Below are positions 1-64,000 of a DNA stretch of 64,000 bases, piece by piece. Each line of letters opens with the position of its first letter. The first letter of the stretch is position 1. A program made the position numbers and the translations under genes. Origin of the DNA: Candidatus Acidiferrales bacterium (GTDB lineage Bacteria; Acidobacteriota; Terriglobia; Acidiferrales; UBA7541); the NCBI GenBank assembly GCA_035934015.1, contig DASYYH010000003.1, forward strand, positions 310,001 through 374,000, written 5' to 3'. The notes beneath the pieces were generated by a model. It worked only from the letters and a program-made list of their open reading frames with translations. It ran no database searches and was not told the origin of the DNA.

Positions 1-33
1 CTCTCGGTTTGTTGTTGCCATCTCGCTCGTCCT

Positions 34-1239
34 TTATCCGCCCGCGGAAACGGAAAATAGCGGCAGGTACAGCGCAATCAAAATAAACAAAATAATCAGC
101 GCTATGATAACCAAGACAACTGGCTCGATGATTGAGATCAGTACCCCGGTCTTTAAATTCGTCTCTTCCTCGTAGAATTGCGCGACGCTCCCCAGCATGG
201 GCGCCAGCGCGCCAGATGCTTCTCCCACTTCGATCATGTCGAGCGCGAGAGCGGGGATCATGTTTGTATCTGCCAATGCCGCGTGCAACGCGCCGCCCTC
301 GCGCACCTTTTGCGCTGACCTAAGAACCGCTCTCGAGACTAACCGGCTGGTCATGGCATTCGCTGCTGTTTCCAGTCCGTTCACTAAGGGCGTTCCTCCG
401 CGAAGCAAGGTGCCCAATGTGCGCGTAAACTGGGCCATCTGAAATTTCATCCAGACATCCCCGACCACGGGAATCTTCAATTTCAGACGGTCCACAGCCA
501 AACCGCCTGCGCTTGTCCTCGACCAAAAAAACAGAAGGACGAGTCCAACCGCGGCAAGCACAACAGCGGTCAAAATCCACTTGCCGTAGCCCATCACGAG
601 CGTGATCAAAAATTGCGTAGGCGCAGGAAGTTTTGTGCCCAAATCTGCATACAGTTTGGCAAACTGTGGGATTACATAGGCAACCAGATATGAAACGATG
701 CATGTCGCAGCGACGACCAGGAAAGTCGGATAAACCAGAACGCTGATGAGTTTCTTGCGAATCCCCGATGTCACGCGTTGATAGGAGATGTAGTCATCCA
801 GAACCCCTGGCAGATCGCCGCTTTTCTCGCCGGCTCGCAGCGAGGCAATGTACACGCCGGGAAACATCCCCGTCGCTTCGACTGCGTCCGAAAGCAATTC
901 TCCTTCGCGCACCTGGCTGCGAACTTCGCTCAGCAGCGGGCGGATCTTCGGCTGGGCGGCACGGTCCGCCAAGAGGTCGAGCGCCTTCAAAATCGGCAAG
1001 CCGGCCTTTATCAGAGTATTAAACTGCTGATTGAAGATCAGGAAGTCACCTGGTGGGAGTTTCCGATTGCTTCGAAGCCCGCCAAATAGTCCGGCGACAG
1101 TTAGGTTCGGACGGACCGTATAAACGTAAAATCCTCGATCGGCCAGCTTCTGACGAGCTTCCGTTTCGCTCTGGGCCGTCTCCAATTGCTGGAAGACGTT
1201 TCCGGTCGCATCCCCGACTTTGCACACAAATTCAGCCAT
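34..1239 (-). CDS. PilC/GspF-family inner-membrane platform protein (second copy)
   Basis: Inner-membrane platform protein of a type IV pilus or type II secretion-like machine, which couples the assembly ATPase to pilin polymerisation. The 401-residue protein has the expected duplicated GspF architecture: one cytoplasmic four-helix domain at about residues 68-190 ending in the GEKSGDL signature, a second at about 270-392 with the related VGEASGAL, and membrane segments near 168-190, 218-240 and 372-395. Length is normal. It is a divergent paralogue of the PilC at 6919-8136. It sits downstream of a LolA-like gene and a second pilin, so it may serve an accessory pseudopilus or be a spare PilC. 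The start at 1239 gives a standard short N-terminal domain. The sequence cannot tell PilC from GspF here. Confidence 0.9.
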   Translation of the reverse strand: MAEFVCKVGDATGNVFQQLETAQSETEARQKLADRGFYVYTVRPNLTVAGLFGGLRSNRKLPPGDFLIFNQQFNTLIKAGLPILKALDLLADRAAQPKIRPLLSEVRSQVREGELLSDAVEATGMFPGVYIASLRAGEKSGDLPGVLDDYISYQRVTSGIRKKLISVLVYPTFLVVAATCIVSYLVAYVIPQFAKLYADLGTKLPAPTQFLITLVMGYGKWILTAVVLAAVGLVLLFFWSRTSAGGLAVDRLKLKIPVVGDVWMKFQMAQFTRTLGTLLRGGTPLVNGLETAANAMTSRLVSRAVLRSAQKVREGGALHAALADTNMIPALALDMIEVGEASGALAPMLGSVAQFYEEETNLKTGVLISIIEPVVLVIIALIILFILIALYLPLFSVSAGG

Positions 1240-1420
1240 AAATTGTGGTTTACGCTCGGTGTCCGCGAGCGCTAAGAACAGATTTTAGCATAGCGATTCT
1301 GCCGCGCATGTCTCTCCCGTCATTCTGTGCGCAGACGGCAACTGCGCCTTAAGAGATGACTGGCACTAACAGCCTTATGGTAGGAGTCGCTACAGGGGCT
1401 GATGGTTGGCCGGCGGCAAG

Positions 1421-2221
1421 CTATTGAACGCTGCGGGCCAGCGCCGAATCATCCACAATGGCTACGCCCACGGGAGGAGTAAAGTGGAATTTCGCCTCTT
1501 CAATTCGAACATTTTCATGCCAATCGCCAAAGCGGAACTCAGTTTCGATGTCCCCCGGTTGCCGGATTGCCACTCTAACGAGCTGATCTCTTGGGTTTAC
1601 TTCAAAGACGGCCTTCGTAAAGGCGTCCGCATCTTCTTTTCGGGGACTGCAAACAAGAACAGCATTGCCTGCCTCTGCCGGACGTTCCTCAGAACCCCCC
1701 GTTCCAGAACCTAACCTCAGACTTCCGCAGATTCGCTCTAAATTTGCCTTTCCCGCCAGCAGCGCCAGTGGAGTGCGCCAATCCGAACTTTCTTTGATCG
1801 ACGTGCGGCTCGCCGTATGGTTTGCCGGCACGTAATACCAGACATTCTTGCCATCCACTAAGAACATCTTCGTCGACGGCGAATCATAATCCCATCGCAT
1901 GCGTCCGGGCTTCTCGAAATATACCGTGCCGCTCTCGACGCTAATCGCGGACCCGCCGGAGGTGTACTTCTCGAGAAAAATTCCGACCATGCTTTTTGTT
2001 CGCCCGTAATGCTGCTCGAACGCGCGCGCTACACCTTTCGCAGTCACTAAAGAAAAGAGTTCGGAAGGACTGGCCACAGTTCTGGGCTCAACTGAGCCAA
2101 AAGCAAGCAGAGTGAGCAGAAGCCAGAGGGTCAGCACAAAAAACAGTTTAGCAGCAGTGCGGAGTTCCAGCAAAACGCAACAGGGTCGAGCGCGAACTAC
2201 AGCGTCGGCAGGGCGTCGCAC
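1421..2221 (-). CDS. LolA-like periplasmic lipoprotein carrier
   Basis: Probable periplasmic carrier of outer-membrane lipoproteins of the LolA fold. After a hydrophobic signal segment (about residues 24-42) comes a typical LolA core: a motif GTVYFEKPGRMRWDYDSP, followed by LVDGKNVWYYVP, matches the conserved beta-strands that line the lipid pocket. Known LolA proteins shuttle lipoproteins from the LolCDE transporter to LolB. The gene lies between a pilin gene and a PilC-like gene on the same strand, so it may support secretin or pilotin lipoprotein delivery; that is inference. The GTG start at 2221 overlaps the upstream pilin gene by 25 bases and has no clear ribosome binding site. A TTG at 2173, just before the signal segment, is an alternative start. 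Confidence 0.8.
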   Translation of the reverse strand: MRRPADAVVRARPCCVLLELRTAAKLFFVLTLWLLLTLLAFGSVEPRTVASPSELFSLVTAKGVARAFEQHYGRTKSMVGIFLEKYTSGGSAISVESGTVYFEKPGRMRWDYDSPSTKMFLVDGKNVWYYVPANHTASRTSIKESSDWRTPLALLAGKANLERICGSLRLGSGTGGSEERPAEAGNAVLVCSPRKEDADAFTKAVFEVNPRDQLVRVAIRQPGDIETEFRFGDWHENVRIEEAKFHFTPPVGVAIVDDSALARSVQ

Positions 2222-2748
2222 TGAGCTGCGCTGGTGATGGCCGCTCCGGTGATGTCAAAATGAATCGCGCCGGGCAAATCGCTACAGAAACTGCGCTGGC
2301 CGCTTGAGCCTAGCGTGATTGGGACGGCCGTTGTCAAGTAAGAGTAGAAGCCCGCCGGGCAGCCGGGTACCACGGGCGTGTTGGAGCCAACCCCTTGATA
2401 GCTGAAAATATATCCAGATTTGGCAAATGGCGGGGAGGTAATCAAAGAATCCAGCAAGATGGCCTGCGTACAAGTTGCCGTTGCACCGACCCCACCCAAG
2501 GTGGGTAAACTCGCCGGGTAGCCGTTGTTCCAACTGGTGTTGTAAACGGTTGCGGCAGTGCCTATGGCCCGGACGTGCTCCACAGCAGAAGCCTCATTGG
2601 CTGCCATTTTCGAGCGGAGATAGTTCGGAATCGCAATCGCGGCGATGATCAGGATGATGGCAATCACGATGAGCAGCTCGATTAGCGAGAACCCTTGCAC
2701 GCTTCCCGCTCGTCGCAATCTCAGTTCGACTTTTGTCAGCATGCACAC
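2197..2748 (-). CDS. Type IV pilin-like protein (second pilin)
   Basis: Secreted pilin or minor pilin. After a short basic leader comes a class III prepilin signal with the cleavage context QG/FSLIELL, a Glu at mature position 5, and a long hydrophobic alpha-1 helix. The C-terminal globular part carries a GQRSFC motif, also present in the neighbouring pilA, followed by GAIHFD and a last Cys that may close a disulfide loop. I chose the GTG at 2748 because GAGGAG precedes it at good spacing. An ATG at 2742 in the same frame is equally possible, and a TTG further upstream overlaps the terminator A-tract. It follows pilA but is separated from it by a strong terminator, so expression is likely lower or from its own promoter. 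Confidence 0.88.
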   Translation of the reverse strand: MCMLTKVELRLRRAGSVQGFSLIELLIVIAIILIIAAIAIPNYLRSKMAANEASAVEHVRAIGTAATVYNTSWNNGYPASLPTLGGVGATATCTQAILLDSLITSPPFAKSGYIFSYQGVGSNTPVVPGCPAGFYSYLTTAVPITLGSSGQRSFCSDLPGAIHFDITGAAITSAAQCDALPTL

Positions 2749-2782
2749 GGCGCTCCTCTGTTTCCTCCATTCCTTAGGCGAC

Positions 2783-2812
2783 AAAAAAGGGAGGAACTGG
2801 ATGGTCCCTCCC
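2783..2812 (-). terminator. Rho-independent terminator after pilA
   Basis: On the minus strand a 9-bp stem (arms 2804-2812 and 2789-2797, one G-U pair) with a 6-nt loop is followed directly by six T residues (2788-2783). It lies 23 bases after the pilA stop codon, so it should end the pilA transcript and separate it from the second pilin gene. Confidence 0.85.
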
Positions 2813-2835
2813 CTCTTTAAGCAAGCGAAGCTACC

Positions 2836-3378
2836 CTAGTTGCCGAGCGGATTCACCCAACCGTCAGCAGCACACGAGCTTCCACCGTTCGCGTGGGTTG
2901 CGCCAGTCGCATCGAAGTAGATTGCGCCAGCTTGGTCATCGCAGAACGAGCGCTGCCCGGTTGTCCCGACGGTAATCGGAGCTCCCTCGACTTCAAACGT
3001 CTGATCGTCCACGCCGTTGCACGCGGTCGCGGGCACAACTGCCGGGGCACCAGCTACACCCAAGGTAAAGTTGTAGCCCTGTCGCGCCGGGGTGGCAGCG
3101 TTGAAGGTCGGGTCAAGCAATTGCGACGCGGCGCAAGTAGCCGCGGCACCAGCAGCACCGCTGAGCGCCTGGAAAGTTGTTGCATAGCCCGTATTGTACG
3201 TTGAATAGTACGTTACTTGCGCCGTAATGATCGTGCGCAATGCGCCGACCGCGGCGGCTTCGTTCGCGGCCATCTTCGAACGGAGCAGGTTCGGAATCGC
3301 AATCGCCGCGATGATCAGAATGATCGCCACGACGATCAAAAGCTCGATTAACGAGAAACCCTTCTGGTTCTTTTTCAT
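2836..3378 (-). CDS. pilA: Major type IV pilin PilA
   Basis: Structural pilin of the type IV pilus. The leader MKKNQKG is followed by FSLIELLIVVAIILIIAA, a textbook prepilin peptidase site with Glu5 and a hydrophobic polymerisation helix; the helix continues into a SKMAANEAAAV stretch shared with the second pilin. The remaining globular domain has four Cys, two of them in GQRSFC and SSCAADGW near the C-terminus. At 180 residues it is a conventional long pilin, not the short Geobacter type. AAGGAGAG sits just upstream of the ATG. A sigma-54 promoter is found about 90 bases upstream and a strong terminator directly downstream, so the gene is a separate, highly controlled transcription unit next to its likely regulators pilR and pilS. 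Confidence 0.95.
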   Translation of the reverse strand: MKKNQKGFSLIELLIVVAIILIIAAIAIPNLLRSKMAANEAAAVGALRTIITAQVTYYSTYNTGYATTFQALSGAAGAAATCAASQLLDPTFNAATPARQGYNFTLGVAGAPAVVPATACNGVDDQTFEVEGAPITVGTTGQRSFCDDQAGAIYFDATGATHANGGSSCAADGWVNPLGN

Positions 3379-3468
3379 TTTCTCTCCTTAAATTTTCCTT
3401 CAAGTCCCTTGATTTCGAGTGCTCTTCAGAATCTTGTAGACTGCGTAGCGGCGTGCAGCATAGAAATC

Positions 3469-3484
3469 TGCAAATCCGATTCCA
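3469..3484 (-). promoter_or_regulatory. Sigma-54 (-24/-12) promoter of pilA
   Basis: Reading the minus strand, TGGAATCGGATTTGCA matches the -24 GG and -12 GC elements with the exact spacing of sigma-54 promoters, including the T-run before GC. The predicted start site is near 3458, giving a leader of about 80 nt before the pilA ATG. The next gene upstream encodes an NtrC-family activator (PilR), as in Pseudomonas, where PilR with RpoN drives pilA. Confidence 0.75.
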
Positions 3485-3600
3485 ACCTCTCGATGCACTA
3501 TGCCGCGAATGTTCCATACTGATTCTAGAAGAGTTATAGTGAGAACTAGGCCCTTCGTGCTCCTCCAATCAGCACCACGCATTCCCGCATCAGAGAAAGT

Positions 3601-3613
3601 GACATTTTTTGTC
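3601..3613. promoter_or_regulatory. Possible PilR binding site (GACA-N5-TGTC)
   Basis: A perfect 4+4 inverted repeat, GACA TTTTT TGTC, lies about 120-130 bases upstream of the pilA -24 element, where enhancer-binding proteins usually sit. Known PilR sites contain C/GTGTC after a short run. The motif is short, so this is tentative. Confidence 0.35.
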
Positions 3614-3663
3614 CTTATATTATGACGTTTTCTCGTAGTGAATCCAAGCCCGCAGGATCAGGG

Positions 3664-5052
3664 TTAGATGCCATATTTCTTAGCGTAATGCCGGAACGAT
3701 CTGTATGTCATTTTGAGGAGCTGCGCAGCTTTCGTCCTTATCCCGCCCGCGCACTCCAGTGCTCCTAAGAGATAGGCCCTCTCCATCTCGGCGATGTGCT
3801 TCTCGAGGTCGATTCCCGATTCGGGAATCAGCCGCTTCGGCTGGTCCGCCAATTGCCTATCCCCAAAGTGGTTCTGATAGTAGAGTAGAATTCTCTCCGG
3901 CAACCCCTCCAAGGAAATTCTCTTCTCTGTTTCAAGAGCAACCGCCCTTTCGATCGTGTTTTCCAGTTCCCGGACGTTTCCCGGCCAGTCATATGACTCA
4001 AGCCTTTCCATGGCCTTGGGTTCAATCCCCTCGATTCGCTTGCCGGTTGAATTTCGAAACCGCTCGAGAAAGCTTCGCGCCAGCAGCGGGATATCTTCCC
4101 GCCGCTCCCGCAGAGGCGGCAAATGGATAGGGATGACACTCAGGCGGTAATAGAGATCCTCGCGAAACCGCCCTTCCGCGATCTCTTTCTCCAGATCCTT
4201 GTTGGTTGCGGCGATCACGCGAACATCCACGTCCGTTTCCTCTGTGCTGCCGATCGGACGCACTTTACCTTCCTGCAAGACTCGATAGAGCCTCACCTGC
4301 ATCGTCGAGCTCATATTCCCGATTTCGTCCATGAAAAGCGTGCCAGCATCGGCGGCTTGGAAGAGTCCCGCACGATTTTCGTTTGCGCCTGTAAACGAGC
4401 CTTTCATGTACCCGAACAGTTCCGATTCGAGCAGCGTCTCCGGAAAGGCTCCGCAATTTATGGTGATAAATGGCGCACCTGCCCGCGCACTGTTCTCGTG
4501 AATCGCTCTGGCGACGAGCTCTTTACCGGTTCCACTTTCTCCCGTAATCAGAACGCGGCTGGATTGCGGCGCAATCGTTTGAATCAGATCAAATATCGCG
4601 CGCATCTTTGCGCTTGTGCCGATGATGTGATCGAGTCCAGTGAGCCGGCGGATCTCACGCCGCAGGATACCTGCCTCTTTCTTTAATCTCAGATTGTCCG
4701 CAACCTGCTGGACAGCAGGCCGCAATTCGTCGAGCAACTTGTCACCTTTGATTGCATAGCGGTCAGCGCCGAAATTCACCGCGTCAATAGCGGTGCCAAT
4801 TGTGGGAACACCGGTGATCAGAATGAAAACAGTTCCCGGCGACACTTCCTTGGCAAACCGCAGAAGGTCTACGCCAGTCATATCCGGCATGCGGATGTCC
4901 GAGATCACCAGGTCATAAATCTGCGACTCAAGCCGCCTTTTGGCCGAATCTCCGCTAGTGGCTACCTCCACCCGGTGCCCCTCTTTGCGGAATGTGATTT
5001 CCAGCAGCTCGCAGATCGATTTTTCATCATCAACAACCAACAGATGCGCCAT
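3664..5052 (-). CDS. pilR: PilR, sigma-54-dependent response regulator
   Basis: NtrC-family enhancer-binding regulator of pilin transcription. Domains in order: receiver (about 1-120, phosphoacceptor Asp52 in ISDIRMPD), AAA+ sigma-54 activation domain (about 145-375) with Walker A GESGTGKE at 171-178, the sigma-54 contact loop GSFTGA at 218-223 and Walker B LFMDEIG, then a Fis-type helix-turn-helix ending at residue 462. The loop has Ser in place of the usual first Ala of GAFTGA, a common conservative variant. The receiver has Gly after the conserved Lys where Pro is usual. The gene lies 6 bases after pilS and immediately upstream of the pilA promoter region, so PilS-PilR-sigma-54 control of pilA is the natural reading. 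Confidence 0.93.
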   Translation of the reverse strand: MAHLLVVDDEKSICELLEITFRKEGHRVEVATSGDSAKRRLESQIYDLVISDIRMPDMTGVDLLRFAKEVSPGTVFILITGVPTIGTAIDAVNFGADRYAIKGDKLLDELRPAVQQVADNLRLKKEAGILRREIRRLTGLDHIIGTSAKMRAIFDLIQTIAPQSSRVLITGESGTGKELVARAIHENSARAGAPFITINCGAFPETLLESELFGYMKGSFTGANENRAGLFQAADAGTLFMDEIGNMSSTMQVRLYRVLQEGKVRPIGSTEETDVDVRVIAATNKDLEKEIAEGRFREDLYYRLSVIPIHLPPLRERREDIPLLARSFLERFRNSTGKRIEGIEPKAMERLESYDWPGNVRELENTIERAVALETEKRISLEGLPERILLYYQNHFGDRQLADQPKRLIPESGIDLEKHIAEMERAYLLGALECAGGIRTKAAQLLKMTYRSFRHYAKKYGI

Positions 5053-5058
5053 TACCCC

Positions 5059-6741
5059 TCACTTCCCTCTCGTTGATGCTAGGCCCGCGTTCAATTCCTG
5101 CCCGTGCACTTCTTGCATCGGTACGGATCGCTCCTTGCGTGGCAATTCGATGACAAACTCCGCACCGTGGCCCTTTTCGGACTCGACGTGAATATGCCCT
5201 TCATGCGCTTGCACAATTTGATACACAATCGCCAAACCCAGCCCTGTTCCCTGCGCGAAACCCGACTGGAAGGGCTCGAACAGCTTCGCCGCTTGCCGCG
5301 CGTCGAAACCGACGCCCGTATCACGAATTCCGATGCGCACCCAGGAGGTGTCCGCCTCCATCCGAACGGTCAGCGTGCCGCCCTCGGGCATAGCTCGCCG
5401 TGCGTTGTTGCAAAGATTCCAAAAAACCTGCCGAATGCGGTCGCGGTCGACGCGCGCATTGGCATGATTCACCAAGAATCGCCGTTCGACGCGGTATTTT
5501 CCTTCCACGCCGTATTCGCGTTCGATGAGAGTCAGAGTTTCGTCAATCAGCGTGAGAACATCCGTATCGGTGAACGAATAATTCTTCTCGCGCGAGTAAT
5601 CCAGGAAATCGCTGACAATTTGATTGAGCCGTTCCGATTCGCGGCTCACAATTTGCACCAGCCGCTTGTCATCGTCATCCAGGGGCGCGAGGCGCGCGAG
5701 TTCCTTGAGCGCTCCGGCCATGGCTGTCAACGGCTGCCGAATTTCATGGGCAATCGCCGCCGAGAGCCTTCCCACGGCTGCCATGCGATTTTTCGTCTCC
5801 ACTTCGTGCTCCAGGCGTTTTAGTTCGGTCAAATCCTGGTAGCTAAAGACGTAGCCGCTGACCTGATTCTGCCCAGAGCGCAAGGGAGCTACGGATACGC
5901 CAAGATATCGCCGCTCGCCGGCAGGCGTATGAAATTCCGTCTCCTTTCGCGACGCCAAGAAGCCCAACTCTGTGTCGGCATCGGTCAGCCAAAATCCCGG
6001 CAGTACTTCGCGAATTTGTTTTCCCGTCAGCGTCGCGGGTGAGATGCCGGCGATTTCCCCACCGGCGCGATTTACGAGCAGGATTCGTCCGTCGAGGTCC
6101 GTGGTAATCAATCCGCCGCGCATCGAGCGAATGATGTCTTCATTGAACGCCTGCAGGTCGCGCAACTCCTCGCGCTTCTCCTCGAGTTCCACGCCCTTGC
6201 TGCGCAGCATATGCGCGAGCAGGCTTCCAAGGTACGCGACGGCAACAAACGCCAGAAAATTACTGAAAATCCAAAATTCCAGCGTTCTTTCGTTCGGCGT
6301 GGAAAGAGAGGTCTGTGGTACTAGCCCATAATGAATCAGCTCGACCATCGCACCGAGCAAAACGAACGCACCGCCGGCGACCAAAAATACGTTGCGCCGT
6401 TCGAACAGCACGCTGGCCATTAGGATCACCAGCAGGTAAAGCGAGATGAAGTAACTCTCGTGCGCGCCGGTCGAATAGACAAGGCCGGTAACCAGCACAA
6501 GGTCTGCAATGATCTGTAGCGGAGCGTGCCAGCGAGCTTCAGGAATCCATTTCAAAAGAATGACGAAACATACAGCGAGAAAATACCACAGCAGAATCAC
6601 CGGCACGAAATAACGCGCGATCAGCGGCAGCGGTGACAGTTGGTGGACCGCAAGAACAATGGCCAACAGAAAACTGATGACGAGAAACCGCACTCGTCCC
6701 AGCCATCCAAGCCATTCCAGTGTGTTTTGTGAAAGTTGCAT
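5059..6741 (-). CDS. pilS: PilS, membrane sensor histidine kinase
   Basis: Inner-membrane sensor kinase paired with PilR. The N-terminal 178 residues are strongly hydrophobic with about six membrane segments, as in PilS, where they sense pilin levels in the membrane. A PAS domain follows at about 197-310, then the dimerisation/phosphoacceptor domain with His332 in the H-box AAIAHEIRQPLTAM, and a HATPase domain at about 430-545 with N, G1 (DTGVGFD) and G2 (GTGLGLAIV) boxes. It ends 6 bases before pilR, so the two are almost certainly co-transcribed. The role is assigned from architecture plus linkage to pilR and pilA. Confidence 0.92.
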   Translation of the reverse strand: MQLSQNTLEWLGWLGRVRFLVISFLLAIVLAVHQLSPLPLIARYFVPVILLWYFLAVCFVILLKWIPEARWHAPLQIIADLVLVTGLVYSTGAHESYFISLYLLVILMASVLFERRNVFLVAGGAFVLLGAMVELIHYGLVPQTSLSTPNERTLEFWIFSNFLAFVAVAYLGSLLAHMLRSKGVELEEKREELRDLQAFNEDIIRSMRGGLITTDLDGRILLVNRAGGEIAGISPATLTGKQIREVLPGFWLTDADTELGFLASRKETEFHTPAGERRYLGVSVAPLRSGQNQVSGYVFSYQDLTELKRLEHEVETKNRMAAVGRLSAAIAHEIRQPLTAMAGALKELARLAPLDDDDKRLVQIVSRESERLNQIVSDFLDYSREKNYSFTDTDVLTLIDETLTLIEREYGVEGKYRVERRFLVNHANARVDRDRIRQVFWNLCNNARRAMPEGGTLTVRMEADTSWVRIGIRDTGVGFDARQAAKLFEPFQSGFAQGTGLGLAIVYQIVQAHEGHIHVESEKGHGAEFVIELPRKERSVPMQEVHGQELNAGLASTRGK

Positions 6742-6918
6742 TCCCGATCCGCCCCCGACCGCTCACCCCAAGGAATCGGGACTCCGTTTGAGGCTCATCC
6801 CGCTTAAGATAACGGCGCGGCTCCTGGCCCTTCTGTGGTTAATGTTGCTCAGCCAGAAGCCGCGCACCATCCGATAAATGGGAAGTTCGTCACGCCCTTC
6901 CCGCATTTGCAATAACGT

Positions 6919-8136
6919 CTAGCTGCCCCCGCCTGCCAGCTTGCCGATCAGCGAGAACAGTGGCAAGTACATCGATATAACGATGCCGCCGACCACAATT
7001 CCCAAAAACAAAATCATGATCGGTTCGAGCAGGGTCAGCAAATCTTTTACCGCAGCGTCCACTTCGTCCTCATAGAAGTCCGCAATCTTCTGCAGCATGG
7101 TGTCCATCGCGCCCGTCTGCTCTCCGACGGCGATCATCTGTGTCACCATGCCGGGGAAAACTTCCGTTTCCTTCAGCGGGTCCACCAAAGAACGTCCAGC
7201 CTCGACCGCCTTCCGAGTCTTTTGGATGGCTCGTTCCACAATCGCGTTGCCGGAGGTCTTTGCCGTAATGTCCAATCCTTCGAGGATCGGCACGCCGCTC
7301 GAAATCAACGTTCCCAATGTTCGCGTGAACCGCGCCACGCAAATCTTGCGCAGGAGCATGCCAAGTATGGGAAGCTTGAGCAGCGTGGCGTCAATGGCGT
7401 ATTTCCCTTGCGGCGTCCCGTACCAGACTTTCAACCCGATCCCGCCTCCGACGAGAACCACCAAGATGAATAATCCATAGTAACTCCCGACGAAGTTACT
7501 CAGCCCGATAACGATTCGCGTTGGCAAAGGCAGATTCGCTCCCAATCCGGCGAACAACGTCACGAAAATGGGCACGACCTTCCACAGCAACAAAGCAATG
7601 ACGCCCGCTGCTATGCCGATGACCGCGCATGGATAGATCATCGCCGACTTCACGGCGCGTTTTAGCTTTACGTTTTTCTCAATATACGTCGAGAGCCGCT
7701 GCAAAATGGTGTCGAGAATACCGCCCGTCTCGCCCGCCTCCACCATGTTGTAGTAGAGCGGATCGAAAACCTTCTCATACTGCCGCATGGAAGAAGACAG
7801 CGTGGATCCCCCTTCCACGGAAGAGCGCACGCCGGTCAGCACTTTTTGGAACGTCTTGTTCTCCTGCTGCTGTGCAAGGATCTCCAGACACTGGACGAGT
7901 GGCAATCCGGCGTCAATCATCACGGAGAACTGGCGGGTAAATATTGCCAGGTCCTTGCTCTTCACGCCTCCGCCAAACGTCGGAACGGCGAACTCCTTGC
8001 CCTTCTCCGACACTTTGCTGACGTTGATCTGCTCGCGCCGCAATAGTGTCTGCAGCTCCGCCTTGCTGGACGCAGAGCGCTCCCCGGCGATCTTAGTCCC
8101 GGCCCGGTTAACCCCCGTATATGTGTAGACCGGCAT
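6919..8136 (-). CDS. pilC: PilC, type IV pilus platform protein
   Basis: Polytopic inner-membrane core of the pilus motor, which binds PilB and PilT on the cytoplasmic side. The 405 residues contain two GspF repeats (about 69-192 and 272-393), each with the conserved GE(T/Q)(T/S)G motif (GETGGIL, GEQTGAM) next to membrane helices, and a last helix ending in the SMYLPLFSLIGKL motif typical of the family. The gene follows pilT after 33 bases and is the third gene of the pilB-pilT-pilC series, the standard order. It matches canonical PilC better than the second copy at 34-1239. Confidence 0.95.
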   Translation of the reverse strand: MPVYTYTGVNRAGTKIAGERSASSKAELQTLLRREQINVSKVSEKGKEFAVPTFGGGVKSKDLAIFTRQFSVMIDAGLPLVQCLEILAQQQENKTFQKVLTGVRSSVEGGSTLSSSMRQYEKVFDPLYYNMVEAGETGGILDTILQRLSTYIEKNVKLKRAVKSAMIYPCAVIGIAAGVIALLLWKVVPIFVTLFAGLGANLPLPTRIVIGLSNFVGSYYGLFILVVLVGGGIGLKVWYGTPQGKYAIDATLLKLPILGMLLRKICVARFTRTLGTLISSGVPILEGLDITAKTSGNAIVERAIQKTRKAVEAGRSLVDPLKETEVFPGMVTQMIAVGEQTGAMDTMLQKIADFYEDEVDAAVKDLLTLLEPIMILFLGIVVGGIVISMYLPLFSLIGKLAGGGS

Positions 8137-8169
8137 GTCCTTGCCTCCTATCCCTGTTATCCGCGACGT

Positions 8170-9288
8170 CTATCGGCGCGAGAATGTTTTTCCAGTTGGC
8201 GCCTGAGATGTCGTCGTCACTCCACGATTGATTAAGTCCTGCAACTCGTCCGGATTCGATGAACGCAACAATGCCGTTTCCAGACTGATCGCTTTCTGGA
8301 AATAGGCATTCGCCAGCGATTGGTTGAATGTCTGCATACCTGTCTGTCCTGTTCCCGTTTGCATGGCCGAGTAAATTTGATGGATCTTGTCTTCGCGGAT
8401 GAGGTTCCGAATCGCAGCGGTCGGAATAAGGATTTCCATAACCATGGCGCGCCCCCGGCCGTCGGACCGCGGCAGGAGCGACTGGCATAGAATTCCTTCC
8501 AACACCATGGACAACTGTGCGCGAACTTGCGGCTGCTGGTGGGCCGGGAAGACATCCACGATACGATTGATCGTCGATACCGCCGAGTTGGTGTGCAGCG
8601 TGGCAAAGGTCAAGTGGCCAGTTTCCGCGATCCGCAGAGCCGATTCGATCGTCTCCAAGTCCCTCATTTCGCCGATCAGCACAACGTCCGGGTCTTCGCG
8701 GAGCGCTGCTCGCAACGAATTCGCGAAGGAATGCGTGTCTGAATGCACTTCGCGCTGATTGACCAGGCATTTCTTGTGATTGTGAAGAAACTCGATCGGG
8801 TCCTCGATCGTAATCATGTGCTCTTCGCGCTCATTATTAATTTTGTCGAGCATCGCGGCGAGCGTCGTTGACTTTCCCGACCCCGTTGGTCCAGTTACCA
8901 GAACCAGCCCGCGCGGCTTGTCGCAAAGGCTGCGCACGACGGCCGGGAGCCCCAATCCTTCAAAACTCTTGATTTCCCATGGAATCGTACGAAAGACGGC
9001 GGCGACAGCCCCGCGCTGGTGAAAGATGTTTCCGCGGAATCGCGCCAGGCTTTTCAAGCCGAATGAAAAGTCCAGCTCCAAATTCTCTTCCAGGCGATGC
9101 TTCTGCGCGTCCGTCAACACGCTGTAGGCCAGAGCCTTCGTATCCGCAGCTGTCAGCGGCGGCATGTCCAGCGGACGCAGATGTCCATTCACGCGCACTC
9201 TCGGCGGCGTATTAGTGGACAGATGCAGGTCGCTCCCGCCCATTTCAATCATCGTCTTCAACAATTCACTCAGCGAAATACTCGCCAT
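8170..9288 (-). CDS. pilT: PilT, pilus retraction ATPase
   Basis: Hexameric cytoplasmic ATPase that powers pilus retraction (twitching, DNA uptake). At 372 residues it has family length. N-terminal PAS-like part about 1-100; Walker A GPTGSGKST at 133-141; Asp box ITIEDP at 159-164; Walker B LIGEMRD at 204-210; His box TGHLTFATLHT at 223-233; and the PilT-specific C-terminal AIRNLIREDK motif that is needed for retraction. It lacks the Zn-binding tetracysteine and N-terminal domain of PilB, which supports PilT over an assembly ATPase. The gene lies 15 bases after pilB and 33 bases before pilC. Confidence 0.96.
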   Translation of the reverse strand: MASISLSELLKTMIEMGGSDLHLSTNTPPRVRVNGHLRPLDMPPLTAADTKALAYSVLTDAQKHRLEENLELDFSFGLKSLARFRGNIFHQRGAVAAVFRTIPWEIKSFEGLGLPAVVRSLCDKPRGLVLVTGPTGSGKSTTLAAMLDKINNEREEHMITIEDPIEFLHNHKKCLVNQREVHSDTHSFANSLRAALREDPDVVLIGEMRDLETIESALRIAETGHLTFATLHTNSAVSTINRIVDVFPAHQQPQVRAQLSMVLEGILCQSLLPRSDGRGRAMVMEILIPTAAIRNLIREDKIHQIYSAMQTGTGQTGMQTFNQSLANAYFQKAISLETALLRSSNPDELQDLINRGVTTTSQAPTGKTFSRR

Positions 9289-9303
9289 CTGAATTCCCTC
9301 CGC

Positions 9304-11019
9304 CTAGAGCACCGTCTCACGCACTACCTCTTCCAATGTCGTCATTCCCGCCGCAATCTTGAGCAGCCCGCTTCGCCTCAGCGTAATCATTCCTAGCTCC
9401 AGAGCCTTTTTCTTCAATTCCAAAGCCGACGCGCCCACCAAAATCAATTCCTTCAACTCGTCATTAATCTCCATGACTTCGTATAAACCGACGCGGCCCT
9501 TATAACCAGTGTTGTTGCACGTCCCACACCCACGCCCGTGGTAAACGGTTGTGACCTTCGACTCTTCCGGCGTGTACCCTGCATCCACCAGAGCTTGGGG
9601 TGTGATCGTCATCGGTTCTTTGCATTGCGAACACACGCGCCGCACAAGGCGCTGCGCGCAAATCAAGTTCACCGAAGTCGCTACAAGGAACGGCTCAATT
9701 CCCATGTTCATCAAGCGGCTGATGGTCGAAGGCGCGTCGTTGGTGTGCAGCGTCGAGAGCACCAAGTGGCCGGTCAGCGCGGCTTTCACCCCAATTTCCG
9801 CCGTCTCGAAGTCGCGGATCTCGCCGACGAGAATGATGTTGGGGTCTTGGCGCAGAAAAGCCCGCAGGGCCGACGCGAAGTTCAGCCCAATCTGGTCTTT
9901 CATCTGCACCTGGTTGATTCCGGGCAATTGAAACTCGACCGGGTCCTCCGCGGTCATGATGTTGGTGTCCATGGTGTTCAGCCGCGCCACAGAGGAATAC
10001 AACGTGTTCGTCTTGCCCGATCCGGTCGGGCCAGTCACGAGCACCATCCCGTACGGCCGCAGAATCGCTTTCGTGAACTTGTCCAGAGACTCTTGCTCGA
10101 ACCCCAGTTTGGTCATGTCCAGCCGCAGATTTTCCTTGTCCAGCAACCGGAGAACGATTTTCTCGCCGAAGAGCGTCGGAACCGTCGAAACACGGAAGTC
10201 CAGCTCCTTCTTTTTTCCATCCTTGGCGTACTTGATCATGATGCGGCCGTCTTGCGGCAGCCGCTTTTCGCTGATGTCCAGCTTCGACATAATCTTGATG
10301 CGGCTTGTGATCGCATCCTTCAGCTTCAACGGGGGCGCCATCACGTTCTGCAATACGCCGTCAATGCGGAACCGCACGCGATATTCCTTTTCATACGGTT
10401 CAACGTGAATATCGCTCGCGCCACGCTTCAGCGCGTCGGTCAAAACCAAGTTCACTAGCTTGATGATTGGAGCTTCTTCGGCGGCCTTTTCGAGCGAGGC
10501 CAGGTCCATATCGGCCTCTTCTTGCGAAAGTTCCAGCGCCGCCTCTTCCCCGGCAAGGTCTTTCATCACCTTGTCAAGTTCTTCGACGCTCTCCGCTGCT
10601 CCGTAAAATTTCCCGATCGCCTCCGAAATCGCTGTTTCCGAAGCGACGACAGGCTCCACGTTGAATCCCGTCATGAACTTGATATCGTCCATGGCGAAGA
10701 CGTTTGTGGGGTCCGTCATCGCGATCGTCAGCGTCGAGCCCACGCGCGACAGCGGCACGATCTGGTATCGCACTGCGGTTTCTTGCGGGATTAGCTTGAT
10801 GACCGTGGGGTCGACTTCATAGAACTTCAGGTTAATCGAAGGAACGCCATATTGCCGAGAGAGGACCGCCGTAATGTCTTCGTCGCTGACCAGCCCTAAC
10901 TTTACAAGACAGGTCCCCAGTCGTCCGCCTTCCCTTTTCTGGTAATCAAGTGCCTGCTTCAGCTGATCGGAGGAGATCAGGCTGTCGCGAACCAGTATTT
11001 CTCCCAAACGGGACGACAT
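9304..11019 (-). CDS. pilB: PilB, pilus assembly ATPase with MshEN-type N-terminus
   Basis: Hexameric ATPase that drives pilus extension. The 571-residue protein has an N-terminal MshEN/GspII_E domain, a GspE N2 region (about 185-300) and a RecA-like core with Walker A GPTGSGKT at 330-337, Asp box TAEDPVEF, Walker B ILVGEIRD at 396-403 and His box TGHLVLSTLHT. Four Cys at 463, 466, 498 and 501 form the expected zinc site. The first 60 residues carry two copies of the 24-residue RLGxxLVxxxL repeat (4-27 and 33-56), which in MshE-type domains binds cyclic di-GMP, so extension may respond to c-di-GMP; that is inference. First gene of the minus-strand pil cluster. Confidence 0.95.
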   Translation of the reverse strand: MSSRLGEILVRDSLISSDQLKQALDYQKREGGRLGTCLVKLGLVSDEDITAVLSRQYGVPSINLKFYEVDPTVIKLIPQETAVRYQIVPLSRVGSTLTIAMTDPTNVFAMDDIKFMTGFNVEPVVASETAISEAIGKFYGAAESVEELDKVMKDLAGEEAALELSQEEADMDLASLEKAAEEAPIIKLVNLVLTDALKRGASDIHVEPYEKEYRVRFRIDGVLQNVMAPPLKLKDAITSRIKIMSKLDISEKRLPQDGRIMIKYAKDGKKKELDFRVSTVPTLFGEKIVLRLLDKENLRLDMTKLGFEQESLDKFTKAILRPYGMVLVTGPTGSGKTNTLYSSVARLNTMDTNIMTAEDPVEFQLPGINQVQMKDQIGLNFASALRAFLRQDPNIILVGEIRDFETAEIGVKAALTGHLVLSTLHTNDAPSTISRLMNMGIEPFLVATSVNLICAQRLVRRVCSQCKEPMTITPQALVDAGYTPEESKVTTVYHGRGCGTCNNTGYKGRVGLYEVMEINDELKELILVGASALELKKKALELGMITLRRSGLLKIAAGMTTLEEVVRETVL

Positions 11020-11113
11020 TCACAGCACTCCTGTGCGCGAACTTGTCGCGGAAGTCCAAAGGTTAACATGCACAGAAGTGGGAATCTGGATTCCCGTTCG
11101 GAGTCGTTCTGTA

Positions 11114-11145
11114 ACAGGAACCTGTACACTGGTACAGGGTGTGCC
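11114..11145 (+). promoter_or_regulatory. Palindrome (CTGT-N8-ACAG) overlapping a -24/-12-like element
   Basis: CCTGTAC ACTG GTACAGG (11121-11138) is a perfect 7+7 inverted repeat, and an extra half-site ACAGG lies at 11114-11118. The core fits the proteobacterial LexA pattern CTGT-N8-ACAG and stands 63 bases before a DNA-repair gene. Overlapping it, TGGTACAGGGTGTGCC (11130-11145) keeps GG and GC at sigma-54 spacing. Either or both readings may be real; the genes that follow include sigma-54 regulators. Confidence 0.45.
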
Positions 11146-11201
11146 ACTCTGCTTGCGCGCTTTCTTGACTTGCCATTTTTTGCTCGTTATCGTGTCAGAA
11201 G

Positions 11202-11930
11202 ATGTCGCAACAGCCGATTATCCACGAGCTGGTAGCCAAGGACGGAACTTTGGAGCGCCCTGAAACATTCCCCACACGCGCCAAATCCTTGCGTCAATAC
11301 TACGACGCGCTCTTCCGCCGGCTCGGGCCGCAGTCGTGGTGGCCCGCGAAAACCCCCTTCGAGGTAATTGTCGGTGCCATACTCACACAGAACACGTCAT
11401 GGAGTAACGTTGAACGTGCCATAGCAAATCTACGCCGCGAGCGCCTTCTCACTCCACGCTCGCTCGAACGTGTTCCATTGCTGCGCTTGGCCATTTTGAT
11501 TCGGCCGTCGGGCTATTTCCGGCAGAAAGCACGAAAACTCAAGGCGTTTGTCCGTTTTCTTCGCAAAGATTATTCCGGTTCGCTCGCACGCATGTTTCAA
11601 ACTCCGACACTCGAATTGCGCGAAAAGCTTCTCGTCGTTCACGGCATTGGCCCGGAGACCGCCGATTCAATCCTTCTTTATGCAGGCCAAAAACATGTCT
11701 TTGTTGTCGATGCTTACACCAAAAGGATTCTTTCGCGCCACGGCTGGGTCCCTGAGGATGCAACCTATGAGGAAATGCGCGGTCTCATCGAGTCTGAGTT
11801 TCCGCGCCACGTCTCGCGATACAATGAGTTTCATGCGCTTCTCGTCAGCGTGGGCAAGAACTGGTGCCGTCCGCGCGAGCCGCGCTGTTTCGAATGTCCC
11901 TTGCAGCCTTTTCTTGAGCCTGTGAAATGA
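11202..11930 (+). CDS. HhH-GPD DNA glycosylase (endonuclease III relative)
   Basis: Base-excision repair glycosylase of the endonuclease III superfamily. Seen in the 242 residues: a helix-hairpin-helix at about 143-160 (VVHGIGPETADSI), the catalytic Asp170 in FVVDAYTKRIL, and a C-terminal partial iron-sulfur loop with Cys222, Cys229 and Cys232 (C-x6-C-x2-C). Two features differ from true Nth. The lyase Lys of the hairpin is replaced by Glu (PETAD), as in monofunctional glycosylases, and the fourth cluster Cys is absent. It may therefore be a 3-methyladenine/MagIII-like glycosylase rather than a bifunctional Nth. Its stop overlaps the ntrY start (ATGA), and a palindromic element lies upstream. 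The ATG at 11202 has only a weak ribosome binding site. Confidence 0.82.
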   Translation: MSQQPIIHELVAKDGTLERPETFPTRAKSLRQYYDALFRRLGPQSWWPAKTPFEVIVGAILTQNTSWSNVERAIANLRRERLLTPRSLERVPLLRLAILIRPSGYFRQKARKLKAFVRFLRKDYSGSLARMFQTPTLELREKLLVVHGIGPETADSILLYAGQKHVFVVDAYTKRILSRHGWVPEDATYEEMRGLIESEFPRHVSRYNEFHALLVSVGKNWCRPREPRCFECPLQPFLEPVK

Positions 11931-14110
11931 ACAAAACGAACTGGACTCGTCGCTTATGGCTCGCATTAGGGGGTTTGTGCGTCTCTCTCCTTGCTGCCGC
12001 TATTTTCACGCTTGGGTCGCTCAATGCGCCTGTTCGCCCTGATAATGTGCATGATTTTATCGTCCTGTTTTCCCTGTCCGCTTTCGCCTTCGAAGCGTTC
12101 CTTGTATTCAGCCTGATCCTCGGGCGGAATATTGTTCGGCACTTGGCGGAGCATCGCGTCGGCCTCCTCGGCTCCCGTTTTAAGACCAAAATGGTCTTGG
12201 GAGCGATGGGCGTATCGCTTCTTCCCGTTGTCTTTCTTTTCTTTTTCAGTTATGCGCTCATGAACCGAACGATGGCGATTTGGTTTCCCAAGCCTCTCGA
12301 AACCGCCAACGAACAAAGCCGTGCTCTCATCAACGAAATGAGCAGCAAGGAGCGAGACAAACTAAACAGCCTCGCGCAGGACGTCGCCGCGTGGCTTTCC
12401 ACCCCTCGTCGCAAACACGACTTGCGCCATTATGCGATCCGCCCTGACTCCGAATTCGATGTTGTGTGGACCTCAAACGCCGCTGGAGCAAAAATCGAGA
12501 GCGTCCCCGCATTCCCGAGCACAGACCAATTCAATCGGGAAATGACGTTCCCAAGCGGGGCGCAAATCTGGCAAATTGGGCGCAAGCTGTATCTTACGGG
12601 GCGCGCTCCTTACCGTGGTGGAGATGTGATGATTGGGCGCAGTTTGCCTGACGATTTCCGCGAAAGACTGAACGACATTGAAAGCGACGACCTGACGTAT
12701 CACGCTCAATATCAGCACCTTCGCCTTTTCAAGAACGAAATCGTTCTTGGCCTGCTTCTGATCACTTTGCTTCTCCTCTTCGCAACCATGTGGGTCGCTC
12801 TCTTTCTCTCCAAGCGCGTGACAGTGCCGATTCAAGCTCTCGCGAAGGCCACCGGCCAAGTCGCGCACGGCAATTTGGATTACCGCATCACAATCCGCGC
12901 ACACGATGAACTGGGCGTCCTCGTCAATTCCTTCAATGAAATGGCCGCGCAGCTGGGACAGTCGCGCCAGCAAATTGACGAATTTACCCGCAATCTACAG
13001 CAGGCTCTCGAAGAAATCGAACATCGCCGCAAGCTGATGGAGACGATCCTGGAGAACATTCCCACCGGGGTCATTTCGCTCGATGCCAATGGAGCGGTCA
13101 ACCGCATCAACTCCGCAGCAGCCAAGATTTTTGGCAAAGAAACGGCGGTGGCAAAGTCGCTTTCCGAACTGGCCGGCGAAGAGGTCTCTCGCCGCATTCT
13201 TCATCTGATGCGCCGCTCTCTGCGCATGGGCGTGGCGTCAGATGAACTCGAAATTGCAGCCCCTGGACGTTTCCACCATGTCGCCGTTACGGTGAGCCCG
13301 CTTGGCTCTGGTTCGGCTAATCCCGGTTTTGTCGTTGTGATTGATGATGTGACCGAACTTCTCCGGGCGCAGAAAACCGCCGCATGGCAAGAAGTCGCTC
13401 AGCGGATCGCGCACGAAATCAAGAATCCCTTAACGCCGATCCAACTGTCAGCCCAGCGCCTTCTACGGCATCTCGAACGGTCTTCTCCGGCGCGTCGCCG
13501 CGAAGACCGTTCCGAGTGGCCATCCTTGGTCTCCGAATGCGCGCACCTCATTCAGCGCGAGGTGCACACGCTGGAATCTCTGGTGAATGAATTCTCTCAG
13601 TTTGCGCGATTTCCTGCCGCTCGACTCGCGCCAGCCGACGTCAATTCCATTGCCTCCGACGCGCTCGATGTTTTCGAGGGCCGCCTCGAAGGCGTCGCGA
13701 TCCACCGCGAACTTTCATGCGTTTTACCCGCCGTCAAAGCCGATTCCGAACTCCTCCGCCGCGTGATTGTCAATCTTATCGACAACGCTGCCGAGGCCCT
13801 TGAAGGCGCCACCCTTCGCAGCATCACCGTCACAACGCGCGTAGCGGGACAAGGCGACGCAATCGAAATTGAGGTCTGTGATACCGGCCATGGCATATCG
13901 CCCGAAGACAAGGACAAACTCTTCCTCCCGCATTTTTCGACGAAAGACCGCGGCACCGGCCTCGGCCTCGCCATCGCCAGTCGCATCATAAGCGAGCATC
14001 ACGGCACGCTGCGCGTCGAAGATAACGTTCCCTCTGGCACTCGCTTCATCATCCGTTTGTCTGCTGTGGAAGTTGCAGCGCCGCAACCAAGCGCGAGCAC
14101 ACCATCATGA
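11927..14110 (+). CDS. ntrY: NtrY-like sensor histidine kinase
   Basis: Inner-membrane sensor kinase of the NtrY/NtrX system, which in proteobacteria responds to nitrogen, redox or envelope cues. Three hydrophobic helices lie in residues 5-111, followed by a periplasmic stretch of about 155 residues and a fourth helix at about 270-295. Then come HAMP (about 296-350), PAS (about 370-480), the H-box with His496 in the NtrY signature RIAHEIKNPLTPIQLSAQRL, and HATPase with DTGHGI and GTGLGLAIA. At 727 residues it has family length. It overlaps the upstream glycosylase gene by 4 bases and the downstream small membrane protein by 4 bases, so all are translationally coupled. Confidence 0.92.
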   Translation: MNKTNWTRRLWLALGGLCVSLLAAAIFTLGSLNAPVRPDNVHDFIVLFSLSAFAFEAFLVFSLILGRNIVRHLAEHRVGLLGSRFKTKMVLGAMGVSLLPVVFLFFFSYALMNRTMAIWFPKPLETANEQSRALINEMSSKERDKLNSLAQDVAAWLSTPRRKHDLRHYAIRPDSEFDVVWTSNAAGAKIESVPAFPSTDQFNREMTFPSGAQIWQIGRKLYLTGRAPYRGGDVMIGRSLPDDFRERLNDIESDDLTYHAQYQHLRLFKNEIVLGLLLITLLLLFATMWVALFLSKRVTVPIQALAKATGQVAHGNLDYRITIRAHDELGVLVNSFNEMAAQLGQSRQQIDEFTRNLQQALEEIEHRRKLMETILENIPTGVISLDANGAVNRINSAAAKIFGKETAVAKSLSELAGEEVSRRILHLMRRSLRMGVASDELEIAAPGRFHHVAVTVSPLGSGSANPGFVVVIDDVTELLRAQKTAAWQEVAQRIAHEIKNPLTPIQLSAQRLLRHLERSSPARRREDRSEWPSLVSECAHLIQREVHTLESLVNEFSQFARFPAARLAPADVNSIASDALDVFEGRLEGVAIHRELSCVLPAVKADSELLRRVIVNLIDNAAEALEGATLRSITVTTRVAGQGDAIEIEVCDTGHGISPEDKDKLFLPHFSTKDRGTGLGLAIASRIISEHHGTLRVEDNVPSGTRFIIRLSAVEVAAPQPSASTPS

Positions 14111-14400
14111 AGACGTCCACGGCATCCGTCGACAAGAAGCTTGAAGAATTAGCAGACGCAATACCACCCCGGGTTCTGAAGTATTTCTATCTGCTTTCTT
14201 TCGTTGCGGGCGCCATTTGCTCCCTTCTGTGGACTGCAGGCCTCATCCTCATCGTCGCCACTCACCGTTCGTGGGTGACTCTCTTTCGAGGATCGGAATC
14301 ATTGTTCGCACTTGCCTTCTTTATTTGGGCGACACGAGAAATGTTTCGAGCTTTTAGGGATGTCACCAGCACTGGCGATCGAGGCCAAGAGCCAAGGTAA
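14107..14400 (+). CDS. Small two-helix membrane protein between ntrY and ntrX
   Basis: A 97-residue protein I do not recognise. An N-terminal charged part (about 1-25) is followed by two hydrophobic segments, about 27-52 and 62-80, and a basic, polar tail. Its ATG overlaps the ntrY stop (ATGA), and ntrX begins 12 bases after its stop, so it is made together with this kinase-regulator pair. Position and topology suggest an accessory or modulator of NtrY in the membrane, but nothing in the sequence proves it. The tight coupling on both sides makes a spurious reading frame unlikely. Confidence 0.72.
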   Translation: MKTSTASVDKKLEELADAIPPRVLKYFYLLSFVAGAICSLLWTAGLILIVATHRSWVTLFRGSESLFALAFFIWATREMFRAFRDVTSTGDRGQEPR

Positions 14401-14412
14401 ACTGATCCTCCT

Positions 14413-15771
14413 ATGCCTGCCTCCATCCTCATCGTCGACGACGAGACTGGCATTCGCCAGTCGCTCTCGGCGCTTCTCCGCGACGAAGGCTATGAAGTTC
14501 AAGCCGTCTCTTCCGGCGAGGAATGCCTCGACGCAGTTAAGCATCGTCCATTTGATCTCATTCTTCTCGACGTTTGGCTCCCGGGCATGGACGGCCTCAA
14601 AACGCTCGAGCTCCTCAACGAACGCGATGGCAACATGCCCATGGTTCTGATGATCTCCGGCCATGCAAAAATTGAAATCGCCGTTCGCGCTACAAAACTC
14701 GGCGCCTTCGATTTCATTGAAAAACCTCTTTCGCTGGAAAAAACGGTTCTCGCGATCAAGAACGCGCTCGATTATCTGCGCCTAGAAAAAGAGAATCGCC
14801 GCCTTCGCGCGGAACTCGAGCAGCGTTATCAAATCCTCGGCGACAGCGTCCCCATGAAAGCCTTGCGCCAGCAAATCGCACTCACCGCCCCCACGACTGG
14901 CCGCGTCCTCATCTACGGCGAAAGTGGAACGGGCAAGGAACTCGTCGCGCGGGCCCTTCACGCACAGAGTTCGCGCTCCAACGCGCCATTTGTGGAAGTG
15001 AATTGCGCGGCCATCCCCGAAGAATTGATCGAATCCGAACTTTTCGGCCATCGCAAAGGCAGCTTCACTGGCGCAAGCGAAGACAAGGTTGGCAAGTTTC
15101 AGAAGGCTGCCGCTGGAACGTTATTTCTGGATGAAGTCGGCGACATGAGTCTCAAGACCCAATCCAAAGTCCTTCGCGCTCTCGAAGAGCACCGCGTCGA
15201 GCCCATCGGCTCAAATGAAATGGTTGCGGTGGACGTTCGCGTGATCGCCGCCACAAACAAAAAACTCGAAAATGAAATCGCACACAACGCTTTCCGCGAG
15301 GATCTTTTTTATCGTCTGAACGTCATCCCGTTCACCGTCCCGCCTCTGCGCGATCGCGTGGAAGACGTCCCCACGCTTGCCCGTCATTTCCTCGCCGAGT
15401 TCAATGGCGCTTACGGCCGCAAGCCCAAGGAGCTTACTTCCGCCGCCATGGAAATCCTCATGCGTTATCCCTGGCCCGGCAACGTTCGCGAACTGAAGAA
15501 TCTCATCGAGCGTCTTGTCATCATGTGCCCCAGCCAGCACATTGAGCCTCATCATCTTCCGCCCGAGGTATTCCGTGGCGCTGCGCGCAGCCTTCAAAAT
15601 CCTTATGCCACGTTGCAGGAGGCGCGAGCGGCTTACGAGCGCGAATTCATCCTGCACAAACTGGAAGAAAATCAATGGAACATGACGAAGGCAGCCGCTG
15701 CGATTGGCCTCGAGCGCACCCACCTCTACCGCAAGATGAAATCTCTTGGAATTGCTCCTTCCAGAGCGTAA
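14413..15771 (+). CDS. ntrX: NtrX-like sigma-54-dependent response regulator
   Basis: Response regulator partner of NtrY. Receiver at about 1-120 with Asp53 in LILLDVWLPGMDG and Lys in FDFIEKPLS, AAA+ domain (about 140-370) with Walker A GESGTGKE, sigma-54 loop GSFTGA and Walker B LFLDEVGD, and a C-terminal Fis-type helix-turn-helix (MTKAAAAIGLERTHLYRKM). The DNA-binding helix with HLYRKMKSLGI is characteristic of NtrX. Its intact sigma-54 loop implies activation of -24/-12 promoters. Last gene of the operon begun by the glycosylase; it converges on era with a 23-base gap. Confidence 0.92.
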   Translation: MPASILIVDDETGIRQSLSALLRDEGYEVQAVSSGEECLDAVKHRPFDLILLDVWLPGMDGLKTLELLNERDGNMPMVLMISGHAKIEIAVRATKLGAFDFIEKPLSLEKTVLAIKNALDYLRLEKENRRLRAELEQRYQILGDSVPMKALRQQIALTAPTTGRVLIYGESGTGKELVARALHAQSSRSNAPFVEVNCAAIPEELIESELFGHRKGSFTGASEDKVGKFQKAAAGTLFLDEVGDMSLKTQSKVLRALEEHRVEPIGSNEMVAVDVRVIAATNKKLENEIAHNAFREDLFYRLNVIPFTVPPLRDRVEDVPTLARHFLAEFNGAYGRKPKELTSAAMEILMRYPWPGNVRELKNLIERLVIMCPSQHIEPHHLPPEVFRGAARSLQNPYATLQEARAAYEREFILHKLEENQWNMTKAAAAIGLERTHLYRKMKSLGIAPSRA

Positions 15772-15794
15772 TTGCAATGTGAAAAGTCAAACGG

Positions 15795-16712
15795 CTATTC
15801 GTCGCCTTCTTCGCTCATCTGCTCGAGTTGGTGATGCCAGTCGAGTTGCTTCACCACTCCACGGTCTCCTCGCCAGTTTGCATGCACTGCGGCGTTCAAC
15901 TCCAGATAAATCTTCACTCCGAGCAGCTCTTCCAGCTCTTTCCTGGCTGCTGTTCCGATTTCTTTAATCATCGTGCCCCCGCGCCCAATCACAATTCCCT
16001 TCTGTCCTTCGCGCTCGACGTAAATCGTCGCGCGAATCTTCACGAATTTCTCGCTCTCCTCCCACTCGTCCACGAGCACGGCCACAGCGTGCGGCACTTC
16101 TTGCCGAGTCAGCGCCATCGTTTTTTCGCGGATAATCTCTGCAGCCAGAAATCGCTCAGGCTGGTCCGTATGCAGATCCGTCGCGAAGTAAGGCGGATGG
16201 ACGGGTAATCGCGCAATCCAGTTTTCGACCAGCGCCAGCGTTCCTTCGCCCGTCCGCGCGGAAATGGGAAAGATCTCCTCGAAATCGTGTTCGCGCCGCC
16301 AGCGATCAATCAACGGCAGGAGCCGCTCCTTGCGAACGCGATCGATTTTGTTCAGCAGCAAGTGCGCAGGCCCGGAAAATCGCTTCATGTGCTCCAGCGA
16401 GTAGCGGTCTGCTGCTTGAAAATCCTCCGTCGCATCCACAACCAGCGAGACAATATCCGGAGCGTCCAGCGCCGCAGCAACTTCTTGCATCATCTGCCGG
16501 CCGAGCGCATTCGTGCCGCGATGAATCCCCGGCGTGTCAATCAGGACGGCCTGCCCGTTTTCGCGATTCAGAATTCCTTGAATGCGATTTCGCGTCGTCT
16601 GCGGCTGCGGCGAGACAATGGCCACCTTCTGCCCTACAAGGGTATTCACAAGCGTGGACTTCCCCGCGTTCGCCCTTCCGATAATGGCAATGAAACCAGA
16701 GTGAAATTCCAT
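15795..16712 (-). CDS. era: Era, ribosome-assembly GTPase
   Basis: Essential GTPase that binds the 3' end of 16S rRNA in 30S maturation. G1 GRANAGKST at about 12-20 (Ala replaces the usual Pro/Asn position), switch region, G3 DTPGIHRG, G4 NKID, and a C-terminal KH domain with VIGRGGTMIKEIG. Length of 305 residues matches Era. It overlaps no neighbour and is transcribed toward ntrX. No ybeY, rnc or recO is next to it, unlike the arrangement in some bacteria. Identification is secure from the combination of the GTPase and KH motifs. Confidence 0.97.
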   Translation of the reverse strand: MEFHSGFIAIIGRANAGKSTLVNTLVGQKVAIVSPQPQTTRNRIQGILNRENGQAVLIDTPGIHRGTNALGRQMMQEVAAALDAPDIVSLVVDATEDFQAADRYSLEHMKRFSGPAHLLLNKIDRVRKERLLPLIDRWRREHDFEEIFPISARTGEGTLALVENWIARLPVHPPYFATDLHTDQPERFLAAEIIREKTMALTRQEVPHAVAVLVDEWEESEKFVKIRATIYVEREGQKGIVIGRGGTMIKEIGTAARKELEELLGVKIYLELNAAVHANWRGDRGVVKQLDWHHQLEQMSEEGDE

Positions 16713-16822
16713 GAGGAAGGGATACTAGCCTTCTGAGCGGGACTCATGCACGGGATATTTTCCGCAAATCGCCGGAATCTCTATCTTCTGCTGCCACGAA
16801 CGAGGGAATTTTCTCTTGGTGG

Positions 16823-17497
16823 CTATCCATACGGTCTGACCCAAATTCTGCTTGTCGCGGGCTTCCCCAAGTACAATTTCTTGGCCGACCCTGCCAGCGT
16901 CACCGTCATTGTCTCGTCGTACTCGCGCTTATGGACGCGCACCCGCGCTCCCGGCAGCAGACCCAGGCCTCCCAAAAAAGCGAGAAATTCGGGTTCTCTT
17001 TCATAAACACGTAGCACTTCATAGCTGCGCCCTGCCCCCGCCTCCGCCAGTCGAATCGCGCCATATCGCTTTCGCAGCTTCGCGAGTCCGCCAAATAGCG
17101 GCACGCCATGCGGGCATCGGCTCTCGCGTCCAAAGCGTTTCAATAGCAGCTCAACCACTTCCGGCGACATCCCGTGCTCCAGCTTCTCCGCCTCCTCGTG
17201 CGCGCGTTTCCAATCGATCCCGATCACTTCCGTCAGCAATTTTTCCGCGAGCCTGTGCCGTAACACAAGATGCTGCGCGATTCGTCTGCCTTTCGCTGTC
17301 AGCGCGATTCGCCCGCTTCTTTCAACGCGTAAAAATCCTCCGCGCGTCATCCGTTTCAACGCCGCTGTTACGGCAGGAGGCGTCACGCCCAAATCCTCAG
17401 CGAGCCGCGCGCTGATCGGAGACTGCTCCTCCTGGACCGTTTCCCATATCTCTTTCAGATAATCTTCCTGAGAGACGCTCGTCTTTTCGCGCCTCAT
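16823..17497 (-). CDS. mntR: DtxR/MntR-family metal-dependent repressor
   Basis: Metal-sensing transcriptional repressor (iron or manganese). N-terminal winged helix at about 1-65 (SARLAEDLGVTPPAVTAALKRM), a helical dimerisation/metal domain at about 66-140 and a FeoA/SH3-like C-terminal domain at about 150-224. The metal-site pattern HEEAEKLEHGMS resembles that of MntR and IdeR, and CPHGVPL is a family signature. In known members the metal-loaded dimer represses uptake genes. No transporter gene is adjacent here, so the target is unknown. Its start overlaps the stop of the phosphatase gene by 4 bases, which puts it in an operon with pdxT and that gene. Confidence 0.87.
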   Translation of the reverse strand: MRREKTSVSQEDYLKEIWETVQEEQSPISARLAEDLGVTPPAVTAALKRMTRGGFLRVERSGRIALTAKGRRIAQHLVLRHRLAEKLLTEVIGIDWKRAHEEAEKLEHGMSPEVVELLLKRFGRESRCPHGVPLFGGLAKLRKRYGAIRLAEAGAGRSYEVLRVYEREPEFLAFLGGLGLLPGARVRVHKREYDETMTVTLAGSAKKLYLGKPATSRIWVRPYG

Positions 17498-17928
17498 CCC
17501 CGTTTGCCTTTCTTCAGCTCCTCTGCCAGCGCCTTCACCTTCTTCTCGATCTTTTCGTAAACCGTTTGGTATGTCGCTGAGCCGTCTCCAAACGGATCCT
17601 CGATCTCCCAGTCCAGCATTTCAGTCCCGTCAAACCTTCCCTCCAGCCGCCGGCCCGACATATTCACGATAATCTGCGGCGCAAAAATCATCATCGCGTC
17701 ATCGATTCCTTTGGAATAATGGCCTTCCGCGCGAATTCCATTCTGTTGCAGCGTCGCCAGTGTCTGTGGAGCGACATATCCCAGCGGCGAAATACCCGCG
17801 CTTTCAACTTCCATCACGTCTGCCGCAATATGCCGCGCGATTGCTTCCGCCATCTGGCTCCGGCATGAATTGCCAATGCAAATGAAGAGCACTCTGGCTT
17901 GTTCGCTGCCGCCGCCCTCTGAGCCCAT
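17494..17928 (-). CDS. Low-molecular-weight phosphatase / arsenate reductase family protein
   Basis: Cytoplasmic phosphatase-fold enzyme of 144 residues. The P-loop CIGNSCR (C-x5-R) lies near residue 17 and the general-acid region DWEIEDP near 105. Fold and length fit both LMW tyrosine phosphatase and thioredoxin-linked ArsC. The only Cys residues are the two in the P-loop; the second and third redox Cys of the pI258-type arsenate reductase are missing at the expected place (VNMSGRR). A phosphatase, or a mycothiol/glutaredoxin-type reductase that needs no internal Cys pair, is therefore more likely. It is 7 bases downstream of pdxT and overlaps mntR by 4 bases. Confidence 0.8.
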   Translation of the reverse strand: MGSEGGGSEQARVLFICIGNSCRSQMAEAIARHIAADVMEVESAGISPLGYVAPQTLATLQQNGIRAEGHYSKGIDDAMMIFAPQIIVNMSGRRLEGRFDGTEMLDWEIEDPFGDGSATYQTVYEKIEKKVKALAEELKKGKRG

Positions 17929-17935
17929 GTCTGCT

Positions 17936-18511
17936 TTACTTTCTGCCGTTCTTCGCCAGTTTAATGAATCGCTCGTGGATCGTCGTATCCTCGGTCAGCT
18001 CAGGATGGAACGTCGCCGCCATAATCCGTCCCTGCTCGACGAGCACTGGCTTTCCATCGCGCTCCGCAAGCACGGTTACGCCGGCGCCGATTTTCTCGAT
18101 CACTGGCGCGCGGATGAAAACCATCTCCAGCGGTTCATTTTTCAGTTTGGTTGGCAGCAGAAAGACGTCGCTCGACAACTGTCTCCCATACGCATTCCTC
18201 ACGACCGTCATGTCCATCAGTCCGAGCGATTTCTGCTCCGGTGCCTTCACGTCGCGCGCCAGCAGGATCGCTCCCGCGCATGTGCCGAAAAACGCGCCTC
18301 CATTCGCCGCCATCTCGCGTATCGCTGGCTCGAGCCCCGTTTCGGCCAGCAGTTTCATGTGCGTTGTGCTCTCGCCGCCGGGCAAAATGAGAGCATCCAC
18401 ACCTTCCACATCTTCGGGCGTCCGCACATAAACAAACTCCACGCCGAGCCGCTCAAGCACCTTCGCGTGCGCCTCGAAGTCGCCCTGTATCGCCAATATC
18501 CCGATCAGCAT
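17936..18511 (-). CDS. pdxT: PdxT, glutaminase subunit of pyridoxal 5'-phosphate synthase
   Basis: Class I glutamine amidotransferase that releases ammonia from glutamine and channels it to PdxS for pyridoxal 5'-phosphate synthesis. The nucleophile Cys78 is in GTCAGAILLA, the oxyanion motif LPGGEST is at about 43-49, and the His-x-Glu pair is in TFHPELTED near residue 170. Length of 191 is typical. The partner pdxS is on the same strand but about 4 kb upstream, rather than directly adjacent as in most genomes. It leads an apparent operon pdxT - phosphatase - mntR (gaps of 7 and -4 bases). Confidence 0.95.
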   Translation of the reverse strand: MLIGILAIQGDFEAHAKVLERLGVEFVYVRTPEDVEGVDALILPGGESTTHMKLLAETGLEPAIREMAANGGAFFGTCAGAILLARDVKAPEQKSLGLMDMTVVRNAYGRQLSSDVFLLPTKLKNEPLEMVFIRAPVIEKIGAGVTVLAERDGKPVLVEQGRIMAATFHPELTEDTTIHERFIKLAKNGRK

Positions 18512-18625
18512 TTGCGAATCCGCTATCCTGGATCTCAGTTTAGCACTTCGCCTGCACGCAAATCATCGCAACCAGTGCGCTGCAAACCAGCCATTTTGGT
18601 TGAGCCGCCCACTCATAGAGGCGAA

Positions 18626-19756
18626 TCAGGCAGAGGATTTGGCATTGCTCTCACGCGGCGGTGCTGGCTCCCGTTGCGGCGAATTATCCGGCGCGGCGCG
18701 AAGATACTGCGCCGGCCAGCTCATAATTTGTCCCAGCTCTCGCGCCGCGCGCAACGGCCAGTACGGGTCGCGCAACATCTCGCGCGCCAGCAGAACGATG
18801 TCCGCCTGCCCCGTGCGAATCACGTGATCCGCCTGAACCGGCTCGGTAATCATTCCCACCGTTCCGGTCAAAATTTCCGCTTCTCGGCGAATCTTCTCTG
18901 CAAACTTCGTCTGATAACCCGGCCCCATAGGAATCGCCACGCCGGGAATTAATCCGCCAGAGGAACAATCGATCAAGTCCACGCCCAAATCCTTCACCTC
19001 GCGGGCCAGTGCGACCGACTGTTCACCGTCCCATCCTCCTTCTTTCCAATCCGTCGCGGAGATTCGCATGAAGAGCGGCTGGCTCTCCGGGCACTCTTCG
19101 CGCACAGCGGCTACGACTTCGCGCGCCATGCGCGCGCGGTTCTCGAGAGAGCCTCCATATTCATCCTTGCGCTGATTGCTCAATGGCGACAGGAATTCGT
19201 GAATCAGATATCCGTGCGCACCATGAATTTCGATAATGTCGAACCCGGCGTCGATTGCCCTTCGCGTGGCGGCCGCAAATCCATGCACAACGTCGCGAAT
19301 CCCTTCCCGCGTGATCTCCCGCGGCTGCGAATAATCCTCTTGAAACTTGATCGCGCTCGGCGCGACCACATCCGTCCAGCCTCCTTCGCTCTCGGGAACG
19401 GTACCCCGTCTCGCGGCCCACGTTCGGTATGTACTCGCCTTTCGTCCGGCGTGCGCCAGTTGAATCCCCGCAAGGCTTCCCTGCTCGTGAACAAAACGCA
19501 CGATTCGCGCCAGCGCTTCGGCGTGCCGGTCGCTCCAAATGCCCAGGTCCTGCGGACTGATTCGCGCTTCTGGCAACACGGCTGTCGCTTCGCAAAAAAC
19601 AATTGCCGCTCCTCCCACGGCGCGACTTCCCAGATGCACGAAATGCCAGTCGTTCGCCAGCCCATCCTCGCACGAATACTGGCACATCGGCGAAACGGCA
19701 ATCCGGTTTCGCAGCGTTACCCCGCGAATGGTGAGCGGTTCGAATAAGTGTGGCAT
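18626..19756 (-). CDS. NADH:flavin oxidoreductase (Old Yellow Enzyme, YqjM/NamA type)
   Basis: FMN-dependent ene-reductase with a TIM-barrel fold. The 376 residues show the YqjM-type marker SPMCQYS near residue 22 (the Cys that tunes FMN), the substrate-binding His pair in IHGAHGYLIHEF, the signature SPLSNQRKDEYGGSLENRARM region, and GTVGMITEP / DIVLLAREMLRDP for FMN phosphate binding at the C-terminus. The physiological substrate is unknown; these enzymes reduce activated alkenes such as quinones and enals and are often linked to oxidative stress. Separate from neighbours by more than 70 bases on each side. Confidence 0.92.
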   Translation of the reverse strand: MPHLFEPLTIRGVTLRNRIAVSPMCQYSCEDGLANDWHFVHLGSRAVGGAAIVFCEATAVLPEARISPQDLGIWSDRHAEALARIVRFVHEQGSLAGIQLAHAGRKASTYRTWAARRGTVPESEGGWTDVVAPSAIKFQEDYSQPREITREGIRDVVHGFAAATRRAIDAGFDIIEIHGAHGYLIHEFLSPLSNQRKDEYGGSLENRARMAREVVAAVREECPESQPLFMRISATDWKEGGWDGEQSVALAREVKDLGVDLIDCSSGGLIPGVAIPMGPGYQTKFAEKIRREAEILTGTVGMITEPVQADHVIRTGQADIVLLAREMLRDPYWPLRAARELGQIMSWPAQYLRAAPDNSPQREPAPPRESNAKSSA

Positions 19757-19832
19757 GACGGAATCATCGTACTAGAGGCAGTGAGTACTAGCGAGCGATA
19801 AGTAACAAATAAAGTTATCAAGCCGCTGAACG

Positions 19833-22115
19833 CTACCAGTCAAGTTTGCGCAGGAGTTCAGCAGTGGGCGGATGGGTTCTGAGCGTGGCTAGAAAGGGAC
19901 CGAGGACAACATTACCGCTCCAGCCGGTACCGCCGCCCTCTTCGAGGTGCTCAAGGAGGTCGCGCCGTGAATTCTCTAAATCATTCAAACCAACATCGAT
20001 GTTCAACAGGCAAAAGGGAGCGACATACTCGCCCGCTTCACGCCGGAGCAATAACTCACGGCGAATCGCCAGTGCCTTTTCGCGCTGGCCAGCGAGAGCG
20101 TAGGACATGGCTAGCAGGCCGCAAAACATGGCGGCGTGACGCGTCAGAGAAACCAGCCTTTCGCCGATCTCGATGGATTCATCCCAACGGCTTAGAGCCG
20201 CAGTGGCTCGCTGCTTGGACCACATGCCGAGAATGTGATTTGGTTGGAGCTCAAGCGAGCGATTGGCGCTGCGCAAGGATTCATCGTGTCGTCCTGCAGT
20301 GAAGTAGGCAAGGGCCGCGATTCCATGGATAAAGGGGGAAAGGGGATCGAGTTCCATCGCTTTGCGCAGCGGCGCATCCATCTCCTCCGGACGCCTGCTT
20401 GAAAGGAACAGGCCATAATGGGCATGGGCTATGGAGGATCGAGGATCAAGTTCGACAGCCTTGCGAATATGCGGCTCCGCCCCAGCCAACCGAGCGCTGA
20501 ACGCAATGGTAGAAAGTCCGAGAGATAGATGCGTATCTGGAAGATCGGGGGTGAGAGCGATGGCCTTCTTGATGGCCACCTCAGCGGGCCCCCGGCCTTC
20601 TGACGCCGGAATATAGCCGTAAAACGCGAGGACGGAGAACGAGTCGGCGAGGCCCGTATACGCCAGCGCATAATCGGGGTCCAGATCAATGGCCGCACGG
20701 AAACATTCGATGCTGGCGCGCAGGTTGCTTTCCGAGCGCAAGCTCCACAGGGCGCGGCCTTTCAAATAGAGTTCATAGGCAGCGATGTTTTCGGAGTGGC
20801 GGCGCGGAAGCGAGGATTGCTGGCCGGCGAGTGTAGGTTCGAGGGTTTTGACTATGGCGCCGGTGATTTCATCCTGAATTTCGAAGATGTCCGTAATTTC
20901 CCGGTCGTAACGTTCGGACCAAAGGTGATATCCGTCGGCGACGTTGATGAGTTCGGCAGTGATTCGCAGACGCTTGCCGGAGCGTCGAACGCTGCCCTCA
21001 AGGACCGCTTCGACGTTGAGCTGGCGGCCGATTTCGCGAATATCCGTGTTGCCTCCGCGAAAGCGGAAGGCGGAAGTGCGCGAGGCGACTTGCAAGCCCT
21101 GAAGGCGTGCGAGAGCGGTGGTTAAATCTTCGGAAAGGCCGTCGCTGAAATAATCGTTGTCGTGATCGGCGCTGAGATTGGCGAACGGCAACACGGCGAT
21201 CGAAGGGATTTTACGCCGCGCGCCGCTTTTGCCACTCGATTCCAGATGCCGGTTCCGCTGAATTTCCTGAATGGCTTCCACGACCTCACGCGCGGCTTGA
21301 TAGCGATCGCGAGGTATTTTTGCCATGAGCCGCAGAACGGCGCTGTTGAACGCTGGGGGAATTGCGGGGATCACTTCGCTGGCAGACTGCGGCTGGCGAT
21401 TCAGAATAGAATCAAAAATCACGGCGGAGGTAGATCCTTCAAAAGGACGCCTTCCGGTGGCCATCTCGTACAACACAACGCCAAATGAGAACAAATCGCT
21501 TCGTTCGTCGAGATCTTCGCCGCGCGCCTGTTCGGGAGACATATAGGCTACGGTGCCAACCGCCGAACCCGGGCTTGTGACGTACGCGGCTTCGCTCACA
21601 GTCGGCGTATCCAGAGCCAGTTCGTTCAGACGCGGCCTGCTGCTTTTCGCAAGTCCAAAATCGAGGAGCTTCGTGTGCCCATCCTGCGTAAGGAAAATAT
21701 TTGCGGGCTTTAGGTCGCGGTGAATGAGTCCTGTGCGGTGCGCTTTGTCGAGTGCGTCGAGAATCTGTAGGGCTATGACGAGAAGTTGTTCCAACTCAAC
21801 ACGCCCGCGAGCGAGACGACTAGCAAGAGTTTCGCCTTCGAGATATTCCATGACGAGATAATGCGTGCCGTCAACCGCACCGATATCGTAGAGATGGCAT
21901 ATATGTGGATGGTTGAGCGAAGAAATGGCGCGCGCTTCGCGCTGAAATCGCTGCTGCGCCTCGAGATCAGAGGATAGATGCGATGGCAGAATCTTGATAG
22001 CGACCGTGCGATCAAGGCGCACATCGCGGGCCCTATAGACTTCTCCCATTCCTCCCGAGCCGAGAGGCGCAACAATCTCGTAGTGCCCGAGTCTTGTTCC
22101 TGAATCGAGTCCCAT
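19833..22115 (-). CDS. Ser/Thr protein kinase with TolB-like and TPR domains
   Basis: A 760-residue Hanks-type kinase. Kinase domain about 11-275: glycine loop GSGGMGEVY (19-27), Lys41, HRDLKPANI (132-140), DFG (152-154) and the [13 protein letters not shown] activation segment. A TolB/FlgO-like module at about 300-430 has [20 protein letters not shown] and [13 protein letters not shown], followed by TPR-type helical repeats to the C-terminus. No membrane helix is evident between the domains, so it is probably cytoplasmic. This fusion is common in acidobacteria, where the TolB-like part is found in adenylate cyclases and other signalling proteins; its ligand is unknown. Transcribed alone, with wide gaps on both sides. 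Confidence 0.92.
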
Positions 22116-22449
22116 TTTCTAGCTGCCTGGAGGCCGATGAAAACGATGATTTGCTTACGGCGATGCGAGAAGAAATATACTTCGAATGTGGTTTGCACGC
22201 AACGAGCAGCGTGGCTTCGCCCAATTCATCCGACGCGGCTAGGCTTTCGTCGCTTCCTATCCCTTTGTACTGCACGCGCCAATGCTATCTCGCAATGGAC
22301 GCCGACGTGGATGCCCGAAGCATAAGAAACGAAATGCCGCCAACGCGGTAAATGACCTTGCCGGCGCCAGCGGGAGTTGACCGAATCTTGCCGGCGCGAG
22401 GGCAAGCGCACAGAGGATCAGGAAAGCGTGCAGGCAGCGCAACATTCCT
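22116..22449. other. Gap with a decayed fragment of the pdxS 3' end
   Basis: No convincing gene. A minus-strand frame starting at 22445 has a signal-peptide-like N-terminus but no usable ribosome binding site. At 22217-22236, 19 of 20 bases equal 22517-22536 inside pdxS, exactly 300 bases away and in the same frame; both encode ASDELGEA. Weaker similarity extends to about 22211-22260. A short repeat CTTGCCGGCGC occurs at 22355 and 22388. Confidence 0.6.
22217..22236 (-). repeat. Remnant duplicate of pdxS C-terminal coding sequence
   Basis: Near-identical to 22517-22536 (19 of 20 bases) in the last part of pdxS. In the same frame both copies encode ASDELGEA. It looks like the trace of a past tandem duplication or rearrangement at the pdxS end. 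Confidence 0.6.
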
Positions 22450-23355
22450 TCACCAGCCACGCGTCTGCAGCAAATCTTTCTCATCCATCTGCCGCACGTC
22501 GAGCCCCTTCATCGCCTCGCCCAATTCATCTGACGCTTCGAGCACTTTTTTCGCGTCCTGATAATTCGTCGTAGCGTACACAATCGCCTTCGCGCGCTTC
22601 GCCGGATCCGCCGACTTGAAAATCCCCGATCCCACAAAGACCGCCTCCGCGCCCAACTGCATCATCAGCGCCGCGTCTGCGGGAGTCGCGATTCCGCCCG
22701 CCGAAAAATTCGGCACGGGCAGCTTTCCGTGTTTCGCGACGTGCTGCACCAAATCGAGCGGCGCGCCCAGTTCTTTGGCTTCGTGCATCAGCTGTTCCTC
22801 GCCCATCGTCGTCAGTTTCTTCATCTGGCTGACAATCGTCCGCATGTGCCGCACGGCCTCAACAATATTCCCCGAGCCTGCTTCGCCCTTCGTCCGAATC
22901 ATCGCCGCGCCTTCGCCGACTCGCCGCAGCGCTTCGCCCAGGTTCCGCGCGCCGCACACGAACGGCACCTTGAACCCATGCTTCCACACGTGATTTTCTT
23001 CATCCGCCGGCGTCAGCACTTCGCTCTCGTCGATGTAGTCGACTTCGAGCGCTTGCAGCACCTGCGCCTCGGCGAAGTGCCCGATGCGCACTTTCGCCAT
23101 CACCGGAATCGTCACCGTATCCATGATTTCGCGAATGACTCGCGGCGACGCCATGCGCGCCACTCCGCCTTCTTTGCGAATGTCCGCCGGGACGCGTTCC
23201 AGCGCCATCACTGCACATGCGCCAGCGTCCTCCGCGATCTTGGCTTGCTCCGCGGTCGTGACGTCCATAATCACGCCGCCTTTCAGCATCTCCGCCAGCC
23301 CGACCTTCACCCGCCACAGATTCTCTTGTCCCTTCTTCTCGCTTCCGTTTTCCAT
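22450..23355 (-). CDS. pdxS: PdxS, synthase subunit of pyridoxal 5'-phosphate synthase
   Basis: Makes pyridoxal 5'-phosphate from ribose 5-phosphate, glyceraldehyde 3-phosphate and ammonia delivered by PdxT. The TIM-barrel shows the family motifs [66 protein letters not shown] and [20 protein letters not shown], with both catalytic Lys in place. I chose the ATG at 23355 because AAGGA-type bases stand before it and the resulting 301 residues match the family; the longer frame to 23433 adds an unlikely basic extension. pdxT is about 4 kb downstream on the same strand, and a pdxR-like regulator lies upstream. Confidence 0.96.
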
Positions 23356-23436
23356 TGTCCTTTTCCTTCCTTCTCGTTGGATGAAACTCGCTGCTCTTTC
23401 GAATCTCCGATTCCGTCCTCGCGCTGCGGACACTTT

Positions 23437-23907
23437 CTATGTGATCCCAGGCACGCTGAACAGTTTCATGATCTTCTTCGCGCATTCTTCCACGAATCGC
23501 ACGTCCTTCTCACCAAACGCATTCTCTCTCTCGCTCGCGATGTTGATTGTTCCGATGACGCTCGCGCCCGGCCCCAGCACCGGCACAATCATCTCCGACC
23601 GCATTTTTGTGTACGCCACCAGATACCTCGGATCCTTGCTGACATTGCCGACCACCAGCGGCGCACGCTCCTTCACGACGGCGCCGGTCAGCCCTTTCGT
23701 CACAGCAAACCGCAAGTGCGCCGGCTCTTCGCTTCCGGTCCAGCCAAGCGCGATGATTTCCTTTTCCGTCACGGCATAAATCGTCACGGAGCCATACCCG
23801 GCGGACAATCGCAGAGTTTGCGCGATCCGCTTCGCCGTCTCCTTAGGCGCGGCTCCCTCATTCATCGTCGAGCCGATTTCGTCCAGCACCGCTTGCTCGT
23901 TGTTCAC
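23437..23907 (-). CDS. GAF-domain protein
   Basis: A 156-residue protein that is essentially one GAF domain (about 15-150), with the core GLTGAVVKERAPLVVGNVSKDPRYL and PVLGPGASVIGTINIASE pattern. Single GAF proteins can bind small molecules or reduce free methionine sulfoxide. The fRMsr Cys triad is not visible: the only Cys is near the C-terminus in VEECAKK, so it is probably a sensor or unknown ligand-binding protein. It is 81 bases upstream of pdxS and on the same strand, 30 bases after the thioesterase gene, so it may share an operon with them. Confidence 0.8.
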   Translation of the reverse strand: MNNEQAVLDEIGSTMNEGAAPKETAKRIAQTLRLSAGYGSVTIYAVTEKEIIALGWTGSEEPAHLRFAVTKGLTGAVVKERAPLVVGNVSKDPRYLVAYTKMRSEMIVPVLGPGASVIGTINIASERENAFGEKDVRFVEECAKKIMKLFSVPGIT

Positions 23908-23937
23908 GCAGCGCTCCTTCCAGGATTCGATTTTGTC

Positions 23938-24360
23938 TCAACTGGCATCGGCAATCACCACAAACCTTCCCTTGCCTCGCGCCAGAACTCTCCCTGCTTC
24001 GTTCCGAATTTCTCCGCGATGCATCAGGTTCCTGCCTTCGCGCGACACTTCCTCCGCTTCCACCGTAATTTCCTGATCCACGGGCACCGGCCGCAAGTAT
24101 TCGACGCTCAGCTCCGCCGTCACCGCGCGCACATTGTGAAACCGGTTCATCTTCCCCATCGCTTCATCCAGCAGCAACGCAATAATTCCGCCGTGCAAAA
24201 TCCGGTTGCTTCCCTGATACCGCTCGCCCAGCCGGAACCGCCCGACGATCCTCCGCTGTTCGTGGTCCTGCTCAAATGTCAGCTTCATCCCTTGCGCATT
24301 TGCCGCTCCGCATCCGAAGCACGGATTATCCGCCTTCGGCTCCAGCCTTTCCGTCGCCAT
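23938..24360 (-). CDS. PaaI-like hotdog-fold thioesterase
   Basis: Cytoplasmic acyl-CoA thioesterase family protein of 140 residues. The hotdog core has the LHGGIIALLLDEAMG segment, which matches the HGG-x-x-x-x-x-D/E catalytic helix of PaaI-type enzymes, and the strand SVEYLRPVPVDQEITVEAE. Residues 14-17 CFGC at the N-terminus give a small Cys pair. Substrate unknown; the family hydrolyses aromatic or medium-chain acyl-CoAs. Followed by a GAF protein 30 bases downstream. Confidence 0.85.
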   Translation of the reverse strand: MATERLEPKADNPCFGCGAANAQGMKLTFEQDHEQRRIVGRFRLGERYQGSNRILHGGIIALLLDEAMGKMNRFHNVRAVTAELSVEYLRPVPVDQEITVEAEEVSREGRNLMHRGEIRNEAGRVLARGKGRFVVIADAS

Positions 24361-24406
24361 TCAGTCTCCTATCTGCATTTTCTTCTTGCCGAGTCGTCTT
24401 TATCTA

Positions 24407-24434
24407 GCGTCCAATCTCCAGCTTCCAGCGTCCA
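24407..24434. repeat. Tandem heptamer array (4 x 7 bp, NNNTCCA)
   Basis: Four contiguous 7-mers: GCGTCCA, ATCTCCA, GCTTCCA, GCGTCCA. The array stands 3 bases beyond the stop of the ADOP permease gene. Similar four-copy arrays occur at 27031-27058 and 45117-45144. Confidence 0.7.
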
Positions 24435-24437
24435 GAA

Positions 24438-26900
24438 TCACTCATATCTCAGCGCCTCCATCGGCTCGATCCTCATCGCCCTCCGCGCCGGTATCCAACA
24501 CGCCGCCAGCGCCACCATCACCAGCAAGACCGCCACGCCCGCAAACGTCGTCGGGTCCGTCGGCTTGATTTCAAACAGCAAACTTTGCAGAAACCTCGTC
24601 AGCGTCAGTGCTCCGCAAATTCCCGCCGCAATGCCAGCGCCCGCTAACAGCATGCCTTCGCGAATCACCATTCCCAACACATCTTCAGGCTGCGCTCCCA
24701 GCGCCATTCGCACTCCGATCTCCCGCGTCCTCTGCGTCACTCCATACGAAATCACGCCGTAAATCCCCACCATCGCCAGAATCAGCCCTAGCGCGCCAAA
24801 CGAGCCCAGTAGAAAAGTCTGATATCGTTGCTCATCAACGCTCGAGGAAACAATCTGGTCCATGGTTAGCACATTCGTGATGGGCGCTTCCTTATCCACC
24901 GACCAAACCGCCCGCCGCAGTGCGGGGATCATCACCGTGGGACTCTCAGAAGTGCGCGCGACAAAACTCGGCCGCGCACCGTAACTGACTTGTGCGTAGG
25001 GCATGTAGATCTCCCCACTCAAAGGGCTTTCCGCATCTCTGTCGTGTACGCTCGCGGCCACCCCCACAATCTGCATCCATACGGGATTGCCCTTCTTATC
25101 TTCGCCTCTGCTGATGCGTCGTCCCAGCGCGTTCCCGCTCAGATACTTCTTGGCGAACGTCTCATCCACAACGGCAACGCGCTGCGAGCCAGCCGTATCC
25201 GCATCCGTGAAATCGCGGCCGCTCAACAGCGGTATCCCCAGCGTTTGAAAATAGGCCGTCGAAACATCCCGCTCAGTAACCATCTCTCCGGAATTCAACG
25301 AAACGCCGTGTGCCTGTCCTTCGATCTTGAGATCGGTAATAAGTTCGTACGGCATCAGGGGCGTCGAAGTGGTCACTGTCGCGTCCTGTACTCCTGGAAT
25401 TTCCCGTATTCGTTCCAGAACATCCACAACCGCCGCTTTGCACCCCTCAAGCTTCTTCTCATTCGCTGGGTCGCAAACTGATTTGCTGAAGTTCGCATTC
25501 ATGGTAAGGATGTGATCCGTGCGAAAACCGAGCTTCACGCTCGTAAGTTTTTCGAAGCTCCGCGCCACCAGCGTCGCGCCGATCACCAAAATCACCGCCA
25601 GCGCAATTTCTACCACCACGAGCACGTTGCGCAATCGCCGCGGCCGCCGCGACACCGCGCCCGCGAGAGATCCAAAGCCATCGCGAATCGCTGGGCCGGC
25701 CCGCCGGCTCGATGCCTGCATCGCTGGCGCAAGCCCAAACAAAATTCCCGTCAGCAGCGAGACCGTAATCGTGAACCACAAAATATTCGCGTTCAAATCG
25801 AAATGGCCATGCTCCGGCAAATTCTTCGGCGTGATGCCGCGCAGCACGTGAACTCCCCACACCGAAAACAAAAGTCCCAGCGCGCCGCCGGCCAGCGCCA
25901 GCAAAACGCTCTCCGTCATAAATTGCCGTACGATCCTCACGCGCGACGCGCCGAGAGCTTCGCGAATCGATACTTCGCGGCTTCGCGCCCATCCCCGCGA
26001 CAGGAGCAACGCACTCACATTCACGCACGCAATCAGCAATACGAATCCCACTGCGCCAAGCAAAATCACCAGCGCCTTATTGAGATCGCTGAAATGCTTC
26101 TCCAAAGGCTGTGCAATAAAATACGTCCCGCTCCACTCCCCGCCAAAGTTCTTGTCCACCGCAGTCGTCAGAATTCGCGGGCTCACCGTCTTAAGCTGTG
26201 CGTTCACAGCCGCATCACTGACGCCTTTCTTCAGGCGCGCAATCGGGTACACATCGGCATCAGTGCCCTTCTGCCCCGGTACAGGAATCAGCGGAAGCCA
26301 AACCCCCTCATCGCTCTGCACCGTCGAAATCGGATAGTTGAATCCCTGCGGCATGACGCCGACGACCGTGTACCCTTTGTCGTCGAGTGTAATCGTCTGG
26401 TTCAGAATCGCGTTGCTGCCGCCCCAGCGCGCTCGCCACAGCGCATAACTAATCACCGCGACGCGCTTCGCGCCCGGCTGCGCATCCCCGGGCAGTATCG
26501 GCCGTCCTAAGAGTGGCTTCGTGCCCAGCAGGGGGAAAAATTCACTGTCCACTAGCGCCGCAGAGACACCTTCCGGAGCCGCGCCTCCCGTCATGGTGTA
26601 CCCGTCGCGGTCCCACAGCGCCATTTGCATGATAGAAGGAATCTGCGGCCGCATCTTCACCCAAATGTCGGCGGAAAAATCCATCGAGGCTTCGAGGCCG
26701 CCCGGAAATTCCTTGACCGCATAAAGGTCGACCAGTTGCGATGGCTTCGCGTACGGCAAGCGCTTCAGCAAAATGCCGTTCACTGCACTGAAAATCGCCG
26801 TGTTCGCGCCAATCCCCAGAGCCAGCGTCAGCACCGCCACCGCCGTAAACCCCGGCGCCTTTCGCAGCATCCTCAATCCATACTTAATATCCTGCCACAC
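24438..26900 (-). CDS. MacB/FtsX-type permease, acidobacterial duplicated form (ADOP)
   Basis: Large inner-membrane ABC-exporter permease. The N-terminus [19 protein letters not shown] starts the first FtsX-type module: one helix (about 20-40), a long MacB_PCD periplasmic domain, then three helices around 270-400. A second, duplicated half has a helix at about 440, another periplasmic domain and a final FtsX domain ending in [16 protein letters not shown]. Two FtsX units in one chain is the acidobacterial permease arrangement. I chose the GTG at 26900 because AGAGGA precedes it and the motif [12 protein letters not shown] is the usual start; an ATG at 26960 in the same frame would add 20 residues. 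No ATPase gene is adjacent. Flanked on both sides by heptamer arrays. Confidence 0.92.
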
Positions 26901-27030
26901 GGTTCCTCTGCCTTCCGCCAGACGGCCAAATCTCAGTGCCGCGCACCATCGCTCTCTCACTCATTATGCTTCTATGGTTGTTCTTTTCCTTCCCCTTCTC
27001 AAAAGTCCTGCGCTTTCGATTTTCGCTGGC

Positions 27031-27058
27031 CACTGATCACTGTCCACTGGTCACTTGT
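27031..27058. repeat. Tandem heptamer array (4 x 7 bp, CACTGNT-like)
   Basis: Four contiguous 7-mers, CACTGAT, CACTGTC, CACTGGT and CACTTGT, between the pdxR-like gene and the ADOP permease start. The complement of the array at 45117-45144 has the same CACT core and 7-bp period. Confidence 0.7.
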
Positions 27059-27062
27059 CTCT

Positions 27063-28631
27063 TCAGATTAACGCCACGCGCGATCTGGCTCCGTCTGCCT
27101 GTTCAACTGCGTGTCTCGACGCGCCCCGCTGCTTCTTCCGCATCTCTGTCTCAATGACCTGTCCCAATGTGACAAGCCCTCGAACAATATCCTGCTCGTC
27201 CAGCCCCGCAAATCCCAGTCGCAAGGTGTTCGGTTGCGGCTCTTGAAAATAAAAATATCTTCCCGGAACAAACAGCACGCCGCGTTCGCGCGCATGCAGG
27301 AGTAATTCTCCCGCATCGAGTCCCGCCGGCAGCGTGATCCACACCGACATTCCGCCATCCACGCGCGACCACTCCACCCCTCCAGGCAGATGCCGTTCCA
27401 TTGACTTCTCCAGCACCTCGAGCCGCCGCCGGTAAATCCGAATCATCCGTTTCATGTGCTGCTCAAGCATCCCGCGCCGGACAAATTCCGCCAGCGTCGC
27501 CTGCGCCAGTTGATCCGTATGCAGATCGCTAGCCTGCTTCAGCAGCCGCAATCTTTCGATCACTCGCTCCGGTCCCACGCACCACCCCACGCGCAATCCC
27601 GGAAACGCCACTTTTGAAAAACTGTCGATCTGAATCACTAGCCCGTTTCTGTCCATCGCCTTCAGCGACGCCACAGGATCGCCGCGCAGCCGCAATCGTG
27701 CGTAAATGTGATCTTCCACGATTGGGACTTTGAATCGCGCCGCCAGTTCCAGCAATTTCTGCCGCTCCGCCACGGGCAAGGTCGCGCCCGTGGGGTTTTG
27801 AAAATCCGGCGTCACCAGAATCATCTTCACGCGATTCTGTTCCAGCACCGCCTCGGCAACTTTCAGGTCCAGCCCTGTGTAGCGTTGCTTCGCGTGGCTT
27901 GTCTCCACGCCAGCGGGCAAGCAACGCACGCGCGCCGACGTCAGGATCGAGAGCGCGCCCGGATACGCCGGATTCTCGACGAGCACCGCGTCGCCGGGTC
28001 GCAGGAACGCTTTCGCGAGCAGGTCCAGCGATTGCTGGCAACCGTCCGTAATCAGGAGCTGTGAGTCGCGCGCCGCAATGCCTTCTACGCGCAAAATGTT
28101 CAGCAGAACTTCTTTCAGTGGCGCGTAACCATCCGACGCGCCGAGCTGCAGGATTTTCTTGCCTTCGCGCCTCAGCACAGCATTCGCGCACGTCCGCACA
28201 TCATCGACTGGAAAGAGATCCTCCGTGGGCTTCGCGCTGATGAATCCGATCGCGTCGCTTGGCACTTCCGGCATCAGCCGGCTCAGCCCGTCGCCCGCGC
28301 GCTCGTCGGCAAAAAGCGCTTCCCATCGCAACGGGCCGCTCGCCTCGCGCGGCGGCGGAGAAAACTGTCGCTGCGTCGCCGGCTCGCGGATAAACGTCCC
28401 GCGGCCCACGTATCCGACGATCAGCCCTTCCGATTCCAGCTCCGCGTACGCCGTCGCCACCGTCGTGCGGTGAATCCGCAGTTGTGTCGCGAGTTCGCGG
28501 CTCGCCGGGATGCGGTCGCCGGGCTCGAGTTCTCCGGAATGCACCAGCGCGCGCATCTGGTCGCGCAGTTGCGCGTACAGCGGAATTTCGCTTTCCGGCT
28601 GCAAATGCAGTGGTATGAATGGCCTGTTCAT
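27063..28631 (-). CDS. pdxR: MocR/PdxR-family regulator (GntR winged helix fused to aminotransferase fold)
   Basis: Transcriptional regulator with an N-terminal GntR winged helix (about 12-85, RELATQLRIHRTTVATAYAE) and a C-terminal aminotransferase I/II domain that binds pyridoxal 5'-phosphate, with the Schiff-base Lys in IDSFSKVAFPGLRVGW. Known PdxR proteins use pyridoxal phosphate to control pdxST. Here pdxS and pdxT are on the same strand 4 and 9 kb away, which supports the pdxR call; other MocR roles are possible. The ATG at 28631 starts MNRPFIPLHL. It has no ribosome binding site and follows a TATATT hexamer by 7 bases, hinting at a leaderless message. A 6+6 palindrome spans the start codon. 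Confidence 0.85.
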   Translation of the reverse strand: MNRPFIPLHLQPESEIPLYAQLRDQMRALVHSGELEPGDRIPASRELATQLRIHRTTVATAYAELESEGLIVGYVGRGTFIREPATQRQFSPPPREASGPLRWEALFADERAGDGLSRLMPEVPSDAIGFISAKPTEDLFPVDDVRTCANAVLRREGKKILQLGASDGYAPLKEVLLNILRVEGIAARDSQLLITDGCQQSLDLLAKAFLRPGDAVLVENPAYPGALSILTSARVRCLPAGVETSHAKQRYTGLDLKVAEAVLEQNRVKMILVTPDFQNPTGATLPVAERQKLLELAARFKVPIVEDHIYARLRLRGDPVASLKAMDRNGLVIQIDSFSKVAFPGLRVGWCVGPERVIERLRLLKQASDLHTDQLAQATLAEFVRRGMLEQHMKRMIRIYRRRLEVLEKSMERHLPGGVEWSRVDGGMSVWITLPAGLDAGELLLHARERGVLFVPGRYFYFQEPQPNTLRLGFAGLDEQDIVRGLVTLGQVIETEMRKKQRGASRHAVEQADGARSRVALI

Positions 28632-28638
28632 ACAGGCC
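28621..28638. promoter_or_regulatory. Palindrome over the start of the MocR/PdxR-type gene
   Basis: GGCCTG TTCATA CAGGCC is a perfect 6+6 inverted repeat that includes the ATG (28629-28631). It could be an autoregulatory operator or an RNA hairpin that hides the start codon. A second inverted repeat, AAAGAG-N9-CTCTTT (28664-28684), lies just upstream. Confidence 0.4.
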
Positions 28639-28720
28639 AATATAGACCCAAAAAACACCCTGGAAAGAGCCAAATTGTCTCTTTGGACTGGTCGCTGTGT
28701 TCAGCCGAAGTGCTGTGCGA

Positions 28721-30331
28721 TCAATTGGTTACACCGCGAAGGCGAAATCGCTGGATTTTTCCGGTAGCCGTTTTTGGCAAATTTTCGACGAAATGGATTT
28801 CTTGCGGACACTTAAAAGAGACCATTTTTTTTCGCAGCCATTCGTGAATTTCTTTTTCCAATCCGTTGCGATTTTCAATTTCGTTTTTCAAAACGACGTA
28901 CGCAACGGGATGCAGCAATCCATTTTCGTTCGCGCGCGCGACGACGGCGACTTCCGCGATCAACGGATGAGCGAGCAATGCGTTCTCGACTTCGCCCGGA
29001 GAGACCCACATGCCCGCGACCTTCATCATGTCGTCCGCGCGGCCGCAATAATGAAAAAATCCATCGGCGTCTTTTGTAAATTTATCTCCGGTGAGGACCC
29101 AGTCGCCGCGTTTTGTTTGCGAAGTCAGTTCCGGCTTGTTCCAATAACCGGCGAATGCAGCGCCACCGCGGACCCACAAATTTCCGATTTCGTTTGCGGG
29201 CACTTCGTTTTCGTGTTCGTCCACGATTTTTGCATCGCAGCCGGGAACTTCCGTGCCGCAGCTCCCCGGACGCGCCTTGCCGGGACGGCTCGCCAAGAAC
29301 ATGTGCAGCATTTCCGTCGAACCGATGGCGTCAAGAATTTCCACGCCGAATTTCTTTTTGAACTGTTCGAAGATTTCTGCGGGAAGAGCTTCTCCTGCGG
29401 ACACAGCCATGCGCAAGGATGAGCAATCGATCTGCAATCCACGCTCGGCCTCGCGAAGCAATGCGGCAAAAAAAGTAGGAACGGAAAATAAAACGGTCGG
29501 ACGGTATTTCGCAAGAATTGCGGCGGTTCGTTCCGGCTTTGGCCGCGACGGATCAAGGATCGTGCCTGCGCCGACGGAAAACGGATAGTACATTCCGTTT
29601 CCAAGGCCATAAGCAAAAAATAATTTAGAGACGGAATACGTCCGGTCTTCCGGACGCAGACCGAGAACATCCTGCGCATAACTTCGGCTGGTATACATCA
29701 TGTCCGCATGGCGATGGACCGCGGCCTTGGGCGTTCCGCCGCTGCCCGACGTATAGAGAAAAAACGCAGGGTCCGTTGACGCCGTGGGATGCGCAAGGCA
29801 ATTCGCTGGCTCCCGTTCGCATTGCTCTTCCCAGGATACCGTTGTGCGCGCGGCGAGACTTTCAACCATGGAGCGCTCGCGGTCTGCTGTTTCCGAAGCA
29901 CATTCGCCAGCAACAGCGACAACTTGCAATCCAGGAGGCCATGCATCAGAAAAGCATTCAAAGAAAACGGCCTTATGAACTATGGCGATTCGCGCGCCGG
30001 TGTCGTTGAGGTAGTATTCGTAATCCGACGCGCGAGCCATAGAATTTACGGGCACAACAACTGCACCGATTTTTGCCGCACCGAAAAAAGCAGCGATAAA
30101 TTCAATGGAATCCGGAAGAATGATGAGGACGCGATCGCCGGGCTTACAACCCCAATTGCGAAGGACATTGGCCGCACGATTGACGGCTTCGTCGACCTCG
30201 CGATAGGTGAACGCGCGAGGCTCGCCGAGGATGGCGACGCGTTCCGGATGCGCACGGGCCGGACGCGAGACGAACTCGTCGGCGATGTTGAGCTGCGCCG
30301 GGATATGAATGCGCGCTGAGGCGTCCGCCAT
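28721..30331 (-). CDS. AMP-forming acyl-CoA synthetase (benzoate-CoA ligase family)
   Basis: Adenylate-forming ligase that activates a carboxylic acid to its CoA thioester via acyl-AMP. The ATG at 30331 begins MADASARIHIPAQLN; upstream in-frame codons give an improbable extension. A3 phosphate loop YTSGSGGTPKA lies near 185, the A5 motif in DAIGSTEM, A7 in WVLTGDKF, A8 in GRADDMMKVAGMWVSPGEVE, and the catalytic Lys in KTATGKIQR near the end. Sequence style (FYTSGSGG, KLFFAYGLGN) resembles benzoate-CoA ligases, but short-chain or aryl acids are both possible. Transcribed away from the peroxiredoxin-like gene; 90 bases separate its end from pdxR. Confidence 0.88.
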   Translation of the reverse strand: MADASARIHIPAQLNIADEFVSRPARAHPERVAILGEPRAFTYREVDEAVNRAANVLRNWGCKPGDRVLIILPDSIEFIAAFFGAAKIGAVVVPVNSMARASDYEYYLNDTGARIAIVHKAVFFECFSDAWPPGLQVVAVAGECASETADRERSMVESLAARTTVSWEEQCEREPANCLAHPTASTDPAFFLYTSGSGGTPKAAVHRHADMMYTSRSYAQDVLGLRPEDRTYSVSKLFFAYGLGNGMYYPFSVGAGTILDPSRPKPERTAAILAKYRPTVLFSVPTFFAALLREAERGLQIDCSSLRMAVSAGEALPAEIFEQFKKKFGVEILDAIGSTEMLHMFLASRPGKARPGSCGTEVPGCDAKIVDEHENEVPANEIGNLWVRGGAAFAGYWNKPELTSQTKRGDWVLTGDKFTKDADGFFHYCGRADDMMKVAGMWVSPGEVENALLAHPLIAEVAVVARANENGLLHPVAYVVLKNEIENRNGLEKEIHEWLRKKMVSFKCPQEIHFVENLPKTATGKIQRFRLRGVTN

Positions 30332-30472
30332 ATTCGTGATTCTACTCCGAGGTGGAATGTTGCCCAAGCTGAAGCATGGATGCAAGCGCATCTCTCCGAC
30401 GCCGCAGGCACGAAAGTGGCATAATCGGTGCGAGCGTCGCAGCGCTTGGAACGCGGCGCGGAAGGAGCCACG

Positions 30473-31078
30473 GTGAAACTCAGCCAGGTTTTTTCGAGGC
30501 GGTACAAATTAAACACTGCGGGCGCAGCGGGAATCGCGGCGGTTGGACTTTTTGCGCTTGTGGCGATGGCGACGACGCGAAAAGCGGTTGAGTTCTTGCC
30601 GCTCAATGTTCACGTGGGCGAAAAAGCGCCAGATTTTGTCCTGCCTTCGGCAGGAGGCGGCACGGTCCGGCTGTCGCAGTTCGCGGGGCACAACGTGTTG
30701 CTCAATTTCTACGAAGGCTATTGGTGAACGTACTGCAGCGTCGAACTCGGCGAGTTCGCAAAGCACTATGCGGAATTTCAGAAGCTGAATACGGTCATCA
30801 TTGCTGTGAGCACCGATCCGATGGACAAGGCGCGCTGGGACAAAGACAAGATTCACCTTCCTTTCCCTGTTTTATCGGACCACGATCGCGTGGCGATGAA
30901 TTTGTATAACACCGTTTCGCTCTCGACGTATCCCGCGCCGGACGGCGGCAAATACAATCATGCGACACTCATCTTGATCGATGCGACGGGAACGATCCGG
31001 TGGATTTACCGCAATCCGGATTATCGAATTCGCGCGACCGTGGCGGAAGATTTGGCGGAGATTCGCAAACTTCAATAA
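30473..31078 (+). CDS. Peroxiredoxin-like (AhpC/TSA) protein with in-frame TGA, candidate selenoprotein
   Basis: Membrane-anchored or exported thiol oxidoreductase of the AhpC/TSA fold. The GTG at 30473 has AAGGAG 5 bases before it. Residues 1-37 hold a basic tail and one hydrophobic anchor, then VGEKAPDFVLPSAGGGTVRLSQFAG, which starts the fold. After NFYEGYW the frame meets TGA (30725-30727) and continues TYCSVELGEF, so the site reads U-T-Y-C where relatives have W-C-P-Y-C-x-x-EL. The downstream part (117 codons) is a full C-terminal domain ending at 31078 with no further stop. Three readings are possible: a selenocysteine UxxC protein, a recent nonsense mutation (TGC or TGT to TGA), or a sequencing error. 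The hairpin just after TGA and the absence of other decay favour selenocysteine. A Tat-type cupin gene follows after 34 bases. Confidence 0.8.
30742..30758 (+). promoter_or_regulatory. Candidate bacterial SECIS element
   Basis: A perfect 7-bp stem (CGAACTC/GAGTTCG) closed by the triloop GGC begins 14 bases after the in-frame TGA; the loop begins 22 bases after it. Bacterial SECIS elements lie within the coding region directly after UGA, with an apical loop starting in G at about this distance. The hairpin sits within a conserved coding motif, so it could partly be a side effect of coding. Confidence 0.6.
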
Positions 31079-31112
31079 AGTTCAGGGCAAAGCAACACCG
31101 GAGGAATTCAAG

Positions 31113-31565
31113 ATGATGAACCGGCGTGAAATGAGCAAACTGCTGGCGCTGGCCGCGGGCGCGCTTGCGACAGGATCGGCAAACACGTTGTCAGAGGAAC
31201 TGCGAACGCACACACAGGGGACAAGCATGCGTTCGAGCGATTCGATTGACGTGCATGATCTAATGAGCGAGCCGCTTGCGCAAATGCAAAATCCGGAAGT
31301 CACAATGCTAACGCTCACTCTCGCACCGGGCGCTACATCACATCCGCATCGCCACACCGGGCCTGTGTTCGCGTACATTCTTGAGGGATCGATATTGAAC
31401 CAAGTCGATCCCGAGCCTGCAAAGACCTACCACCCGGGCGATTTTTTCTATGAGCCACCCATGCACGTTCACCGCCAGTTCAAAAATCTGAGCACTACGG
31501 AAAGCGCAAAGGTCCTGGCGATAGAAGTACGCGAAAAGGATAAAGAGTTTACGATTGACGTATGA
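31113..31565 (+). CDS. Tat-exported cupin-domain protein
   Basis: Small secreted cupin of 150 residues. The N-terminus MMNRREMSKLLALAAGALA carries an RR pair and hydrophobic stretch typical of a Tat signal. The cupin fold shows HPHRHTGP (metal-ligand His triplet) and PGDFFYEPPMHVHRQ as the second motif. The substrate is unknown; metal-bound cupins of this sort are dioxygenases, isomerases or stress-related binding proteins. The ATG at 31113 has GGAGG at 31100-31104. It lies 34 bases after the peroxiredoxin-like gene on the same strand, so the two probably form an envelope oxidative-stress operon. Confidence 0.8.
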   Translation: MMNRREMSKLLALAAGALATGSANTLSEELRTHTQGTSMRSSDSIDVHDLMSEPLAQMQNPEVTMLTLTLAPGATSHPHRHTGPVFAYILEGSILNQVDPEPAKTYHPGDFFYEPPMHVHRQFKNLSTTESAKVLAIEVREKDKEFTIDV

Positions 31566-31669
31566 ACATTACGTCGCAAATGGACCTCTGACGACAAGCG
31601 GACCGCAAGCCCCCCCGAGCCTCTTCGCTCCGAAACTTGCCACGCATGCAATGCAACTCTTTGCGCAAT

Positions 31670-32626
31670 TTATGGCCAAGGCGCACTGCGACCGAGAAAA
31701 GCGTTGACTACGGCGACGAATTTATCAGGCTCCTCGAAGAACGGCATGTGGCCGCTTTTTTCGAAGACGACGAATCGTGAGCCGGGGATTGATTTGTGAA
31801 TGTTGTAGGCGATGAGCGGCGCAACATTCATGTCATACCGGCCACAGCCGACGAGCACGGGAAACCGGTATTTCGCAATTTCCGGATTGAGGTCGAAGCG
31901 GCGAACGTCCTGATTCACGAGACGATTGATTTCGCGATATTCCTTATCATTGGCCATTTTGGCGAGAAATTCGTCGCGATGCTCGGGAGCATAGAAGAGC
32001 ATCGATTCGTAGAGGCTCGTGGAGGCCTCCGCAGCGGCATCGGAATCTTTTTCATTCAGCGCGGCTGTGAAGGCATAGCTGTCTTCCTTGGCAGTGATGT
32101 CTGGAAAAACATCGTGGAAGAGGAACAATGTGTCGCTCCACTTAGGCGCGGCAGAATCGAGAATAATAAGACGCTCGATGTGCTGCGGAAAGCGTGCGGC
32201 ATAGGCCATAACGAGAAAACCGCCCCAGGAATGACCGAGGAGATTGATTTTATCGTAGCCGAGATGCGCGCGGAGGGCGTCGAGGTCATTGATTTGGTCA
32301 GCGAGAGTGCAAGTCTGGCCGGGCTTGAGCGGGCCTGAACGGCCAGTGCCGCGCTGGTCCCACATGACAATCTTGCGATTCAGGCCGAGTGTGTCCCAGG
32401 CGGCGGAGACATGCAGATAACTGTGGTCGAAGCCAGGACCGCCATTGGCGACGAACAGAGGAGTAGCGTCGCCGGACCCAAAGACTTCGTAATAGATCGT
32501 CGCTGTCGGGGCGTTGAATGTGGTTCCGTGCTCATCATGAGCAAAGACGCGCGGCGCAACGAGGCAGATTGCCACAGCGGCGAAAAATCCAAGAAAAGAG
32601 AGACGCCGAACCAACGGAGCGATCAT
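31670..32626 (-). CDS. Secreted alpha/beta-hydrolase (proline iminopeptidase-like)
   Basis: Exported serine hydrolase of about 318 residues. A signal peptide (about 1-29, ending in RVFA) is followed by an alpha/beta-hydrolase: oxyanion motif NGGPGFDHS, nucleophile elbow GHSWGG, and the C-terminal catalytic His in FEKSGHMPFFEEPD. The GGPG motif with WDQRGTGRS is the hallmark of the proline iminopeptidase/tricorn interacting factor subgroup, so amino-terminal Pro removal is possible but not proven. The ATG at 32626 has GGGAGG in front; a longer in-frame start exists. Transcribed toward the cupin gene. Confidence 0.85.
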   Translation of the reverse strand: MIAPLVRRLSFLGFFAAVAICLVAPRVFAHDEHGTTFNAPTATIYYEVFGSGDATPLFVANGGPGFDHSYLHVSAAWDTLGLNRKIVMWDQRGTGRSGPLKPGQTCTLADQINDLDALRAHLGYDKINLLGHSWGGFLVMAYAARFPQHIERLIILDSAAPKWSDTLFLFHDVFPDITAKEDSYAFTAALNEKDSDAAAEASTSLYESMLFYAPEHRDEFLAKMANDKEYREINRLVNQDVRRFDLNPEIAKYRFPVLVGCGRYDMNVAPLIAYNIHKSIPGSRFVVFEKSGHMPFFEEPDKFVAVVNAFLGRSAPWP

Positions 32627-32860
32627 AGAAACCTCCCGTATATTCAAAATTCAGCGCGGCAGACTAGCACGGGAAAGCGGCGCGAGGGAAGCGTTACGAA
32701 GGAGAAAAAATCAATTCGGCGGCGACAACCAGCGGGACAGCCGCGATGATTTGACGACAATTGACGAAACGCGCGGGAGCACGGCGCGTCTATGAGACTG
32801 GCGCGCGAATGAAAGTCAAAGGCGTCTAGTCCGCCAGAAGCGTAAACTCTGCGGAGCGAG

Positions 32861-34258
32861 GTGAGGAACGTGAAACACGACCGATGGCGTGCAATTTTGT
32901 TTTCTTTCGTGATGATGGCATTTGGCACGGCGTTCGTAGCCGGAACTGCAGCGGCGCAAGACCCGGCGGAACCGCCGAACGGCGCACCGAAAGTGGATTT
33001 GCTGCCGCGGCCCGCAGGAAGAATCGATCGCGCGTCGATTGATGAGAAACTCATGCGCGAAGTCATCGAGGAACAAGTGGCATGCGGGACGCGCGACACG
33101 TTTTCGTCGTGGACGGACCCGAAGCGCGGCGTCGGCTGCGGGCGCGACCACGCGCTGGCGCGCTTCCAGGAAATCGCCAAGGAATCGGGCGGACGGATGC
33201 AAGTGGTGGTGGATAAGTTTGACATGACTTTGCGCACGGGCGAGAAGGCGCATTTGGAGAACGTGTACGCAATTTTGCCGGGCAGCGATCCTTCGCTGGC
33301 GAAGACCGTGTTTATCACGAGCGGCGATTTCGATTCGCGACCGTCGCAGACGAACGATCCGAATGCGGACGCGCCGGGCGCGGATGACGATTCTTCCGGC
33401 GTTGCCGTGGCCATCGAGTCGGCACGGCTGCTGGCGAAGGGAACGTACCGTGCGACTCTGATTTTTGCAGCGCTATCGGGCGAAGAACAGGGACTGCTTG
33501 GCGCGCAAGGAATGCTGAAATATTTGCAGAACAACGGCTACACCGTCGGCGGATATTTCGACAATGACATTGTCGGCGCTGATCCCGTGCCGGGCGGGCC
33601 GCACCGGCTGCGGATGTTTTCAGGCGGAGGGCCGGATGGCGTGGATTCGCCGTCACGAGAACTGGCACGCGCGACAGAAGAAATTGACGGGCGCGAGAAC
33701 ATTCGACTGATTTTCCGCATTGACCGGCTGGGGCGCGGAGGCGACCATATGCCGTTCGTCGCCGCGGGATTGCCGGCGGCGCGTTTCACGGAACCGCAAG
33801 AGAATTACGATCATCAGCATCAGACTCCGCGGACAGAGAACGGAGTCGAGTACGGCGATCTGGCGAAGTATCTCGACTACAAATTCATGGGCAATGTGGC
33901 GTGGGACAATGCCGAAGCGTTGCGTGAGCTGGCGCTGGCACCGGCGCCGCCTACGGAAGCGACGATCACTCACGTTCCGCGAACGGCGATGGGATACGCG
34001 TTACTGAGATGGTCGGCAGCGGATGATCCCGATCGCGCAGGATTTGAGATTCTATGGCGCGACACGACGGAGCCGCGCTGGTCGGTGTATGAGTTCGTGG
34101 CGTCAGGAAACGAATTAACGCTGGACGGCGTTTCTCCGGACAATCATTTTTTTGCCATACGCAGCGTTGGCAAAAACGGAGCGCGTTCGATTGCTGTGCC
34201 GGCGGTGATGCCCGCGCGGCGATTCATGCCGCCAAGCGCAGCACCCAAGGCGAATTAG
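32861..34258 (+). CDS. Secreted M28-family metallopeptidase with C-terminal fibronectin III-like domain
   Basis: Exported zinc-dependent peptidase. Signal peptide about 1-33, catalytic domain about 60-370, and a C-terminal domain (about 375-455) resembling fibronectin III (ATITHVPRTAMGYALLRW). Zinc-site parts expected of M28: GADDDSSG (Asp), SGEEQGLLG (Glu pair), FDNDIVGAD (Asp) and DHQHQTPRTENG (His). The first ligand, which should be His in GHxDS, is Asp here (GDFDSRP), one base away from a His codon. The protein may thus have altered metal binding or be a non-peptidase relative. The GTG at 32861 (MRNVKHDR) or the GTG at 32870 could start the protein. Converges on the hybrid kinase gene. 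Confidence 0.85.
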   Translation: MRNVKHDRWRAILFSFVMMAFGTAFVAGTAAAQDPAEPPNGAPKVDLLPRPAGRIDRASIDEKLMREVIEEQVACGTRDTFSSWTDPKRGVGCGRDHALARFQEIAKESGGRMQVVVDKFDMTLRTGEKAHLENVYAILPGSDPSLAKTVFITSGDFDSRPSQTNDPNADAPGADDDSSGVAVAIESARLLAKGTYRATLIFAALSGEEQGLLGAQGMLKYLQNNGYTVGGYFDNDIVGADPVPGGPHRLRMFSGGGPDGVDSPSRELARATEEIDGRENIRLIFRIDRLGRGGDHMPFVAAGLPAARFTEPQENYDHQHQTPRTENGVEYGDLAKYLDYKFMGNVAWDNAEALRELALAPAPPTEATITHVPRTAMGYALLRWSAADDPDRAGFEILWRDTTEPRWSVYEFVASGNELTLDGVSPDNHFFAIRSVGKNGARSIAVPAVMPARRFMPPSAAPKAN

Positions 34259-34273
34259 CGCGCCATTTGCGAA

Positions 34274-37200
34274 TCAATTTTGAGGCTGAAGCTCGAGCGT
34301 CTCGCGGACCTTGATGGCGAGCGAATTGAGCGTGAAAGGCTTCTGCAGAAGAACTGAGCCGCGACCAAGAATGCCGTGGTGAACGATGGCTTCGTCGGTA
34401 TAGCCGGACATATAGAGGATCCTGATTTCGGGGCGCAGCTTCTGCATTTCTTCGGCGAGCTGGCGGCCACTCATCCCGCCCATGACGACGTCGGTAAAGA
34501 GCAAGTCGATCGGGCCAGCGTGATTTCTGGCGAGTTCGAGAGCTAGCGCGGCGTTGCTGGCCTGAAGGACGCGATAGCCAATTTGTTCCAAATACTCGCG
34601 GGCGAGTTCGCGGACGCCCTTTTCGTCTTCCACGAGCAAAATCGTTTCGGAGCCGCGTGCGGGCGACTGCGCCTCAGATTTCGGTTGTGACTCCTGTTCG
34701 GCTTCGCTGACGCGGGGGAGATAGACCTTGAAGCTCGTGCCCTTGCCGACTTCGCTGTAGACCCAGATATAGCCACCGCTCTGTTTGACAATTCCATAGA
34801 CAGTGGCAAGACCGAGGCCGGTACCCTTGCCTTTTTCCTTGGTGGTGAAAAAAGGCTCAAAGACGTGCGCTTGCGTTTCCGAATCCATGCCGCAACCGGT
34901 GTCACTGACGGCGAGAAGGACGTATTCACCGGGCTCGACAACGGCATGGCGCGAATAGGAGTTGTCGAGTTCGACGTTGGAGGTTTCGATGGTGAGCTTA
35001 CCGCCATCGGGCATGGCGTCGCGCGAATTGACGGCGAGATTCAAAATGACTTGCTCGATTTGGCTGCGGTCGGCCTTCACGTGCCAGAGATCCTGCGGAT
35101 TCGTAGTGACCAGCTCGATATCTTCACCAATCAGGCGGCGAAGCATTTTTTCCATGTCGGAGACGACCGACTGGATATTGAGCACCTGAGGAGCGAGCAT
35201 TTGTTTGCGGCTGAAGGCAAGCAACTGGCGCGTGAGCGATGCGGCGCGCTGCGAAGCGTCGTGGATTTGATCGGCATTGCGGCGGAGAGGATGCTGAGCG
35301 CCAAGTTTATCGAGCAAAAGCTCCGTATAGCCCTGAATGACCATCAGAAGATTATTGAAATCGTGAGCGATGCCGCCGGCAAGGCGGCCGACGGCTTCCA
35401 TCTTCTGGGCCTGGCGAAGCTGAGCTTCCAATTGTTTGCGGTCGGTGATATCCAGCGCCATGCTGATGACGCCAAAGATTTCGCCTTGTTCATCGCGCAA
35501 AGGCTCGGCATGGCAGGCATAAGAGCCGCCGCTCCATTCGACGTGAAACGTGACAGATTCGCCATGGAGCGCGCGGCGGTGAGCGGCGATGGGAAGAAAA
35601 GTGCGGTCGTCGGTGTGGAAATACTCGTAAAGGGACTTGCCAACGACTTCCTGAGGTTTGAGGCCGAGGCGCGCAAGGCCGGCGCCGACGGAAGACGTGA
35701 AGTGAAGATCGCGGTCGGTGGTCCAAAGAACCGCGGGAAGCTGCTCGATCAAAACGCGCAGACGGGCTTCACTCTCGCGAAAGGCAGTTTCCGTCCGTTT
35801 GCGTTCGATCGCCAGAGCGATCTGCGCGCCGACGGATGCGAGGAACTCCAGATCACGATGCGTATAGGCACGGCTATCTTCGTAGTGTTGTACGACGAGA
35901 ACACCGATGGTGGCTGAGGGCGTGCGCAACGGGACGCCGAGCCAGGAAGGCGAAGGCGTGCCCACCAACTCCACTTCTCCCTGGGCGACGAGCTGGTCGA
36001 AAACCTCCTGTGGAATCAACATCGCCTCGCCCTTGCGGAAAACGTACGTGGTACAACTGCGCCCCATATTCTGAGGAGACGGCGCCTTGTCATACCGGTC
36101 GGCGAAGAAGGGAAACTCGAACTTGCCGGACGCAGGGTCAAAGAGCGCGACGAAACAATTCTCGGCGTAAAGAACGCGCTTCAACGACTGATGAATCCGG
36201 TGGAGAAGTTCGTCGAGGTTTTCCGTCACGTTCGCCGCATGAACAATCTCGAAAGACACCTGACGCTCGGCTTCGGCGCGCTTTCGCGAAGTAACATCTT
36301 CAATCGTTCCCTCGTAATAGCAAACGCGACCGACGACATTGCGGACAGCACGGGAATTTTCGGCAATCCAAATTTTCCTTCCGTCCTTGCAACGCACCTG
36401 AGCTTCGGCGCTGGCGACTACGTCGAACTGCTCCATGTGGTGTTTGAATTCTTCGCGATGAGCAGTGTCGCAGTAGAGCTGGCGGGCAATGTCCGTGACC
36501 GTCTCGACCATTTCCGCGGACGATGCGTATCCGAAAATCCGCGCCATTGCCGGATTCACGCTAATGAAGCGGCCATCGGGGGTCGATTGATAGATTCCTT
36601 CGACGGCATTTTCGAAAATACTGCGGAATCTTTCCTCCGCCTGCTTCTGAGCCCTCTCGGCGCGCTGGCGCGCCGTGATGTCGCGGAAGGTGACAACAGC
36701 GCCGACGATCCTTTCTCCTTCGCGAATCGGCGTACTAATATATTCGATGGGGAAACTCGAACCATCCTTGCGCCAGAAAACGTCATTGCTGCCGTGGCGC
36801 GTAACACCATCCTTCAAAACCGCAAGGAGCGGAGACTCTCCGACAGGATTCGGCGTCCCGTCCGGTTTTGTGTGATGCCAGAGCTTGTGGCCATCACGGC
36901 CGATGACTTCTTCGGGTTCATATCCGAGCATGCGAGCGGCCGCGCGATTGACAAAGGTTGGAGTGCCGTGGGGATCGAGGCCAAAAATTCCGTCGCCGGC
37001 GGAATCGAGAATCATGTTGGTCTGGCGGCTGAGCCTGAGGAGCGCAGTCTCGGCCTCACGGCGGTCCGTTACGTCGAGCATGAAACCGTGGAGGAGGTCC
37101 TTTCCATCCGGTTCGCGGACGATCATGGCGCGTTCGCGGAACCAAAGCAGCCGGCCATCGCGAGCCAGCATGCGGTATTCGATGTCCATGACTTCGCGGT

Positions 37201-37525
37201 GAATGCGGCTGTGCTCCTCGGCTTCCATGACTCGTTCGCGATCGTCTGCATGAACCAAACTGAGCCAGAGCCCCTTGGCTGCGAGCCATTCTTCCTGCGA
37301 ATAACCAAGAAACGTGGAAATTTGCGGACTGACGTAGCGCCACTGGCCATTCGGGCCGAGATCGGCGACATAAGTAATGGCGGGAAGCTGATCAACAATC
37401 TGGCGATAATGGACGCCGTCCAGTTTGGATTTATTTTCCGACGAGGCGAGCATGCCGGTTGCGGCGCGAGACGCGGCTTTATTCTTCTTTTTCCTGGCTG
37501 GCGCGGAATCGAGCTTGGATGGCAT
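34274..37525 (-). CDS. Hybrid sensor histidine kinase (PAS-PAS-PAS-GAF-PAS-HK-REC)
   Basis: Large cytoplasmic hybrid kinase without an obvious membrane helix. In order: three PAS domains (about 45-165, 170-285, 295-410), a GAF domain (about 430-600), a fourth PAS (about 605-725), a dimerisation domain with phosphoacceptor His at about 721 in GGIAHDFNNLLMV, HATPase (DTGCGMD, GTGLGLATV), and a C-terminal receiver with phosphoacceptor Asp near 1012 in LFTDVVMGG. The chain of input domains suggests several signals, perhaps redox or small molecules. I chose the ATG at 37525; a TTG start 9 bases upstream is also in frame. No partner regulator is adjacent; signalling is likely by phosphorelay. Confidence 0.92.
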   Translation of the reverse strand: MPSKLDSAPARKKKNKAASRAATGMLASSENKSKLDGVHYRQIVDQLPAITYVADLGPNGQWRYVSPQISTFLGYSQEEWLAAKGLWLSLVHADDRERVMEAEEHSRIHREVMDIEYRMLARDGRLLWFRERAMIVREPDGKDLLHGFMLDVTDRREAETALLRLSRQTNMILDSAGDGIFGLDPHGTPTFVNRAAARMLGYEPEEVIGRDGHKLWHHTKPDGTPNPVGESPLLAVLKDGVTRHGSNDVFWRKDGSSFPIEYISTPIREGERIVGAVVTFRDITARQRAERAQKQAEERFRSIFENAVEGIYQSTPDGRFISVNPAMARIFGYASSAEMVETVTDIARQLYCDTAHREEFKHHMEQFDVVASAEAQVRCKDGRKIWIAENSRAVRNVVGRVCYYEGTIEDVTSRKRAEAERQVSFEIVHAANVTENLDELLHRIHQSLKRVLYAENCFVALFDPASGKFEFPFFADRYDKAPSPQNMGRSCTTYVFRKGEAMLIPQEVFDQLVAQGEVELVGTPSPSWLGVPLRTPSATIGVLVVQHYEDSRAYTHRDLEFLASVGAQIALAIERKRTETAFRESEARLRVLIEQLPAVLWTTDRDLHFTSSVGAGLARLGLKPQEVVGKSLYEYFHTDDRTFLPIAAHRRALHGESVTFHVEWSGGSYACHAEPLRDEQGEIFGVISMALDITDRKQLEAQLRQAQKMEAVGRLAGGIAHDFNNLLMVIQGYTELLLDKLGAQHPLRRNADQIHDASQRAASLTRQLLAFSRKQMLAPQVLNIQSVVSDMEKMLRRLIGEDIELVTTNPQDLWHVKADRSQIEQVILNLAVNSRDAMPDGGKLTIETSNVELDNSYSRHAVVEPGEYVLLAVSDTGCGMDSETQAHVFEPFFTTKEKGKGTGLGLATVYGIVKQSGGYIWVYSEVGKGTSFKVYLPRVSEAEQESQPKSEAQSPARGSETILLVEDEKGVRELAREYLEQIGYRVLQASNAALALELARNHAGPIDLLFTDVVMGGMSGRQLAEEMQKLRPEIRILYMSGYTDEAIVHHGILGRGSVLLQKPFTLNSLAIKVRETLELQPQN

Positions 37526-37789
37526 GCTGTTCAAAATTCCGGCATCTGCTCACAATGGATCGGGCAGAACAGACCAAAGATCTCCTCTGAAATCGTACGC
37601 TGCGAACTCAACAAAATTGCATCGAAAGGCACACAAGAATCCTACGGCTCTGCCCAACACATATTTAAGCCTCTGCCGCAAGGGACGACAATGGGAAATT
37701 GGTACCAGAGTATCCAATTCGGGCAATATTCGTGCGGAGGCGTGCGGACCGCTTTTGCCCCTGCCTGCTCTGCTCAACGCGCCAGAAAG

Positions 37790-39526
37790 CTAACGATGCG
37801 AGCCAGATTGGGGCTTTGAGGACTTGAGTGTGACGGGTAACGCAGGAGGAGGCTCGGGAATCGCCTCGCCGTCTTTGCGAGGATCAGAGGCGCCGAAATT
37901 CACGCCGGTGGAGAAGTTGCGTTCGACAGCCTGACCACCGCCCATATCGGCGGAATAGGCGCCGCGAAGCTGAATCTGGTGGCCGCGAGCTTCGAGAGCC
38001 GATCGAACGTCGGCGGGAATGCGATTTTCCATTTGGACGTCGCAACCGGTGAAAGTCATCTTCGTGAAGCGCGCGGCTTCCATGGCAGCCTGGATGTTCA
38101 TTCCAAAGTCGACGACATTGGAAACGAATTGGGCGTGGGCCTGCGCTTGATTGTAGCCGCCCATGATGCCGAAGGCGATGCGTGTATCGCCATGGACCAT
38201 GAAGGCAGGAATAATGGTGTGCAGCGGACGCTTGTGGCCGGCGAGAACGTCGGGAGAATCGGGATTGAGATTGAAAAGCGCGCCGCGATCCTGAAGGACG
38301 AAACCGGCGCCTTCGGGGACGAGGCGCGAGCCGAATTCTTCATAATTACTTTGAATGAGCGAGACCATGTTGCCCTGCGCGTCGACGGCGGTGAGATATG
38401 TGGTATCGCCACCGGGCGGCAATCCGGTAGAGACGTCACAATTCGCGCGAGACATGTCGACGAGCTTGGCGCGTTCGCGCGCATATTCATCGGAGAGCAA
38501 GCCAGCGATGGGAATTTTCGCGAAGCGCGGGTCGCCGACGTAGCGGCGAAGATCAGCATAGGCGAGCTTCTTTGCTTCGATCATGACATGAAGAGCATCC
38601 ACGGAATTGTGGCCGTACTGCGCGAGAGGAAACTGGCTCATCATGTTGAGCATTTCGAGTGCGGCGATGCCCTGGCCGTTGGGAGGCAATTCGTAAACGG
38701 TCCAGCCATGATATTCCGTGGAAAGCGGCTCGACCCACTCGGCGGAAAAATCGGCGAGGTCCTCGGCGGTCATAGCGCCGCCCTCGCGTTTGAAGAGAGC
38801 GAGAATGCGGCGGGAAATTTCGCCTTTGTAAAACGCGTCGCGACCGCCGCGGGCGACTTGCTGCAAAGAATGAGCCAAATCTTCGTTGCGAAATATTTCG
38901 CCGACTTTCGGAGCTTCGCCGTTCAACAAGTAAAGATTTGCGGTGCCCTGATTTTGAGCGAGAAAATGCGCGGCATTGGCCCAATAGGCAGCGTCCCACT
39001 CAGGAACGGGGAAACCTTCGTGAGCGTAACGGATCGCGGGAGCAAGATCCTGCTCGAAATTCAATTTGCCGAAGCGATTGAGAAGCTTTGACCAGCCATC
39101 CACGACGCCGGGAACGGTGACGGAGTCGATGCCAAATGCGGGCATTCTTGTGACGCCCTTGCTTTTCAAAAACTCAGGAGTGAGAGTCTTGGGGGACCAG
39201 CCGCTGGCGTTGAGGCCGTACAGCTTGCCGGTTTTTGCGTCGTATACAATCACGAAGAGATCGCCGCCGATGCCATTCATCATGGGTTCGACGACACCCA
39301 TCACGGCATTCGTCGCGACGGCGGCATCGATGGCATTGCCTCCGTGCGCGAGAATTTGCGCGCCAGCCTGAGCGGCCAAGGGGCTTTCGGCGGCGACGAT
39401 GCCGTACTTGGTCGTCACCATCGAGCGGCCCTGATCGCGATCCTGCGAGCGCGCGAGCATCGTGAAGCTCAACGCCGCGACAACGATGAGCAGCAAACGA
39501 ACAAGGCGATCTCCCGTGAATTGCAC
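37790..39526 (-). CDS. ggt: Gamma-glutamyltransferase
   Basis: Periplasmic enzyme that cleaves gamma-glutamyl bonds, above all in glutathione, and transfers the group to peptides or water. The GTG at 39526 has GGGAG in front and gives a signal peptide (DRLVRLLLIVVAALSFTMLARSQ). The autoprocessing Thr is residue 375 in GGDTTYLTAVD, which splits the precursor into large and small subunits; the GG(Y/H)NQAQ motif and the large-subunit pattern DAAVATNAVMGVVEP are present. Length of about 579 is normal. It starts 16 bases after a DinB-fold gene on the same strand, so the two may share a transcript. Confidence 0.95.
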   Translation of the reverse strand: MQFTGDRLVRLLLIVVAALSFTMLARSQDRDQGRSMVTTKYGIVAAESPLAAQAGAQILAHGGNAIDAAVATNAVMGVVEPMMNGIGGDLFVIVYDAKTGKLYGLNASGWSPKTLTPEFLKSKGVTRMPAFGIDSVTVPGVVDGWSKLLNRFGKLNFEQDLAPAIRYAHEGFPVPEWDAAYWANAAHFLAQNQGTANLYLLNGEAPKVGEIFRNEDLAHSLQQVARGGRDAFYKGEISRRILALFKREGGAMTAEDLADFSAEWVEPLSTEYHGWTVYELPPNGQGIAALEMLNMMSQFPLAQYGHNSVDALHVMIEAKKLAYADLRRYVGDPRFAKIPIAGLLSDEYARERAKLVDMSRANCDVSTGLPPGGDTTYLTAVDAQGNMVSLIQSNYEEFGSRLVPEGAGFVLQDRGALFNLNPDSPDVLAGHKRPLHTIIPAFMVHGDTRIAFGIMGGYNQAQAHAQFVSNVVDFGMNIQAAMEAARFTKMTFTGCDVQMENRIPADVRSALEARGHQIQLRGAYSADMGGGQAVERNFSTGVNFGASDPRKDGEAIPEPPPALPVTLKSSKPQSGSHR

Positions 39527-39542
39527 GCTATCTCCCTCATGC

Positions 39543-40064
39543 TTATTTTTTCGGGCGCGACTCCGGCGGAACGACATTGTTATTGCGATAGTAGGTGACG
39601 AGATTTCCGAAATGCTCGCCGGAGTGCTCGATGATGCCCACCCAATTGGCGAGATATTTCAGAGCGTCCGCGTCGCCACCCTTTTCGAGCGTATCGGCGC
39701 CCTCGGCGAAAGATTTTTTCACGAAGGCGACGATTTGCATCTTGGTCTCATAACCCTTCGGATCGCCCTGGAGGTCTTTGGTGCTTTTGCCCTGAACGGG
39801 GTTGATCGCGAAGTAATTCGCGGCCGCGATGTGGACGAGAATCTGACCGAAGGTGCGGACTTGATCATTGGGACGATAATTGTACTTGTCGGCAGGCCAG
39901 TCTTCGGCCATGGCAATTATTTTGTTGCCGATGTTATTCCACTGCCGCAAGAGTGTCTGTTCGGGGCCTGGAGCTTTTTTGGCTGCAGCCTGAGCAGATA
40001 CAACAGTGGCGCCAGTGGCAAGAGCGAACAACAATACAGCGAAAAGCGGTGCGACTCTCTTCAT
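39543..40064 (-). CDS. Secreted DinB-fold protein
   Basis: Exported four-helix DinB-superfamily protein of 173 residues. The signal peptide (about 1-24, ending VVSAQA) is followed by a helical domain with YNYRPNDQVRTFGQILVHIAAANYF, the motif of the DinB/YfiT fold that carries the first metal-ligand His; a later EHSGEH supplies more His. Many DinB proteins bind a metal and act in thiol or stress chemistry, but no precise role can be given. Linked to gamma-glutamyltransferase 16 bases downstream, so a role in thiol metabolism is possible. Confidence 0.82.
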   Translation of the reverse strand: MKRVAPLFAVLLFALATGATVVSAQAAAKKAPGPEQTLLRQWNNIGNKIIAMAEDWPADKYNYRPNDQVRTFGQILVHIAAANYFAINPVQGKSTKDLQGDPKGYETKMQIVAFVKKSFAEGADTLEKGGDADALKYLANWVGIIEHSGEHFGNLVTYYRNNNVVPPESRPKK

Positions 40065-40222
40065 AAGAGAATCCTCCTCAGCAAAACGAGATTCCCCAGG
40101 CGAAATAGCCTACCTGCGCGGCCCGGTTCTGTCCAGCGTCGGGAGATGCGGTCCCGCGGGAGCGGATGCTCCCGACACGCGCGACGCGAACGCGTTGGTG
40201 CAAGGACACGCAGTCCGCTAGA

Positions 40223-42520
40223 ATGGTTGCAAGGCAGTCGAGGGGGCGCAGTCTGAAGATTGTAGACAAGCCGAATACCACAGCAGAGACGGTAAATTTG
40301 GCCGTGGACGCGGAGATTGAATCGCTCGTTCGCGCAGAGAATTCGGATCCGTTTCGCGTTCTGGGACCGCACATCGTCGAAAAAGCTGGCAAGCGCAGCG
40401 TCGTGATTCGGACATTCATGCCGCATGCGGCGAACGTAACGGTGCTCTGGGGCGCTGGGCACAAAGCGCACGCAGCGGAGCGCGTGCATCCCGACGGTCT
40501 TTTTGAAACGACTATTCCGTTGCCCGGCAAGGCTTGGAAAGTCAGGGAAATCGCGCCGACGGATTACCAATTGCGAGTCGCCTATCCGGACGGGAATTCA
40601 CAGGAAATCCACGATGGATACGCCTTCCCTCCCCTGCTGACGGATTTTGATTTGCACCTCTTCGCTGAAGGAACGCACTACGAGATTTACGAGAAGCTGG
40701 GCGCGCACGTTCGCGAGGTGGCGGGCGTGCACGGCGTGCATTTTGGCGTGTGGGCGCCGAATGCCAAGCGCGTGAGCGTTGTTGGAACTTTCAACAACTG
40801 GGATGGCCGCGTGAATCCGCTGCGCAATCGCGGAGCGAGCGGCATCTGGGAAATTTTCATACCAGAGCTCGGCGACGGAGAACTTTACAAGTTCGAAATC
40901 CGGTCGCGAGTCAATGATATTTTGACCTTAAAAGCCGATCCCTACGGATTTGCCGCGGAAATGCGGCCGAAGTCGAGCTCTGTGGTTGCGACGATTGACG
41001 GCTATGCGTGGCGGGACAACGAATGGATCGCAGCGCGAGAAAGCTTCGACTGGCAACATGCGGCGATTTCGATTTACGAAGTGCATTTTGCGTCGTGGCG
41101 GCGAAAAAAAAATGGGAACTGGCTGAGCTACAGCGAAATGGGCGACGCGCTGATTCCTTACGTCAAGCAAATGGGCTATACGCACGTCGAATTGCTGCCG
41201 ATGATGGAGCATCCGCTGGATTTGTCGTGGGGCTACCAGACGATAGGCTATTTTGCAGCGACGAGCCGCTACGGAGCGCCGAAAGAGTTCATGGAATTCG
41301 TGGACCGATGCCATCAGGAAGGCATCGGCGTGCTGCTTGACTGGACGCCCGGGCATTTTCCGCGGGACGCGCACGGACTTTCGCTTTTCGACGGCACGCA
41401 TCTCTACGAGCACGAAGATCCGCGGCGAGGATCGCACCCGGATTGGGGAACACTGATCTTCAATTACGGGCGAAATGAAGTGCAGAATTTTCTGCTCTCG
41501 AATGCGCTTTTCTGGCTGGAGAAATATCACATCGACGGGCTGCGCGTGGACGCCGTGGCCTCGATGCTCTATCTCGATTATTCGCGACAACCCGGCGAAT
41601 GGCTGCCGAATCAACACGGCGGGCGGGAGAATCTGGAAGCGATCGCGTTTCTGAAACGCATGAATGAAATCGTGCACGCGCGGCATGCAGGCGTGCTGAC
41701 GGCTGCAGAGGAATCGACGGCATGGCCGGCCGTGTCGCGACCGACCTACGCCGGCGGGCTGGGATTCGATTTGAAATGGAACATGGGATGGATGAACGAC
41801 ACGCTGCGGTATTTCGCGCTCGATCCGATCCACCGGAAATTTCATCACGGCGAACTAACTTTTTCGATGCTCTACGCGTTCAACGAAAACTTTATTTTGC
41901 CGCTGTCGCATGACGAGGTGGTGCATGGGAAAAAGCCGCTGCTGGCGAAAATGCCCGGTGACGACAAACACAAGTTCGCGAATTTGCGCCTGCTCTATGG
42001 CTACTTCTACGCGCACCCGGGAAAGAAACTGCTTTTCATGGGCGACGAAATTGCGCAGTGGAATGAATGGTGGCAAGACGGGAGCCTGGACTGGAATTTA
42101 TTGCAGTATCGTCCGCACCAGGGAATTCAGCGTCTGGTGAACGACTTGAATCGCCTCTATGCGCGCGAAGCGGCGCTGCATGAGGTGGAATTCGAGTGGC
42201 AAGGATTCGAATGGCTCGAAGTCCACGACGCGGACGCGAGCGTGATTGCCTTTGTGCGCAGGGCCCAAAGGCCAGAGGATTTTCTGATTGTGGTGTGCAA
42301 TTTCACGCCGGTGACACGCGACAACTACCGGGTTGCCGTGCCCGAGAATTTTTTCTATCGCGAGGCACTCAATACGGATTCTTCCTTTTACGGCGGAGAC
42401 GATGCCGGAAATCTCGGCGGCGTGCGCGCGGAGCCGATTCCGTGGAACGGCCGCCCCTTTTCCATCAAACTGCGGTTGCCGCCGCTATCCGTATTGTTCC
42501 TCAAACCACAACGATCCTAG
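40223..42520 (+). CDS. glgB: GlgB, 1,4-alpha-glucan branching enzyme
   Basis: Cytoplasmic branching enzyme of glycogen synthesis, glycoside hydrolase family 13. About 765 residues. N-terminal carbohydrate module (about 100-230, FGVWAPNAKRVSVVGTFNNWDG), then the catalytic barrel: HVELLPMMEHP, the nucleophile Asp in GLRVDAVASMLYLDY, the acid Glu in TAAEEST, and the third carboxylate in PLSHDEVVHGK. The C-terminal all-beta domain ends at LSVLFLKPQRS. The start is not settled: ATG at 40223 is used here, but a later codon after GAGGGGG is also possible. No other glycogen genes are nearby. Confidence 0.94.
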   Translation: MVARQSRGRSLKIVDKPNTTAETVNLAVDAEIESLVRAENSDPFRVLGPHIVEKAGKRSVVIRTFMPHAANVTVLWGAGHKAHAAERVHPDGLFETTIPLPGKAWKVREIAPTDYQLRVAYPDGNSQEIHDGYAFPPLLTDFDLHLFAEGTHYEIYEKLGAHVREVAGVHGVHFGVWAPNAKRVSVVGTFNNWDGRVNPLRNRGASGIWEIFIPELGDGELYKFEIRSRVNDILTLKADPYGFAAEMRPKSSSVVATIDGYAWRDNEWIAARESFDWQHAAISIYEVHFASWRRKKNGNWLSYSEMGDALIPYVKQMGYTHVELLPMMEHPLDLSWGYQTIGYFAATSRYGAPKEFMEFVDRCHQEGIGVLLDWTPGHFPRDAHGLSLFDGTHLYEHEDPRRGSHPDWGTLIFNYGRNEVQNFLLSNALFWLEKYHIDGLRVDAVASMLYLDYSRQPGEWLPNQHGGRENLEAIAFLKRMNEIVHARHAGVLTAAEESTAWPAVSRPTYAGGLGFDLKWNMGWMNDTLRYFALDPIHRKFHHGELTFSMLYAFNENFILPLSHDEVVHGKKPLLAKMPGDDKHKFANLRLLYGYFYAHPGKKLLFMGDEIAQWNEWWQDGSLDWNLLQYRPHQGIQRLVNDLNRLYAREAALHEVEFEWQGFEWLEVHDADASVIAFVRRAQRPEDFLIVVCNFTPVTRDNYRVAVPENFFYREALNTDSSFYGGDDAGNLGGVRAEPIPWNGRPFSIKLRLPPLSVLFLKPQRS

Positions 42521-42604
42521 GCAAACCATCTTTCGATTCCCCGCTTGCATCCATATCTGCTCAGCGAGGGAACCCACGGCCAGGCAACTGGAGGAAAGCT
42601 GAAT

Positions 42605-43936
42605 ATGCGGTCCACGCGATCGCACGCGAAGCCACGAATGCAAAAACGCGCGACCTTTGCGAGCTTCATTTTGCCTGCTGCTGTACTTTTCATTTTTTTC
42701 TCGGCAAACCTGACGGCACAAAAGCACCGCTCTGCCGTCGAAGAGTTCCAAAGTCTTACTTCAGGCATGCGTCAAGCACACAAGAGCGGAGACTGGAAGG
42801 CATTTCACGCGAGCGCGCTGAAGATGGTTCAGTTTCTGAATGGCTCGCCGGATACTCTGCTCGATCTGGCGCGAGCAGATGTCCATATCAGTGATCCAAC
42901 GGATGCGTTCAAGCAGCTGCGAATATACGCGGAGATGGGGCAAGCCAATGAGATTGTGAAGACGTTGCCGGATTTCGCCGCTCTTCGCGCGAGTGCTGAT
43001 TTCGAGAAAATCCTCGAAAGAATGGCTGGGAGTGTGCAACCCACCTCGCATGCGACGAAAGCGTTCACGATTCCCGATGCGGGATTGGTCCCCGAAGACA
43101 TTGATTACGACGGGCAGAGCAAGCGGTTTTTCCTGACGAGCGTGGTTGAAAGAAAGATCGTCACTCTCGGTGCCGATGGTCATTTGGCTGATTTTGCGAA
43201 AGCTCCGGACAACTGGCCGATGCTGGCCTTAAAGGTTGATGCGCGGCGCCGCATCGTGTGGGCTACGGAAGTCGCCATGGATGGCTTCATCAGTGTGCCC
43301 AAGGCGGACTGGGGGCGGTCGGCGCTGCTGGGCTATAGCCTCGATGACGGCAAACTGCTGCGCCGCCTCGAAGGGCCGAGGCATAGCAACCTCGGAGACA
43401 TGGCACTCGACGCGAATGGAGACCTTCTGATCTCTGATGGAACGGGCGGCGGCGTCTATCTGGAACGCACGGGTAGCACGGAATTGAAACGCGTCGATAA
43501 AGGCGATTTCATTTCGCCGCAAACGCCAGCTTTCGTCCCTGGCGGCCAAGCCTTCGTTGCAGACTATGTGCGAGGCATCGGTTTGCTGAATCTGCGAACT
43601 GGCGACGTACGCTGGATTCCGATGCAGGACAAATATGCGCTCGAAGGCATCGATGGCATGTACTTTGACCACGGCTGGCTGATCGCTGTGCAAAATGGGA
43701 CGACACAGGAACGCGTGATGGCCTTCAAGATTGACGCGAATTTTGCGCGCGTGACGATGGAGCAACCGATTGAAAGCGCGACGCCGGAACTTGACCCGAC
43801 GCACGGGGTCATTGTGGGCGCCGAATTCTATTTCATCGCGAACTCGGGATGGAATGAGCTGGACGATAACGGAAGCGTCCGGAAAGGCGCTCTATTGGCG
43901 CCCGCGCGCATCATGCGCGCCCAACTGCCAAATTAG
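42605..43936 (+). CDS. Secreted SMP-30/NHL-like beta-propeller protein
   Basis: Exported protein of about 443 residues. Signal peptide (about 1-39) then a helical TPR-like part (about 45-150: GDWKAFHASALKMVQFL, ADVHISDPTDAFKQLRIYAEMG), then a beta-propeller from about 155 with EDIDYDGQSKRFFLTSVVERKI, GDMALDANGDLLISDGTGGG and DGMYFDHGWLIAVQNG, which resembles SMP-30/gluconolactonase or NHL folds. The ATG at 42605 has GGAGGAAAG before it. Function unknown; the TPR plus propeller fusion suggests a scaffolding or sugar-lactone related role. It follows glgB but lies 84 bases away. Confidence 0.8.
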   Translation: MRSTRSHAKPRMQKRATFASFILPAAVLFIFFSANLTAQKHRSAVEEFQSLTSGMRQAHKSGDWKAFHASALKMVQFLNGSPDTLLDLARADVHISDPTDAFKQLRIYAEMGQANEIVKTLPDFAALRASADFEKILERMAGSVQPTSHATKAFTIPDAGLVPEDIDYDGQSKRFFLTSVVERKIVTLGADGHLADFAKAPDNWPMLALKVDARRRIVWATEVAMDGFISVPKADWGRSALLGYSLDDGKLLRRLEGPRHSNLGDMALDANGDLLISDGTGGGVYLERTGSTELKRVDKGDFISPQTPAFVPGGQAFVADYVRGIGLLNLRTGDVRWIPMQDKYALEGIDGMYFDHGWLIAVQNGTTQERVMAFKIDANFARVTMEQPIESATPELDPTHGVIVGAEFYFIANSGWNELDDNGSVRKGALLAPARIMRAQLPN

Positions 43937-44051
43937 AGGGCCAGAGGCTCGCGCTGCTCCCGGCGCCTTTGCCATGAGAAGCTCCACCGCGCAAGTCAAA
44001 GAACCCAGATAACCAGGGAACTTTTTTGAAGGGCTCTACGTAACTGTAGCT

Positions 44052-44071
44052 GGACGCCCAAGGAGGCGTCC
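44052..44071 (+). promoter_or_regulatory. Hairpin over the ribosome binding site of the 44076 gene
   Basis: GGACGCC (44052-44058) pairs perfectly with GGCGTCC (44065-44071), closing a 6-nt loop. The AGGAGG ribosome binding site is 44061-44066, so its last two bases are in the stem and the rest in the loop. It could dampen or switch translation of the gene that starts at 44076. Confidence 0.5.
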
Positions 44072-44075
44072 GAAG

Positions 44076-44636
44076 ATGACAAAGACTCTACGAATTGGAC
44101 TCGCGGGCCTGGCTGCACTGTGCTTGAGCGGGGCTGCGCTGGCAGCGCCGCCGTCGCGCTATCTGCACGTAAGGGTCGACGACGCATCCAATCAGGAAAA
44201 GGTGCGGGTCAACATCCCGCTGTCACTGGTTGAAACGGTGCTTCCAGCCATCAATCATGGGCAATTTCACGGCGGCGAAATCGACTGCGGCGATTTGCGC
44301 GCGAATGGCGTCGATTTGCGGATGATTCTGGATGCCGTGAAAAACACTCCGGACGGCGAATTTGTGACGGTACAGGCGCCGGACAAGGATGTTCGCGTAG
44401 CCAAATCGAATGGCAACCTTCTTGTGCACGTGATCGACAAGAACGAGAAAAAGAAGGTGGACGTGACGATTCCGTGGGCCGTAGCACAGGCGCTTAGTTC
44501 CGGCAGCGACAAGCAGATTAACATCGAAGCCGCGATCGAAGCTTTGGAAAAGGCCGGAGACACGACGCTTGTGACCGTGGCGGATGAGGACCAAACCGTG
44601 CGCGTGTGGATCGATTCGCGCAATACGGCCGACTGA
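44076..44636 (+). CDS. Secreted protein of unknown function (first of a tandem pair)
   Basis: A 186-residue exported protein I do not recognise. Signal peptide about 1-24 (ending LAAPP). The body has a repeated beta pattern: HVRVDD, VRVNIPLSLVETVLP, then GEFVTVQAPDKDVRVAK, LLVHVIDKNEKKKVDVTIP and TTLVTVADEDQTVRVWID. Its neighbour 44675-45112 has the same order of segments (for example PDG-x-x-V-x-V and D-x-x-E-x-x-x-V-x-V-P), so the two are paralogues. The ATG at 44076 is preceded by AGGAGG, part of which lies in a hairpin. It is not recognisably an enzyme. Confidence 0.75.
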   Translation: MTKTLRIGLAGLAALCLSGAALAAPPSRYLHVRVDDASNQEKVRVNIPLSLVETVLPAINHGQFHGGEIDCGDLRANGVDLRMILDAVKNTPDGEFVTVQAPDKDVRVAKSNGNLLVHVIDKNEKKKVDVTIPWAVAQALSSGSDKQINIEAAIEALEKAGDTTLVTVADEDQTVRVWIDSRNTAD

Positions 44637-44674
44637 GCGGCGCTGCCGCCTCGTGCAGCGAAGGAGGAGCGCAG

Positions 44675-45112
44675 ATGATACTGCTCGCCAAAATCGGATT
44701 GGGATTTGTTGGCACCGCGCTCGTCGCCGGAGCTGTGGTCTCGAGCGAAGGATTCATTCACGTGAAAGTCAACGAAGTGCGCGCCGACGGGCACCATATT
44801 TCGCTTCTGGTGCCCGCGATGCTCGTGCCCTTGACCTTGGAAATGGTGCCAAAGCATTACCTGAAGCCCGCGGCGCAAAATCTGCAGCCCTATATGCCCG
44901 TCGTGGACGCGGCACTCTCAGGACTAGCGAACTGCCCGGATGGGACGCTGGTAGAAGTGACGGATCACGAACAACACGCCACGGTGGTGAAGCAGGGTGG
45001 GTCAATTATAGTTGACGTACAAGACCCGGAGGAAACGGTGCACGTGGCTGTGCCGCTGCGCGCGACGCGAAATGCGATTCATGAAATCGCGGACGCAGAC
45101 GGAACGATTTAG
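44675..45112 (+). CDS. Secreted or membrane-anchored protein, paralogue of the preceding one
   Basis: A 145-residue protein with a short hydrophobic N-terminus (MILLAKIGLGFVGTALVAGA) that may be an uncleaved anchor. The rest repeats the pattern of the upstream gene: HVKVNEVRADGHHISLLVP, CPDGTLVEVTDHEQHATVVKQGG, IIVDVQDPEETVHVAVP. The start at 44675 is backed by AAGGAGG. The gap to the upstream stop is 38 bases, with small hairpins in it (GCGGC/GCCGC at 44637-44649). No known family, but clearly co-evolved with its neighbour; both look like beta-rich extracytoplasmic binding proteins. Confidence 0.75.
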   Translation: MILLAKIGLGFVGTALVAGAVVSSEGFIHVKVNEVRADGHHISLLVPAMLVPLTLEMVPKHYLKPAAQNLQPYMPVVDAALSGLANCPDGTLVEVTDHEQHATVVKQGGSIIVDVQDPEETVHVAVPLRATRNAIHEIADADGTI

Positions 45113-45116
45113 AAGC

Positions 45117-45144
45117 AGTGACGAGTGGCAAGTGACGAGTGACC
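45117..45144. repeat. Tandem heptamer array (4 x 7 bp, AGTGACG-like)
   Basis: AGTGACG, AGTGGCA, AGTGACG, AGTGACC, starting 5 bases after the paralogue's stop codon. Reverse-complemented, the core CACT matches the array at 27031-27058. Confidence 0.7.
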
Positions 45145-45288
45145 AGAAAGAGCACTCGTGCGCCGAAAACGAAGTGCGGCTCTCCCCTGAAGGGAAGTAC
45201 CAGAGGGGCTTAAGGCGGCATGGGACGCGTTACGTTATGGCTGTCTTGCCGTTGGAGATGGCCGACGGCTATTTACGAGGCAAAACCC

Positions 45289-46071
45289 TTAGGACTGAGC
45301 TTCCTTGGCCGGAATCCAGTAAACCTCTTCGCGGATGGATTCCTTGGGAAAACCGCGGCGGCGAAGAATTCCCTTGCTGTTGTCGATCATTTGCGGATGA
45401 CCGCAGAGATAGACGGAAGTATTCGAAGCGCTAAGACCCCAAGCGTCGGCGTATTTGCGCACTAAATCTTCGACGCGGCCTGTTTCCCCCTTCCAATCAC
45501 CATCCTCCCACGGGCGGCTGATGCTGGCGACATAGGTCAGCCAAGGAAAGGCTTTGGCGACTTTTTCGAATTCCTCACGATAGCCGAATTCGTGCGAGCG
45601 GCTCGCGGCATTGATGACATAGAGGTGATGCTCGCCGCCAAATTTGCCCTCGCGAGCGTCCTTTTCGAGCGAGCGGATGTAGCTCACAAAAGGCGCGACG
45701 CCGGTGACGGTGCAAAGCAGAAGATGATTCATGCGTCCGCTTTTCGTGTCCAGTGTGAAGCGGCCCTTGGGAACTTTGCGCATGGCCAGTTCATCGCCGG
45801 GATGAAGTTTATAGAGCAAAGGAGTCAGCTCACCCTGCGGGACAAGCTCGATGAAAATCTCCAGTTCAGGCTCGTGCGGAGCAGAGACAATTGAATAGGC
45901 ACGCTCGACGAGTTTCTGTTTCTGCGGGTCTTCTACGCCCAGTGTGGCGTACTGGCCAGGCTGAAAGCGGAATTCGCCACCGGGATTGATGCGAACCATC
46001 CAAAGGTCTGGTGCGATATCGGCACGATGCGTGACTCGCGCGCGATAAAACTTATCTGGCGGCAAATTCAT
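45289..46071 (-). CDS. fpr: Ferredoxin-NADP+ reductase family protein
   Basis: Soluble flavoprotein of about 260 residues that shuttles electrons between NADPH and a ferredoxin or flavodoxin. FAD motif RAYSIVSAP, the FAD-binding segment around VPQGELTPLLYKLHPGDEL, the NADPH site TVTGVAPFVSYIRSL, and a C-terminal segment with VYLCGHPQMID. The ATG at 46071 (MNLPPDKFY) has AAGG in front; an upstream in-frame start would add 26 residues. Lies directly downstream of a strong terminator. Confidence 0.92.
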   Translation of the reverse strand: MNLPPDKFYRARVTHRADIAPDLWMVRINPGGEFRFQPGQYATLGVEDPQKQKLVERAYSIVSAPHEPELEIFIELVPQGELTPLLYKLHPGDELAMRKVPKGRFTLDTKSGRMNHLLLCTVTGVAPFVSYIRSLEKDAREGKFGGEHHLYVINAASRSHEFGYREEFEKVAKAFPWLTYVASISRPWEDGDWKGETGRVEDLVRKYADAWGLSASNTSVYLCGHPQMIDNSKGILRRRGFPKESIREEVYWIPAKEAQS

Positions 46072-46120
46072 CGCAACCTTTTTACCGGAAGTGAGGCCAA
46101 CTGGCGAGGAGTTTTTCGCA

Positions 46121-46154
46121 GAAAAAAAGAGGCGCTTGACGAGTGTCAAGCGCC
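46121..46154 (-). terminator. Rho-independent terminator of the 46186 gene
   Basis: On the minus strand, a perfect 10-bp stem (arms 46145-46154 and 46131-46140, 4-nt loop) is followed by TCTTTTTTTC. It ends the 46186-46872 gene and stands 50 bases before the start of the ferredoxin-NADP reductase gene, so that gene needs its own promoter. Confidence 0.9.
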
Positions 46155-46185
46155 CCGGAAATCCACGAGCCAGCCGAATTGGAAT

Positions 46186-46872
46186 CTACGGCTGCGGAGG
46201 ACGACCCATACCCATCGGGTTGAAGGGCTGAGGGGTACCAGTGATTTTATCCTTTGCATCGGTGACAGACTTGACCATGACCATCGTTGTACGTCCTTTG
46301 TCTGAGACGGACTTGACCAATCCATAGGGGCCCCCGGCATTGGGAGCGAGCCATGCGTCGCCGGATCCGTCTTTGGCGCGGAAATGTTCGCAGTCGAAGG
46401 TGCCAGCCGGAGTGGTTACGGTTTCCTTGCCAAGGTCTTCGGCGTTCTTGCGATAATCAACGACTTTAGGTTCATCCTGCGAACTCATCCTTTGAGTCAT
46501 CATGTCGGGCATGAGCATGGGAGGCTGGCCGGGCATCTGGATGACGGCGCGCCTGAGAGTCAGAGTGTCACCGTCGCGGGAGAACAGGTCCTTAATGATT
46601 ACTTCGCCTTGCCCCTCGCCGTGGCGGGCGGTCATAGAGATTTCCAGCCAATACGCGTCGCTGCCATCGACGGACTCCTTTCCGACGATAGCGACGTCTA
46701 CATTTCTCTTCGTGCCGTCCGAATACTGCATTTCGTAGGTGGCACCGGCGCCGACTACGGGATTCCAGACGCCGGCGACTGACGGCATACGGATTCGAAA
46801 CTGAGCGCTGACCGAGCCAGCCACCAAAGTCAAAAGAGCAATCGCGGACGCGGTTTGCAGGAAACGCTTCAT
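46186..46872 (-). CDS. Secreted protein of unknown function (DUF4412-like)
   Basis: Exported protein of about 228 residues with a signal peptide (MKRFLQTASAIALLTLVAGSVSAQ). The body has repeated beta-strands: GAGATYEMQYSDGTKRNVDVAIVG, YWLEISMTARHGEGQGEVIIKDL, GTFDCEHFRAKDGSGDAWLAP and GPYGLVKSVSDKGRTTMVM. The layout is like DUF4412-type lipoprotein/LolA-like folds, but I cannot name a family with certainty. The ATG at 46872 has GAGGAGG upstream. A strong terminator follows it. Confidence 0.75.
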   Translation of the reverse strand: MKRFLQTASAIALLTLVAGSVSAQFRIRMPSVAGVWNPVVGAGATYEMQYSDGTKRNVDVAIVGKESVDGSDAYWLEISMTARHGEGQGEVIIKDLFSRDGDTLTLRRAVIQMPGQPPMLMPDMMTQRMSSQDEPKVVDYRKNAEDLGKETVTTPAGTFDCEHFRAKDGSGDAWLAPNAGGPYGLVKSVSDKGRTTMVMVKSVTDAKDKITGTPQPFNPMGMGRPPQP

Positions 46873-46991
46873 AAACTTCCTCCTCAAGAGGCAACGATAT
46901 TGTGATAGGGGCCGTGACTTCGAGTAACACGGGCCGATGACCAGAACTGGATCAGCGATACTTCCACAGCAGAGCTTGGACTGGAAACGTT

Positions 46992-47786
46992 CTAAAAGTC
47001 CTGTCCTTTTTCGTCCACCATCTTGCGCGTATCAAACGTATTGTGCAGGTCGAGACCTTTCACTTTGCAGACAAACTCGAGACCCTTCTCCTGGGCAGAA
47101 GCCACGTCCTGGCCGCTGGCCGTTTTTTTCGGGAAGAAGAATATCAGGTTGGCGGTTTTGCCGTTGGCCCCTTGCTGGATTTGGATCTTGATTGGCGCAA
47201 TCTTCTGCTTCGACTGCTTGCCCTCAAGATAGGAAACGGACTTCAACTGATCTTCCGTGAGACTCTGAAAGGGGGTCATGTCCGGGCCGAGAAGGACAAC
47301 TTCATACGCTGTGACCGGCTCCGCGAGAAACTTGGCGCCATCGGCTTCGGACATTTGACCTTTCAAGACCGCTTCCCGGACCAAGGCCTCGCGCATGACG
47401 CGGGATGAGTACCACCGGATATAGAACGGAGTCTGTGGGATCATCCCTTCGGCAGGCTGGTCTCCGGTGTCTGCCGTCCTTCCGTTATTGGGCAACATTG
47501 CGGAGCCCTTCGGCTGGTTCTGGGTGGCACCGTTCTGGTTCCCTGCGGACGCAGCCGCTCCCCCTTCGGACTGAGACTGGCCGGATTGATTCATGTCCTG
47601 AAATTGGGCAGGGCGCCAGCTCGCCGCAACGATCAGACGCTTGCCCCACGGAGAGCTGTTGAGAATCTGATCGAGGTCGTGCTGATCCCACTGCTGATAG
47701 GGCTTGGTTTTCCACGGTTCGTTCGACGCCCAAACCAAGCCCGACAGAATCAGAACACAGAAAACGGCAAGCGCTTTTCTACACAT
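46992..47786 (-). CDS. Secreted GWxTD-like protein (second of a tandem pair)
   Basis: Exported protein of 264 residues. The signal peptide (about 1-20) is followed by EPWKTKPYQQWDQHDLDQIL, a Gln/Asn/Gly-rich linker and a conserved C-terminal part: IRWYSSRVMREAL, LLGPDMTPFQSLTEDQLKSVSYLEGKQS and CKVKGLDLHNTFDTRKMVDEKG. The protein just upstream (47795-48574) has the same sequence plan and the same start EPWKTKPYQQWD, so this is a recent tandem duplication. The pattern resembles acidobacterial GWxTD-type domains. Function unknown; the gap between the pair is 8 bases. Confidence 0.78.
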   Translation of the reverse strand: MCRKALAVFCVLILSGLVWASNEPWKTKPYQQWDQHDLDQILNSSPWGKRLIVAASWRPAQFQDMNQSGQSQSEGGAAASAGNQNGATQNQPKGSAMLPNNGRTADTGDQPAEGMIPQTPFYIRWYSSRVMREALVREAVLKGQMSEADGAKFLAEPVTAYEVVLLGPDMTPFQSLTEDQLKSVSYLEGKQSKQKIAPIKIQIQQGANGKTANLIFFFPKKTASGQDVASAQEKGLEFVCKVKGLDLHNTFDTRKMVDEKGQDF

Positions 47787-47794
47787 AGCCCATC

Positions 47795-48574
47795 CTAGAA
47801 ATCCTCGCCCTTTTCATCAACCATCTTGCGAGTATCGAAGACGTTGTGGAGGTTGAGGCCCTTCAATTTGCATACAAACTCGATTCCCTTCTCCTGCGCG
47901 GAGGCCACGTCGGCACCTCCCGCGGTTTTTCGGGGGAATAAGAATACGAGGCTGTAGGTGATGCCTGCAGGATTCTTGTTCAACCGAATGGTGGCGGGTA
48001 CCACTTTTTGCTTCGATTCTTTCCCTTCCAGGTAAGAATCAGATTTCAATTGATCCTCGTTGAGATTTTGAAAGGGAGTCATATCCGGGCCGAAGACAAT
48101 GATTTCGTAATCAGTGACCGGCTCGGAGAGGAGCTTGGCGCCTTCCGCCTCTGTGATCTTGCCGCCGAGTACCGCTTCGCGGGCAAGGGCCTCACGGATG
48201 ACGCGCGAGGAGTACCAACGGATATAGAACGAGGTCTTCGGTGAAACGGCATTGGAGGAATTGTTGGTCGAGCCGACCGAATCCATGCTTCTGTCCGGCG
48301 GCGCAGTATCGGGCATGCCGCCCTTTTGAGTGTTCATGTGGCTGCGGAGCTCGACATTTTGGTCGCTCTGAGCCATTACGGCTGGAGACGATCCGTTGGA
48401 TTTCCAATTCACATCGACTTGGACTTTCTTAGCCCAAGGAGAATCGTTGAGAATGATCTGGATGTCAGATTTGTCCCACTGCTGGTAAGGCTTGGTCTTC
48501 CAAGGTTCGTCGGCCGCCCACAAAAGACTGGCTAGAATAAGTAATGCCGCAGGGACGAAAATTTTCTTGTGCAT
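47795..48574 (-). CDS. Secreted GWxTD-like protein (first of a tandem pair)
   Basis: Exported protein of 259 residues, paralogue of 46992-47786. Signal peptide (MHKKIFVPAALLILASLLWA) then EPWKTKPYQQWDKSDIQIIL, a polar linker of about 60 residues and the conserved C-terminal part IRWYSSRVIREAL, VFGPDMTPFQNLNEDQLKS and FVCKLKGLNLHNVFDTRKM. Both pair members share the last segment almost exactly, and both linkers vary. No known catalytic motif. Probably an envelope protein specific to this phylum. Confidence 0.78.
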   Translation of the reverse strand: MHKKIFVPAALLILASLLWAADEPWKTKPYQQWDKSDIQIILNDSPWAKKVQVDVNWKSNGSSPAVMAQSDQNVELRSHMNTQKGGMPDTAPPDRSMDSVGSTNNSSNAVSPKTSFYIRWYSSRVIREALAREAVLGGKITEAEGAKLLSEPVTDYEIIVFGPDMTPFQNLNEDQLKSDSYLEGKESKQKVVPATIRLNKNPAGITYSLVFLFPRKTAGGADVASAQEKGIEFVCKLKGLNLHNVFDTRKMVDEKGEDF

Positions 48575-48673
48575 GACTTGCTTTTGCCCTTTCGGCCGCC
48601 CCAGTCGGCAAGATAAACGCTGCGGGATTGCGTGGCGCGAATTCCGACAGCGATATTCCTATAGATAGCAGAT

Positions 48674-49711
48674 TTAGCGAGGGCGCGCAATCGGGATGGC
48701 GTCAAGACGGGAGTTACCCGGTGGCGTGGCCCCCGACATGCGCTCAATGCGATACACGGGAAGCTGGTGCGCTTCGAAATAGTTGCGCATCATCAACTCG
48801 CCGAGAAGCCCAACAGAGAGGAACTGAAATCCGAAGAGGCACAGCAGCAAGCCAAGAATCAAAAGAGGACCGTGCTGGACGAAGAGTTGCGCTCCGCGGA
48901 ACACTTTGTCGATGAACAAAAACCCGAGAATGGAACCGCCAGTCAAAAAACTGATAACGCCGACGGGCCCGAAAAACTGCAAAGGGCGCGCCATATAGCG
49001 GAGGAGGAATCGAATGGTGATCAAGTCGAAGAAAACACGCGAGGTTCGAGAAATACCATAATGCGATTTGCCCTCGGGGCGAGGAATATTGCGAATGGGA
49101 ACCTCGATGACCCTGGCGCCGTTCAGCGACGCCAAAGCCGGGATGAAACGATGCAATTCGCCATAGAGGCGCACGTCCTTGATCGTTTCGCGACGATACA
49201 CCTTGAAAGTCGTACCAAAGTCGTGGATGTTCACGCCGGAAAGTTTGGCCATCGCCCAGTTCGCAACCCGCGAAGGGACGCGGCGGAAGAAAAAATTATC
49301 GACACGCTTCTGACGCCATCCGCTGACGATATCGCAATCGGAAGATTCAAGGGCATCGATCATCCGAGGGATATCGGCGGGATCGTGTTGCAGGTCGCCA
49401 TCCATGGACAGGATGATCTCGCCCGCTGCGTAATCGAAACCAGCGGCCAAGGCTACGGTCTGCCCGTAATTCTTCTTCAACCGGAGAAAAGTGACCCGCG
49501 GATCTTCTTGTGCCAAATCGGAGAGGATTTGCGGCGTAGCATCGGAGCTATGGTCGTCAACAAAGATAAACTCGACGGGATCATAGTGACCTGTCATCAC
49601 CTCGGAGAGGCGACGATGCAGTTCGCGGATGCTCCCTTGCTCGTTGAGCATGGGGATGACCACAGAGTATTTGGGAGGTGTCGTAGCGATCTGGCGCATG
49701 GCGTTGCTCAA
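48674..49711 (-). CDS. Family 2 glycosyltransferase, dolichol-phosphate-mannose-synthase-like
   Basis: Membrane-bound glycosyltransferase of 345 residues: GT-A domain (about 10-235) with VVIPMLNEQGSI, the metal motif FVDDHSSD and SMDGDLQHDP, then two C-terminal membrane helices (about 255-330). It resembles enzymes that load a sugar onto undecaprenyl phosphate (DPM1/ArnC/GtrB). The start overlaps the stop of the ChbG/HpnK gene by 4 bases, so the two are co-translated and may modify a lipid-linked sugar. ATG at 49711 or 49699 could be the start. Confidence 0.88.
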   Translation of the reverse strand: MSNAMRQIATTPPKYSVVIPMLNEQGSIRELHRRLSEVMTGHYDPVEFIFVDDHSSDATPQILSDLAQEDPRVTFLRLKKNYGQTVALAAGFDYAAGEIILSMDGDLQHDPADIPRMIDALESSDCDIVSGWRQKRVDNFFFRRVPSRVANWAMAKLSGVNIHDFGTTFKVYRRETIKDVRLYGELHRFIPALASLNGARVIEVPIRNIPRPEGKSHYGISRTSRVFFDLITIRFLLRYMARPLQFFGPVGVISFLTGGSILGFLFIDKVFRGAQLFVQHGPLLILGLLLCLFGFQFLSVGLLGELMMRNYFEAHQLPVYRIERMSGATPPGNSRLDAIPIARPR

Positions 49712-50577
49712 AGTTGGCGAAAATCAATCAGCTGTATTTTATGCTTCTTCACTGCATCTGACACAGATGCATCGACCAAACCTTTCAATTCCGTTTCGCG
49801 CTCCCTCTTCAGGCGAGTCGCTGAGCCTTCCAAGTCCTGGTCATACTCGCCCGGGTGACACATGAGCTCGCTGGTTCCCTCGGGCAGCGAAGCTGCGGTA
49901 TCTATAATCGCCAGAATGGCCTGCCGATTCAATGCCCCCGTTGCGGCAACACCCCAGAAGTAATCAGGGGAGCGCAAACCATGCGAACGGGAAAGTTCAT
50001 CAAAGCGGCCTTCCCAGCGACGAGCAGCGCGAGCCAACGCGCGTTGCTTCCAAGATGCCTTCCTGCGAGCGCGCGGCCGCGGAGGTGCGCCGGTGCTCTC
50101 AAATGGCCTGCGAATTCGCGTAATGCCGTGTTCGCCGGCTACGACCATGAGAGCTTCCATGACCTGCGGATGGCAATGCGTATGCTTGTGCGAGTCAAGA
50201 TGGGTGATTTCGATACCGGCGGACCTTACGCGCTCAATTTGAGCGCGGATCTCCTGCCGAATGTCTTCTTTTCGGATTCGATTCGTCGTCAATTTCGCGA
50301 CGAGAATTGCCAAAGATGAAGGAAGATTCCCATTAGCGTCCGAAAGAGAGCTCCGTCCTTGCATGCGGGAGACGGCTTTGCCGCCAACCAAGACCAAGTG
50401 ACAGCCGACTCCGAGTTTCGGATTGGCGCGGGCAAGCGCGACTGCATCTTCAAAGGCTGAGCCGGAGGCCATGATGGTCGTGCTGGTGAGGATGCCATGA
50501 AGATGCGCGCGAATGATGCCAGCGTTGACGCCGCGCGTGAAACCAAAATCGTCCGCATTGACGATGAGACGTCTCAT
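49708..50577 (-). CDS. ChbG/HpnK family carbohydrate deacetylase
   Basis: A 289-residue enzyme of the YdjC/ChbG fold that removes acetyl groups from sugars; the HpnK subgroup is associated with hopanoid biosynthesis. Metal motif NADDFGFTRGVN at the N-terminus with Asp-Asp, and THLDSHKHTHCHP with two ligand His. Length is normal. It is coupled to a polyprenyl-phosphate glycosyltransferase gene, a pair which in other bacteria builds hopanoid or glycolipid head groups; no hopanoid genes are in the window, so this is inference. Confidence 0.86.
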   Translation of the reverse strand: MRRLIVNADDFGFTRGVNAGIIRAHLHGILTSTTIMASGSAFEDAVALARANPKLGVGCHLVLVGGKAVSRMQGRSSLSDANGNLPSSLAILVAKLTTNRIRKEDIRQEIRAQIERVRSAGIEITHLDSHKHTHCHPQVMEALMVVAGEHGITRIRRPFESTGAPPRPRARRKASWKQRALARAARRWEGRFDELSRSHGLRSPDYFWGVAATGALNRQAILAIIDTAASLPEGTSELMCHPGEYDQDLEGSATRLKRERETELKGLVDASVSDAVKKHKIQLIDFRQL

Positions 50578-50898
50578 TCATTCAAAATTTTCATCTTGTT
50601 GAAGACAAATCATATCACGGAGTAGCTGTGCCGGCGGAGCATGCGCATCCTGGCCGCGACAAATATCCGACGAGCTCTGCGCGTGCCAATCTGCAACGTT
50701 TTTCTTGAGATGCGCCAAGCAGCGACAGATTTCAACAGTTGTGTTGAAAACCTTGTGGAAAATTGTGTTACGCGCATCTTAAACGCGCGCGATTCAAGCG
50801 CCTAATCCTCTTTGCACAAAGTTAGTGCATTCAGCGAAGCCAAGCGAAGCACGCTTCATGGACTCAAGACGAGAAGGAGAGCAACAGAAAAGGCAGTT
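50578..50898. other. 321-base gap with no gene seen
   Basis: Between the ChbG/HpnK start and the end of the carboxypeptidase-like gene I see no reading frame that I believe in. It contains one DnaA-box-like string (TGTGGAAAA near 50754) and a repeated AGCGAAGC (50835-50850), neither of which I would call functional. Confidence 0.4.
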
Positions 50899-51324
50899 TC
50901 AGTACCAATGGTAAGGCGGTTGCATGGTGATGTTGATTGTCATTTTGTCTTTGTCGAGGACATAATACTGGCCAAAGGGCTTCCATCCGTCCTTCACAAC
51001 TTGGATCATGATTTTCTTTTGCGGGACATCCTTCACTCGGGTAATCCCTTTGAGGTCCGTCTTCAAGTCCAGCTCAATCTGCTCTGGATGCCGAAGGAAA
51101 CGCGGCTCATCGTAGCGGACATAGACGCTGGCGTTGTCAATTGGCACGGCCTTGGGCGCACCTGTGATGATAATCTTGAGGTCAGTAACGGCATCCTTTG
51201 CATCGCCGGCGCTCTTTGAAGGCTTCGCCGAAGACTGAGCGAGAGAGGCTCCTGCTGCTAACGCAAAGAAGAGCACGGGAAGGGCGGCGTTTCGGAAAAA
51301 CGATCGCATTGGAAGATTTTTCAT
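50899..51324 (-). CDS. Secreted carboxypeptidase-regulatory-like (beta-sandwich) protein
   Basis: Exported protein of about 142 residues. The signal peptide (MKNLPMRSFFRNAALPVLFF region, ending SLAQ) is followed by a beta-sandwich pattern: KIIITGAPKAVPIDNASVYV, IELDLKTDLKGITRVKDVPQ and IMIQVVKDGWKPFG, which resembles the CarboxypepD_reg/PEGA folds of envelope proteins. The ATG at 51324 and one at 51309 are both possible starts; longer frames give an improbable extension. Function unknown. Confidence 0.72.
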   Translation of the reverse strand: MKNLPMRSFFRNAALPVLFFALAAGASLAQSSAKPSKSAGDAKDAVTDLKIIITGAPKAVPIDNASVYVRYDEPRFLRHPEQIELDLKTDLKGITRVKDVPQKKIMIQVVKDGWKPFGQYYVLDKDKMTINITMQPPYHWY

Positions 51325-51560
51325 AACCAATGGCGCGCAGCGCGCGCTGGATATACGCCTAGCGACCCCCGATTGACGGCTGCACATCCTCTGCGATACT
51401 TTCAATCGGCCGTTTACGGCTGTGACGCAAAGTTCGAGGTCCTTATTTCTTTTATACCCGCGGCGGGGATTTCGCAACGGAAATCGAAGCCGCCAATGAA
51501 ACTGTAGGCGGACATTATGCAATTCTCCGCAGCCCATGAAAAGCCAGAGGAGGCTTCGCG

Positions 51561-52700
51561 ATGGGATTTTCGACGGACGCCATTCACGTAGGGCAAGAAC
51601 CGGATCCTTCGACAGGGTCAATCGTTGCGCCTATCTATCAGACTTCGACATACGTGCAGCCTGCGCTGGGCGAGAATAAGGGATACGACTACGCCAGGAC
51701 GAACCATCCCAACCGCAAAGCCCTGGAACGAACCATTGCGAAACTAGAGGGCGGAGCGGCGGCGTACGTTTTCACTTCGGGAATGGCAGCAATTGACTGC
51801 GTTTTCCGCTTGCTGCGGCCGGGCGACCACGCCATTCTCTCGCGGGCCGTATACGGCGGAGTTTACCGGCTATCGACCCAGTTTCTTGTACAGCTTGGAC
51901 TGGAATTCAGCTTTACAGACACTTCCTGCCTCGAAGCGATCCAACGAGATATACGCCCAACAACCAAGATGATTTACGTCGAGACACCTACGAATCCGAC
52001 GATGATCGTGACGGATATTGCGGCGATTTCCAAGCTGGCGCGCGAGAAAAATATTACGGTTGTAGTGGACAACACCTTCATGAGCCCCTATTTGCAGCAG
52101 CCGCTGAGCCTTGGCGCGCACATCGTTGTGCACTCGATGACGAAATACCTGAACGGGCACAGCGATTGCATCGGGGGAGCGGCGATTTTGTCGCGCAAAG
52201 AAGATGCGGAGAAAATATACTTTCTGCAACGCTCGGCTGGCGCGGGACTCGCGCCGATGGATTGTTTTCTCGTGTCGCGCGGAATCAAGACTTTGGCCGT
52301 GCGCATGGAACGGCACAACGCAAACGGAATGGAAGTTGCCAAGCACCTGGAAGCGCATCCGAAGGTGAAGCGCGTGATTTATCCTGGGCTTGCCTCGCAC
52401 CCTCAGCACGCAATCGCGAAAAAGCAGCAACGCGGGTTCGGCGCGATGCTGTCGTTTGACGCCGGTTCGCTCGACGCGGCGCGGAGCGTTCTAAACAATG
52501 TGAAGCTCTGCTCTCTGGCGGAAAGCCTGGGCGGAGTCGAGACGCTGATTTCCCTTCCCGCTCTGATGACCCATGCTTCCATGCCGAAAGATGTCCGCGA
52601 GCAAATCGGGATTACGGACGGGCTGATCCGACTATCTGTGGGGATCGAAGACGTCGAGGATATCATTGCGGACCTCGACCACGCGCTGGCGAAAATTTAG
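51561..52700 (+). CDS. Trans-sulfuration PLP enzyme (cystathionine gamma-synthase or beta/gamma-lyase)
   Basis: Cytoplasmic Cys/Met-metabolism enzyme of 379 residues. Key parts: YDYARTNHPNRKALE, SGMAAIDCVFRLLRPGDH, YVETPTNPTM, VVDNTFMSPYLQQPL and the PLP Lys in VVHSMTKYLNGHSD. MetB, MetC and MccB share this pattern, and the sequence alone does not settle direction (synthesis versus cleavage). SLAESLGGVETL, near the C-terminus, is family-wide. AGAGGAGG precedes the ATG. No other sulfur genes are adjacent. Converges on cutA with a 7-base gap. Confidence 0.92.
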   Translation: MGFSTDAIHVGQEPDPSTGSIVAPIYQTSTYVQPALGENKGYDYARTNHPNRKALERTIAKLEGGAAAYVFTSGMAAIDCVFRLLRPGDHAILSRAVYGGVYRLSTQFLVQLGLEFSFTDTSCLEAIQRDIRPTTKMIYVETPTNPTMIVTDIAAISKLAREKNITVVVDNTFMSPYLQQPLSLGAHIVVHSMTKYLNGHSDCIGGAAILSRKEDAEKIYFLQRSAGAGLAPMDCFLVSRGIKTLAVRMERHNANGMEVAKHLEAHPKVKRVIYPGLASHPQHAIAKKQQRGFGAMLSFDAGSLDAARSVLNNVKLCSLAESLGGVETLISLPALMTHASMPKDVREQIGITDGLIRLSVGIEDVEDIIADLDHALAKI

Positions 52701-52707
52701 CGCGAAT

Positions 52708-53061
52708 TTAGCGATGCTTGCTGCGGACTGCCTTCCTTGCAGGACGAACGGATTGTTTAATCCAACGCAAATATGGTTCTGAGCCGCTCACGACTGGCAG
52801 AGCGATGATTTCGGGCACCTCGTAGCTGTGGTGCCGGCGAATTTCGCGCTCCAATTCGCGGAAATGCGACCGCGTGGATTTGATTAGCAGCAAAATTTCA
52901 TTCGCGGTTTCAATTTTTTCCTTCCAACGATAGACGGAATGAATCGGACTCGGGAAAATATTTACGCACGCGGCAAGCTTCAAATGAAGTAAGGCGCGGG
53001 CAAGGCGATTGGCCTCGCGCCGCGTTCCACAGGTCACGAAAACGACAATTTCACTGGCCAT
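52708..53061 (-). CDS. cutA: CutA divalent-cation tolerance protein
   Basis: Small trimeric protein of 117 residues linked to copper and other divalent metal tolerance in bacteria. Recognised by VFVTCGTRREANRLARALLHLKLAACVNIFP, the W-K-E-K-I sequence YRWKEKIETANEILLLIK, and HSYEVPEIIALPVVSG near the end. Length is typical. It diverges from the phosphohexomutase gene. Confidence 0.95.
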   Translation of the reverse strand: MASEIVVFVTCGTRREANRLARALLHLKLAACVNIFPSPIHSVYRWKEKIETANEILLLIKSTRSHFRELEREIRRHHSYEVPEIIALPVVSGSEPYLRWIKQSVRPARKAVRSKHR

Positions 53062-53180
53062 GATGTGAGTATTTCCTCGTCGCGCGCGCCACGAAACAAA
53101 TCTCTGCTCGCGTTACCCTTTCGCGCGCACACATTTCCCCAATGGTGCGCGCTCGCGCGGCAAGATACAATATGCCGCGC

Positions 53181-54593
53181 ATGGCTGGCAATGCGATCCA
53201 TTTCGGGACTTCGGGATGGCGCGGAATCATCGCGGATGATTTCACGTTCGAAGGCGTGCGCATCGCCGCGACAGCCATCGCCGGACACGTCCGCAGCATT
53301 TCCAAGCGTCCCAAGCTGCTCGTCGGTTACGATACACGATTTTTTTCCGAGGAATTTGCGCGCGCGGCGGCAAGAGCGCTCGCAAACGCACACTGCGGAG
53401 TCCTTTTCTGCGGCGGACCAACGCCGACGCCGGCGATTGCGTACGAGATTTTAAGGCGCAAATTGCAAGGCGCAGTCAACATCACGGCGAGCCACAATCC
53501 GGCGGCATACAACGGATTGAAATTTTCAGGCCCCGACGGCTGTCCGGCGCTACCGGAAGTCACGCACGACGTCGAAGGGCGGGCGCGCCGTCTCGCGGAC
53601 CGCATGACAGAGGCGGACGAGCATCTCGACGGACGTGAATTCGAGAAAATTGACTTGCACGAAAATTATCTGAAGCGCATTGGCGAGCTGGTGCGATTTG
53701 ACGCGATCGCGGCGTCGAAAATGAGTTTTGCCTTCGATGCGCTGCACGGGTGCGGCGCGGGCTGGCTCGACCGCGCACTGGAGCAGCATGGAGTCGCAGT
53801 GCAGGCGATTCGCACGAAGCGCGATGTGCTCTTCGACGGCTCGGGACCGGATCCATCGGAAGAAAATTTGAAGCCGCTCGCGAGAGCCGTCTCGGAGGCA
53901 AAGGCTGTCGCCGGTCTGGCGACGGATGGCGATGCAGACCGCTTCGGCGTGCTCGATGGCGATGGAACATTTGTTTCGCCGAATCACGTGCTCGCGCTCG
54001 TTTTCGATTACTTGATCGAAACACGCGGCTGGAAGCTAGGCGCGGCGCGGAGCGTGGCGACGACGCATCTACTTGATGCGGTCGCGCGGCATCACGGCGT
54101 GCCGGTGTTTGAGACACCGGTCGGTTTCAAATACATCGGGCCGTTCCTCGAACGCGACAAAATCACGCTGGGCGGCGAAGAAAGCGCGGGGATGACGATT
54201 CGCGGGCACGTGCCGGAGAAAGACGGCATTCTGGCATGCTTGCTTGTCGCGGAAATGGTGGCCACGCGACGAAAGCCGCTCGCGGAACAGTTGCAAGCTC
54301 TTTTCAAGCGCGTGGGACGCGCGTATTGGCCGGTGCGCATCAATTTGCATTTTGCGCCGGAAGTTATTTCTGGCTTGCCGCGGCGGTTTGACCGCGCACC
54401 TTCCGAATTTGGCGGACGCCGCGTGGCGCGCACTGATCGCACGGACGGCTTGAAGCTCGTGTTTGACGACGACTCCTGGGTATTGATGCGGCCGTCGGGA
54501 ACGGAGCCGCTGGTGCGCGTGTATGCCGAAGCGGCGTCGATTGCAAAGGCCAATGAAATGGCGGAGGAGGCGCGGAAGTGGATCAGCGGATGA
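53181..54593 (+). CDS. Phosphoglucomutase/phosphomannomutase family protein
   Basis: Alpha-D-phosphohexomutase of about 470 residues. All four family signatures are present: phosphoserine loop TASHNPAAYNG, metal-binding DGDADR, sugar-binding GGEESAG, and phosphate-binding RPSGTEP at the C-terminus. Substrate (glucose, mannose or glucosamine phosphate) cannot be fixed. The ATG at 53181 (MAGNAIHFGTSGWRG) is preferred because the conserved start region follows; ATG at 53172 and GTG/ATG upstream are possible. There is a TACAAT hexamer at 53166-53171 and no ribosome binding site, so it may be leaderless. The downstream gene overlaps its stop by 16 bases. Confidence 0.93.
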   Translation: MAGNAIHFGTSGWRGIIADDFTFEGVRIAATAIAGHVRSISKRPKLLVGYDTRFFSEEFARAAARALANAHCGVLFCGGPTPTPAIAYEILRRKLQGAVNITASHNPAAYNGLKFSGPDGCPALPEVTHDVEGRARRLADRMTEADEHLDGREFEKIDLHENYLKRIGELVRFDAIAASKMSFAFDALHGCGAGWLDRALEQHGVAVQAIRTKRDVLFDGSGPDPSEENLKPLARAVSEAKAVAGLATDGDADRFGVLDGDGTFVSPNHVLALVFDYLIETRGWKLGAARSVATTHLLDAVARHHGVPVFETPVGFKYIGPFLERDKITLGGEESAGMTIRGHVPEKDGILACLLVAEMVATRRKPLAEQLQALFKRVGRAYWPVRINLHFAPEVISGLPRRFDRAPSEFGGRRVARTDRTDGLKLVFDDDSWVLMRPSGTEPLVRVYAEAASIAKANEMAEEARKWISG

Positions 54594-54946
54594 AGAGCGA
54601 CCGCGAACCGTCGTTTTTCCGGCAAAACGCGCGATATTTTTTCGCGCTGGCTTTTTTTCTGCTTCTGCTGCAAGACATTTTCGGGACGCACGGATTGATG
54701 GCCATGCACCGCTCGAAAGCGCAGATTCAAGAAGTGCAGGCACAGATTGCGCAACTCGACAAAGAAAACGCGGATTTGGAGCAGCACATCAAAGACCTCA
54801 AAACCGACCCAGCAGCGATTGAAAAAATCGCGCGCGACCGCATGGGACTGGCGCGGCCGGGCGAATTGATTTTCCGCATGCCGGACGCAAAGGGCGGGCA
54901 AACTTCTTCAACGCCGACGCAACCGACAAGGACTCCGAAGAAGTAA
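54578..54946 (+). CDS. FtsL/DivIC-like septum protein
   Basis: A 122-residue bitopic protein: short cytoplasmic N-terminus, one helix (about 22-41), then a coiled coil (about 45-80: KAQIQEVQAQIAQLDKENADL) and the conserved region DPAAIEKIARDRMGLARPGE. This is the layout of DivIC/FtsL/FtsB-type proteins that bridge the divisome in the periplasm. The start overlaps the mutase gene by 16 bases, so the two are likely co-expressed. Which of the divisome paralogues it is cannot be told. The C-terminus is polar and Thr/Pro-rich. Confidence 0.88.
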   Translation: MDQRMKSDREPSFFRQNARYFFALAFFLLLLQDIFGTHGLMAMHRSKAQIQEVQAQIAQLDKENADLEQHIKDLKTDPAAIEKIARDRMGLARPGELIFRMPDAKGGQTSSTPTQPTRTPKK

Positions 54947-54979
54947 ATCGGAAATGCACGAGAGGAAGAGAGATGCTCG

Positions 54980-56098
54980 CTAGGATTGCGCCGCGGGGCG
55001 AAGTGCACGGCGAAATTTCTGCAGAATTTCGCCACCACGGCCTTTGGTGCGAATGCGCGCGAAAGCGAGAAGCGTCATCGCCGTAAAAATAATGAGCAGG
55101 CCCAACGAAGCGCCGGTGATGCTCATCCCGTGCTTGGTCAAGATGGAAAACCTGCCGTAAACGAATTCGATGTGTACCCAATAGACGAGAAGCGACGCTT
55201 GGCCCATAACGACGAGCGGGCTGAACTTCCACTGCCCCGCGCCCCAACGGCACCAGGCGTAACTCAAAAATAAAATCATCATCAACACACCGACGCGAAT
55301 CAGGACGAATTGCGGGCTGCTATGCCAGAAATCGTACGTTGCGTAGATGCGAACCGGCAGCGAATCAAACCACAAGCCCAATCCGTAAAACGCCGCGCCG
55401 AGAAGACTCAAGATCAGAAGGGCTTTCCATTCGCGCTGGCGCGCCCAATCGCTCAGGAGAAAAAATCCTACGGCAAGGCCCGCGAATGAAAATGCCGCCC
55501 AAGGAAAAATCGGAAAAAGCCAATGCTGCGGCACGCCGAGATTGTGAACGCCATTGATATAGGACTCGACCGGCCACGGCAGCCAGCGCAACCGCCAAGT
55601 GGTCCAGAGCGGTGGCGTGACGAGCGCAATTCCGATGGCGACGGCAGCAGCGAGCGCTGCGTTCGTCGGACGGCGGCGCGCGAAACGGCATACGATGCCC
55701 ATCAGCATCATGGAAATGCCGATGGTGTTGAGGATGTCGACGCGGAGAAGATCGGTCCACGGCGACCACGGATAGCCGAGCGCGAATTCCTGAACGCGAA
55801 AGAGAAGGCCGAGGCCAAAGATTTCCGCGCCGCGGCGAATGGTCGTGGCGGCAATGTCGTTCGCCGAAGCGCCTTTATCGCGCATGCGACCGGTGACGAG
55901 CGCGAACGAGATTCCCGCGAGAAATAAAAACAGCGGCGCGGGAAGCGTTCCGCCGAGCTGCGACCAACGGAAAAAAGAAGTGTTGCGCGCCGTCGGACTC
56001 AGCCAGGAGTCGTAACAGTGCGTCTGGAACATCGCCACGCACGCGAGGCCGCGCATCCAGTCGATATAAGCGATTCTTTGCTTTGCAGCTTCGGGCAT
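54980..56098 (-). CDS. Multi-span membrane acyltransferase-like protein (DUF1624/HGSNAT-like)
   Basis: Integral membrane protein of about 372 residues with about ten hydrophobic segments. It opens with QRIAYIDWMRGLACVAMF, the typical start of the DUF1624 and acyltransferase-3 groups, has APLFLFLAGISFALV in the next helix and ends with a basic tail. Members transfer acetyl groups to sugars across the membrane. The ATG at 56098 (MPEAAKQ) fits the conserved start; the frame runs much further upstream but in an improbable sequence that overlaps the divergent gene. Substrate unknown. Confidence 0.85.
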   Translation of the reverse strand: MPEAAKQRIAYIDWMRGLACVAMFQTHCYDSWLSPTARNTSFFRWSQLGGTLPAPLFLFLAGISFALVTGRMRDKGASANDIAATTIRRGAEIFGLGLLFRVQEFALGYPWSPWTDLLRVDILNTIGISMMLMGIVCRFARRRPTNAALAAAVAIGIALVTPPLWTTWRLRWLPWPVESYINGVHNLGVPQHWLFPIFPWAAFSFAGLAVGFFLLSDWARQREWKALLILSLLGAAFYGLGLWFDSLPVRIYATYDFWHSSPQFVLIRVGVLMMILFLSYAWCRWGAGQWKFSPLVVMGQASLLVYWVHIEFVYGRFSILTKHGMSITGASLGLLIIFTAMTLLAFARIRTKGRGGEILQKFRRALRPAAQS

Positions 56099-56232
56099 TC
56101 CAGGAAAAGAATCGCCGAGCGCGAGTCGCAAAGCAAGCGTTTCCGAACACTGCACTATCCGAGAATTCTCAGCGAACCGAGGCGATAATCCCTTCAAATG
56201 ACGCGGATGGTTTTGAATTACACTGTTGCGCG

Positions 56233-57219
56233 ATGAGCGCGGCGGCACAAAACCGACAGTTCCCTTTTGCGGGCGCGGCGATCCTGTGGGCCGGGCTGCT
56301 GCTGTTCGGAACTTTCGGCGGATTGTGGCTCGGATATGGCGGGCGGCGGTTCGCCGTGGCGATGGTCGCGGCCACAGTTTTGCTCGGCGGCGAATTGTTT
56401 CTTGCAAGCCCGCGAACGCGAGACCGGATTCTTGGATTTCTCCGCGGCCGTGGATTTTTTCTCGCTGCACTCGCGCCGCTATGTGCTTTCCTCCTCTACG
56501 CGCTCGCAGGCCGCGAGATTGGCTGGGTCGAAGCCGGCGCTGGCGTCCTGTACGTTGTGATTCCGGCGCTTCTGGCCGCGAGCGCACGCGGAAAATCAAC
56601 GAGTTGCTGGGAAGACTACGCGGCTCTGCTGATGATCTGGCTGCCCGTGGAATTTCGCTGGATGTACAGGCTGTGGCCGTTTCCGCACGAGCTGACGCAC
56701 ACGCTGACGATTCTTTTTGCGGTCAATACGGCGATTGCCGTTTTTCTCGCGATTCGACGGTTCGATGGCGTTGGTTACGGAGTCGAATGGCGGCGCGGAT
56801 TCGGCTGGGCCGTGGCGATCAATTTCCTTTTCCTGGCCGTCATTATCATTCCGCTCGGCGAAGCGATTCACTTCATCCACTATGGACCGACTCTGCACAG
56901 TCTGAAAGCGACGCCGCTGACGGGACTTGAGATTCTGGTGTTCACGGCGTGGCCGGAGGAATTTCTGTTTCGCGGGCTGCTACAGAATTTGCTTTCGCGG
57001 TCAATGAAGAATCGCTACGCAGGATGGGTCGTTGCTTCGGTGATTTTCGGCTTCTCGCACATACTGCACGCGCCGGCGCCGAACTGGAAGTACGTCTTCC
57101 TGGCGACAATCGCCGGATTATTTTATGGCCGCGCGTGGATGAAGACGGAATCGTTATTTCCCAGCGCGATTGTGCACGCGCTGGTGGACACAATCTGGTT
57201 TGGATTTTTTCCGCGTTAA
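56233..57219 (+). CDS. CPBP-family intramembrane metalloprotease (CAAX protease/bacteriocin-processing type)
   Basis: Polytopic membrane protein of 328 residues. Motif 1 is EEFLFRGLLQ (EE-x-x-x-R), motif 2 is FGFSHILHAP with the metal-ligand His, and motif 3 is SAIVHALVDT. These are the Abi/CPBP signatures. Roles in bacteria include processing of small peptides and immunity to bacteriocins; the target is unknown here. The ATG at 56233 fits the start of the first helix. It diverges from the DUF1624-like gene. Confidence 0.88.
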   Translation: MSAAAQNRQFPFAGAAILWAGLLLFGTFGGLWLGYGGRRFAVAMVAATVLLGGELFLASPRTRDRILGFLRGRGFFLAALAPLCAFLLYALAGREIGWVEAGAGVLYVVIPALLAASARGKSTSCWEDYAALLMIWLPVEFRWMYRLWPFPHELTHTLTILFAVNTAIAVFLAIRRFDGVGYGVEWRRGFGWAVAINFLFLAVIIIPLGEAIHFIHYGPTLHSLKATPLTGLEILVFTAWPEEFLFRGLLQNLLSRSMKNRYAGWVVASVIFGFSHILHAPAPNWKYVFLATIAGLFYGRAWMKTESLFPSAIVHALVDTIWFGFFPR

Positions 57220-57287
57220 TTGGTGCAACAGAGGACTGCTTGAGGACACAAACCGAGCTTACAATTTAATTTTTTACCACGGATTCG

Positions 57288-57315
57288 AAAAAAGCGCAAG
57301 TCCTTTGCCTTGTGC
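57288..57315 (-). terminator. Possible terminator downstream of thiG
   Basis: On the minus strand an imperfect stem (57309-57315 with 57294-57300, 8-nt loop, one A-C mismatch) is followed by TTTTTT (57293-57288), about 52 bases after the thiG stop. Weak but well placed. Confidence 0.4.
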
Positions 57316-57367
57316 GAAAAATCGTCTACGGTAAAACGCGCGACGGCGCAAAATTTCGCCTTTTATG

Positions 57368-58168
57368 CTAGCGCACGACGCCGGAGAGAGGGCTCGAAGC
57401 CGTGGCGTACAGTTTTTTCGCGATGCGACCGGCGAGGAACGCTTTGCGGCCAGCTTCGACGGCGGCGCGCATGGCTTCGGCCATGAGAACGGCATCCTGA
57501 GCGCCAGCGATGGCTGTGTTCATCAGCACGCCATCGGCGCCAAGCTCCATGGCGACGGCGGCATCAGATGCTGTGCCGACGCCCGCGTCAACAATCAGTG
57601 GAACTTCCGTGATGCGTTCGCGCAGGATGCGAAGATTCGCCAGATTTTGGATGCCCATCCCGGAACCGATGGGCGCGCCGAGCGGCATCACGGCGGCAGC
57701 GCCTGCGTCGATGAGCTTGCGGGCGACGATCAGGTCGTCATTTGTGTACGGCAGAACGATGAAGCCTTCTTTGACCAGCGCCTTTGTAGCGCGGATTAAT
57801 TCTTCGGTTTCGGGAAACAGCGTCTGCTCGTCGCCGATAACTTCGAGCTTGACCCATTCGGAGAGCCCCGCTTCGCGGCCAAGACGCGCGGCGCGAATCG
57901 CGTCGTCAGCGGTGTAACAGCCCGCTGTGTTGGGAAGAATGAAGAGCTTCTGGCGATCAATATAATCGAGCAACGATTCCTTGGCGCGATCCGATAAGTT
58001 CACACGGCGGACGGCGACGGTGACCATCTCGGCGCCGGAGGCTTCGTGGGCACGGGCCATTTCCGGCAGGCTGCGATATTTTCCCGTGCCGACGATCAGG
58101 CGCGAGCGAAACGCGCGTCCGGCGATGACGAGACTATCTTCATTGTGGCTTACGGTTCCTGTGGACAT
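57368..58168 (-). CDS. thiG: ThiG, thiazole synthase
   Basis: Makes the thiazole phosphate moiety of thiamine from deoxyxylulose 5-phosphate, dehydroglycine and ThiS thiocarboxylate. TIM-barrel of 266 residues with the Schiff-base Lys in [13 protein letters not shown], the phosphate-binding stretch [15 protein letters not shown] and the motif [27 protein letters not shown] (split here only for reading). Length is normal. No other thi genes are in the window, and I find no THI-box riboswitch in the short space upstream. Confidence 0.96.
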
Positions 58169-58253
58169 CTGATTGGCTCCTATTGAGACATTCTAGCAGG
58201 AGCGCGAAGGAAGCGCGAAACGAAGCGGAATGTTTCTGGTGCGACGAAACGGC

Positions 58254-60086
58254 TCAGGCTCGACGGCCAGATTGCGGACGCGGCTCCTCGAGATCGGCGT
58301 AAAGGGATTCGATGACATCGCGATAGCGCGCTTCCACGACGCGGCGCTTCAATTTCAGCGTGTGCGTCAGCTCGCCGTCAGCGAATGTGAAATCCTTTTC
58401 GATGAGCGCAAAGCGCTTGGGTCTCTCATATTGCGCGAAGCTTTCGGTGAGGTGAGCGAGTTCGCTTTCGATCAGCCGATGCACCCAGGGATCGGTGCAA
58501 ATCGCGCCGGCGGAGAGATTGACGTTTTGCGCGCGGGCGTAGTCCTGAATCGCAGCCGCATTGGGCACAATCAGCACGGAGCAGAATTTCCGGCGGTCGC
58601 CGACGACCATGGCGTTGGAAATAAATCGGCTGGTTTTCAATTTGTTTTCGATGGGCGCGGGAGCGACGAATTTTCCGGCAGCGGTCTTGATTAACTCTTT
58701 TTTGCGGTCGGTGATCACAAGAAAACCATCCGCGTCGAGATGGCCGACGTCGCCGGTGCGAAGCCAGCCATCGGAAGAGAGCGCATCGCGCGTGGCATCG
58801 GGCTTATTGTAGTAGCCGCGCATGATGTTCGGGCCGCGGGCAAAAATTTCGCCATCCTCAGCGATTTTTACTTCGCAATTGCGGATTGGCGGACCGACCG
58901 TGCCGACCTTGTTGGCCTGGGGCGTATTTGTGGAAATTACGGGCGAAGATTCCGTCAGGCCGTAGCCCTGATAAAGCGGCAGGCCGATGGTCCAGAAAAA
59001 CTCCGCCAGACCACGCTCGAGCGGAGCGCCGCCTGAATAGAAAAAACGCAAATTGCCGCCGACGCCGGCGCGAATTTTGGAGTAAACGAGGCGATTGGCG
59101 ATGCTCCATTGGAGCTTCAGGGACAAGGATGGCTTTTCGCCGTAAGCCTTCCATCGCGAAGCGGCCGAAGCCACGCGAATGGCCCAGTCGAAAATTTTGC
59201 GGCGGATTCCCTTCTCCTCATGGCCCTTGGCGAGAATGTTGGCGTAACTTTTTTCGAAGACGCGCGGGACGGCGGCGGCGATGGTGGGACGGATTTCGAG
59301 CAAAGCCTTGGCCAGATCATCGATTTTATCGAGATAAGCGATGCTGACGCCGTGGAATAACGCGGTGTAGTCGAAGATGCGTTCATAGACGTGAGAAAGC
59401 GGCAAAAAGGAAAGCTGCAGATCGTCGCGGAAATAGCCGATGGTCGAAGTAGCATCGATGGAGTTGGAAGAGAGATTCGAATGCGTCAGCATCACTCCTT
59501 TCGGTTCGCCGGTCGTGCCTGACGTGTAAATCAGCGTCGCGAGCTGGCCGGGCTGCACGAGAGCAGCGCTGGCGCGGTAAGCGGCGATGTCGCTGTCATT
59601 GGCGCTGGCGATGAGCGCAGCGTAGTCAAGAAAATCTCCACGCGGAGGCGCGGAGCCGCCGCAGACGATGATCTTCTCCAGCGCAGGAATTTTGCTGCGA
59701 GAGGCGGCGATTTTTTCTTCCTGCACACCCGCGGAAACGATTGCAACCTTAACGCCAGCGTCGTTCCAGATGTATTCGAGGCGATCCGGAGATTCATTGT
59801 AATAGATTGGAACATCCACCGCGCCGAGGCCGAGGATGGCGAAATCGGCGATGTGCCATTCGGCGGAATTGGGCGCGAAGATTCCGACACGATCACCGCT
59901 TCGCACGCCCAGCGTGCTGAGCGCCTTCGCCAGACCCGCGACTCGACGCAGCATTTCAGCGGAGGAATGCGCCTGCCAGTTCCCTTCTGACACGCGATAG
60001 ATCTGGGCGCGAGGATTCGGGTACTGGCCGGCCGCGTCGAGAAATAACTTTGTCAACGATGGGTAATTGCCGGGGCCGCTCATCAT
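58254..60086 (-). CDS. Long-chain fatty-acyl-CoA synthetase
   Basis: AMP-forming ligase of 610 residues. ATP loop [16 protein letters not shown], the linker motif [10 protein letters not shown], a C-terminal gate motif [19 protein letters not shown] and [16 protein letters not shown] near the end are all as in FAA1/FadD15-type long-chain synthetases. Large N-terminal region with SVGDRV-like folds. It activates fatty acids for beta-oxidation or lipid synthesis; chain length is unknown. Lies 85 bases downstream of thiG on the same strand; diverges from hutU. Confidence 0.92.
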
Positions 60087-60248
60087 CGGTGGGTCACTCT
60101 AAACCACGCGAGTTTTTCACGCAACAACAGTCGAAGAACGAACGCGCGAAGGCGTTTCGGCGGGGGGAACGCAGATGCCGCTACCGGAGAGTTCGGCACT
60201 ACTCATCCCGGCACACAATGCGCTAATATGGCGGCGTTGGGAGGGTTC

Positions 60249-61931
60249 ATGGCGAAGCTGGCCATCGAAGAGCGAACCGGTTATCAGCCAATGCGCGCGC
60301 CGCGCGGAACGGCAATCTCCTGCAAGGGCTGGCAGCAGGAAGCCGCGTTGCGCATGTTGATGAACAACCTCGATCCGGAAGTCGGCGAGCGGCCGGAAGA
60401 CTTGGTCGTTTATGGCGGACGCGGAAAAGCCGCGCGGAACTGGGATTGCTTTCACGCGATTGTGAACTCGCTTCGCAGCCTCGAAAACGACGAGACGCTT
60501 CTGGTGCAGTCCGGCAAGCCCGTCGGGATTTTCCGCACGCACTCCTATGCGCCGCGCGTGCTGATTGCGAATTCGAACCTTGTGGGCCACTGGGACGACT
60601 GGAAGCATTTTAATGAACTCGAGCGCGCGGGTCTGATGATGTACGGACAGATGACTGCGGGAAGCTGGATTTACATTGGCACACAGGGGATTTTGCAGGG
60701 GACGTACGAGACGTTCGCCGCTGCAGCGCGAAAGCATTTTGGCGCGAATGCGGATCTTTCCGGAAAACTGGTTGTCAGCGGCGGCATGGGCGGTATGGGC
60801 GGCGCGCAGCCGCTGGCGGCGACGTTGAACGGCGCGGCGTTTCTCGGTATTGAAGTCGATCCCGAGCGCATCAAGAAACGCCTGAAGACCGGCTATTGCG
60901 ATGTGATGGTGAACTCGCTCGACGAGGCGCTGCGCATTTTGAAAAATGCCGTGCGCAAGCGCGAAGCGACGTCCGTTGGACTGATCGGAAATTGCGCGGA
61001 TTTGATTCCAGAACTGGCAAAACGCGGCGTCGTGCCCGATCTGCTGACCGACCAAACCAGCGCGCATGATCCGATCGGCGGTTACATTCCGCAAGGCCTG
61101 ACGCTCGAGGAAGCGAAAGAGCTGCGCGAGCGAGATCCTGAAACTTATCGCCGGCGCGCGATGGAGTCGATGGCGAAGCACGTCGAAGGAATGCTCGAGC
61201 TGCAAAAAATGGGCGCGGTGACATTCGATTACGGCAATAACATTCGCACCATGGCGTTCGAGCAGGGCGTGAAAAATGCATACGATTTCCCGGGATTCGT
61301 GCCGGCATATATACGGCCGCTTTTCTGCGAAGGACGCGGACCATTTCGCTGGGCGGCGCTCTCCGGCGAGGCTTCGGACATTTACCGGACGGATCAGCTC
61401 GTGCTGGAACTGTTTCCGCAAAACGAATCTCTTTGCCGATGGATCCAACTGGCGCAGAAGCGCGTTCATTTTCAGGGACTGCCGGCGCGCATCTGCTGGC
61501 TTGGCTATGGAGAACGCGACAAGTTTGGCGTGGCGATGAATGATCTCGTGGCGCGCGGCGAGCTGAAAGCGCCGATTGTGATTGGCCGCGATCATCTCGA
61601 TTGCGGCTCGGTCGCTTCGCCCTATCGCGAGACGGAAAGCATGCGCGACGGCTCTGACGCCGTGGCCGACTGGCCGATGCTCAATGCGATGCTGAATACG
61701 GCGAGCGGCGCAAGTTGGGTTTCGATTCACGATGGCGGCGGCGTGGGAGTCGGCTATGCGGTGCACGCCGGACAAGTCACCGTCGCCGATGGCACAAAGG
61801 AAATGGCCTCGCGCATCGAGCGCGTTCTGACCAATGATCCGGGTATCGGCGTGGCGCGGCATGCGGATGCGGGTTATACCGAGGCGATCGATTTCGCGAA
61901 GAAGAAAAACGTCCGAGTTCCGATGCTCTGA
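60249..61931 (+). CDS. hutU: HutU, urocanate hydratase
   Basis: Second enzyme of histidine degradation, converting urocanate to imidazolonepropionate with NAD+ as electrophile. Key sequences: [21 protein letters not shown], the NAD-binding Gly-rich stretch [28 protein letters not shown] and the catalytic-site area [20 protein letters not shown]. About 560 residues, family length. The ATG at 60249 has GGGAGGG before it. No other hut genes are in the window, so its pathway partners lie elsewhere. Confidence 0.96.
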
Positions 61932-61957
61932 AAAGCAGAGCGAGGAGTAATGCTTCC

Positions 61958-62296
61958 GTGCATTTCCCGGCAGCGAAATTCGTCACTTTGGCCGTGATCG
62001 GCGTCATTGCTGCGACCATGAAGATTGTCTCGACTGTTCGAGTGTCGCGCAGCGCTGCGGTTTCAAAGGCTGCGCGCGCGGTATATCTTGTCCAAACCAT
62101 ATTTCTATTCACTTTGGTGGGATTGGCGCTGGCCAGATTCTTCTTCCCGCCGGTTTGGCAATTCTCGATCTTTGACACGAGGACATTCGTGGTGCTCATC
62201 GGAATTTTGGTGATCCTCTGGCTGGCGTATCTAGCCTTACTGTGGAGAGGCCGGAAGACCATGTTGCAGAAACATGATGCTGCGGAGATTCGTTGA
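61958..62296 (+). CDS. Small membrane protein of unknown function (first of a pair)
   Basis: 112 residues with about three hydrophobic segments: near 8-26, 41-65 and 75-97. It starts at a GTG (61958) with GAGGAG 10 or so bases upstream; no recognised domain. It overlaps the next small membrane protein by 4 bases (TTGA), so the two are translated together. It follows hutU after 26 bases and may belong to the same transcript. Confidence 0.6.
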   Translation: MHFPAAKFVTLAVIGVIAATMKIVSTVRVSRSAAVSKAARAVYLVQTIFLFTLVGLALARFFFPPVWQFSIFDTRTFVVLIGILVILWLAYLALLWRGRKTMLQKHDAAEIR

Positions 62297-62634
62297 ACAC
62301 AAAACTGCAATTCGGGTTGCTGGCGCTCATGGCGCTTTCCGCGCTGGCGGCGATTAGTGTCAGCATCTTGATCGCGCGAAGACAGGATCTCGCCGTGGCG
62401 GCGCGACGGGCTTTTCTCCTCAGCAATGTTGCGCTGATTTTTTGTCTTGCGTCGGCGATTGCAGGAGTGTCTGTTTACCGCGCTTCCCATTTATGGGGAA
62501 ACATTCTGCTTGGAGCCGCTGTAGCCTTTCTGATTCTTAAGTTCATCCTTGTGCGCCAGTTTGCGCATCTCATTCGACAGGGACAACCGAAAAACCGGCC
62601 CGGCCAAGTTTTGCGTTCCGCTGGTAAAAGCTAA
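62293..62634 (+). CDS. Small membrane protein of unknown function (second of a pair)
   Basis: 113 residues with about three hydrophobic segments: 8-28, 38-61 and 70-92, and a basic C-terminus. Starts at TTG (62293), overlapping the previous stop. Its membrane layout matches the first partner, so a hetero-oligomeric membrane complex is possible, but nothing indicates a function. Confidence 0.58.
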   Translation: MNTKLQFGLLALMALSALAAISVSILIARRQDLAVAARRAFLLSNVALIFCLASAIAGVSVYRASHLWGNILLGAAVAFLILKFILVRQFAHLIRQGQPKNRPGQVLRSAGKS

Positions 62635-62657
62635 GCGAAAGCGACGAGGAGGCTGCC

Positions 62658-63560
62658 ATGATCGTAATCACAGGAGCCACGGGAAATACAGGGAGTCCGG
62701 CGGCGGAGGCGCTGCTGACTGCGGGAGAAAAGATTCGCGCCATCGGACGAGACGCGGCGAAGCTCGAACGGTTCAAAGCGAAGGGCGCTGAAGCGTTTGT
62801 AGCCAACGTCGAAAATGCGGAGGAGATGGCGCGCGCCTTCGACGGAGCGGACGCTGTCTACCTGGTGATTCCCCAGGCACTGCAGCGCGAAGATTTCCGC
62901 GCGTATCAGGGGCGCATCAGCGATGCATACGCCTCTGCCGCGCGTAGATCCGGCGTGAAATATGCCGTCGTGCTCTCCAGCATTGGTGGGCAGCATGCAG
63001 CGGGAACCGGCCCCGTCGTCGGGCTGCACGAAATGGAGGAAAAGTTGAATGGCATCGCCGGCCTCAACCTTCTGCATCTTCACCCGGCATCGTTTATGGA
63101 GAATTTTCTGATGAGCATCGAAGGGATTCGCATGATGAACGCCCTTCCGGGCGCGGCTCCCGCCGAAGCTCCACAACCCATCGTCGCAACCAAAGATATT
63201 GGCCTTTACGCAGCGAAGCGGCTGGCGAGCCGGAACTTTTCTGGGCATTCGACGCAAGAACTCCTTGGTCCGCGCGATATCACGATGAAGGACGCAGCCA
63301 GCATTATCGGCCGGGCGATCGGCAGGCCACATCTGGCTTACGTTCAATTGCCACTGATCGTGCTGGAATCGGCGCTGACTGGCTTGGGCCTTCCAAAGAG
63401 TTCCGCCGCCCTCTTGATTGAACTGTGGAACGGCGGAAACAAGGGACTGCTTGCGCCGCAGGAGCCGCGTTCGCAAGAAAACACGACGGCGACAACGCTC
63501 GAGCAGTTCGCCGAAGAAACCTTCGCTCCGCAATATCAACGCCGCGCCGCCGGCGCTTAG
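62658..63560 (+). CDS. NmrA/NAD(P)-binding atypical SDR family protein
   Basis: Cytoplasmic protein of 300 residues with an N-terminal Rossmann fold: GATGNTGSPAAEAL, then EEMARAFDGADAVYLVIP and a central part with LHEMEEKL. It lacks the classical SDR Tyr-x-x-x-Lys catalytic pair, so it is more like an NmrA-type redox sensor or an atypical SDR with unknown substrate. The ATG at 62658 has GAGGAGG before it. Separate from neighbours; the following gene is the truncated adhesin-like one. Confidence 0.82.
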   Translation: MIVITGATGNTGSPAAEALLTAGEKIRAIGRDAAKLERFKAKGAEAFVANVENAEEMARAFDGADAVYLVIPQALQREDFRAYQGRISDAYASAARRSGVKYAVVLSSIGGQHAAGTGPVVGLHEMEEKLNGIAGLNLLHLHPASFMENFLMSIEGIRMMNALPGAAPAEAPQPIVATKDIGLYAAKRLASRNFSGHSTQELLGPRDITMKDAASIIGRAIGRPHLAYVQLPLIVLESALTGLGLPKSSAALLIELWNGGNKGLLAPQEPRSQENTTATTLEQFAEETFAPQYQRRAAGA

Positions 63561-63672
63561 AGCGCGAACTGGATGCGCAGGGATGGCGGCTGATCTCCGC
63601 AGAGGACGCAGCTCTGTGGAACTATTTTGCTATGGATTCCGTATCTCCAGTCAGAAAGCGGAGGTGCGCCCC

Positions 63673-64000
63673 GTGACTTCGAAAATGTCAGCCAGAGCTG
63701 CTTTGTTTCTTTTCATACTGCTGCCGACGGCCGCCGCCGCACAAGGAAGCCGGACTCTCTCCGAACAGGGCGGCAATCCATTTACAGCCGACTTCCCCAG
63801 CGGCGGCCAGATTCGCATGGATCTTCGTTCCGCGGGCGTGACGGTCACCGGAAGCGACGAGAATAAAATTCAGGTGCGCGTTTCGGCGCGCGGCTCCGGC
63901 GATCTCAGCAGCGTTCGCATTTCTCTGAAAACGAACGGAAATCGCGGAGAACTGAAAGTGACGGGAGGACCGAGCGATAATTTCCAGATAGACATTCAGA
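63673..64000 (+). CDS. Secreted adhesin-like protein (DUF4097-like), cut by the window end
   Basis: Partial, 109 residues visible. GTG at 63673 (or ATG at 63685) starts a signal peptide (ALFLFILLPTAAAAQ), followed by TLSEQGGNPF, GGQIRMDLRSAGVTVTG, KIQVRVSARG and VRISLKTNGNRGELKVTGG, a parallel beta-strand pattern of DUF4097/adhesin-type proteins. The stop is outside the window. Confidence 0.7.
   Translation, partial: MTSKMSARAALFLFILLPTAAAAQGSRTLSEQGGNPFTADFPSGGQIRMDLRSAGVTVTGSDENKIQVRVSARGSGDLSSVRISLKTNGNRGELKVTGGPSDNFQIDIQ

Follow-up and report, generated by a model that had tools for sequence, protein, structure and literature searches.

Does the in-frame TGA in the peroxiredoxin-like frame of this Acidobacteriota contig mark a broken gene, or is it read as selenocysteine (Sec)? 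The window (C3:310001-374000), that is, the whole 64,000-nt stretch that was analysed, lies in a metagenome-assembled genome (MAG) of 28 contigs and 3.37 Mb that is ~98.6% complete. A standard annotation would end the gene at codon 84, and the active site would be lost. As judged from the sequence evidence below, the gene very probably encodes a selenoprotein in which the UGA at 30725 is read as Sec85. The predicted product most likely acts as a thiol oxidoreductase or peroxidase with a Sec/Cys pair.

Reading frame and feature coordinates

The frame 30473-31078 is interrupted by a single TGA (30725-30727) and terminated by TAA (31076-31078). Reading through the TGA gives the motif FYEGYW-U-TYC-SVEL, in agreement with the W-U-T-Y-C proposed in an earlier sequence-only reading of the window. 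The 117 codons which that reading counted as open after the TGA hold if the stop is included; the sense codons number 116. Its assignment of the frame to the AhpC/TSA proteins was borne out by a PF00578 match of the read-through product that spans the TGA (residues 48-177, 101.9 bits, E 3e-29; gathering score 26 bits). GC contents at the three codon positions were similar on both sides (0.62/0.44/0.65 before and 0.53/0.39/0.66 after the TGA). U85 and C88 are the sole U/C residues of the protein. A cupin-domain gene starts 35 nt past the stop on the same strand and is possibly co-transcribed. Coordinates are listed in Table 1.

Table 1. Features of the predicted selenoprotein locus, in window positions.
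Feature	Position	Strand	Basis
Shine-Dalgarno-like GGAAGGAG, 5 nt upstream of GTG	30460..30467	+	read from sequence
Predicted selenoprotein gene, Prx-like (AhpC/TSA, PF00578), 201 aa with Sec85, GTG start, TAA stop	30473..31078	+	frame and profile match; Sec predicted
N-terminal hydrophobic helix, codons 15-40, predicted membrane anchor	30515..30592	+	AlphaFold2 helix and hydrophobic stretch; topology inferred
Recoded TGA (UGA), predicted selenocysteine 85, position 1 of UxxC	30725..30727	+	frame and homologue alignment
Cys88 codon; single Cys of the protein, partner of Sec85	30734..30736	+	sequence
Bacterial SECIS-like hairpin CGAACUC-GGC-GAGUUCG, apical loop 21 nt past UGA	30742..30758	+	fold and family covariation
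Cupin-domain protein, putative signal sequence, possible operon partner	31114..31565	+	same-strand neighbour downstream

Selenocysteine machinery of the source genome

The earlier reading had seen no selA, selB, selD or selC in the window and expected a Sec system elsewhere. A search of the same genome for selA, selB, selD and tRNA-Sec recovered all four, each located outside the window. The selB gene is full-length (profile 1-578 of 581, 381.8 bits, cut-off 242), selA scored 566.9 bits and selD, which has an in-frame TGA of its own in AGUAAK, scored 357.7 bits. The tRNA-Sec scored 65.9 bits and carries the anticodon TCA (UCA as RNA). The reading frames of selA and selB are free of in-frame TGA, and the standard code gives long ORFs for the neighbouring genes in the window. 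For FdhA (TIGR01553), the commonest bacterial selenoprotein according to the passages of a published survey (PMC5029168), there was no match above cut-off in the source genome.

Homologues and distribution of the TGA form

Homologues aligned at the TGA were found in a range of lineages. A search of 101 related genomes yielded many GYWU[PA][FY]C proteins, each interrupted by a single TGA, together with one Cys form, WCTYC (L032), from the same order. The Cys homologue for which the earlier reading had suggested a search thus exists, and the plain-stop homologues that it had named as refutation were not found: the frames continue past the TGA in many genera and phyla. By pattern scan of species genomes, at least 120 stretches matched FYxG[YH]W-TGA-x-[YF]C; the phyla among the listed matches are Acidobacteriota, Pseudomonadota, Gemmatimonadota, Verrucomicrobiota, Chloroflexota, Myxococcota, Rokuibacteriota, Planctomycetota and others.

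In 152 related aligned ORFs, column 85 holds TGA in 137, Cys in 1, and T or S in 14; most ORFs without TGA here belong to the ordinary T/SxxC or TxxU peroxiredoxins. Throughout alignment A1 (n = 40), column 85 is TGA or Cys (40/40), a coincidence that, judged from the aligned sequences, is far beyond chance. Invariant columns of the 40 are W84, position 85, C88, D115 and D136. The half of the protein that follows the TGA retains the conserved D115, D136, D170 and W177. The protein departs from the alignment at E81, a column with R in 39/40, and at T86, where 37/40 have P. The closest homologues among the relatives fetched are ~33-36% identical over the domain, and the protein forms a long, unplaced branch on the protein tree. 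Family sequences fall together on this tree with records named as Acidobacteriota and Acidoferrales, which points to an Acidobacteriota source, probably close to Ca. Acidoferrales. The gene had no DNA match in any of the genus's four other genomes. A search of viral contigs yielded no relative of the protein, and plasmids gave distant ResA/Prx matches only.

Within the class, GG[YH]W-TGA-x-[YF]C-xxx-L was present in 35 of 200 genomes; the Cys (TGY) version of the GG[YH]W pattern and a reversed control of the TGA pattern each occurred in 0/200. One match (G155) was dropped for an in-frame TAA two codons past the TGC, which leaves 34 carriers. SelB was detected in 146 of the 200 class genomes and in 33 of the 34 genuine TGA carriers (Fisher p = 2e-4, with phylogeny among genomes ignored); the single carrier without it (G212) is only 57% complete.

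SECIS-like hairpins

Downstream of the UGA, CGAACUC-GGC-GAGUUCG forms a perfect 7-bp stem that begins 14 nt past the codon. The published bacterial SECIS model calls for a stem of 4-16 bp, a loop of 3-9 nt with G in its first two positions, and a distance of 16-37 nt from the UGA; the hairpin falls within it (7 bp, loop GGC, 21 nt spacing). Its isolated folding energy of -7.0 kcal/mol just misses the published threshold of -7.5, and the surrounding 46-nt fragment reached -14.2. Under synonymous shuffles of the gene's own sequence the hairpin alone had P of about 0.10, and the single-sequence fold of the whole fragment after the UGA was insignificant (z -0.27). Since the hairpin alone is not improbable, the claim of a SECIS element rests on family comparison.

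For this comparison, 23 homologues were picked by protein motif only. The full 7-bp stem was present at the same position in 18 of them, against 1.4 expected from synonymous-codon shuffling (maximum 5 in 500 shuffles), and all 18 have a G-first loop. In the gap-free stem alignment 96.3% of cells pair, and both-sided changes occur in five of the seven pairs. The covariation score was 0.394, compared with 0.103 for shuffled sequences (0/500 reached the observed value) and no more than 0.115 after sliding. The stem studied here has G-C and A-U where C-G and G-C prevail in relatives.

A second hairpin, with a 5-bp stem and mostly an AGUUG/A loop at +16, was found in 65 of the remaining 113 homologues versus 8.3 expected (shuffle maximum 17). 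Both forms covary (homologue set n = 136), and the 7-bp triloop and the 5-6-bp AGUUR forms each cluster on the protein tree. In the Cys homologue L032, 4/6 positions of the type B and 2/7 of the type A hairpin pair.

Alternative explanations and predicted fold

Three explanations would leave the gene without selenocysteine. A Cys-type Prx-like gene in which TGC or TGT mutated to TGA would be a pseudogene, and the gene is indeed divergent, on a long branch, and private to the source genome within its genus. Against this, the codon is regularly TGA throughout the family, the Cys form is missing from the 200 class genomes, the frame has no further lesion, the post-TGA half keeps its conserved residues and its GC3, and the hairpin matches the family SECIS; we regard a nonsense mutation as highly improbable. 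A sequencing or assembly error, with a true TGC or TGT codon and a Cys-form protein, could be entertained for a draft MAG, but it would have to hit the very codon at which independent assemblies from many phyla carry TGA and which is followed here by a matching hairpin, so that it is scarcely credible. Reading of the UGA as a standard amino acid, or an alternative code (TGA = Trp, etc.), has nothing specific in its favour and is very improbable in view of the complete Sec machinery, the restriction of TGA in this gene to the catalytic Sec/Cys column, selA and selB frames without in-frame TGA, and neighbours with long ORFs under the standard code. All three were rejected on the family TGA, the intact frame, the Sec machinery and the hairpin. 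The selenoprotein interpretation, with its UxxC motif, is supported by the machinery, the TGA-aligned homologues and the covarying SECIS-like hairpin.

A fourth alternative accepts selenocysteine and concerns chemistry: the protein might act mainly as a classical peroxiredoxin, with peroxide attacked at the Prx site, instead of as a UxxC thiol:disulfide oxidoreductase. The fold speaks for it. An AlphaFold2 model (pLDDT 89.3, pTM 0.80) has helices at 15-40 and 86-97, the latter immediately preceded by residue 85, and the best Foldseek matches in the PDB were PrxQ/Bcp proteins, e.g. 3hjp (TM 0.91 by target length). On the other side, motif alignment places C88 in the peroxidatic-Cys column of PxxxTxxC and U85 in its Thr column. 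The classical PxxxT/SxxC motif is replaced in FYEGYWUTYC, with E81 for P and U85 for T. The catalytic Arg of peroxiredoxins is absent from the position expected before the DATG turn in the motif alignment, and position 164 is Ala where relatives mostly have Pro. Because U85 stands in the Thr column and the catalytic Arg is missing, a thioredoxin-like Sec/Cys pair on a peroxiredoxin fold is favoured. We consider a predominantly classical mechanism rather unlikely and a UxxC oxidoreductase mechanism likely. The earlier description as a Sec peroxiredoxin-like protein therefore stands as regards UxxC on a peroxiredoxin fold, but with U85 in the Thr column the protein is not the Sec form of a classical peroxiredoxin.

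Proposed mechanism

In the mechanism that we propose, SelB and tRNA-Sec would insert selenocysteine at the UGA at 30725, directed by the 7-bp GGC-loop hairpin 21 nt downstream. The N-terminal helix may anchor the product in the membrane, a topology suggested by its hydrophobicity, and the peroxiredoxin/thioredoxin-fold domain would then be exposed, with Sec85-x-x-Cys88 as its sole redox pair. The product would most likely be a fast enzyme, either a thiol:disulfide oxidoreductase or a peroxide reductase. Sec85, which is predicted to cap the N-terminus of the active-site helix, would attack the oxidised substrate, Cys88 could resolve Sec85 as an intramolecular selenenylsulfide, and a membrane or periplasmic thiol donor might reduce this bond to complete the putative catalytic cycle.

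Relation to known selenoproteins

Prx-like selenoproteins are not new. In the passages cited here, the Sargasso Sea study of 2005 defined such a protein by a thioredoxin-like UxxC that replaces TxxU (PMC1088965), the GOS study of 2008 listed Prx-like 1 (PF00578, UxxC) and counted 225 Sec and 2,740 Cys sequences (PMC2398784), and later surveys used the name 'Prx-like thiol:disulfide oxidoreductase' (PMC1794560, PMC5029168 and a 2026 review, PMC13188914). As this family is already in the literature, the gene is a new member only, a sequence-divergent one, of the Prx-like PF00578 UxxC family described in 2005-2008, whose published representative is WP_010940744.1. It shares with the family, as portrayed in those passages, the domain, Sec first in UxxC, Cys homologues and a SECIS just downstream; it differs from the members fetched by its low identity and by E81 and T86 in place of a near-invariant R and P.

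Sec-containing peroxiredoxins of the TxxU type (PrxU, NF040737) belong to the same fold superfamily and co-occur in the genome (TPGU in L022, TGGU in L023), but their Sec occupies the peroxidatic position, three residues further on. The protein scored 51.2 bits against the PrxU equivalog NF040737, below its cut-off of 270, and no NCBIfam model exceeded its own cut-off. PrxQ/Bcp proteins such as 3hjp (Bcp4) resemble it in predicted fold; it differs from them in having UxxC, without PxxxTxxC and without a second resolving Cys elsewhere. The cd02970 Prx-like UxxS protein, as described in the table of the 2026 review, is likewise an AhpC/TSA Sec protein with a conserved residue three after the Sec; by that description the fourth residue is Ser, in contrast to Cys here.

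For the phylum, the cited passages credit a few selenoproteins to Acidobacteria in 2006 and three to one Acidobacteria isolate in 2025. The present case points to a wide distribution of UxxC selenoproteins across Acidobacteriota, in line with the detection of SelB in the class. SelB is common there, and the source genome lacks an FdhA match above cut-off.

Passages of the cited papers contain no description of two SECIS architectures in one Prx-like family, which is possibly a new detail, as may be the near-exclusive use of Sec by the Prx-like protein in the class. We hold about evenly balanced the proposal that the class keeps the GYWxxC protein almost only as Sec, that the family has two separate covarying SECIS architectures (the 7-bp G-first triloop at +21 and the 5-6-bp AGUUR form at +16), so that the recoding signal was rebuilt within it, and that this gene represents a divergent triloop lineage. 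If true, the two architectures mean a recoding signal rebuilt within one protein family. Two covarying forms in one family would provide a natural test set for hairpin recognition by SelB, and also for movement of the signal while the protein remains under selection.

Further TGA-containing frames and sel genes

Besides the gene described, 29 other TGA-interrupted UxxC, CxxU or TxxU frames were counted in the window and appeared chance-like on inspection. Elsewhere in the genome, SelD (L018 1501-2445, motif AAGUAAK) is predicted to be a selenoprotein itself; its UGA is followed by a strong SECIS-like hairpin with an 8-bp stem and a 5-nt G-first loop (-9.9 kcal/mol). Two peroxiredoxin paralogues on the minus strand have TGA at the peroxidatic position: L022 (G000:C20:96769-97077, LTPGUSNE) and L023 (G000:C26:27502-27972, FTGGUKQE). 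Under a simple model the hairpins downstream of these TGA codons are weak (-3.8 kcal/mol for L022, +0.7 for L023), and each of the two TGA sites is also seen elsewhere in the genus (L046 and L044). In genome G091, two TxxU peroxiredoxin ORFs with TGA stand in tandem (L051 675-1368 and 1389-1944). Two full-length SelB genes were found in genome G071, and one SelB together with two shorter SelB-like ORFs in G157.
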